Source: Planctomycetia bacterium
Lineage (GTDB): Bacteria > Planctomycetota > Planctomycetia > Planctomycetales > Planctomycetaceae
Reading direction: 5' to 3'
Assembly: GCA_016200145.1 (NCBI GenBank)
Contig: JACQFH010000272.1
Span: 1 to 34,433 of the forward strand
Length of the DNA stretch: 34,433 nt
Both the position numbers and the translations under genes were made by a program. Positions within the stretch are counted from its first letter, which is position 1. Each line of letters starts with the position of its first letter. Of the stretch, positions 1 to 34,433 are shown in pieces. A model generated the notes under the pieces. That model did no database searches, had not been told where the DNA came from, and worked only from the letters and a program-made list of their open reading frames with translations.

Positions 1-20
1 TTCGAATCCCCTTGGGGGTA
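1..20 (+). tRNA. possible 3' end of a tRNA gene, cut by window edge
   Basis: The first bases read TTCGAAT followed by CCCCT, the classic T-loop and 3' half of a T-stem. TGGGGGT follows as a possible acceptor strand, with A20 as discriminator base. No CCA is encoded, as is common in some phyla. The 5' part lies outside the window, so neither the acceptor pairing nor the anticodon can be tested. The first acceptor pair would have to be A-T or G-T, which is uncommon. The resemblance could be chance, since the reading frame of the next gene is also open through this stretch. Confidence 0.4.
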
Positions 21-23
21 CTT

Positions 24-506
24 ATGGCTCGCCGCGAGGCCGACCGCGAGGACTTGATGGCCGAGGCCACGGCCCTGCGGGAACGGGCGGAACTGGTCGT
101 GGAAGGCTGCCCCGAACCGATCGTCGCCGGGTTTCGCGACGGCGGAAACTGGTCGGTCTATTTCGGGGCTGATCCTGTGTACCACTTCGACCCCTCAGGT
201 GCGCTGCGCCGCGCGTTCGCCGGCGGCCACATGTACCGCAGCCAGGGGCAGACGCTGGCCCGGCTGAACCGGTCGCGAACCGATACGGCCGTAGACCTGG
301 TTCGCCACGATCTCGAGCCTGGGGAGCTGGCGGAGTTTCTCTCGACCATGGAGCTGCGCCTGGCCGATTTGAAATCAGCGCTCGATCGCGGCACGGCAGT
401 CATTGTACGCCGGGTTCCTGAAAACTTCGATGTCGAAGCGCGTCTCATCATCGAGATTGAGAAGTCGCTGCAAAAGCAGCTCTCGAATTCGATCAAGAAG
501 CGCTAG
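24..506 (+). CDS. conserved hypothetical protein, 160 aa, begins MARREADREDL
   Basis: No known domain is recognised. The protein is short, soluble and charged, with no signal peptide or membrane segment. A strand-rich middle part (residues about 30-75, with GNWSVYFG and VYHFDPSGALRRAF) is followed by two helical stretches, the last one lysine-rich (KSLQKQLSNSIKKR). I chose the ATG at 24 because a GGGGG run at 14-18 sits at ribosome-binding distance and because, from memory, MARREADREDL is a recurring start in planctomycete hypothetical proteins. An ATG at 57 with GAGGA before it is an alternative. If the tRNA end at 1-20 is real, the gene starts almost directly after it. Its stop overlaps the lepA stop on the other strand through the palindrome CTAG (503-506). 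Confidence 0.75.
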   Translation: MARREADREDLMAEATALRERAELVVEGCPEPIVAGFRDGGNWSVYFGADPVYHFDPSGALRRAFAGGHMYRSQGQTLARLNRSRTDTAVDLVRHDLEPGELAEFLSTMELRLADLKSALDRGTAVIVRRVPENFDVEARLIIEIEKSLQKQLSNSIKKR

Positions 507-2302
507 TCGTCGCCCACTTCGAGGACCGAGAGAAACGCTTTTTGCGGGATTTCGACCTGGCCGAACTGCTTGAGGCGTTTTTTGCCTTCGCGCTGTTTGG
601 CCCACAGCTTGCGCTTGCGAGTAATGTCGCCGCCGTAGCATTTCGCCGTGACATTTTTCCGCAGCGCCGAAATCGTCTCGCGGGCGATGATCCGGCTGCC
701 GATGGCCGCCTGGATCGGGATTTCGAACTGGTGTTTCGAAATCTCTTCTTTCAGCCGTTTGCACAATCCCCGGCCGCGGCGTTCGGCCTGGTCGCGGTGC
801 ATGATCGTCGCCAGCGCGTCGACACGTTCCCCCTTCACGAGGATATCGACTTTTACGAGGTCGGCGCCGCGGAATCCGATCACCTCGTAGTCCATCGTGC
901 CGTAGCCGCGCGTGATACTCTTGAGCCGGTCGTGCATGTCGTAAATCACCTCGGCCAGTGGCAGCTCGTAGGCAAGCTGGGCGCGCTTCATGCCAAGGTA
1001 TTCGGTCGTCTTGTACGTTCCGCGGCGGTCTTCGCAAAGCTGCATGACGGTGCCGATTGATTCGGCGGGCACGATGAAATTGACTCGCACGATCGGTTCG
1101 CGAAATTCCTTGATCCCCCCGGTGGTGGGAACTTCCTGCGGATTGTCGACGCGCACGGTCGCATCGTCGTTCATCAGTAATTCGTAGGTGACGTTGGGAG
1201 CCGTCTGAATGAGGTCGATCTCGGCCTCTTTTTCGAGCCTCTGCTGGATAATCTCCATGTGCAGCATGCCCAGGAACCCGCAGCGGAAGCCAAAGCCCAG
1301 CGCATCGCTTGTTTCGGGAACGAAGGAAAAGCTGGCGTCGTTCAGGCTCATCTTCTGCAGCTCTTCGCGGAGCTTCTCGAAATCGGTGGCTTCGATCGGG
1401 TACATCCCGCAGAACACCATCTGCTGCGGCGCTTTGTAGCCAGGCAGTGGGCTGTCTGCAGGACGGCTGGCGAGCGTTACCGTGTCGCCGACGCGGACGC
1501 TGCCCAGGTCTTTGATTCCGGCGACGATGTAACCGACCTGCCCCGGTCCGAGCTCGTCGCACTTTTTCATGTCGGGCCGGAACTGGCCGACCTCCAGCAC
1601 TTCATGCGTCGAGCGGCCCGACATGAACAGGATCTTCATGCCCGCCGCGAGGCGGCCGTCGCGAACGCGGATGTACGTCACGACGCCGCGGTAATTGTCG
1701 TATTTGCTGTCGAAAATCAGGGCCTTGAGGGGCGCGGCGGCGTCGCCGGCAGGGGGAGGAATCCGTTCGATCAGCGCTTCGAACACGTCGTCGATGCCGA
1801 TGCCCGACTTGCCGCTGACCATCAGCACGTCTTTACGCTGAATGCCGAGCACCGTGTGCATTTCCTCCAGCACTTCTTCGGTGCGAACGAGCGGCAGGTC
1901 GATCTTGTTGATGCAGGGAATGATGACCAGGTTGGCGTCGATGGCGGCATACGCGTTGGCGACGGTCTGCGCCTGCACGCCCTGGAACGCGTCAACCAGC
2001 AATAGCGCGCCTTCGCACGCGGCCAGGCTGCGTGAGACTTCGTAGTGAAAATCGACATGCCCGGGCGTATCGACGAGATTCAGCTCGTAGTCGTGCCCCT
2101 GGTATGTGTGGTGAATGGCCACGGCCCGCGCCTTGACGGTGATTCCGCGCTCGCGCTCGACGTCGAGGTCGTCCAGAATCTGCTCGCGAAACTCGCGCTG
2201 CGTGATCGTGCCGGTTTTGAGCAGAAGCTGATCGGCCAGCGTGCTCTTCCCGTGGTCGATGTGGGCCACGATCGAAAAGTTGCGGATGAACTTGGGATCC
2301 AT
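503..2302 (-). CDS. lepA: elongation factor 4 (LepA), back-translocating GTPase
   Basis: LepA is a ribosome-bound GTPase that acts on stalled or mistranslocated ribosomes and supports translation under stress. The product of 599 residues has the usual family length. The GTPase domain shows the P-loop AHIDHGKST (residues 13-21), DTPGHVDFHYEVSRSL (G3) and NKIDLP (G4). The EF-G-like domains follow, then the LepA-specific C-terminal domain with KRLKEEISKHQFEIPIQAAI and a lysine-rich tail (DITRKRKLWAKQREGKKRLK). I chose the ATG at 2302; a TTG two codons upstream is less likely. The gene begins 9 bases after the ROK kinase stop on the same strand, so the two are probably co-transcribed. The 3' end converges on the hypothetical gene with a 4-base overlap. 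Confidence 0.97.
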   Translation of the reverse strand: MDPKFIRNFSIVAHIDHGKSTLADQLLLKTGTITQREFREQILDDLDVERERGITVKARAVAIHHTYQGHDYELNLVDTPGHVDFHYEVSRSLAACEGALLLVDAFQGVQAQTVANAYAAIDANLVIIPCINKIDLPLVRTEEVLEEMHTVLGIQRKDVLMVSGKSGIGIDDVFEALIERIPPPAGDAAAPLKALIFDSKYDNYRGVVTYIRVRDGRLAAGMKILFMSGRSTHEVLEVGQFRPDMKKCDELGPGQVGYIVAGIKDLGSVRVGDTVTLASRPADSPLPGYKAPQQMVFCGMYPIEATDFEKLREELQKMSLNDASFSFVPETSDALGFGFRCGFLGMLHMEIIQQRLEKEAEIDLIQTAPNVTYELLMNDDATVRVDNPQEVPTTGGIKEFREPIVRVNFIVPAESIGTVMQLCEDRRGTYKTTEYLGMKRAQLAYELPLAEVIYDMHDRLKSITRGYGTMDYEVIGFRGADLVKVDILVKGERVDALATIMHRDQAERRGRGLCKRLKEEISKHQFEIPIQAAIGSRIIARETISALRKNVTAKCYGGDITRKRKLWAKQREGKKRLKQFGQVEIPQKAFLSVLEVGDD

Positions 2303-2311
2303 AGTCAATAA

Positions 2312-3334
2312 TCAATCAACCGCATGTTGCGGATTGCCGAACTTGAGGCGCGCACAGCCGGCGGCGCCGATGTAGCCGGCGGCGCCGCCGAGCTTGGCGA
2401 ATTCGATCACTGTCTTGGCCGCCGGGATCGGAAATGCCCGCTTCTTGACCTCGCTACGGATTTCCTGAAGGAACCGGCGGCCCAGGGGCGTTTCCGTGCG
2501 GCCGAACGTCATCGCACCGCCGAACAGCACCATCTCGGGATCGATCGTGTGCATCAGCGTGGTCGTCCCCACTCCCATGTAGCGCGCCGTTTGCATCACG
2601 AGCTCGTCGCACAGCTCATCGCCGGCATCAGCAGCCTGACCGATCATCAGCGGCGTCAGCTTTTCGCCCTTCGCGAGCAGCGCCGAGACCGAAGATTTTC
2701 GTCCGGCGGCCAGCGCCTCTTCGCAGCGGGCGACGATGGCCCGCGCGCCGGCGTAGGCCTCGAGCGTTCCGTATTGCCCGGTGCCACACAGGCGACCATT
2801 CGTCATTTCGACGATGATATGGCCGCACTCGGCCCCGTGGGAATGAGCCCCTTCGATGATCATGTGATCGAGAATGATTCCGCAGCCGATGCCAGTTCCC
2901 AGGGTCCAGAACACCAGACTGCGGGCCTGCTTGGCGCCGCCAGCCCAGAATTCGCCGTAGGCCGCCGCGTTGGCGTCGTTCTGCAGCACGGTTGGCAACT
3001 GGAGCTTGGCCTTGAGCAGATCGCGAATCGGAAAATTGATCCAGCCCGGAAGATTCGGCGGATCGAGCAGGTAACCGCCGGGAATATCCATCGTGCCGGG
3101 GGTGGCCAGCCCGACGCCGCGCATTGCCCCACGCGAGAGACCGCTCTCCGCGATGGCCATGTCCGCGGCCCGCGCGATGTTCTCGAGCCCGATCTGGGGG
3201 CCGCGCGCCGCTTCGGTTGAAACGCTGACGTGCGAGAGCGATCGCCCGTCGTCGTCGACCACGCCCGCCTTGATATTCGTTCCGCCTACGTCGATTCCGA
3301 CGAAGTACGGCGCCCGGCTCTGCGAAAGACTCAT
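2312..3334 (-). CDS. ROK family sugar kinase (glucokinase-like)
   Basis: ROK proteins are cytoplasmic ATP-dependent sugar kinases or sugar-responsive repressors. This one has no DNA-binding N-terminus, so a kinase is expected. The phosphate-binding motif GIDVGGTNIKAGVV lies at residues 13-26. A second glycine-rich motif, LGTGIGCGIIL, and the sugar-contacting segment HGAECGHIIVE follow. The usual zinc loop CxCGxxGCxE is altered to CGTGQYGTLE, so only one of the three cysteines remains. The length of 340 residues is normal. I chose the ATG at 3334 (MSLSQSRAPYF); 26 in-frame upstream codons look non-coding. The gene lies directly upstream of lepA. The sugar specificity cannot be told from sequence. 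Confidence 0.9.
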   Translation of the reverse strand: MSLSQSRAPYFVGIDVGGTNIKAGVVDDDGRSLSHVSVSTEAARGPQIGLENIARAADMAIAESGLSRGAMRGVGLATPGTMDIPGGYLLDPPNLPGWINFPIRDLLKAKLQLPTVLQNDANAAAYGEFWAGGAKQARSLVFWTLGTGIGCGIILDHMIIEGAHSHGAECGHIIVEMTNGRLCGTGQYGTLEAYAGARAIVARCEEALAAGRKSSVSALLAKGEKLTPLMIGQAADAGDELCDELVMQTARYMGVGTTTLMHTIDPEMVLFGGAMTFGRTETPLGRRFLQEIRSEVKKRAFPIPAAKTVIEFAKLGGAAGYIGAAGCARLKFGNPQHAVD

Positions 3335-3430
3335 GGGCGCGAGTATAGTCGCCCGTCGCCTCGCACGTAAAGGTTCTAGTCCTGCTAGCTCTTTGCGCAG
3401 CCGACGCAACACGTACCGCCGGAAGCACCA

Positions 3431-3446
3431 GCGGACTTACGTCCGC
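3431..3446. repeat. REP-like palindrome GCGGAC-TTAC-GTCCGC
   Basis: A perfect 6-bp stem with a 4-base loop lies at the 3' end of the YdeI-like gene. The TAA stop (3437-3439) falls in the loop, so the last codons of that gene are part of the palindrome. From memory, GCGGACGTAAGTCCGC-type palindromes recur between genes in planctomycete genomes; that was not checked here. There is no T-run on either side, so a simple intrinsic terminator is not supported. Confidence 0.45.
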
Positions 3447-4090
3447 CGCTCGCCCAGGTCAAATCCGAAATCTGATTTCTGTTTTGATTGGTATCGCCAA
3501 TTATGCGACTTTCCCTCCGCCATCCATTCGATGGCTGTCGCCAGCCGGCGTTCGCGCGTCTCGGCCTTTTTGGCTGCGGTGATCCAGTTGACGTATTCGC
3601 GCTTGTGGCTCGGGCTGAAGGCTTCAAATGTGGCCAGGGCTTTTCTATTCTGCTTGAGCGCCGCGGCCAGATCGGCGGGGACAATCACTTCCTTCGGCCG
3701 CTTCGTTTTCTTGCGAGCCGGCAGCTTGATTCCCTGTTGATTGAGCGCGACCGCCTCGCAGATGTAAGCGACCAGAATTCGATCGGGGGGGAGTTCGTCG
3801 ATGCTGGTGATTTTCGCGTGCCCCATCGACGCCTTGGCCATCATTGCCAGCAGGTTTTGTGGATCTTTCAGCAGCCTCGCCTTCCAGAAGCCGTACGCGG
3901 CGTGATTCTTGAACGCCGCCATGCTCCCCACGATTCCCTGATATTCGAAGTGCGGAAAGCCCCATTTCATCTTCTCTTCGATCTGCGGACACGCTTTGTG
4001 ATACAGGGCGCGGATTTTCTTCAGGATCGGCCTGGCAAACTTCGCCGATTTCTCGATGTAAGCGTCGAACTCAGGAGAACGGTTTTTCAT
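3437..4090 (-). CDS. YdeI/OmpD-associated family protein with N-terminal DUF1801-like domain
   Basis: The 217-residue protein starts MKNRSPEFDAYIEKSAKFA. Residues about 15-115 resemble the DUF1801 (YdhG-like) fold, with KIRALYHKACPQIEEKMKWG and FWKARLL. The C-terminal half (about 135-205) carries the YdeI/OmpD-associated helix region: IKLPARKKTKRPKEVIVPADL, then LAAALKQNRKALATFEAFSPSHKREYVNWI and AKKAETRERRLATAIEWMAEGK. YdeI-like proteins have been linked to peptide or bacteriocin tolerance in enterobacteria, but the biochemical role is unknown. It has no signal peptide. The gene stands alone, with 102 bases to the ROK gene start and a palindrome at its stop. Confidence 0.88.
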   Translation of the reverse strand: MKNRSPEFDAYIEKSAKFARPILKKIRALYHKACPQIEEKMKWGFPHFEYQGIVGSMAAFKNHAAYGFWKARLLKDPQNLLAMMAKASMGHAKITSIDELPPDRILVAYICEAVALNQQGIKLPARKKTKRPKEVIVPADLAAALKQNRKALATFEAFSPSHKREYVNWITAAKKAETRERRLATAIEWMAEGKSHNWRYQSKQKSDFGFDLGERRT

Positions 4091-4215
4091 GGGATTTCAG
4101 TGACAAATGCATGAGATCAGATCGCAGCCATTCTGCCCGTTACCAGCCCATGAGTAAAGCACGCCGTTTCATCCTCCATCCTCGATCATCATTCGTCTTG
4201 GCAGGCGAATGCACC

Positions 4216-4326
4216 GGCGGCGGACCAACCTAAAGAGGTTGGTGCCCCAGCCGCCGCTCGCTGGCACGATGCCGGTTGACACGTCTCCCGACGCGAGGGA
4301 GACTAACGGTCACACGCCGATACCGT
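4216..4326 (+). promoter_or_regulatory. structured 5' leader with three successive stem-loops before the WD40 gene
   Basis: Stem 1 pairs ACCAACCT (4224-4231) with AGGTTGGT (4236-4243) around AAAG. It can be extended by GCGGCGG (4217-4223) with CCGCCGC (4251-4257) across a 7-base bulge. Stem 2 pairs GTCTCCC (4283-4289) with GGGAGAC (4297-4303) around a 7-base loop. Stem 3 pairs ACGGT (4306-4310) with ACCGT (4322-4326). The array ends 22 bases before the likely ribosome-binding site GGGAG (4349-4353). It could be an untranslated RNA control region or a repeat remnant. No known riboswitch class is recognised. Confidence 0.4.
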
Positions 4327-4358
4327 CCCGCCTCATCGAATCTCGCCTGGGAGCGCTC

Positions 4359-7112
4359 ATGTTTCATCGTTTCCTGTTGTCGCTGGCAACCATTGCGTCG
4401 CTGGGATCCCTGATCGTAGCCGGTTTTGCACAAGATCAGGCGGCCAGTCCCAACGCCCTGGTCGGGCACACCGATCCCGTCTATGCGGTCGATTTTACGC
4501 CCGATGGGACGCAGATCGTCACGGGAAGCTTCGACAAGACCCTGAAACTGTGGGACGCGGCGACGAAGAAGCCGCTGCGAACATTCACCGGACACACCGG
4601 GCTCGTGCTGACGGTGGCCGTGTCCAAAGACGGCAGCCGGATCGCGTCGGGTTCGCTCGACAACACCGTCAAGCTCTGGGACGTGCCTGTCGCCGCGCCG
4701 AAAGCCAGCTACGAAGCGCACAAGCCCGCCGCCGGCGCTGTTGCGATCAAGCCCGATGGAACCATGTACGCCACGGGCGGCGCCGACAAGATTGTGAAGC
4801 TCTGGACGGCGGCCGACGGCAAGCCGGCACGCGACTTGGCCGGGCATGCAGCGCCTGTCTCCCGCCTCGATTTCCGCAAAGACAACAATCAGCTCGCGTC
4901 GGCAGACGATTCGGGAATCGTCCAGCTTTGGAACCCGGCTGATGGTGCAGCGCAGGGAGTTCTGGGCGCGCATCCGGGACCGATCACAGGCCTCGTCTAC
5001 CATCCGAACAATGCGCTGATCCTGACCTCCGGGGCCGACGGGCTGGTCAAGGCATGGCCGGTCGCAATTCCCGTGGCGCGCCCGATCGCCGGGCACGGCG
5101 GTGCGATCACGGCAGTGCACGTCAGCCCCAACGGCCAGTTTGTTGTTTCCGCCAGCGCCGACAAAACGGCCCGGCTGTGGACTCTCGCCGACGGCAAACC
5201 CGTCCGCAACTTCGACGGGCACGGCGGCATCGTGACGTCGATCGCCTTCAGCCCAAACGGCGCACAGGTCGTCACCGGCTGCGACGACAAGATTGCCAGA
5301 CTGTTCGACGCCAACAGCGGCGCACTGGTGAAGGCGTTCGCCGCGCTGCCTGCGGCGATCACAGCGGCAGCCGTCCATCCGAACGGAACGCAGGTGATCG
5401 TTGGAGACGCCGGGGGAGTACTGAAGGTGTTCAACGTCGCCGACGGCGCGGAAGTCCGGGCACTCGCGGGTCATGCCGGAAAGATCAGCGGGGCGATGTT
5501 TACCCCCAACCAGGCGCAGATCGTCACTGCGGGGGCCGACAAAACCCTGCGCGTCTGGAACGCGGCGGACGGCGCGCCAATCCGTTCGACTGACACCGGT
5601 GCGCCGGTCACCGCGCTCAGCGTTTCGATCGACAATGCTCTGGCTGCGGTTGGTGGAGAAGACAAGCTGATCCGGCTGTTTGCCCTTGCCGATGGTTCGG
5701 CCAAGGGGACGCTGGCGGGGCACACACAGCCGGCCTCGGCGGTCCACTTCGCCAACGACAATCTGAAACTCGTTTCGGCGGCGGCGGACCAGACGGTGCG
5801 AGTCTGGGACCTCAAGCTGAACCGGCAAATGCAGTACTTCGTCGACCACAAAGCCGCCGCGACGGCCGTGGCGTTCGCCCCTGACAACAAGACGATCGTC
5901 TCCGGCGGCGCAGACAACCAGCTCGTGGTCAATGCCGTGTCGCTGCAGCGGATGCACGTCGCCGACGAGAAGGGGGTCAATGCGCTGGCCCTGTCACAGA
6001 ACGGCGCGCAGTACGCCACCGCCGACGCCGATGGCAGCGTCAAAACATGGGACATCAACTCGGGAAACCCGGTCCGCGCGTTTGCCGGCCTGGCGGCGCC
6101 GGCGCTGTCGGTCGCGTTCAATCCGAACAACCAGCAACTGGCTGGGGGCGGGGCCGATAAAACGCTGCTGCTGTGGAACCTGAATGACGGCAATGTGCAG
6201 CTCAAGTACGCGGTCGAATCAGAAGCCACGCGGCTGGCCTTCAGCCCGGACGGCAAAAAACTGATCGCCGCGTCGAACGACATGGCGATTCGCACGTTCA
6301 ATCCCGTGGTCACGCCGCCGCAGCCGAATGTGTCGCCTCCTCCTCTTGCGGCCGTGCAGACCATGAAAGGCTCGACGGGAGCGATCTCCGGGCTGGCCTT
6401 TGCCCCCGACAACCGCACCGCGCTGTCGGTGGCCGCCGACGGTTTTCTGCGAGTCTGGCTGGTGGCGTCTCCCGACGTGGCGCTCAATCTGACGGGGCAT
6501 CAGTCGCAGATCTATTCGCTGGCATTCAGTCCCGACGGCAATCGGCTGGCCTCCGCATCGAACGACAAGACGGTGAAGATCTGGGACCTTGTAATGGGTA
6601 AGGAGCAGCGCACGCTGGCCGCACAAGGGGGCCCGGTGTATTCGCTGGCCTTCAGCCCCGATGGAACGACGCTGGTGACGTCGGGGGGCGACAAGACGAT
6701 CCGGCTGTTCGACGTGGCCAGCGGGAACGAAGTCCGCCAATTCGCCGGCGCCGAGGGGGCGGTCTATTCGGTCGCCTTCCATCCGCAGGGTCAGTTGATC
6801 GCCGCAGCGGGGGTCGACAAGAAGATCCGGCTGTGGAACGCGACTAATGCCCAGCTCGTCAACACGTTCGCCGGGCACACCGACGACATCTACCGCGTGC
6901 AGTTCAATCCCACGGGGACGCGAATGCTGTCGGTCGGCTATTCGGGAGTCGTCGATGTGTGGGACGTGAACAACCCGGCCAAGCCCCTGTTCAGCCAGAA
7001 ATTGGCCCTGGTGATCTACTCGGCAGGTTACTTTCCCGACGGCCGCCGCGTGGCCGTCACGGCAAGCGACGGCAAGACACACATCATGGACCTGCCCGCC
7101 GAGGCGCTGTGA
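4359..7112 (+). CDS. secreted WD40-repeat protein with 21 repeat units
   Basis: The 917-residue product begins with a signal peptide (MFHRFLLSLATIASLG, cleavage probably near residue 25). After it I count 21 consecutive WD40 units of about 41-43 residues from residue about 30 to the end, each with a variant of GH...V..FSPDG...SGS.DKT.KLWD. Twenty-one units would make three seven-bladed propellers. A proline-rich spacer (VVTPPQPNVSPPPLAA) breaks the series after unit 15. No enzyme domain or cytochrome motif is present, so a scaffold or binding role outside the cytoplasm is inferred. The start at 4359 is supported by GGGAG six bases upstream and by the signal peptide; 50 upstream in-frame codons overlap the hairpin leader. 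The next gene begins 12 bases downstream. Confidence 0.93.
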   Translation: MFHRFLLSLATIASLGSLIVAGFAQDQAASPNALVGHTDPVYAVDFTPDGTQIVTGSFDKTLKLWDAATKKPLRTFTGHTGLVLTVAVSKDGSRIASGSLDNTVKLWDVPVAAPKASYEAHKPAAGAVAIKPDGTMYATGGADKIVKLWTAADGKPARDLAGHAAPVSRLDFRKDNNQLASADDSGIVQLWNPADGAAQGVLGAHPGPITGLVYHPNNALILTSGADGLVKAWPVAIPVARPIAGHGGAITAVHVSPNGQFVVSASADKTARLWTLADGKPVRNFDGHGGIVTSIAFSPNGAQVVTGCDDKIARLFDANSGALVKAFAALPAAITAAAVHPNGTQVIVGDAGGVLKVFNVADGAEVRALAGHAGKISGAMFTPNQAQIVTAGADKTLRVWNAADGAPIRSTDTGAPVTALSVSIDNALAAVGGEDKLIRLFALADGSAKGTLAGHTQPASAVHFANDNLKLVSAAADQTVRVWDLKLNRQMQYFVDHKAAATAVAFAPDNKTIVSGGADNQLVVNAVSLQRMHVADEKGVNALALSQNGAQYATADADGSVKTWDINSGNPVRAFAGLAAPALSVAFNPNNQQLAGGGADKTLLLWNLNDGNVQLKYAVESEATRLAFSPDGKKLIAASNDMAIRTFNPVVTPPQPNVSPPPLAAVQTMKGSTGAISGLAFAPDNRTALSVAADGFLRVWLVASPDVALNLTGHQSQIYSLAFSPDGNRLASASNDKTVKIWDLVMGKEQRTLAAQGGPVYSLAFSPDGTTLVTSGGDKTIRLFDVASGNEVRQFAGAEGAVYSVAFHPQGQLIAAAGVDKKIRLWNATNAQLVNTFAGHTDDIYRVQFNPTGTRMLSVGYSGVVDVWDVNNPAKPLFSQKLALVIYSAGYFPDGRRVAVTASDGKTHIMDLPAEAL

Positions 7113-7124
7113 GGAGTCTACTGC

Positions 7125-8627
7125 TTGACGAACAAGATCGTCTGCGAGAAATGCTCCGAGTATGCCGAGCATCATATCGATTCCGAAGTCGACGGCATCC
7201 TGGTCTCGCTCCACCTTTGTGAAAAGCATTATTGGGAACTCCGGAAAGAGAAACTCTTTGGGCCCTTGAAGGCCAAAACCGCGGCTTTGAGGGCTGCGAG
7301 GATTGCAGCCTGTTCACGGCCTGATCTCTGGCGAGAGCTTGTGGAAGTCATTCACGCGGCGTCGCCACCGACAGTGATCGTCGTTACGGGAGGCGGATCG
7401 TCGGCGATCAGCGAGCTATTGAGCGTGCCCGGCGGATCGCGGACGCTCCTGGAAGCAGTTGTTCCCTATTCCGAACAGGCGCTCGTCGAATGGCTCGGAA
7501 AAGCGCCCGAGCACTTTTGCGTTGAAGAGACGGCGCTGGCAATGGCGATGGTGGCGTATCGACGGGGATGCGCGCTGGTCGCGGCGCGGAAAAAGGAACC
7601 CGGAGAGAAGGAAGAAGGGCAGCCAGCCGCGGAATCCAAAGATCCATTCACACTTCCTGATTCTCATCTCGACAAAGTCATCGGTGTCGCCTGCACGGCT
7701 TCGCTCGTCAGCGATCGCCCGAAAAAGGGCGGACACCGCTGCCATGTCGCGACTCAGACCGAATCGGCCACGGCTTCGTATTCTCTCGTCCTTGAAAAAG
7801 GGGTCCGAGACCGCCCCGGCGAGGAACGTCTGGTCGGAAAACTGGTCCTGCTCGCGATGGCGCGTGCCCTTCGGTTTGGGGATCTGCCTGCGCTCAGCCT
7901 GCGGCGGGGCGAAACTGTATTGGAGCATTTCGCGATCGCCGATCCGCTGCTCGTCGACCTGCTCGACGGCCGGCGCGCGGTGGTGTGGTCAGTTCCAAAT
8001 GGAACAGAAGAGCGACAAGCGAAGGGCGAAGTGCGAAAGGGCGACGCGCAAATCTCTCTCTTCTCTCTTCGCCCTTCTCTCCTCGGTACACATCCTTTCG
8101 GTGTCCTGTGCGGATCATTCCATCCGCTGCACTACGGACACAAGCAACTGCGAGAGGTCGCCGAGCGGATCCTGAAGGGGCCGGTTTACTACGAGATGTC
8201 GATCCGCAACGTCGATAAGCCCCCACTCGATTTTCTGTCGATCGACCGGCGGCGGGCGCAGTTCACCGACGTGCCACTGGTCCTGACCGCTGCGCCGACG
8301 TTCGCCGAGAAGGCCGCGGCGCTGCCGGGAGTCGTGTTCGTGGTCGGCGTCGACACGGCCGAGCGCATCGTGCAACCCAGGTATTACGGCGGCAGTGAAG
8401 AGGCGACCCGCGCGGCACTGCAATCAATCCACGACGCTGGCTGCCGCTTTCTGGTCGCCGGGCGGAAAGTCGGAGAGACGTTTCAGACACTTTCTGACAT
8501 CCCGGTCCCGCCGAAATTCGCCGCCTTGTTTGCCGACTTGTTCGCCGCAATCCGTCCCGAAGAATTCCGGGCCGACATCTCATCGACGCAACTGCGCCAC
8601 GAGGCCGCAGGCGAAAACCTCGTTTAA
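7125..8627 (+). CDS. zinc finger / PncC (CinA-C)-like / NMN adenylyltransferase-like fusion
   Basis: The 500-residue protein has three parts. Residues 1-45 hold CX2C (C7, C10) and CX2H (C32, H35), a treble-clef-like zinc site. Residues about 70-280 resemble the CinA C-terminal / PncC amidase fold (VTGGGSSAISELL, VPGGSRTLLEAVVPYS, ETALAMAM, GVACTASLVSDRP). Residues about 325-495 are a nucleotidyltransferase of the NMNAT type, with GSFHPLHYGH (HxGH at 336-339) and ISSTQLR (485-491). PncC turns NMN into nicotinate mononucleotide, and NMNAT adds AMP, so a two-step NAD recycling enzyme is a reasonable inference. From memory, plants and fungi have a similar uncharacterised PncC-NMNAT fusion. The start is TTG at 7125, with GAGGAG (7111-7116) before it. 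A low-complexity insert separates the two enzyme parts. The gene follows the WD40 gene by 12 bases. Confidence 0.82.
   Translation: MTNKIVCEKCSEYAEHHIDSEVDGILVSLHLCEKHYWELRKEKLFGPLKAKTAALRAARIAACSRPDLWRELVEVIHAASPPTVIVVTGGGSSAISELLSVPGGSRTLLEAVVPYSEQALVEWLGKAPEHFCVEETALAMAMVAYRRGCALVAARKKEPGEKEEGQPAAESKDPFTLPDSHLDKVIGVACTASLVSDRPKKGGHRCHVATQTESATASYSLVLEKGVRDRPGEERLVGKLVLLAMARALRFGDLPALSLRRGETVLEHFAIADPLLVDLLDGRRAVVWSVPNGTEERQAKGEVRKGDAQISLFSLRPSLLGTHPFGVLCGSFHPLHYGHKQLREVAERILKGPVYYEMSIRNVDKPPLDFLSIDRRRAQFTDVPLVLTAAPTFAEKAAALPGVVFVVGVDTAERIVQPRYYGGSEEATRAALQSIHDAGCRFLVAGRKVGETFQTLSDIPVPPKFAALFADLFAAIRPEEFRADISSTQLRHEAAGENLV
8021..8077. repeat. inverted repeat inside a coding region (GAAGGGCGAAG / CTTCGCCCTTC)
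   Basis: Perfect 11-bp arms at 8021-8031 and 8067-8077 flank a 35-base purine-then-pyrimidine stretch. The element encodes the linker between the PncC-like and NMNAT-like domains (residues about 294-325) and keeps the frame open. Its composition (GCGAAGGG and TCTCTCTTCTCT) differs from the surrounding codons and looks like intergenic simple repeat, so it was probably inserted in frame. Confidence 0.55.
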
Positions 8628-9481
8628 CCGCGGACGACCGGGTTTGTCAGCGTGCCGATGCCGGTGATGTCGATCGAGACGACATCGCCCGATTCGAGCG
8701 AGAACTCATTGGGCGGCACGATTCCAGTGCCCGTCAGCAGGACGACGCCGTCGGGGAAGCTATTGTCTTTGAACAGCCATTCGATCAGCTCTTCGAAGGT
8801 GCGTTTCATCTGGTCGAGGTTGGTCTTGCCGCGAAAGACTTCCACACCCTTGCGGTGGATCACCATTGTGATTTCGGTGGCGGCGCGGTTAAGCGGCTCT
8901 TCAGGGATCAGGATCGAAGGGCCCAGTCCGCAGCAGGCGTTATAAACTTTGGCCTGCGGGAGGTAGAGAGGGTTTTCCCCTTCGATGTCGCGGGCGCTCA
9001 TGTCGTTGCCGACCGTCAGCCCCACCAGTTTCCCTCTGGGCGAAACCATGAGTGCGAGCTCGGGCTCGGGGACCGACCATTTCGTGTCGTGCCGGATCCG
9101 CACGAACTGGCCCGGGCCGGCGACACGGCGGGGCATGGCCTTGAAGAACAGCTCAGGGCGCGGGGCGGTGTACACCTTGTCGTAATGCGACGCCCCGCTC
9201 GCCGATTCTTCCATCCGGGCGACCTGGCTGCGCTTGTACGTCACACCCGCCGCCCAGACTTCCTGCTTGTCGATCGGCGCCAGCATCCGCACCTGCGGCG
9301 CGGCGATCAGCGTGGCGTTCGAGTCGAACAGCGAACTGACCAAGTCCACCGGGTTGTCGGAGTGCAACAGGTCGGTCAGACTCCGGCAGGCTTCCGACCA
9401 GGCAACGATGTAGACTCCGTTTTCGACCAGGACGGCGACGCGCTGTTCGCCTCCCGGCAACTCGACTTTGGCAACCAGCAT
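8624..9481 (-). CDS. fumarylacetoacetate hydrolase (FAH) family protein
   Basis: The 285-residue enzyme has the FAH fold, which binds a divalent metal and acts on 2-keto or acylpyruvate-type substrates. Typical segments are VWAAGVTYKRSQ, WSVPEPELALMVSP with the metal-binding acidic residues, GNDMSARDIEGENPLYLPQA, and the C-terminal LLTGTGIVPP with LESGDVVSIDITGIG. The NPLYLPQAKVYNACCGLGP stretch resembles sugar-acid enzymes such as 2-keto-3-deoxy-pentonate dehydratases, but the substrate cannot be fixed from sequence. The ATG at 9481 has AGGAAA upstream. The gene follows rluD by 51 bases on the same strand. It converges on the PncC-NMNAT gene, with stop codons overlapping in TTAA. Confidence 0.9.
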   Translation of the reverse strand: MLVAKVELPGGEQRVAVLVENGVYIVAWSEACRSLTDLLHSDNPVDLVSSLFDSNATLIAAPQVRMLAPIDKQEVWAAGVTYKRSQVARMEESASGASHYDKVYTAPRPELFFKAMPRRVAGPGQFVRIRHDTKWSVPEPELALMVSPRGKLVGLTVGNDMSARDIEGENPLYLPQAKVYNACCGLGPSILIPEEPLNRAATEITMVIHRKGVEVFRGKTNLDQMKRTFEELIEWLFKDNSFPDGVVLLTGTGIVPPNEFSLESGDVVSIDITGIGTLTNPVVRG

Positions 9482-9532
9482 GTCGGCGAATTTCCTGCAA
9501 TCGCAATGGGTGAATGAATTGCCCGAAACATT

Positions 9533-10591
9533 CTACAGCATGTTCGGCAGGGCGGGGCTTCGCAATGCTGAAAGGGTGTTTTCCATGTCCGGCGGCAGCG
9601 GTGCGGTAAACTGTAGCGGTTTTCCCGTCGCGGGATGGCGGAATTCGAGGCGATACGCGTGCAGTGCCTGCCGGCGGATGAGGACGTCGGAATCTTCGGA
9701 GGCAGGTGCATCGATGCTCTTGCGGCGCAGGGCCCGCGCCTCGACGGCGCCGGCGAGGTATTGCCGCGTGAGCGCGGCCCGGCCTCCATACAGGCGGTCG
9801 GCCACGATTGGGTGGCCGAGGTGACGGGCGTGCACGCGCAACTGGTGCGTGCGTCCCGTTCTGGGCAGGAACCGCAGGTAGCTGAAATCGTAAAAACGCG
9901 CGATGACCTCGTAGCGGGTAACTGCCTCGCGCGCGTTGCCTCCCTCGTCGCAGACCATCATCGCCTCGCGGCGCTTGGGGTTGACCCGCAGATACGTCCG
10001 GATCAGATCGGCGTCGCGCTCAACGACACCCCACACGATGGCGCGGTACTCTTTCGTCACCTCGCGGCGTTCGAATTGCCGGCTGATGGCATGATGCACC
10101 TGGTTATCTTTGGCGACGACAATCAGTCCGCTCGTGTCGCGATCGAGCCGGTGCACGATGCCGGGCCGCAGCTTGCCGGCCACGTCTGAGAGCGAGTCGA
10201 AATGAAACTGCAGTGCCCCGGCCAGCGTGCCCCGGTAATTGGCCTTGCCCGGATGAGTGATCATCCCTGCCGCCTTGTTGATGACAACGAGCGACTCGTC
10301 TTCGTAGATGATCTCGAGCGGCAGGTCTTCAGGGGGCAGAGTCTGGTCGGCGGCCTCGGGCAGCCGGACCGACAGCACGTCGTTCACGCGCAACCGCCGG
10401 CTGGCTTTGACGGCAAGGCCGTTCACCAGCACGGCCTGCTGTCCGATCGCCTTCTGGAACAGGGCCCGGCTGTAGTTGGGATACAGGCGCGCCAGGTAAT
10501 GATCGACGCGCCATCCGTGCGCCCGCGCCTCGACTGTGACCTCGATCGGCTGTGCCGAGAGGGGAGCATCGGAGTTTTCGACTGGCTGCAT
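9533..10591 (-). CDS. rluD: RluA/RluD-family 23S rRNA pseudouridine synthase
   Basis: The enzyme isomerises uridines to pseudouridine in 23S rRNA; RluD members modify helix 69. An S4 RNA-binding domain (residues about 27-78, WRVDHYLARLYPNYSR) precedes the catalytic domain. HRLDRDTSG carries the catalytic aspartate D150, and RTGRTHQLRVHARHLGHPI is the conserved C-terminal motif. The length of 352 residues is typical. I chose the ATG at 10591 (MQPVENSDAPL); the open frame reaches 82 codons further, but that part is arginine-rich and runs into the repeat region. An AT-rich palindrome, CGAAAATTTTCG, lies at 10617-10628, just upstream. RluD versus another RluA-family specificity is inferred from the S4 domain. 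Confidence 0.92.
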   Translation of the reverse strand: MQPVENSDAPLSAQPIEVTVEARAHGWRVDHYLARLYPNYSRALFQKAIGQQAVLVNGLAVKASRRLRVNDVLSVRLPEAADQTLPPEDLPLEIIYEDESLVVINKAAGMITHPGKANYRGTLAGALQFHFDSLSDVAGKLRPGIVHRLDRDTSGLIVVAKDNQVHHAISRQFERREVTKEYRAIVWGVVERDADLIRTYLRVNPKRREAMMVCDEGGNAREAVTRYEVIARFYDFSYLRFLPRTGRTHQLRVHARHLGHPIVADRLYGGRAALTRQYLAGAVEARALRRKSIDAPASEDSDVLIRRQALHAYRLEFRHPATGKPLQFTAPLPPDMENTLSALRSPALPNML

Positions 10592-10895
10592 CGCAGATCG
10601 TTCACACCTTCGCCGACGAAAATTTTCGGTCCGCGAACGCCGCGGGTCGCACGACATCATCCTCTCCCAAATCATATCAGCGCGGGCGGCCAGATGCGAA
10701 AAGGCACGAGGAGCAAAAGTGGCAGGCACACTCCGTGTGCCGTCGCTCGTGATTACGGGTCGAACTGCCGTTATGCGCGAATACCGATTTTCTGATCTGC
10801 AAACGGCGTCGACTGAGGGTTGCACGCGTCGTGACAAAACGACGGCACACGGAGTGTGCCTGCGACGCTTGTCGAGATCGACCGCGACGGGCGCA
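10592..10895. other. intergenic region between the TPR gene and rluD
   Basis: This 304-base stretch contains no credible gene. It holds a 12-bp palindrome CGAAAATTTTCG (10617-10628) close to the rluD start, a purine-rich patch, and the inverted pair of GGCACAC palindromes described separately. A promoter for rluD may lie here, but no convincing -35/-10 pair was found. Confidence 0.5.
10722..10863. repeat. inverted pair of REP-like palindromes (GGCACAC-TCC-GTGTGCC)
   Basis: Two 24-base copies lie in opposite orientation at 10722-10745 and 10840-10863. They are identical as reverse complements and separated by 94 bases of unrelated sequence. Each copy is itself a hairpin with a 7-bp stem and 3-base loop (10725-10741 and 10844-10860). 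The pair could form one large cruciform or a bidirectional terminator for the TPR gene. From memory, GGCACACGGAGTGTGCC-type palindromes are scattered in planctomycete genomes. No transposase is present. Confidence 0.7.
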
Positions 10896-11786
10896 CTATT
10901 CGGGCTTCGTTTCGGGCTCGGAGGGAGGCTCGGGACGAGGTTCCTTTTCCACCTTCGCGTCAGGCTTGGCGGGCTTCGCGTCGCCTTTGGCGTCGGGCTC
11001 GTCAGCCTTTTTCTTTTCGCCCTCTTCCGTTTCCTCAGGGATTGTCAGTTTCTCGTCGTCCGAAGCCTTGGTTCCGTCCTTCGTCGTCGAGTCGAGAATG
11101 TCTTTAAGGTCATTCATCAGGTCTTCGTCGCTGCCCCGGTCGCGAGGCAGCTTATCGGGCATCTTCGGGCGGGGAAACTTCGAAAACCAGGTGTAGAATT
11201 CCTGGCCCCGGCCGCTCTTGAGGACTTCGATCCGCGCCTTCGCGTCGGCCGCAAACTCGGATTTCGGGAACTCTTTGACGAACGATTCATAGGCTTTCAC
11301 GGCTTCGTCTTCGCTGCCGGCCGAGAGTGATTCGAGGGCCCGGCTCAGGCCGAACAGAGCGCGTTCCCGCAGCTCGGGCGGAGCGCCGCGATCGCCGACA
11401 ACGTCCTGAAATGCGTCGCGGGCTTTTTCGAGATCGCTCGTACCGGCTTCCACATTGCGGAACATCGCCTGCACTCCCTGGCCCAGACGCGCTTCGCCCT
11501 CGTGGACTCGTGCCCACAGGCCGGGGACCGTTCCTTTATGGTCGACCCAGACGCTGTTGAACATTTCCGGCGTGCCGGAACCGATCGCGTACGACAGTTC
11601 GCTCCAGGCCGCGGTGCGGCTGCTGCTCTGCGAGCGCCACCAATAGATCCCGCCCGCCAGCACCAGCGCTGCTGCGCAGACCACGACCATCAGGCGATTG
11701 CCGTGCTGATCGACGTAAACGGCGGCCCTTTCGGCGAATTTGCCGAGTTCGTTGGTCTGTAATTCGTGACGATGTTCGCTTTTCAT
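10896..11786 (-). CDS. membrane-anchored TPR-like protein
   Basis: The 296-residue protein has a short cytoplasmic N-terminus (MKSEHRHELQTNELGKFAER), one membrane helix (LMVVVCAAALVLAGGIYWW, residues about 32-50) and a helical tetratricopeptide-like region, for example ELRERALFGLSRALESL and AVKAYESFVKEFPKSEFA. A long charged, proline/lysine/glutamate-rich tail from residue about 215 is probably disordered. The layout resembles YfgM-like or BamD-like helper proteins of secretion or outer-membrane assembly, but the exact role is unknown. I chose the ATG at 11786; 19 upstream in-frame codons look non-coding. The gene is followed by the inverted palindromes. Confidence 0.85.
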   Translation of the reverse strand: MKSEHRHELQTNELGKFAERAAVYVDQHGNRLMVVVCAAALVLAGGIYWWRSQSSSRTAAWSELSYAIGSGTPEMFNSVWVDHKGTVPGLWARVHEGEARLGQGVQAMFRNVEAGTSDLEKARDAFQDVVGDRGAPPELRERALFGLSRALESLSAGSEDEAVKAYESFVKEFPKSEFAADAKARIEVLKSGRGQEFYTWFSKFPRPKMPDKLPRDRGSDEDLMNDLKDILDSTTKDGTKASDDEKLTIPEETEEGEKKKADEPDAKGDAKPAKPDAKVEKEPRPEPPSEPETKPE

Positions 11787-11889
11787 GACTGTTGATCCGG
11801 CAAAACGGGCTGTCCGGCGCGAGTATAGGAGGCCGCTGAACAAGGGTCAATAGGCGGTCGTTGGAGGCAGTTTTCCATCATGCGCTGCG

Positions 11890-11922
11890 GTGTCCCGGCC
11901 GCCGAAAATGCGGCCGGGGCAC
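11890..11922 (-). terminator. strong hairpin just after the dehydrogenase gene
   Basis: GTGTCCCGGCCGC (11890-11902) pairs with GCGGCCGGGGCAC (11910-11922) over 13 positions with one mismatch, around a 7-base loop. It begins 3 bases past the stop at 11926 on the minus strand. No T-run follows, so it is either a hairpin-only or factor-assisted terminator, or a REP-like element that protects the mRNA 3' end. Confidence 0.5.
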
Positions 11923-11925
11923 TAC

Positions 11926-12192
11926 TCATTTGACCGACAGCAGGTAGGCAATGAGGTCGGCCAGGGCCTGCTGATCGAGCTGTTTCTCGAGCCCTTCGGG
12001 CATGATCGACTGCCCTGTGCTGCGAAGTTCTTCGATGTCGCCTCGCAGCACTGTGTCGGTTGCGTTCTCCTGCCGCTTCAGTGTGACGCTGGTTGCCGTC
12101 TCGGCGGCGATCAACCCCGTGATCGACCGGCCCTGCGTCGTGACCAGGATGTAATTGACGTACTGCGGATTGACTTCACGGTTGGGGTCGAG
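11926..12192 (-). pseudogene. out-of-frame 3' remnant of the cytochrome domain of the dehydrogenase gene
   Basis: This segment encodes LDPNREVNPQYVNYILV, GRSITGLIAAE and MPEGLEKQLDQQALADLIAYL in a frame different from the upstream gene. Those motifs are the usual end of the Pirellula/Verrucomicrobium-type heme-binding domain. The upstream frame reads ...CSVCHRVENVGTEIGP and then stops after five foreign residues. Comparison with the family pattern suggests that about 16-18 codons between GP and LDPNR were lost, together with a shift of frame. An ATG-initiated peptide from 12276 would overlap the main gene and is not expected to be made alone. Confidence 0.75.
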
Positions 12193-15100
12193 AGGGACCG
12201 ATTTCAGTGCCGACGTTTTCGACGCGGTGGCAGACCGAGCAGACTTTCTGAAAGTGGGTCTTGCCGCGGGCCGCATCGCCGGCCAGCGACAGGGCAGGCT
12301 TGTACGCTTCGAGTACTTCCTGCCGCCCGCCGATCTTCAGCTTCTGCAGGATCCCCGCCGCTTTTTCTCGGACTGCGGGGTTGGAATGGGAATCGAGCAA
12401 TCGCACGCGCGCCGGTTCGAGATCGAACACCGGGATGTCCCCCTTGTCGACCGCTTCCAGGAACTTCCGCAGCCATTCGCCGCGCGAAAACACTGCCTCG
12501 GTCACCGTCGTGCGCAGCTTCGGACCAAACGTCGGCCAGCCCTCGGTCAGGATGTCGCCGATTTCCGGGTCGGAGTATCGGCCTAGAACCGCGAGTGCCG
12601 CGAGTTGCACGTCCTGAGGCTGGCGCGTCGCCAAAAGGCCGGGAAGCAGATCGCGGTTCTCGGCGAACGGGGCCAGGCCCAGCGTGCGGACGGCTTCGGC
12701 CCGCTCGGCGGATTTTCGCGATTCGTCGGCAGCCGACTTGCGCGAGCTGGCAAGTAATTCTGCCAGCAGCTCGCCTGATTTTCCCGATTTGGCGGCGACC
12801 TGGGCGCGAAGCGGAGATCCGCTGCGCGCCAGTCCCTCGGTGAGCGCCACGACCATCGCCGTCGCCAGCGCCTTGCGATCGGCTGAGATCTTTTCGACTG
12901 CCCCCAGCGTTTCCAGTACGTCGCTCTGATGCGCCTGCAAGCCGATCTGCCCGGCCAGTTCGACGAGCACCGTTCGCGCCGCGCTCGATGCGCCGAACGG
13001 ACCGTCGGCGGCCAGCGCGACAAGCACGTCGGCAGCTCCCTCGGCGAGCGAGCTCAAAGCGGCCAGACGCACCCAGCGATCCCCGCCATCGCGCTTCAGG
13101 ATCTTCACCAGCGTTGCTGTCCGCAGGGCCGCGGGGGCATTGCCCGCGGTGAATGCCAACTGGTAGCGCACGCGCAGATCAGGATCGTCGGCGAGCGCGG
13201 CATAGCGCTGCCGGATTTCGGCCGATTCGCCGGCCACCGCCTCGGAAAGCCGCACCGCGTGCTCGCGCACGCGAGGATGTTCGTCGGCCAGGCGCGGCAG
13301 GATGACTTGTGGCGTGAGCGCCTCGAAACTGGCCAGAGCGTAGAGCGCGTGCATCCTTCCTTCGGGCAGCGGCGACGTCGCGGCGAGCTTCACGAGTGGT
13401 TCGACGGCCGATCGGTCGCCGCGTTGAAACAGCAGCCGCGCCGCCGTGTCGCGATGCCAGCCGTTGCGATGGGCCAGCGCAGCGACGAGCTCGGCCGTCG
13501 TGGCCTTGCCCAACTGTGGAATCTTCTTCTGCCGGAATCCATCGTGCACGACGCGGTAAATCCGTCCGCGATCGCGGCCGCTGGTGAGGTCGAGGTGCTG
13601 CTTGATCACCGGCGGCAGGCTCGCAGGGTGCTCGATGACTTCCCGATATACATCGATGATGTACAGGTTGCCGTCGGGCGCGTTGGCAAACTGGGCCGGT
13701 CGGAACCAGATGTCTGTCGAGGCCACGAACTCTTTCTTTTCGTCGGCGCGGCGGGCGATCAGGCCGACGCCGTCGGGTTCGAGTGTTTTGCGGTGGACGA
13801 TATTGCTTCCGACGTCGCCCACGAACGCCTGCCCGCGATACTCCTGCGGCCAGGCGTCGCCGCGGTAGATGGTCACCCCCGTGGCACCCGTAAAGTAACC
13901 CGCCGCGCGGCCTCCCCCTTCGACTGGTCCGGGGACTTTCCCCGAGACCCGCAACCGTGTGCGGACGATCCGCCATGGTTCGACGGGGCTGATGCGGAAC
14001 ACCTCGGCCTGGGGCCCGTCGGCCGCAATGCTCGTTCGCGAACCGGGGGCCGCCAGGTGCGGATTGCGCGCCAGGTAACGGTCTTCGTACATCACAAGCT
14101 GAATGTGATCGCTGTTCGACGACAGGAACCTGCGCCCCCAGTCGTCGAAGCTCATGCCGTGCTGGGCGCCGCCGCTGGTGGGCTGGATCTCCAGCGTGCG
14201 CGGGTCGAACGCAAAATCGCGTCCCGAGAGTACGATTGGTTTGGAATCGGGCTTGTCTCCGGGACGCACCTGCGCTCCGGACGTGCTGGTCGCGCCGTGA
14301 ATCCGGTTGTCGAGTCCCCAGTGGAAGCTGTTAAAGAGGCCCTGCACGTTGCTGCGGCCGAAGCCGGTGAAGACCGTGCGGCGGACGTCGGCCTTGCCGT
14401 CGCCGTCGGTATCTTTCAGATAGTAGATGTCGGGCGCCGCCCCCACGAAGACCCCGCCGTCGTAGCAGCACAGGGCCGTGGGCCACGACAGCTTGTCTGC
14501 CAGCAGGGTGCTTTTGTCGAAGCGGCCATCGCCGTCGACGTCTTCCAGCACGCGTACCGCACCCAGAAACTCCTTATCCTGCTCGGAATAATCGACCATC
14601 TCGCACACGAACATCCTGCCGTTTTCGTCGAAGTCGATCGCCACCGGGGAGTGCACAAGCGGCTCGGCGGCCGTCTGCTCCATGCGAAAACCGGTTAGCG
14701 TCTGAAACGTCGCCAGCGCGGCGGCCGGTTCGTGCGGCGGAATGCGCGGCAGTTCGTCGGCGAAATCCATCACTTCGGGCGATTTGTGCTTGAGCGATTT
14801 GTCGATGAAGGCGTAGGCCGCCTTCCGCATTTCGTCCGGGAAGTCGTGCTCGCAATCGGGGTAGAGCACCTGCAAGTTGTCCCCGGCTCCAAATACTTTG
14901 AACACTTCGCGGGCAACTGGTTCCGCCTTGCGGACTCCGGCGATGTCGAAATTCGAATCTCGCTCGGGCGAAACCGAGAAGAACGCCCGCGGAGCCAGCG
15001 CCGCCACGACCTCGTAGAAATCGAACGGCACTTTGCCCGGATCGAGTTCATACACGTCTTTCAAGCGCGGCATGTAGCGGTCGCTCGTCCAGCCGGCGAT

Positions 15101-15877
15101 CTTGCCGGCGTAATAGTCGTGGAACGGCGTCCATCCGCACGATGACACAATCACCTGCAGCCGTTCATCGAACACGCCCACGAACATGGCGTTATGCCCG
15201 CCCAGCGAATGGCCGATCGCGCCGATCCGTCGCGGGTCAACTTCGGGGCGCGCCTGCAGCAGGTCGACGCCCCGCATGTGGTTAAGGATACCCTTCATCG
15301 AGCCCGAGACGTACTTGCCCGATTTGAAGTCGTACTGGTAATCGCCAAACGAGGGATAATCGGGCGCCAGGACGACGTAGCCGCGTTGAGCCAGCTCCTT
15401 GCCGTATCCGCGGTTGGCACGGGGACCGGCGCCGTCGACGATCCCCTTGCCCAGCGGGCCTGTGGGGTGCAGCGCGAGCATGGCGGGTCGACGCTCATCG
15501 CCGGGACGATCGGCAGGCAGGTACAGATACGCGGGGACGCGGTCCCCCTCTTCGGGGACGTATGACAAGGTCAATCGGGTGTAGCCTTCTCCCTTGAGCG
15601 TTTTCGATTCGTCGACACGCACATCGAGCGGCGGGAGCTTCGAGCGGTCGGGCAGTTTGCCCATCGCCTGCTCCATTCCCGCCAGGACGTGCGCCCGCCG
15701 TTTGAGCCAGTCGGACGGCGCCTGCACCGGGTGTTCGCGATTGTCATCGTCGCGGTAGACCATGACCCGCGAATGATCGGCATAGTGCGGCCCCGCGGCA
15801 TTGTCGGCAGCCGCGATCAGCGCCCCCGCCGCAAACACCAATACCCCCGCAACAATCATGGCAGCCCGTCGATGCAT
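12176..15877 (-). CDS. secreted esterase / membrane-bound dehydrogenase / HEAT / cytochrome c fusion, C-terminus frame-broken
   Basis: The 1233-residue product begins with a signal peptide (MHRRAAMIVAGVLVFAAG). Residues about 40-385 form an alpha/beta hydrolase with nucleophile motif GHSLGGH (S224), a possible acid in SPERDSNFD, and CEHDFP (H344). Residues about 400-800 are the beta-propeller of planctomycete membrane-bound dehydrogenases (SPVAIDFDENGRMFVCEM, DVDGDGRFDKSTLLADKL, GNLYIIDVYREVIEHP). Residues about 820-1170 are HEAT-like helices. Heme motif CSVCH lies at 1213-1217. The esterase and dehydrogenase are more usually separate genes. The last part of the heme domain is lost to a frame break at about 12193. 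I chose the ATG at 15877 for its AAGGGG site and signal peptide. A periplasmic role in breaking down esterified carbohydrate is inferred. Confidence 0.85.
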   Translation of the reverse strand: MHRRAAMIVAGVLVFAAGALIAAADNAAGPHYADHSRVMVYRDDDNREHPVQAPSDWLKRRAHVLAGMEQAMGKLPDRSKLPPLDVRVDESKTLKGEGYTRLTLSYVPEEGDRVPAYLYLPADRPGDERRPAMLALHPTGPLGKGIVDGAGPRANRGYGKELAQRGYVVLAPDYPSFGDYQYDFKSGKYVSGSMKGILNHMRGVDLLQARPEVDPRRIGAIGHSLGGHNAMFVGVFDERLQVIVSSCGWTPFHDYYAGKIAGWTSDRYMPRLKDVYELDPGKVPFDFYEVVAALAPRAFFSVSPERDSNFDIAGVRKAEPVAREVFKVFGAGDNLQVLYPDCEHDFPDEMRKAAYAFIDKSLKHKSPEVMDFADELPRIPPHEPAAALATFQTLTGFRMEQTAAEPLVHSPVAIDFDENGRMFVCEMVDYSEQDKEFLGAVRVLEDVDGDGRFDKSTLLADKLSWPTALCCYDGGVFVGAAPDIYYLKDTDGDGKADVRRTVFTGFGRSNVQGLFNSFHWGLDNRIHGATSTSGAQVRPGDKPDSKPIVLSGRDFAFDPRTLEIQPTSGGAQHGMSFDDWGRRFLSSNSDHIQLVMYEDRYLARNPHLAAPGSRTSIAADGPQAEVFRISPVEPWRIVRTRLRVSGKVPGPVEGGGRAAGYFTGATGVTIYRGDAWPQEYRGQAFVGDVGSNIVHRKTLEPDGVGLIARRADEKKEFVASTDIWFRPAQFANAPDGNLYIIDVYREVIEHPASLPPVIKQHLDLTSGRDRGRIYRVVHDGFRQKKIPQLGKATTAELVAALAHRNGWHRDTAARLLFQRGDRSAVEPLVKLAATSPLPEGRMHALYALASFEALTPQVILPRLADEHPRVREHAVRLSEAVAGESAEIRQRYAALADDPDLRVRYQLAFTAGNAPAALRTATLVKILKRDGGDRWVRLAALSSLAEGAADVLVALAADGPFGASSAARTVLVELAGQIGLQAHQSDVLETLGAVEKISADRKALATAMVVALTEGLARSGSPLRAQVAAKSGKSGELLAELLASSRKSAADESRKSAERAEAVRTLGLAPFAENRDLLPGLLATRQPQDVQLAALAVLGRYSDPEIGDILTEGWPTFGPKLRTTVTEAVFSRGEWLRKFLEAVDKGDIPVFDLEPARVRLLDSHSNPAVREKAAGILQKLKIGGRQEVLEAYKPALSLAGDAARGKTHFQKVCSVCHRVENVGTEIGPSRPQP

Positions 15878-15945
15878 AGTTCCAATCCCCTTACGCGAAG
15901 CCAATTCAATTTCTTTTCGCGTCTTTCGTCGTTTTCGTGGTTCAC

Positions 15946-16779
15946 CTACACGATATTCGCGACCCCCAGCAGCTCCATCAGCGGACCGAGGTCGCGGTAA
16001 TCGGGGACGATCACGTCGGCGCCGGCCTGGATCAGCCGGTTGCGCTTCCAGTCGTTGATTCCCGTGCGGTTCTTTTCGTCGCTGGCCACACCCACGGCGA
16101 TCCCGCCGGCCCGTTTGACTTCTTCGATCTCGACGAACCCGTCGCCGAATCCGACCAGCTCGCCGGGTTGCAGATTCAACTCTGAGACGAGCTTTTCAAT
16201 CACCATTTTCTTCGAGAAGTTTTTGTAGTCGTCGATCGCTCCGTAGATGTGCGGGCCGAAAAATCCTTCCAGTCCCAGTGCGCGGACTTCGTTCTGCACG
16301 TAAACCTTGTCGGTGCCACTGGCCAGGTACAGGTTCAAGCGCGCAGCCGTCAGCCGTTCGAGCAGCGGGCGCGAGCCGGGAACGGTAAGCAGTTCGGGAT
16401 TGGTCGTCTTTCCATCGAGAGCCGCCACGCGCCCTTCGATGCGCTGCCAGAGCAGGTCGTGGTACTCGCGTTTGTATTTGAGCGGATCGAGGGGTGTGCC
16501 GCCTCGCTGCCGCACTTCGTCCGCGAGCTGAATCATCTGGTAAATCGTCTGCTTGCCGTTCTGGCGCATGACGAACTCTTCCACGCGCCCGGCCAGAACC
16601 TGGCGCGATTCGGTGGTCGGCGTGCGTGCCAGGTGTTCGACCATCATCGGGATCATGATCTCGGGCCAGCCCTCGCGAATCAGCGAAAGCGTGCCGTCGA
16701 AATCGAAGAGTCCCACGCGGATTCGGCCGCGCGGAAATTCGGAGCGGATGACTTCGATACGTGTATTCGGAATGAACAT
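15946..16779 (-). CDS. HAD-superfamily hydrolase (phosphoglycolate phosphatase-like)
   Basis: The 277-residue protein shows all four HAD motifs: DFDGTL (D26 nucleophile, D28), LASGT for motif II, the lysine in NFSKKMVIEKL, and GFGDGFVEIEE for motif IV. A large helical cap lies between motifs I and II, as in phosphoglycolate phosphatase and beta-phosphoglucomutase relatives. The substrate is unknown. I chose the ATG at 16779. A TTG at 16797 would overlap the lutC stop by four bases (TTGA) and could be used by translational coupling; neither start has a well-placed ribosome-binding site. The esterase-dehydrogenase gene starts 68 bases downstream. Confidence 0.88.
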   Translation of the reverse strand: MFIPNTRIEVIRSEFPRGRIRVGLFDFDGTLSLIREGWPEIMIPMMVEHLARTPTTESRQVLAGRVEEFVMRQNGKQTIYQMIQLADEVRQRGGTPLDPLKYKREYHDLLWQRIEGRVAALDGKTTNPELLTVPGSRPLLERLTAARLNLYLASGTDKVYVQNEVRALGLEGFFGPHIYGAIDDYKNFSKKMVIEKLVSELNLQPGELVGFGDGFVEIEEVKRAGGIAVGVASDEKNRTGINDWKRNRLIQAGADVIVPDYRDLGPLMELLGVANIV

Positions 16780-16793
16780 CAGTGGGTGTCTGG

Positions 16794-17482
16794 TCAATCT
16801 TCCACGACGAGAACGTTGACGTTTCCGGGGCCGTGGACGCCGGTCGTCAGTTTCAATTCGATGTCGCCCGTCTTGCTGGGGCCGGTCACGAGAGCGAAAT
16901 TCGAAGGCAGGTCGTGCTTTCGTTCTTCAAGCCGCTCAAACAGGTCGAACAGGTCGGGGACGATCTGCGATGGTTCCAGGATCGCCAGGTACGTCGGCGG
17001 CAGAAGGCTCACGACCCGGCCCTGCCCGGGCAGCGAACAGAGGGCCAGCGTGCCCGTCTCGGCGACGGCCCAGTCGACGCTGGTGATGCCGAGGTCGGCG
17101 GCAAACGCAGTCGGCCAGCGCTCTTCCGCGGACTGCCGTTCCAGCTCGTCCCAGGCCGCAATCTTGATATTCCGTTCAGCGAGCAACGAGTCGATTCGCA
17201 GCCGCGCGAGCAGTGGATGTGACCAGCGGAGGACGCTGGCCGGCCGCACCGCATCGAGAAACGCCGCGAGGTAACTCCGCACGCCGGCCGCCCCGCGCAC
17301 CCGTTCCGCCTGTCCGCCGACGGCGATCCACTCGGCCAGGAACGTCGCGACGGGATCGTCTCCCCCGCCGACGTACGATTGGGACTGGGTGGCCTGTGGA
17401 TTGAGGGCCACGCGATGCGCGCGGCCGCGGGCGGCGGCTTCGCGAATGCCCGCGAGAAATGCGGTCCGGTCGGCAGCAGGCG

Positions 17483-17486
<4 letters not shown>
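16794..17486 (-). CDS. lutC: LutC/YkgG family (LUD domain) protein
   Basis: The 230-residue protein is a LUD-domain protein. In the LutABC complex such proteins help oxidise L-lactate together with iron-sulfur proteins. Typical stretches are DWAVAETGTLALCS, GQGRVVSLLPPTYLAILE and ALVTGPSKTGDIELKLTTGVHGP, the last being the conserved LUD C-terminal motif. No lutA or lutB is in the window, so the partner must be elsewhere or the role differs. The ATG at 17486 overlaps the carA stop as ATGA, which indicates translational coupling. The frame is open further upstream, but only as a shadow of carA. Confidence 0.9.
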
Positions 17487-18625
<1,139 letters not shown>

Positions 18626-19232
18626 GAACCTTGCACCGTGGTTGCAACGAGGAGGGGGGAAAGACGCGGCGGGCACGACACCGTTGTCATTCACGAGTGT
18701 AGTGGCCGGCCCGCGAAATGGAAAGCAACCCCGGGGGTGCCGTGTGCGTCGTTGTCGTCGACGCCCGGAAACAATCCGAATCGGCATGCGCCACGTCGCG
18801 GCTCAAACTTTCAAACTTGTCGGAACCGCGGCTCAAACTTGTTGGAACACCTCTCCAAACTTGTCGCAACGTTTCGCGACGCGCAAGTTTGGAAATTCCC
18901 GCGATTTCATCCCAAACTTGCGCGCCTTCGTCAAACTTGCGCGCCTGTTCGCACTCCATTCCCAAGTCCTGTTACGTATGCCGCGCATGATTCTGCGTTC
19001 GCCAGCTTGTTCCGCCCCCCACTCCGACATGCATACTCCGAGTTGGCATTATTCGGCCGATCCTCGAGTCAGGTCAATGGGCCAATTCTCTATTTTTTCA
19101 ACATCAAGTGGGTATGCGTTTGGAACTCGCAGTATCTGACGCGTGGCGATCAAATTTCCCGGATTGCTTCGCCGTCGAGCTGGCTGCTCTAACACAGGGC
19201 GGCTTGTCCGTCCTGCGGCAGACCCCCTTTTC
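18626..19232. other. 607-base non-coding region upstream of carA
   Basis: No reading frame here has family resemblance or a proper ribosome-binding site; the frames present are driven by the repeats. The middle holds the CAAACTTG cluster. The part at 19071-19140 is AT-richer (CAATTCTCTATTTTTTCAAC) and lies downstream of the kinase gene. The carA promoter should be in this region, but I could not place a clear -35/-10 pair. Confidence 0.55.
18804..18946. repeat. cluster of seven CAAACTT(G) motifs with a 13-bp hairpin
   Basis: CAAACTTG or its near copy occurs at 18804 (CAAACTTT), 18812, 18834, 18856, 18913 and 18932, and inverted at 18884. Two longer direct repeats are visible: CGCGGCTCAAACTT (18797 and 18827) and CAAACTTGCGCGCCT (18913 and 18932). 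CGCGCAAGTTTGG (18880-18892) and CCAAACTTGCGCG (18912-18924) form a perfect 13-bp stem. The spacings (8, 22, 22, 28, 29 and 19 bases) are irregular and the spacers too short for CRISPR. The cluster starts about 180 bases upstream of carA, so an operator array or a degenerate repeat family is possible. Confidence 0.7.
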
Positions 19233-20378
19233 TCATTCCTCGACGTTGCCGATAAACGTCTTGTCGTACACGGCGGTTGACGTCGACGGGGTTGGAGAGT
19301 GCTCGCCGGAGGCGGCCCGTTCCAACTCACGCTCATGCCGGCCCCACCAGGCGTCGGATTCTTCGATCGACCAGCCGGTCGCCGCAACGCTGCGCGCCAG
19401 CAGCAGCGACAGGTCGCGCGCCGTCTGCGGACGTTTAGCGCGGGTCTTTTCGAGACACGCCAGCAGAGCGCTTTCCAGCTCGGGAGAAACGGGCCTGCCC
19501 AGCCGCTGTGAAGGCGGATCGGGGAGTCGCGTAATGTGCTGCTGGCACAGGTCGACGATGCTCGCCGCGTCGAAGACAGGGCGCCCCGTGAGCAGGAAAT
19601 AACCTACCGCGCCCACCGCGTACAGATCGCTGCGGGCGTCGACCGCCTGCGGCGTCTGGATGGCTTCCGGTGACATATAAAGTGGCGTTCCCGTAAGCCC
19701 GCCTGACGCGGTCAGCCCCGCCTGCTTGGCTTCGTCAATTGCCTTGACGAGGCCGAAATCGAGCACCTTGACGACGTCGGGTTCGGCTCCGCGCCGGTTG
19801 AGCATGATGTTGGCCGGCTTGATGTCGCGGTGGACAAGCCCCAGCGAGTGGGCTTCGTACAGCGACCCGCAGATCTGCTGCAGAATGTGGATCACTCGCG
19901 ATTCGGACTGCGGCCCATACTTGTCGACAAGCGCCTGCAGGTCGATTCCGTCGAGAAATTCCATGGCGTAGTAGAAGACGCCCTCGTCGGTGCGCCCGTA
20001 GTCGTAAATCGCCACTGTGTTGGGGTGGTTGAGCTGGCACGTGATCTGCACCTCCCGCTCGAACCGCTCAATCGACCCCTCATTGACTTTGTCGACGCTC
20101 AGCAATTTGATGGCGGTCGGTCGGCGCAAAATCGCGTGGAATCCCTTATAGACCGTCCCCATGCCCCCCGCGCCGAGTTTCTTTTCCAGCCGGTACTGGC
20201 CGAGTTTTTTCGATTCAATTGCCGCCTTCTGCGCTTCACGCTGCATCCGGGCCACGACAACGGAAAACACGAAGATGGCGACCGAGCAGAGGGCCAGCAG
20301 CGCGAACAGGCTCCAGAACGTCCATCGCAGGATCATCAGTGGACGATACGCTTCGGCCAGGTCGATCTCGGCGGCCAC
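19233..20378 (-). CDS. Hanks-type Ser/Thr protein kinase, C-terminal half of a split sensor kinase
   Basis: The part from GTG 20378 has a membrane helix (residues about 19-43, FWSLFALLALCSVAIFVFSV) followed by a complete kinase domain: GAGGMGTVY, AIKLL with the catalytic lysine, VHRDIKPANIML, DFGLVK and GTPLYMSPEAI. A tail of about 60 residues follows. The same frame continues upstream for 22 sense codons (20379-20444, containing YRDYRGVPSAGAWTWLP) until a TGA at 20445-20447. Beyond that stop the sensor half is encoded, so the two are pieces of one gene. If the stop is real, this half could only be made by internal initiation or readthrough. The kinase would phosphorylate cytoplasmic targets in response to an outside signal. 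Confidence 0.85.
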   Translation of the reverse strand: MAAEIDLAEAYRPLMILRWTFWSLFALLALCSVAIFVFSVVVARMQREAQKAAIESKKLGQYRLEKKLGAGGMGTVYKGFHAILRRPTAIKLLSVDKVNEGSIERFEREVQITCQLNHPNTVAIYDYGRTDEGVFYYAMEFLDGIDLQALVDKYGPQSESRVIHILQQICGSLYEAHSLGLVHRDIKPANIMLNRRGAEPDVVKVLDFGLVKAIDEAKQAGLTASGGLTGTPLYMSPEAIQTPQAVDARSDLYAVGAVGYFLLTGRPVFDAASIVDLCQQHITRLPDPPSQRLGRPVSPELESALLACLEKTRAKRPQTARDLSLLLARSVAATGWSIEESDAWWGRHERELERAASGEHSPTPSTSTAVYDKTFIGNVEE

Positions 20379-20444
20379 GCCGATCTGATACTTCGGAAGC
20401 CACGTCCAGGCTCCCGCCGACGGAACGCCCCGGTAGTCGCGATA

Positions 20445-20447
20445 TCA
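20445..20447 (-). other. in-frame TGA splitting the sensor-kinase gene
   Basis: Reading the minus strand gives GGA TAT GAC GTC GAC TGA TAT CGC GAC TAC CGG, that is GYDVD-stop-YRDYR. The surrounding residues fit the end of the sensor domain of planctomycete Cache kinases, where I recall glycine at this place (a ...GYRDYRGVP... motif). One change, GGA to TGA, would explain it. TGA is used as a normal stop elsewhere in the window, for example in carA and lutC. No SECIS-like hairpin was recognised. Confidence 0.8.
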
Positions 20448-21479
20448 GTCGACGTCATATCCGGAATTTCCGGCCGTCGCGTCGATGACCAGTCGCGTCA
20501 GAGGCAATTCTTCACGATGGACCTTCGGCCGGTGCCCCGCCGTCATGTTGCCGCCCGGATCGCGCAAGTGCAGGTTCAGGATCGACCGAGACGTCTTCTG
20601 ATCGGGGATGAGGCCCAGCAGCATTATTTCGTTGTCAAAGCGACTGTTCGAAATCAGCAGTCCGGACTTGTCGAAGGCATAGGTTTCGCCCGAGGCGCCA
20701 AGCCGCCCAAGTTGCAGAATGCGGGTGAATTCTCGTTCGGGCCTGATCCGCAGAGCCAGCGCGCCCACCACCTGAAAGCTGGCGTCGCGCACCGGGGCGC
20801 AGACGAACATCGTGGGGACGCCGATTCGCATCTCACCGAATTCGTCCTTTTGCAGCGTCACGCTGCGAAACGGCGGCGAAACGACCGTCTCTCCGGCCAC
20901 GGCACGCGACAGAAAACGCTCGTATTCGGGGATTTCGTGGCGGCCAATCAGTTCTTCGTTCGTCGCCGAAAGAATGTGCCGGTTCTTGTCGACAACGAGA
21001 TACCCCGCGTAATCGTGCGAAGAAAGTTCCGGCGCGAGTACTTTCTGCAATTGCCGGTGCACCGCCGATTCCTTGAGCGGCGCTGTTGGCTGGCTCGTGG
21101 GATCGACTTCCTCGAGCAGCTTGTAAATGCTCTCGCGGACTCTCTGGTCGTTGGCCTGCGACTCGGCGATCGTCGACTGTGTCTTGAACCAGGTTTCCAG
21201 CATCGCCGTCTCGACGTCGAGCAGAGTCTGCAGGTGCTGCCGCAGGCTCTCTTTCATCGTGGCTTCGATGGACCGCCTGAGGAAGAATCCGCCAATCGCC
21301 AGCAGCACCACGGCCAGGATCGGGAAGACCCACAACCGCTGCTTCAGAAACACGCCGGTGCGCGTCAGCGACCGTGACATGTGCTGCGACAGAAACGTCA
21401 CATGCGGCGCCTGTGGATTTGCGCCGGATCGCGAGCGGCGAAACCAGCTTAAGAGAGGAAAACGGGCCATATCATTCAT
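20445..21479 (-). CDS. Cache-type extracytoplasmic sensor half of the split kinase
   Basis: The 344-residue part has a cytoplasmic N-terminus, a membrane helix (LWVFPILAVVLLAIGGFFL, about residues 48-66) and a large periplasmic region. That region resembles a dCache domain: RQHLQTLLDVETAMLETWF, then AGYLVVDKNRHILSATNEELIG, FVCAPVRDASFQVVGALALRI and SGETYAFDKSGLLISNSRF. Together with the downstream half it would make a 748-residue sensor kinase with two membrane helices. I chose the ATG at 21479 (MNDMARF); GTG 21485 and ATG 21470 are close alternatives. The ligand is unknown. The piece ends at the in-frame TGA. Confidence 0.8.
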   Translation of the reverse strand: MNDMARFPLLSWFRRSRSGANPQAPHVTFLSQHMSRSLTRTGVFLKQRLWVFPILAVVLLAIGGFFLRRSIEATMKESLRQHLQTLLDVETAMLETWFKTQSTIAESQANDQRVRESIYKLLEEVDPTSQPTAPLKESAVHRQLQKVLAPELSSHDYAGYLVVDKNRHILSATNEELIGRHEIPEYERFLSRAVAGETVVSPPFRSVTLQKDEFGEMRIGVPTMFVCAPVRDASFQVVGALALRIRPEREFTRILQLGRLGASGETYAFDKSGLLISNSRFDNEIMLLGLIPDQKTSRSILNLHLRDPGGNMTAGHRPKVHREELPLTRLVIDATAGNSGYDVD

Positions 21480-21653
21480 CGTCACCGACGGCGACCGTCC
21501 GAGGCAAGCCTTTTCCGGTACGGAACGATACGGATTTCTTGCGCAGAATGGATATCGGGTCGATCGCGCGGAGATGTGGCGTTTTGGAAACGTGCCGACC
21601 CGGTCGATCCGGCACCGGAACGCGTTACCGGAAAAGCCTTAATTTGCAGGTGC

Positions 21654-21687
21654 AGTGCGCCGGCTGCTGAGGAGCAGCCGGCGCACT
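21654..21687. terminator. perfect 14-15 bp hairpin between the sensor kinase and radical SAM genes
   Basis: GTGCGCCGGCTGCT (21655-21668) pairs perfectly with AGCAGCCGGCGCAC (21673-21686) around GAGG, and A21654 can pair with T21687. TTTT follows on the plus strand (21687-21690). On the minus strand, where both neighbours lie, only a weak T-containing stretch follows. It sits 50 bases past the radical SAM stop and probably ends or protects that transcript. A REP-like element is an alternative. Confidence 0.6.
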
Positions 21688-21736
21688 TTTGCGTGCAGAC
21701 AGGGCGGCGACGCGATAATTCCCGATCGACAGGCCA

Positions 21737-24700
21737 CTACGCGGCGACGGCCGCGCGGAGGACTTCCCGGATTTCGCCTTCCACGACCTCTCGAGACAAG
21801 TCGCGGATGATTTGCGGATTCTCGATGACGTCCACCTTGTCGAGCTCCATGTTCCCCAGGCTTTGCGGAATGCCGTAAAACCAGCCTTCGTACTCCACGA
21901 TGTTGTAGCCTTCGAGCGATCCCACGAGTTGCGGAACGGCGGGCGCTTCGACGATCGGCAGGGCGCCGGACGCGCCCGTTGCCTGTGAATTCTCCGCAGC
22001 TTCACAATCCATTCGACGGCGCCGTTCACCGGTGATTTTTTCGACGAGCGACATGGTTTCTGCGAATGTTTTTCCCGTGACGACGCCCGGGAAAGCGGCG
22101 ATATTGTCTTCGCCCCAGCGAACGTCGAGCGGGTACAGAAGTCCGCTTGACGCGACCACTGCGCCCGGCGTCGAAGCCTGCCCGGGAGAGAACATCTGGC
22201 GCCCTGCGTTCAGAATTCGCCTGACGACCCGTTTGAGCTGCTTGACTGAATCCTGCACCAGATTTCGTTTCCTCGAAAGGCCGATTTTTTCGGCCTCCTG
22301 CCTGCGGAAGTCGTCGGGGTTGACCGGCGAGACCTGCGGCAAGCCGTATACCAGCCCATCGTACTGCACGATGTTGTAATCCCCGATGCTGTCGATCAAC
22401 TCGGGGGTGGCGGTCTTCGTGCGCGCGGAGTGCAATCGGTACCTGGCTCGCAGGTCGATGCAGCCCAGCCGCTTCATCTGGCTCTGCCGCTGCCCGGTCC
22501 CGAACGCTTCTTCGAACTGGGCTGGCTCGATGCCGTACATTTCGCCGTTGAGCTCGGTCACGTACAGGTACGAACGGAAGTAATGCACCTTGTCTTCGGG
22601 AAGCGAGCTTCCCGCGCGGAATACGTAGGCCGCCGTGCGCGCGTCGGGATTGAATTCCATCGTCGATTCGCCGGAACTTTCGCCGGAATTCGCATTGGCC
22701 GTCGCATCGGACTTGGGATCTGCGGCCTGGCCCGGCTTCATTCCGCCGACTCCCTCGCTGAGCTTGCGCGTGGCAGGCGCCTCGTCCGTCGCCGTGCCGG
22801 AATCAGGCGCCTCTTCGGCCGGACCGCTGCGGGCCTTGTCGCGGTTCTTGTGGACGTCTTCGATAACCCGCGCCGCCCACGATCCGACGTCGAAGTTTCG
22901 CCGGTGCAGTTCCAGCACGATCCGCTCAAACCGCGCCTTGCGGACGTGTTCGTCGATGTAGGGCTCGGTGCTGTACCACGAGTTGGCCGGCAGCGCCCGC
23001 GGAAACTCGTGATAGAGCTCTTCCTTCGGCCGGCGGAAGTGGATGTTATGCTCTTCCGGCTGGAGCCAGTAAACGCCGCCGGTGACGAGGATCAGAGGAT
23101 TGATGTTGGCCAGCCGACCGATGTACTTCTTGTTCGCCAGGATCAGCTCGATGCCTTCGTCGATGTCCTGCTCGGTCTCGCCCGGAACGCCAATGACCCA
23201 GTTCACCTCGGTATAAATGCCGGCTTCCCAGCAATCTTTGAGGTTCTGCGATACCGTTTCGGTCGTGTAGCCCTTCTTCTGCAGCCTGAGCGTGTTCTCT
23301 GAGAAGGCGTCGACGCCGAACCGCAAGGCGACGAAACCCGCCTTGCGCAGCTTCTGGAAGAAGGCCTGGTCGCTCTTCTTGTGAATCCGCAACTGGCCGG
23401 TCAGCTTGACCCTCAATCCGCGGCGGATAATTTCGTCGCAGATCTCGAGCACGATTTCGGGCTTCCCGTTCAGGTCGCTCTCATTGAACATGAACAGCCG
23501 GCACCCGCGGTCGACGAGCCATTCCAACTCGTCGACGAACGCCTTGGGAGAGCGGATCCGCCAGTAGAACCGTTCGGCGCAGAATGTGCATCGCGACCAG
23601 CGGCAGCCGCGGCTGGCGATGACCGGCGTCAACTGGTAGCCGTTGTAGTTCCGATAGACGTCGAGGTCGTACCACTCGTAGTGCGGATGTTCGAGCAGGT
23701 CCAGATTGTGGACCATCGGCGCGGGAACGTACGGCACGGCGGGGTCGTCGAATTTCGAGAGGACGCCGGGAACGTTGCCCGGCCGCTCGCCGCGGGCCAG
23801 CCGCTCGACCAGTGGGCCCACCGTCAGGTCCGATTCGCCGACACACATGTAGTCGGCCAGGGGAAACCCGCGCAGGCCGATGTCGGGGCTGTAGCAGGCG
23901 AACCCGCCGACCAGCACCATGATCTCGGGCGCCGCTTCTTTGACGCGCTTCACCACCTCTTTTGAAAAGCGCTCGTTGCAGCCGTGAATCGACAGCCCCA
24001 GCACTTTGGGGCGGGCCACGAGCAGCTTGGCGACGATCTCGCGGACTTCCGCTTCGAAGAAGTCAATCGTGATGTCTGCCGTCCAGACGTCGTAGTGTTC
24101 GGCCTGCCAGGGATCGGTCGGCAGCTCCTTGCCGTTCGGCAGGTACATTTTGCCCCCTTCATCGAAGAGGCGCCGAATGTGAAAGCGATGATAGATAATG
24201 ATGTCGATATCCAGCGTCTGGTGCCGCACCTCGACGTGCTTGAGCGCGTTATCCACGTATCCCAGGCCATTGGGCATCAATCCCAGGTTGCGAGCCGGGC
24301 AGTCGATCAACAGCATGTCGAGCCCAGGGATAAATTCGATTTCCGGAATGTCGATGGGATAGATCGTGTCGCGCGCCCAGGGAGACCAGGCCCGCGCGGG
24401 CAACTGGTCGAGCCCCAGTTGCTGCAATACGTCGGGCTCGATGAACTTGAGCCCGTCAGGCAGCCATTTTCTCATCCGCATCCGCGGAAAGGTCAGCGTC
24501 TCGCACAGAAAGACAGTCGTGACGCCTGCGGGAATGCGATCGGGCGTGACGACCGCCAGGCCCGCGAAGTCGGCCCAGCCGGCGTCCGATTCTTTCTCGG
24601 CGATCACGCACGAGATTGCATTCCGCAGCGAGGGCACCTGATTCAGAAAGTACTCCAGGAACTCGCCCCGGCCGTCGATGCAAACCGCCAGGCCCGACTC

Positions 24701-24859
24701 GCGTGTCAGGTGCTTTGCCAGGAGATTCAAGCACCGCACGTCGTCCTCACCGCTGTCGCGGGCAAAGCACTGGTGGGGACTGAAGATGATCCGGCAGCCA
24801 TCCACCTGCGCCGCGCGGTCTTTGTGCTGAACAGTCAACGAGACCTGAGCCAATTCCAT
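21737..24859 (-). CDS. B12-type radical SAM protein with long C-terminal repeat region, 1040 aa
   Basis: An N-terminal part of about 240 residues has no clear match. A cobalamin-binding-like domain follows (about 250-360: EIVAKLLVARPKVLGLSIHG, IMVLVGGFACYSPDIGLRG, ADYMCVGESD). The radical SAM core (about 405-640) has C419, C424 and C427, that is CX4CX2C rather than the usual CX3CX2C, plus FMFNESDLNGKP, LRFGVDAFSENTLRLQKKGY and VNWVIGVPGETEQDIDEGI. A low-complexity linker (about 690-740) leads to three copies of an NIVxYxGxxYGIPQ motif near residues 760, 826 and 984. The reaction is unknown; such enzymes often methylate or rearrange unactivated carbons. The ATG at 24859 has AAGGAAG upstream. 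The TIR gene lies 125 bases upstream on the same strand. Confidence 0.9.
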   Translation of the reverse strand: MELAQVSLTVQHKDRAAQVDGCRIIFSPHQCFARDSGEDDVRCLNLLAKHLTRESGLAVCIDGRGEFLEYFLNQVPSLRNAISCVIAEKESDAGWADFAGLAVVTPDRIPAGVTTVFLCETLTFPRMRMRKWLPDGLKFIEPDVLQQLGLDQLPARAWSPWARDTIYPIDIPEIEFIPGLDMLLIDCPARNLGLMPNGLGYVDNALKHVEVRHQTLDIDIIIYHRFHIRRLFDEGGKMYLPNGKELPTDPWQAEHYDVWTADITIDFFEAEVREIVAKLLVARPKVLGLSIHGCNERFSKEVVKRVKEAAPEIMVLVGGFACYSPDIGLRGFPLADYMCVGESDLTVGPLVERLARGERPGNVPGVLSKFDDPAVPYVPAPMVHNLDLLEHPHYEWYDLDVYRNYNGYQLTPVIASRGCRWSRCTFCAERFYWRIRSPKAFVDELEWLVDRGCRLFMFNESDLNGKPEIVLEICDEIIRRGLRVKLTGQLRIHKKSDQAFFQKLRKAGFVALRFGVDAFSENTLRLQKKGYTTETVSQNLKDCWEAGIYTEVNWVIGVPGETEQDIDEGIELILANKKYIGRLANINPLILVTGGVYWLQPEEHNIHFRRPKEELYHEFPRALPANSWYSTEPYIDEHVRKARFERIVLELHRRNFDVGSWAARVIEDVHKNRDKARSGPAEEAPDSGTATDEAPATRKLSEGVGGMKPGQAADPKSDATANANSGESSGESTMEFNPDARTAAYVFRAGSSLPEDKVHYFRSYLYVTELNGEMYGIEPAQFEEAFGTGQRQSQMKRLGCIDLRARYRLHSARTKTATPELIDSIGDYNIVQYDGLVYGLPQVSPVNPDDFRRQEAEKIGLSRKRNLVQDSVKQLKRVVRRILNAGRQMFSPGQASTPGAVVASSGLLYPLDVRWGEDNIAAFPGVVTGKTFAETMSLVEKITGERRRRMDCEAAENSQATGASGALPIVEAPAVPQLVGSLEGYNIVEYEGWFYGIPQSLGNMELDKVDVIENPQIIRDLSREVVEGEIREVLRAAVAA

Positions 24860-24984
24860 GATTCACTTCCTTGTGCCGAGGGAACTGATTCCCACTGAAT
24901 TTGGTCGTCCGCCGCGGGCGCGATTCCACTGTCCGTTTGTGAAGCCGGGGCAACCGCGGCACGCTTGCCCGAACCTCCGGCGAT

Positions 24985-25452
24985 CTATGCGAGCTGTTGG
25001 GTCCGGGTGCCGGCCGGCTCTGCTGCGGAGCGGTGCTGCGCAACGGCCCGAAGAATTGCAGCCGCATCCCACTCGACGACGGCGTCAGCCAGACCTCGAA
25101 CTTCTTCCGTCACGCTATCCAATCCCCAGCCGGGCAGCACCAGAATCGGCTTGCCGCGCTGCCGCGACACCTTGATTTCGAAATCCAGCCACTTGCGCGT
25201 CCCGGCCTCGTCCAGCACGCTGGCCAGCAGGATGACGGCATGGACCGGAATAATCTGCGATTCGAGATTGGCGCGGACAATCTGGCCCCCCTTTTCGGTC
25301 CGCGGGTCGAGCGCCGGGTCGTACCACGGAAGACTGAAGTTGCGCCAGTGGCTCAGCCCATGCGCGTTCAGCAGATCAACCGCACGCTTCCAGTCGGCGT
25401 GATACCGCCACGCGTGCGTAATGAACAGATCGACGGTCTTCCCGTGAACCAT
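24985..25452 (-). CDS. TIR-like protein of the Thoeris ThsB / DUF1863 type
   Basis: The 155-residue protein is a stand-alone TIR-like domain. It starts VDLFITHAWRYHADWKRAVDLL, followed by WRNFSLPWYDPALDP, QIIPVHAVILLASVL, KWLDFEIKVSRQRGKPILVL and VEWDAAAILRAV. This order of motifs matches ThsB-like proteins (DUF1863, MTH538 fold), which in the Thoeris system sense phage and make a cyclic ADP-ribose signal from NAD. E92 in WLDFEI occupies the place of the catalytic glutamate of TIR NADases. No ThsA-like effector is recognised in the window, so an anti-phage role is uncertain. I chose the ATG at 25452, which has AAGGGGG upstream; the 100 upstream in-frame codons look non-coding. Confidence 0.82.
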   Translation of the reverse strand: MVHGKTVDLFITHAWRYHADWKRAVDLLNAHGLSHWRNFSLPWYDPALDPRTEKGGQIVRANLESQIIPVHAVILLASVLDEAGTRKWLDFEIKVSRQRGKPILVLPGWGLDSVTEEVRGLADAVVEWDAAAILRAVAQHRSAAEPAGTRTQQLA

Positions 25453-25766
25453 AACGCCCCCTTCCCTGGAACGGTTCATCTGAAAAGCGGCCGGCAGAAT
25501 CCCCCCCCGGCGCGCCGGCGGTCCCGCATTCGCTGCGGAACGAGGCGGCATTCTTTCGGCACTTAAAAAATGTGTCAAGACCAGATTGCCTCTGGGAGCG
25601 TCCCGGCGCGTCATGATCGTGCCCCGGCCGCCCTCATCCAGCGTCGCGCGGGCCACGCCGTTCCATAGGTCGATCCTATGGAAATCATAGAAACATAATA
25701 TTTCACTTATTCGAATTCCGCGGGAATACCAGCAGGCGTATGGTTCATTCACCAGGGAGACTCGCC
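25453..25766. promoter_or_regulatory. divergent intergenic region with a palindrome and an AT-rich promoter-like patch
   Basis: The palindrome has perfect 9-bp arms, TTCCATAGG (25661-25669) and CCTATGGAA (25675-25683), around TCGAT. Directly beside it, 25684-25715 is AT-rich (CATAATATTTCACTTATTCG) in an otherwise GC-rich region. The layout suits an operator next to a promoter, either for the TIR gene (minus strand, starts 208 bases away) or for the broken nuclease gene (plus strand). No -35/-10 pair of good quality could be fixed. Nothing else was seen in this stretch. Confidence 0.5.
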
Positions 25767-25935
25767 ATGCGCTTCATGCCGGTGTTGCTGGGAATCATCA
25801 TCGCCGTCGCCTCTGATCAGCGGGCCTGCCCGCAATGAGATCATTGCCCGCGAGCACAAGCGCGGGCTGTGGCGCGGCAAATTCGTGAACCCCGAAGACT
25901 GGCGCGCCGGGGTGCGCCTGCCGGAGGAACCCTGA
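25767..25935 (+). pseudogene. remnant of a secreted thermonuclease (SNase-like) gene
   Basis: An ATG at 25767, with AGGGAGA upstream, starts a signal-peptide-like sequence (MRFMPVLLGIIIAVAS) that soon stops at 25836-25838. In another frame the same stretch continues as EIIAREHKRGLWRGKFVNPE and then DWRAGVRLPEEP, ending at TGA 25933-25935. The RGLWRGxFVxPxxWR motif is the usual C-terminus of secreted micrococcal-nuclease-like proteins. The whole catalytic core is missing, so an internal deletion with a frame shift has left only both ends. The junction lies near 25812-25820. It should have no nuclease activity. Confidence 0.65.
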
Positions 25936-26213
25936 AGCGCCTGAAAGTGCTCCAACTGCACAGCCGCGTCACGGACGATGCGTGCACTCGTGCATCCGCG
26001 GCCATCCTCGGTCTTCTCGTTTTTTGGGTTCGACAACGTCTGCATGAGACGTGGGTTTCGAAATGGTCTGGCGCACCCGCGCTCACTGTAGTCAGTGCTG
26101 CCTGTCGCTCAATTCGCGGCAAATCCTTGCCGCGCACTGCGAAATGCGAAAAGATGAGTCGCAGGCTGACACGTCATATCCAGTCCAAAATCCGAACTTC
26201 AAAATCCAATTTC
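25936..26213. other. intergenic region before the sigma factor gene
   Basis: No gene was recognised. The frame of the sigma factor is open through it, but the encoded residues do not resemble sigma region 2. A CAAAATCC motif occurs twice shortly before the gene (about 26185 and 26200). The sigma factor promoter should be here but was not identified. Confidence 0.45.
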
Positions 26214-26789
26214 ATGGAAACCACGTCGATCAGCCTGCTCGACCAGCTCCGCGCGGGCGGCAACGACGAGGCTTGGCGGACGTTCGATTCGCTGTACCGC
26301 ACGTGGCTCCGCGGATGGCTGACGCAGCGCCTGATGCAGTCGGCCGATGTCGAAGACGTGCTGCAGAATGTGATGACTGTGCTCCTGCGGGAGCTGCCGG
26401 AATTCCGTCACAACGGGCGGTCGGGGGCCTTCCGGGCCTGGCTGCGGGGGATCGTCGTCAACCGGATTCGCGAATTCGCCCGCCAGTCGCACGGCGGCGG
26501 CCTGGCGGGGGACGACGGCGAGCGCGTGCTGGGCGAGCTGGCCGATGAGCAGAGCCTCTTGAGTCAGCAGTGGGATCGCGAGCACAACGAGCACCTGGTT
26601 TCGCAATTACTCGGCTTGGCGGAACGGGATTTCGGAGCGACGACGGTGCAGGCCTTCCGCGCGACGGTGCTGGAGGGCAAAACCGCCGCGGAAACGGCCG
26701 CGGCTCTGGGGATCTCCGAAGCCTCCGTGTGGGCGGCGAAGTCGCGGGTGCTCAGCCGGCTGCGGCGGGAAGAAAATCTGCTGAAGTAA
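26214..26789 (+). CDS. ECF-like sigma-70 family RNA polymerase sigma factor
   Basis: The 191-residue protein has sigma region 2 (LLDQLRAGGNDEAWRTFDSL, then QSADVEDVLQNVMTVLLRELPEF and GAFRAWLRGIVVNRIREFAR) and region 4 (ATTVQAFRATVLEGKTAAET, AAALGISEASVWAAKSRVLS). It has no region 1 or 3, as in ECF factors. It would direct RNA polymerase to a specific promoter set. The kinase gene starts 58 bases downstream on the same strand; planctomycete ECF factors are often linked to Ser/Thr kinases. I chose the ATG at 26214 (METTSISLL) because homology begins there, although its ribosome-binding site is weak. Confidence 0.92.
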   Translation: METTSISLLDQLRAGGNDEAWRTFDSLYRTWLRGWLTQRLMQSADVEDVLQNVMTVLLRELPEFRHNGRSGAFRAWLRGIVVNRIREFARQSHGGGLAGDDGERVLGELADEQSLLSQQWDREHNEHLVSQLLGLAERDFGATTVQAFRATVLEGKTAAETAAALGISEASVWAAKSRVLSRLRREENLLK

Positions 26790-26847
26790 CCAATTTTCGC
26801 GTCAGGCTGCAGGCACCTCGGCGCCTTGTGTTATCGGGGACATTCTC

Positions 26848-29800
26848 ATGTCAGACCAGATTCCTGATCATCCTGGCGCGGAAAGCCTGCGGGCCTTCGG
26901 CGCGGGGAAACTGGAAGACGACCAGACAATTTCCAATCTGGCCGCCCACCTGGAGACATGCCACGACTGCCGCGTGCAGTTGCAGGACTTTCCGATCGAC
27001 GAGTTCGAAAACCTGATCCGGTCGACAGGCGCCGGCCAATCCGATGCCGGGGTACGGTCCGCATCCGTCACGGGCCAGACGGTCATTCTCCGCGTTTCGC
27101 CGACGATCGAGATTCCGGATCGAATCGGCGACTACCGGATTCTGGGATTTCTGGGGCAGGGAGGGATGGGCGTCGTCTACCTTGCCGAAGATCAGCGGCT
27201 GAAACGGCGCGTCGCGCTCAAGGTCATGAAGCCCGAACTCGCCGCCGATCCCAGGGCCCGGCGTCGATTTCTGCGCGAGGCGCAGTCAGCCGCCGCCATC
27301 GAGCACGACAATCTGGTGACGATTTTCCAGGTGGGAGAAGACGGCGAACTGCCGTTCCTGGCCATGCCCTTGCTCAAAGGCCAGACGCTGGACCAGCGGC
27401 TGAAGACCGGTCCTCCGCTGACGCTCCCGCAGATCGTCCGCATTGGCAGACACGCAGCCGCAGGATTGGCCGCGGCCCACGAGCGCGGCCTGATCCATCG
27501 GGACATCAAACCTGCCAACCTGTGGCTGGAGTCGGAGTACGGCGACCGTGTCAAGATCCTCGATTTCGGCCTCGCGCTTCCGGCCGAGACAGACGGACAC
27601 CTGACTCAGTCGGGGACCGTCGTGGGGACTCCGGCCTACATGGCTCCTGAGCAGGCCCGCGGCGAAGAGGTCGACGCCCGCAGCGATCTATTCAGTCTGG
27701 GGTGCGTTTTGTATCGGCTGTGTACGGGGCACCTGCCTTTCAAGGGGAACACGACGCTGGCGCTGCTGACCTCGCTGGCCGTCGACCAGCCCGATCCACC
27801 GAAGCGGGTGCATGCCGATATTCCGGCAGAACTGTCAGACTTGGTGCTGCGGTTGCTGTCGAAAAACCGCACCGATCGGCCGGCATCGGCCCGGGACGTC
27901 GTCGCGGCGCTCGATGCATGCCAGCTCGCCGACGTCAGTTCCGCCGCCGCAACCGCGACTCCGGTCATCGTGCTTGAAGATGAGGCACGGCCCGACCAGT
28001 TGACGACGCGGATCGCACGTCCCGCGCAGCGTCGTCGACCGCCCTCTGCCGCGGTCCGAATTGCTCTCGCAGCTTGCCTGGCGAGCGGCCTGGCGTTTGG
28101 CGCGTATCAGCTTATCTTTTCAACCGCCGACAGCACTCTGGTCGTGGAAGTGGACGACAACGCGTTTGCCGCTCAATTCACAAACGGCGAACTTCGGCTC
28201 ACGGGCGCCGACGGGAAGCTGCAATATACCATCAAGCCACGAAAAGCAGACGACCTCAAGACGGAAGGCCCGCATCGGTTCCACGTCACGACAGCCGACG
28301 GCCTCGAAGTTGATACCGATGCGCTCACCGTCCGGAAAAACGGCAAGCCCGTGCTCAAGGTTACGCTGAAACAGGTTCTGGACAATCGCGAGTCGCGTGC
28401 GGTGGCGAAGGCAGACAGCTTGAAGGGCGACACTGGCACTGTGGCGCCGCGGCCCGCACAGAAACCAGATCAAGAAAAACCCTTCGTACTCTTGCGCGAC
28501 GGTAAATTGGTGCGAGAGTTCAAGGCGCTGGCCGGGGCGCTGGCCGAGCTCAAGGCGAACGACGAAGTCGTGATCCACGGGAATGGGCCGTTTACGGTTG
28601 GGCCGGTCAAAGTCGAGGGCCGGGGTCTGGTGATCAGGGCCGCGCCAGGCTTCCGGCCCCGGCTGGTGATGTCAGAATCGGTCGCCGACGAATTGACGCC
28701 CAACCCGGCGTGTCTGACGGTTCGGGGAGCTCTGTCGATCGAAGGCTGCGATCTCGTCGGATCAGTCAGAGTGCGATTCTTCGACCTCGGTCAGGGGCCC
28801 TTCAGCCTGCGCCGCTGCCGATTGCTGCGATGTGCCAGCATCGGCGTTGCATTCGACGGAAATGTGCAAATCGAAGATTGCCTGATCCATTGCCATTACG
28901 GACTGGGATTGTTTGCGGGCAATGTCGAGATGACCAACTGTGTTGCCATCAGCGGGCATCAGTTGCTGACCGTCGGCGGCGGTTCCTCAGTGCATTTGCG
29001 CGACAACACGCTGCACGTGATCGGTTCACTGATCACGGTTAATCCGCCAGTTGACGGGAAGCCGGTCGAGATCGAGCTGAAGAATAACGTCGCGGTGGGC
29101 GTTCATTTCGGCAATCCGCCGGCGCTGGTCTCGGTTGCCGATAAAGAGTGGAAGAAGAACGTCCGCTGGAAAGGCCAGGATAATCTTTACGCAGGCCGTT
29201 GGGCGCAGCCCTATCTGCTGCCACCGGACGGAAAGGCCTGGACGCTCGCGCCAGATGAGGCCGAATGGAACAAAATCGTCGATTCCGAACCCGGATTGCG
29301 GAAGGCCGAAAGCGTGGAATTTGCCTGGAACAGACTGGACATGCCGGCCCCTGCGGCCTTCGCGTCGCTGTGCGAGGTGTTGGGCGATGTCCGTCGGAAC
29401 GAAGACCTTGCCGACATTGGACCCGATATGGATCGACTGGGGCCCGGTGAGCCCTGGCTGAAAATGCTGGCGGAGAAGTCGGGAAAGGCGATACCGCAAG
29501 ATGAACTCCGCCCTGAAGCCCAAGAGGGGGGGCCGTTTGTCGTGTTGCAGGACGGAAAGATCGTGCGTCACGTCAACACACTGCAAGAGGCATTCCACGC
29601 CGCGACCGACGGGGACGTGATCGAAATCCGCACCGACGGACCGCGCCCCGCCGCTGACTTGCCTGCCGGCAAACGCGCCATTACGGTTCGCGCCGCGCCG
29701 GGATACCTGCCTGTGCTTACCGGTAATCTCGTAATCGCCGAAAACGGCGAGTTGACGCTGGAGGGGCTGCACATCGACGGCTGGATCGTCCCCGCACCCG

Positions 29801-30387
29801 AGGCGCATGTCAGCCGGATTTCCAATTGTTCGATCGCATGGCTGATCGCCAACACGGACGACGCCCGCCGTTGTCGCATCGTGAACTCCGTCATCAAGAC
29901 GCTGAAGGTCATGCAGAAGGATGGCGGCGAAATGGCGCTGAGCGGCTCGGTGGTGGGCATGTTCGATCTGAATCCGCGGGACGGGACGAGCAAGATCACG
30001 CTGGATCATTGCGCCGTGTGGCATCCCGCTCCGGACTTTGCATTCTCGACATTCGATCCGGTCAACAAAGGGACCACGGAGTTCATCGTCCGTGATTCCC
30101 ACTTCGAGACGGGAAGCGTGCCGTTCGGGGCTGTTCCGATGCGCTGGTCGGGCCAGCGCAACTCCTACCGGTTTGGTGGCTCGTACTGGCAGCACTCCCA
30201 CGGCGGAACGTACGGGCTGGCTGGATGGCGGAAGACGTTTGATTCCGATGAACAGGGATCGATTGTCGGCGATCCCCTGCTCTGCGACCCGGCCCTGTGG
30301 CGGCTCCCGATCGATTCCGGCGCGAACGGCACGGCATCGATTCCAAATCGTCGCGGCGCGAATTTAGCACTGAACACTGAGCGCTGA
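26848..30387 (+). CDS. Ser/Thr kinase with anti-sigma-like zinc finger and two beta-helix-like sensor modules
   Basis: The 1179-residue protein starts with HX3CX2C (H34, C38, C41), the zinc motif of zf-HC2 anti-sigma domains. A kinase domain follows (about 92-370): GQGGMGVVY, K125 in VALKVMK, HRDIKPAN with D219, DFGLAL and GTPAYMAPEQA. A membrane helix lies at about 397-420 (AVRIALAACLASGLAFGAYQ). The outside part has two similar modules, each opening PFVLLRDGKLVREF or PFVVLQDGKIVRHV and reaching VIRAAPGFRP or VRAAPGYLP. Each is followed by a right-handed beta-helix-like series (DCLIHCHYG, EMTNCVAIS; HVSRISNCSIAW, CRIVNSVIKTL). The partner is very likely the sigma factor directly upstream. 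The ligand of the outside part is unknown. The gene converges on the next one with a 15-base gap. Confidence 0.9.
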   Translation: MSDQIPDHPGAESLRAFGAGKLEDDQTISNLAAHLETCHDCRVQLQDFPIDEFENLIRSTGAGQSDAGVRSASVTGQTVILRVSPTIEIPDRIGDYRILGFLGQGGMGVVYLAEDQRLKRRVALKVMKPELAADPRARRRFLREAQSAAAIEHDNLVTIFQVGEDGELPFLAMPLLKGQTLDQRLKTGPPLTLPQIVRIGRHAAAGLAAAHERGLIHRDIKPANLWLESEYGDRVKILDFGLALPAETDGHLTQSGTVVGTPAYMAPEQARGEEVDARSDLFSLGCVLYRLCTGHLPFKGNTTLALLTSLAVDQPDPPKRVHADIPAELSDLVLRLLSKNRTDRPASARDVVAALDACQLADVSSAAATATPVIVLEDEARPDQLTTRIARPAQRRRPPSAAVRIALAACLASGLAFGAYQLIFSTADSTLVVEVDDNAFAAQFTNGELRLTGADGKLQYTIKPRKADDLKTEGPHRFHVTTADGLEVDTDALTVRKNGKPVLKVTLKQVLDNRESRAVAKADSLKGDTGTVAPRPAQKPDQEKPFVLLRDGKLVREFKALAGALAELKANDEVVIHGNGPFTVGPVKVEGRGLVIRAAPGFRPRLVMSESVADELTPNPACLTVRGALSIEGCDLVGSVRVRFFDLGQGPFSLRRCRLLRCASIGVAFDGNVQIEDCLIHCHYGLGLFAGNVEMTNCVAISGHQLLTVGGGSSVHLRDNTLHVIGSLITVNPPVDGKPVEIELKNNVAVGVHFGNPPALVSVADKEWKKNVRWKGQDNLYAGRWAQPYLLPPDGKAWTLAPDEAEWNKIVDSEPGLRKAESVEFAWNRLDMPAPAAFASLCEVLGDVRRNEDLADIGPDMDRLGPGEPWLKMLAEKSGKAIPQDELRPEAQEGGPFVVLQDGKIVRHVNTLQEAFHAATDGDVIEIRTDGPRPAADLPAGKRAITVRAAPGYLPVLTGNLVIAENGELTLEGLHIDGWIVPAPEAHVSRISNCSIAWLIANTDDARRCRIVNSVIKTLKVMQKDGGEMALSGSVVGMFDLNPRDGTSKITLDHCAVWHPAPDFAFSTFDPVNKGTTEFIVRDSHFETGSVPFGAVPMRWSGQRNSYRFGGSYWQHSHGGTYGLAGWRKTFDSDEQGSIVGDPLLCDPALWRLPIDSGANGTASIPNRRGANLALNTER

Positions 30388-30402
30388 GCACCCAGTACTC
30401 AG

Positions 30403-31497
30403 TCACCGCCAGTCGATGACGCGCAGCCGCATGATCGGCGGCGGATGGACTTCTTCGAGGATGGGTGTCGGCTGGGGATTCTCGGCGGCGACCTCGACGG
30501 TGTAGATACCGCTTCTTCCGGCGCGCTGGCCGTCGGCATCGAGATGGGCGGCGCTGTAGGCGATTTTCCGGCTGTCGGGGGACCAGGCAGGGGACAGGTC
30601 GGTGAATTTGCCCGCCGGCACGATCGTTCGCTGTTCTCCATCATCGACGGCGGCCACCTGCAGCGACATGGCCACCCCCTTCTCGATGGTGACGAAAGCG
30701 ACGTTCCGGCCGTCCGGAGAAAAGGTGCAGGTGCCGGTGAGGATGCGCTGCTTTTCTTTCGTCAGCCGTTTGCGCCCGGCCCACGCCCAGTGGTCTTGCC
30801 GGCGCTCGATGCCGATCAGATACAGCCAGCCGTCGTCGCTGACGGCCATCCGTTTTCCATCGGGGGCCCAGGCGTCAATCGCCATCGTGTGGTCTTTTCC
30901 GTCGACGTGATATTTCGGCAAACGGGCTTCGAGGGGCTGCTGCGAGGCGATGTTGAAGATCGTGTTCTGGATTCCCTGCTCGTTATGCCAGGCGATGGCC
31001 ACGTTGGCCGAGTCGGGGGACCAGAGAAAATTGTGAATCTCGCCGCCCCCGATGCGCAACAGCAGCTTGCCGGGGTCTGACCGGTCGATCTGCCGCACGA
31101 AAATCGCCTGGGGCGGAAACGAACCGAGGTGGCCGTCGATCTCGCGGATCACGGCTTTGCCGAAAATGATCCGCGTTGCGTCGGGAGAGAGGCGATCGGA
31201 TTGAATCTGATAGGTTGCATTGAGTTGAAGATCGACGGCCGCAGCGTCAGGCAGTTGTGTGGCCAGCCCCTCTCCGGGAATGATCTTGGCCAGTGCCACG
31301 TCGCGGTGAAAGTAGATCTGCCCCGGCCTCGCCGAGTCGGCAGCGGAAGGGCGCGGAGCGGACGGGGGCATGACAGCCGCCGTTACGTTGGCAACCGGTT
31401 TGCCGTCGGGCTGGCAGCCCCGGATAGCGAACAGGACGCCGACAGCCAGGATCAGGACGGCGAGGCCGACGAAGGTGTTGCGGCGGGTGGAGGACAT
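30403..31497 (-). CDS. membrane-anchored beta-propeller protein (PD40/TolB-like repeats)
   Basis: The 364-residue protein has an N-terminal membrane helix (FVGLAVLILAVGVLFAI, residues about 8-24) and then a mostly beta region. PD40-like units such as LSPDATRIIFG, WSPDSANVAIAW, WAPDGKRMAVSDDG, FSPDGRNVAFVTI and WSPDSRKIAYSAA mark a six- or seven-bladed propeller outside the cytoplasm. No enzyme motif is present; a binding or scaffold role is likely. I chose the ATG at 31497, which has GGAGA upstream; 43 upstream in-frame codons are a shadow. The gene is downstream of the DUF1583 gene on the same strand (62-base gap). It converges on the kinase gene across a short ACTGA-rich stretch. Confidence 0.85.
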   Translation of the reverse strand: MSSTRRNTFVGLAVLILAVGVLFAIRGCQPDGKPVANVTAAVMPPSAPRPSAADSARPGQIYFHRDVALAKIIPGEGLATQLPDAAAVDLQLNATYQIQSDRLSPDATRIIFGKAVIREIDGHLGSFPPQAIFVRQIDRSDPGKLLLRIGGGEIHNFLWSPDSANVAIAWHNEQGIQNTIFNIASQQPLEARLPKYHVDGKDHTMAIDAWAPDGKRMAVSDDGWLYLIGIERRQDHWAWAGRKRLTKEKQRILTGTCTFSPDGRNVAFVTIEKGVAMSLQVAAVDDGEQRTIVPAGKFTDLSPAWSPDSRKIAYSAAHLDADGQRAGRSGIYTVEVAAENPQPTPILEEVHPPPIMRLRVIDWR

Positions 31498-31514
31498 AGT
31501 TTGTCTCCGAGTGG

Positions 31515-31550
31515 CGCCCTGGGCTTTAGGATTGCGCCCCTTTGGGGCTG
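31515..31550. repeat. REP-like element with GCCC-T-GGGC and GCCCC-TTT-GGGGC
   Basis: Two small hairpins lie side by side in the 62-base gap between the DUF1583 and propeller genes: GCCCTGGGC (about 31517-31525) and GCCCCTTTGGGGC (31537-31549). From memory, AGCCCCxxAGGGGCG ... AGCCCAGGGCG pairs recur in planctomycete intergenic DNA. This is a resemblance only and was not searched. Confidence 0.35.
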
Positions 31551-31559
31551 AAAACTGAG

Positions 31560-32336
31560 CTAACGCCGCGACCAGTACCAGTAGCCACCGCCGGCGGCGA
31601 GCAGGCTGACTCCCAGGCCCGCCCACAGTGGCCAGCGAGACGGTCGCGGCGGCAATCGTTCCGGCGCGCCGGCCTCTTCTGTGACGACTTTCACTTCTTT
31701 AATGCGCACGTCGACCAGCGTCGGCGAGCCGCCGTTGTCAGCGGCAAAACGCACCATGTCGATGTCCTCGAATCCGATCTCGGTTTCAAAGATCTCCTGA
31801 AACGCGTCGCTCGATCCTTCAGCGATGCGGTACGAGAGCATGTCGCCGGTCCGCGTCAGCCGCAGTTTGCCGGACGTGCCCTGTGTCTTGAGGGCCTGGC
31901 CACCCTGGTGGACGCGCTTGCCGCCGTCCGGCGTCGTGGCCCGGTGCGATGAGAAGATCTGATCGCCACCTTTGCGGACCGCTCGCCAGATCGTGGCCGC
32001 CTCTTTGGTATACGACACCATCGTCACGTAAATGCTGACGCCAGCCCCGTTGCCGCCGACCGGTTCGGCGACCTGCAGCAGCTCGAATTCCATCGTGATT
32101 TCGAAGTCCCCCTTGAGCCCCGATCGGAGGGCCAGCCCCACGGCGGGCCTCATGCCGTGCTCTTCAGTGAGCGTGATCCGCAATCCCTGGCTGTCGGAGG
32201 TGATTGAACCGGAGGCATTCGGCCCCGTCGGGCGGAACAGCGACGGGTTGTAGGGAGATCCGCGAAAATCCTGGCCGATCTCGTCGGCGCAGGCCTGGGC
32301 CACCAGTGCCACGATCAGCAGGATTCCGGCGGGCAT
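31560..32336 (-). CDS. DUF1583-type secreted or membrane-anchored protein
   Basis: The 258-residue protein has a signal peptide (MPAGILLIVALVAQACADE), a jelly-roll-like domain and a C-terminal membrane anchor (WPLWAGLGVSLLAAGGGYWYW). The domain begins DFRGSPYNPSLFRPTG and contains GDFEITMEFELLQV, LRLTRTGDMLSYRIAEG and FEDIDMVRFAADNG, which fits the planctomycete DUF1583 family. The function is unknown. A related domain is encoded at 33559. I chose the ATG at 32336; 34 upstream in-frame codons do not look coding. The 180-base gap to the upstream DUF1559 gene holds nothing obvious. Confidence 0.85.
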   Translation of the reverse strand: MPAGILLIVALVAQACADEIGQDFRGSPYNPSLFRPTGPNASGSITSDSQGLRITLTEEHGMRPAVGLALRSGLKGDFEITMEFELLQVAEPVGGNGAGVSIYVTMVSYTKEAATIWRAVRKGGDQIFSSHRATTPDGGKRVHQGGQALKTQGTSGKLRLTRTGDMLSYRIAEGSSDAFQEIFETEIGFEDIDMVRFAADNGGSPTLVDVRIKEVKVVTEEAGAPERLPPRPSRWPLWAGLGVSLLAAGGGYWYWSRR

Positions 32337-32516
32337 GACCCGCTGGAGCCGGATGCCGGAAATGCCGGACCGAGCCCAGGTGGGGAACCGGGAATGAACG
32401 CGGATGAACGCAAATGCAAGGGACAAGTGACGACTCAATTCTCTGAGGAATGAAAGGACGCGTGCAATCTTGTGATCGATTCTCAGTTGCGCAAGCTGAA
32501 GCCTGAACTCCGGCGG

Positions 32517-33464
32517 CTAGAACGCATTGCCGTCGACCGGCTGGCCATCGGCGCGGGTACCCAGTCTCTGGAAGACTGACAGGTCGATGGCAAACGCGAC
32601 GTGCCTGACCGAGCCGTCAGCGAACAGCACGTTCATTCCCGATCGGTGCGACGAGCCGAATTCGGCGAACCCCGCTTCGGTGGTGGGCTGGTTCGTGTCG
32701 GGGCCGGGCTGCAGATTGGCGCTGCGCATCGTGTCCCAGTCGCAGCCTCCCGTGTAGCCTTCATTGTCATCCCCCCGGTTCATCTGGCCAGCGTAATACA
32801 GGTTGAGGCGCTTCTCGGCGACCAGCAGCGTCGTCGAAGTGCCGTCTCGCATGTCGGCGATCGACAGGGGTGGGCCGAACCCATTTCCACGGATTGCGCC
32901 GGTACCGTCGTTCAAGTTGTTCGAGGCATAGTCCATCAGTGCATGGGTCACGAGGTCGTTCGACCCCTGGCTGATATACAGGTCGGCATACGAAATCGTT
33001 GTCGGAGCGCGCCGGCTGGGACAAAAGAAGAGCGGAAACACCGTCGCCACCGCCACGCGCTGGCGGGCGTTGTCGGTTGTGGCTGCTCCGCCGCGCCAGG
33101 CGCTCTCCCCTTCGATGTGCGGCAGGATCTGAAAGCCCCAGCCGGCACCTTGCTTGGCGCCGATGGCAGGTGAGCCGTTGATGTACGTCGGCGGCGTGCC
33201 CCAGTCGCCTCCCGCCGTCGGGAAGTACTTCCACAGGTCGTGGTGGGCCTGGAACGCCAGGCCCATTTGCCTCAAGTTGTTGGCGCACTGCGTCCTGCGG
33301 GCGGCTTCGCGAACTGCCTGCACCGCCGGCAGCAGCAGCGCCACCAGCATGCCGATGATGGCGATCACCACGAGCAGTTCGATCAGAGTAAAGCCCCCTC
33401 GGGCTGGCAAAGAGTGCCGCACTGTTTCATTGCGCGATCCGCGTCGACTTACCGTGCGTTGCAT
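32517..33464 (-). CDS. DUF1559 domain protein with type IV pilin-like N-terminus
   Basis: The 315-residue protein has the prepilin signal [20 protein letters not shown] with cleavage after G24 and E29 at mature position +5. [20 protein letters not shown] follows and then the DUF1559 domain, with [23 protein letters not shown] and [13 protein letters not shown] near the C-terminus. This is the abundant planctomycete family of pseudopilin-like proteins, exported and processed by a prepilin peptidase. The individual role is unknown. The ATG at 33464 has AGGAGAGA upstream. It lies between two DUF1583-type genes on the same strand. Confidence 0.95.
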
Positions 33465-33558
33465 GGCTGATCTCTCCTGAACTGCGATCCTGCGATCGCT
33501 TGTCGATTTATTCAGAACTCTTTAAGTCCGTTGCGGTGATTCCCTGCATCAGAAAGCC

Positions 33559-34433
33559 TCAAGGCTGGTATCCCACGATTTCCTGCGCCGCGATCGTGAA
33601 TTCCAGCAGCCGCACATCGATCTGGACGTTGGGGTTCCACCCCGGATCGGTCGCAAACCGGACGATTTGCACGTCCTCGGCGCTGATCTCAAGCGTGCGG
33701 ACATGCTGGAATTCCCCCGTCTCTCCCTCGGCGGCGTACAGGCTGAAGGATTTGCCGTGCCGCGCGACTCGCAGTCGCACGGTTCCCGTCTCGCCGACTG
33801 TTGTGACGGCGTCGGCGAAATTCTGGATTCGCTCTTCCCCCTGGTCGATGCGGTGACCGACCACGAACACCGGCCCGCGGACGCGTTCGTTCATCTTGCC
33901 GAACCACATTCCGTTGCGGTCTTCGTCGTCCATGAAGAAATAGAGCGTGACTCCGGCCCCCCACCCGACGTCGGGCAGCGCGACATTCAGGAATTCAAAC
34001 GTCGCCTCGACCTCGAAATCGCCGCGCACTGGATGGCGCAGCGCTATTCCGGTTGGCACGGCCGGCCCGTCCTGCGCCGGAAGCGAAACGCGCAGCCCCT
34101 CCTCTTCGAATCTGCCGTACTGGCGCGCCGCGGAGGGCGTCCATCGAAAGAACGTGTTGTCGAATTTCCCATTTCGAAACGAGCGTGTCACCGTTTGCAT
34201 CGGGCCGCGCGAGGCGGTGCGATTCCAGACGACGTACGCGGTTCCGGCGCTCAGCACGAGAGTCGCCGCGACGGCTGCGATCACCCCCCAGCCCGCCAGC
34301 ACCGACGACGACCCCGTCAGCCCCAGCACCGACTGCGAGACGATGCCCGTCAAGACGGCCTTGTTGGCCAGGGCCGTGGCCCCTTGCAGCGTGAGCTGCT
34401 GCAGGGTCGCCGAGACGGCTGCCTCGGCGCTGC
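33559..34433 (-). CDS. DUF1583-like membrane protein, 5' end cut by window edge
   Basis: The frame is open from the window edge to the stop at 33559, so the N-terminus is missing. The visible part begins AEAAVSATLQQLTLQGATAL, then ANKAVLTGIVSQSVLGLTG and a membrane helix (WGVIAAVAATLVLSAGTAYVVW). The outside domain contains NTFFRWTPSAARQYGRFEEE, GDFEVEATFEFLNV, VRLRVARHGKSFSLYAAEG and AEDVQIVRFATDPGWNP. It is a clear paralogue of the 31560 protein. The small-residue-rich helix before the membrane segment resembles the C-terminal extension of some planctomycete ECF sigma factors, so a sigma-membrane-sensor fusion is possible. A TTG at 34353 is unlikely to be the true start. Confidence 0.8.
   Translation of the reverse strand, partial: SAEAAVSATLQQLTLQGATALANKAVLTGIVSQSVLGLTGSSSVLAGWGVIAAVAATLVLSAGTAYVVWNRTASRGPMQTVTRSFRNGKFDNTFFRWTPSAARQYGRFEEEGLRVSLPAQDGPAVPTGIALRHPVRGDFEVEATFEFLNVALPDVGWGAGVTLYFFMDDEDRNGMWFGKMNERVRGPVFVVGHRIDQGEERIQNFADAVTTVGETGTVRLRVARHGKSFSLYAAEGETGEFQHVRTLEISAEDVQIVRFATDPGWNPNVQIDVRLLEFTIAAQEIVGYQP

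Follow-up and report, generated by a model that had tools for sequence, protein, structure and literature searches.

A repeat cluster upstream of carA in a planctomycete is probably a stray replication-origin-like binding array

Overview

A cluster of short repeats lies upstream of the carA gene in a planctomycete genome, within the stretch of 34,433 bases analysed here (the window). The cluster is probably a stray binding array that resembles a replication origin, and no switch for carA. In the reading favoured here, which is given a probability of roughly 0.58, it represents the 3′ cis-acting, origin-type array of a mobile replicon family, present here alone and with no gene, and the winged helix of an ATPase would be the reader of its sites. 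Computation reveals further copies of the array, their geometry, the switching of their motif, their position 3′ of AAA_25 genes and a set of deletion derivatives. The window's own genome is termed G000 and that of a sister species G001; C-numbers denote contigs and L-numbers extracted loci.

The repeat cluster and its surroundings

The array is flanked on one side by the likely start of carA and on the other by the 3′ end of a gene for a protein kinase (Table 1). Its minus strand corresponds to the orientation in which an AAA_25 gene precedes the array, as is seen in the copy on C223. Several frames in the open-reading-frame list cross the array, and two custom profiles detected no AAA_25 or integrase frame in the window.

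Table 1. Positions of the array, its sites and the neighbouring features in the window, with the array motifs of two related proteins
Feature	Position	Strand	Remarks
carA (carbamoyl-phosphate synthase small chain), neighbour outside the element	17483–18625	−	PF00988, PF00117; likely ATG read from the sequence
Solo array, class CAAACTTG (CAAGTTTG)	18797–18946	−	Profile R1 match C544:18809-18961 minus, E 7.6e-26; copy belongs to the R1 training set
Degenerate seventh site CAAACTTT	18804–18811	−	7/8 match; also scored in the geometry scan
Site 6	18812–18819	−	Exact site
Site 5	18834–18841	−	Exact site; 22 bp to site 6
Site 4	18856–18863	−	Exact site; 22 bp to site 5
Site 3, sole inverted site, other hairpin arm	18884–18891	+	Exact site; 28 bp to site 4
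Site 2, hairpin arm	18913–18920	−	Exact site; 29 bp to the inverted site
Site 1 (gene orientation)	18932–18939	−	Exact site; 19 bp to site 2
Perfect 13-bp inverted repeat, centre conserved between motif classes	18880–18924		Arms 18880–18892 and 18912–18924
57-bp tract in common with solo copy L007 (C477), ending TCTATTTTT	19041–19097		Local score 38 versus shuffle maximum 27; 0/500 shuffles as high
Ser/Thr protein kinase gene, neighbour outside the element	19233–20378	−	PF00069
Array motif per protein			C223, CAAACTTG array; C63, CCCCCCACGATTGG array

The initial annotation counted seven copies of an 8-base motif, one of them inverted, and judged their density to be far above chance. The density holds: six exact CAAACTTG sites are present against 0.76 expected per window, none of 100 shuffles reaches six, and all the exact sites of the window fall inside the cluster at 18812–18939. 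The single inversion is also correct, but the seventh copy is a 7/8 match. The two longer duplicated units (CGCGGCTCAAACTT at 18797 and 18827; CAAACTTGCGCGCCT at 18913 and 18932) and the perfect 13-bp inverted repeat, with arms 19 nt apart, proved real as well. A further unit, CAAACTTGTCGGAAC, is at 18812 and recurs at 18834 and 18856 with 93% identity. The centre between the arms has 8/19 G+C compared with 63% for the window; it is thus G+C-poorer than its surroundings, yet is not an AT-rich melting region as in the origins of phage-related satellites (PICIs).

At 19041–19097, the 57-bp tract in common with another solo copy probably represents the distal portion of the solo element. It is absent from L002 (C509), where the score is 15 and 496/500 shuffles are as high, and the polarity of its end differs from that of the 5′ ends of fuller copies.

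Copies elsewhere in the genome and the carA question

A 181-bp query of the array has seven matches in its own genome, i.e. itself and copies on C509, C371, C711, C593, C223 and C477, at 74–81% identity. The pattern CAAACTTG N5-25 CAAACTTG occurs 16 times in the genome, each time in one of these seven elements; its reversed form, as a control, has no match. A 151-bp query had no match in a further 58 genomes, which include one from the same genus, and the array was likewise unmatched in phage and plasmid records.

These results bear on the proposal that the cluster is an operator array controlling carA or the adjoining kinase gene. The likely start of carA, the ATG at 18625 (minus strand), is 172 bp downstream of the array edge, and the layout resembles that of binding sites. 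A carA operator would be expected to be conserved near carA in relatives and absent elsewhere. However, six same-motif copies adjoin unrelated genes, and none of the 58 genomes, that of the same genus included, has a match. A carA operator is rejected for these two reasons, and control of either neighbour is highly improbable. Similar clusters elsewhere and a lack of conservation near carA are what the initial annotation itself had named as grounds for abandoning the idea. The more general part of its suggestion, an array of protein-binding sites, does fit the conservation of site columns described below. The cluster had also been considered a young tandem-duplicating repeat; this finds no favour, as the copies are diverged from the window copy by the identities given above, are dispersed, and have a fixed geometry.

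Fixed geometry and motif switching

The window copy and the six others make up the CAAACTTG family, with the same motif in the same order. Site columns, as defined on the window copy, are 95% identical over the seven copies and spacers 71% (48 versus 79 columns; Mann-Whitney p 2e-8). When the other six copies are compared among themselves, the values are 94% and 74% (p 1.4e-6).

In gene orientation, the sites follow each other at steps of about 20, 28 (to the inverted site), 28 and 22 bp, with 22 bp again in the CAAGTTTG class. The steps are constant within 1 bp in 13 of 14 copies, which represent three motif classes; the exception is C429b, where site 2 is unmatched. Some sites deviate from the class motif by one or two bases, and the geometry scan shows one extra degenerate match each in C63 and the window copy. 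Site groups are present on both sides of the centre in 14 copies, and the motif classes share a conserved sequence (AAGAAAC...TTTCC) at this centre, between the inverted pair. The array of C63 consists of GCCCCCCACGATTGG sites, another motif at nearly the same spacing as that of the CAAACTTG class. Between paralogous elements, array geometry is kept while the recognised motif is replaced. A fixed geometry with a replaced motif beside paralogous proteins makes the specificity of initiator for origin directly testable.

A search of G000 with a profile built from the 14 copies (R1) gives 25 matches with an E-value of at most 0.01. Of these, three (C369, C608, C660) are opposite-strand repeats of listed arrays, which leaves at least 22 arrays, 14 of them the training copies; the number is a lower bound, as at most 72 candidates were scored per genome, 72 of 1972 in the case of G000. 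The copies are spread over many different contigs. The sister genome G001 has at least three arrays with the motif GCACGGTTGG, similar in design by eye, and no R1 array was found in 38 other genomes among the candidates scored, up to 72 in each.

Several arrays have additional structure. Tandem double arrays are found at L138 1650–2090 and at C467 214–469 (L245, L249); the double array in C429 is of two motif classes, and the left arm of C429b resembles the CAAGTTTG class. A hairpin-like tract (CTCTCTATTTTTTGCGGCT..AGCCGCAAAAAAT) is located downstream of three arrays (L044 3765–3828, L140 2232–2295 and L138 1780–1848).

The conserved hairpin raises the question of whether the unit is a regulatory or structural RNA, with the hairpin and the flanking sequence working at transcript level, e.g. 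as a leader or terminator. The minus strand folds with −57.6 kcal/mol (z −2.57; 3/200 shuffles as good). Stem cells are paired in 89% across motif classes, with a shuffle mean of 72% (0/500), and the covariation score is 0.372 relative to a shuffle mean of 0.123 (0/500) and a slid maximum of 0.198. On the other hand, the pairs changed on both sides, 7 of 14, are matched by 60/500 shuffles, L001 has no Rfam match, and the copies adjoin unrelated genes. In addition, the stem and the direct sites beyond it change in concert, for which pairing gives no account. A changed DNA recognition motif therefore explains both changes, better than RNA pairing does. The suggestion of a regulatory RNA, made in the initial annotation, thus gains little, and an RNA function is very unlikely.

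Fuller elements and deleted copies

On C223, an open frame of 529 amino acids that matches AAA_25 extends into the array; the contig stops before the 5′ end of the gene. A paralogue on C63, whose protein is 46% identical to that of C223, also has an AAA_25 match and an array at its 3′ end. In both, the array is directly 3′ of the AAA_25 gene; the window copy lacks an adjacent AAA frame. C371, C711 and C593 keep the last part of a C223-type gene but the body is gone, and C660, C740, C608, C429, C369 and C401 are copies with related motifs in which the gene is partly or wholly missing. The fuller copies have common 5′ ends, TTTTCTATTTTT; in a second group this is followed by an AT-rich, TTGACA/TATAAT-like stretch, which looks like a promoter at the other end of the element. 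The 3′ end of the element recurs at ...TTGG. Repeats of the GGAATTCGGAATTC type are seen near several AAA_25 genes (L045 1142–1199, L046 1621–1648, L044 4052–4099 and L038 5105–5144), and may be a general genome repeat.

The array might be viewed as the cis-acting end, with several transposase-type binding sites, of a MITE-like element that is moved in trans, the AAA_25 gene being cargo or a helper ATPase. This would suit the many short copies with internal deletions, a form of dispersal that is unusual for origins, as well as the recurrent 5′ and 3′ ends and the existence of solo arrays. C371 (L003) and C711 (L004) are alike over 451 bp at 87%, and therefore the deleted form seems to have multiplied. 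However, the 5′ end TTTTCTATTTTT is by eye unlike the array end, so that there are no terminal inverted repeats, and no target-site duplication was seen by eye at about nine copies. Integrase is missing from the 15 G000 loci scanned, and from the window and eight further G000 array loci, many with short flanks; this counts against the origin reading as well. Elsewhere, the array accompanies primase/helicase-type genes. A transposon end is a possible but doubtful explanation.

The AAA_25 protein

AAA_25 matches were obtained for the C223, C63 and C187 proteins. At the position where the five other relatives in the alignment show GxxxxGK(S/T), the C63 protein has GDETRIAS and the C223 protein GDDTRSAS. 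With the Walker A (ATP-site) lysine lost, these two ATPases, the ones tied to the geometry described here, are from their sequence unlikely to be working helicases, which speaks against the origin reading. Another point against it is the C187 paralogue in G000, which has an intact Walker A and a clear array but a different geometry. Codon-position agreement between C63 and C223 is 67/67/47.5% over 324 codons, with no stop. This pattern suggests that the protein has been under selection since the two copies diverged. The two AAA_25 paralogues with a degenerate Walker A in an open, conserved frame are at L044 2150–3637 and L038 3558–5147.

A structural model was made of a viral homologue, L192 (mean pLDDT 80.6). 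After the ATPase part, the C-terminus of this homologue has three helices and a beta hairpin, a predicted fold that is read as a winged helix. Foldseek matches of the model are RecA-family chains, mostly Rad51/RadA, and include RepA of RSF1010.

Searches with the proteins gave little else. There is no Prim-Pol match in the five G000 AAA_25 proteins scanned (C223, C187, C63, C712, C610). PHROGs assigns L045, L078, L082 and L083 to primase/helicase and unknown families and has nothing for the C63 and C223 proteins. A PADLOC scan of six AAA proteins yielded one weak match, mads_8 (E 7e-4), for L082; NCBIfam gave just two weak RadA matches, far below cut-off; and a PDB sequence search found nothing for the C63 protein. 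A search of named genomes, which possibly lacks the genome of the window itself, found no relatives of the C63 protein.

Partition systems, too, have arrays of sites near an ATPase gene, and the cluster could belong to a centromere-like partition site or to a REP-type palindrome family; a palindrome family in genome G144 does cluster round an AAA_25 gene (see below). Against this, the ATPases match AAA_25, and the homologue model matches the RecA family, with ParA absent among the 50 matches listed. The G000 copies are on many different contigs. REP sequences are 20–40 bp palindromes of high copy number, while the present unit is about 150 bp with at least 22 copies found. A partition or REP-type cluster is very unlikely.

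Origin-type arrays and a proposed mechanism

The position and layout of the array family match those of PICI and pRN1 origins, and it is by this analogy that it is read as a putative origin-type array. In PICI/SaPI elements the origin is found just 3′ of the initiator gene (pri/rep) and has two iteron groups, with iteron sequences shown for each element (PMC6092414). Similarly, the array is immediately 3′ of the gene in the C223 and C63 copies, with site groups on either side of the centre. The differences from the PICI elements described in that source are that the window copy has no gene, that integrase is missing from the scanned G000 loci, that many solo and deleted copies are present in one genome, and that the centre is a conserved inverted pair in place of an AT-rich melting region.

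Plasmid pRN1 requires for its replication a stem-loop of roughly 100 bp 3′ of a gene for a primase-helicase-winged-helix protein; its relatives keep the stem-loop structure with a different sequence, and the authors report similar loops in phages (PMC4234260). The stem of the present arrays is also kept over three motif classes, by the pairing and covariation values given above, although concerted motif change predicts this too and shuffles match the both-side changes in 60 of 500 cases. The ATPase here is of the AAA_25 type and not the SF3 helicase of pRN1, and direct sites at constant intervals lie on both sides of the hairpin.

PrimPol elements are integrated elements with a primase fused to RepA-type helicase and winged-helix domains (PMC5862659). 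Locus L078, with Prim-Pol fused to AAA_25 and an integrase present, resembles these. Differences are that the portion of that source available does not describe 3′ arrays or solo copies, and that the five G000 proteins have no Prim-Pol match.

In the predicted fold of the viral homologue, the AAA_25 protein resembles the RecA-type RepA helicase of RSF1010. The iterons of that plasmid have a direct spacing of about 20–22 bp, as do direct sites here, and are bound by a separate protein.

The following model is proposed, in which binding, origin function and mode of dispersal are what we infer. A fuller element has one gene, for an ATPase of the AAA_25 (RepA/RecA) type, with the array behind it; relatives of this ATPase have a predicted C-terminal winged helix. 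The winged helix would bind sites of 8–10 bp. As two groups of sites flank the inverted pair round the conserved centre, the bound protein could assemble over the hairpin and centre, and the array might then act as an iteron/stem-loop replication origin, in the manner of the origins directly behind the initiator gene in PICI satellites and in plasmids of the pRN1 kind. The window copy would be a solo relic, or a passive copy acted on in trans; the gene is gone from the window, and any activity would depend on protein supplied in trans.

A further, unlikely idea is that a captured replicon gave rise to immunity by origin decoys. The scattered solo arrays would be chromosomal decoy origins and the two Walker-A-dead AAA_25 proteins dominant-negative initiators. 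Between them they would occupy the origins of invading phage or satellite replicons that have matching iterons, or sequester the initiator of these replicons. The idea is based on the dead Walker A and on an engineered precedent, where a plasmid with ectopic lambda origins prevents the growth of lambda (PMC4488673). If true, motif switching at fixed geometry would represent an arms race over initiator specificity, and, if confirmed, inactivated initiators together with chromosomal copies of an origin would form a simple defence against replicons. No literature was found on such elements in Planctomycetes, where the papers listed looked unrelated by their titles, or on dispersed or decoy chromosomal origins; this does not prove that none is in print. 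For the origin-type reading favoured above, a working rule suggests itself for a set of unexplained intergenic repeats in these bacteria: one should seek an AAA_25 gene that is followed by an array of the motif in question.

AAA_25 genes and arrays in other genomes

Matches to the C63 protein are present in 15/41 genomes of the family and, at E 1e-25, in 15/397 of the class, own genome included in both. In the class search a second match near 49% (C223) is found in G000 only, and the other listed matches are at 30–34%.

The 3′ flanks of AAA_25 genes were scored for short repeats. In a first set, 13 of 28 scored loci beat all 20 shuffles, with arrays not all directly behind the gene; five of the 28 are from G000, and 4 of 32 had been dropped for short flanks. 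The other 15 homologues have no array above shuffles, although the score misses degenerate arrays, and C63 itself failed to beat the shuffles. In the class set, 12/14 loci scored above all 30 shuffles; three loci are also in the first set, L157, L163 and L165 are from one genus and L158 and L160 from another, the top score of L164 is from a different repeat than its hairpin, and the flank of L158 (match at 1361–2347) was taken 140 bp too far downstream.

Among 40 viral contigs, one of which was dropped for a short flank, 21/39 3′ flanks reach score 5 compared with 83/484 control windows and 7/37 5′ flanks. De-duplication removed six contigs, judged by like scores or the same sample, and left 16/33 loci at score 5 compared with 69/416 control windows; at score 7 the numbers are 8/33 and 9/416 (p 5e-6). 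The association of AAA_25 genes, sometimes with Prim-Pol, with 3′ short-repeat arrays is strong, and far from universal. The homologues lacking an array above shuffles (15/28), and the 17/33 viral loci below score 5, weigh against the origin reading.

Integrase was found in 9/25 loci outside G000 and in 0/15 within it. Locus L174 has serine recombinase and phage capsid genes, and L173 has a portal gene.

Neither the motif nor the core is diagnostic when taken alone. Two CAAACTTG sites 22 bp apart occur in many unrelated genomes among the matches listed, and the bare motif therefore means little. Nothing was found in ten CAAACTTG loci with the custom AAA_25 profile. Twenty-six loci picked from the motif pattern and earlier searches gave three weak partial R1 matches, the best with E 5e-5. 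A 17-base core was considered as a free-standing mobile motif and rejected: outside G000 and G001 its matches look by eye like ordinary DNA without arrays, and the core alone is therefore no marker.

CAAACTTG-type repeat rows are present in a Thermogutta MAG and a Pirellulaceae MAG (L339 about 3850–3930 and L327 about 4650–4690), with no AAA_25 frame at either by the custom profile. In the viral contig L281, CAAGTTTG sites at 3831–3935, three of them 22 bp apart, are within a Phage_rep_O gene. The lambda-type origin lies inside gene O, and L281 appears to be of this known type; the proteins have no homology to those described here, and chance likeness of a short motif is possible.

In L176 (G144:C1:1602000-1618000), a palindrome with the arms GTTGATCAC and GTGATCAACCTTGT recurs around an AAA_25 gene and at the 3′ end of that gene. 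The genome has 22 exact 14-mers of it, of which 16 cluster in a stretch of about 13 kb and the other 6 are on contig C5, and one copy is inside what we take to be an flhF-like open reading frame. In genome G034, a CGCGAACTT array is found 3′ of an AAA_25 gene (L083 7750–8300), and a second array about 300 bp further on precedes what is presumably an rsmH-like gene.
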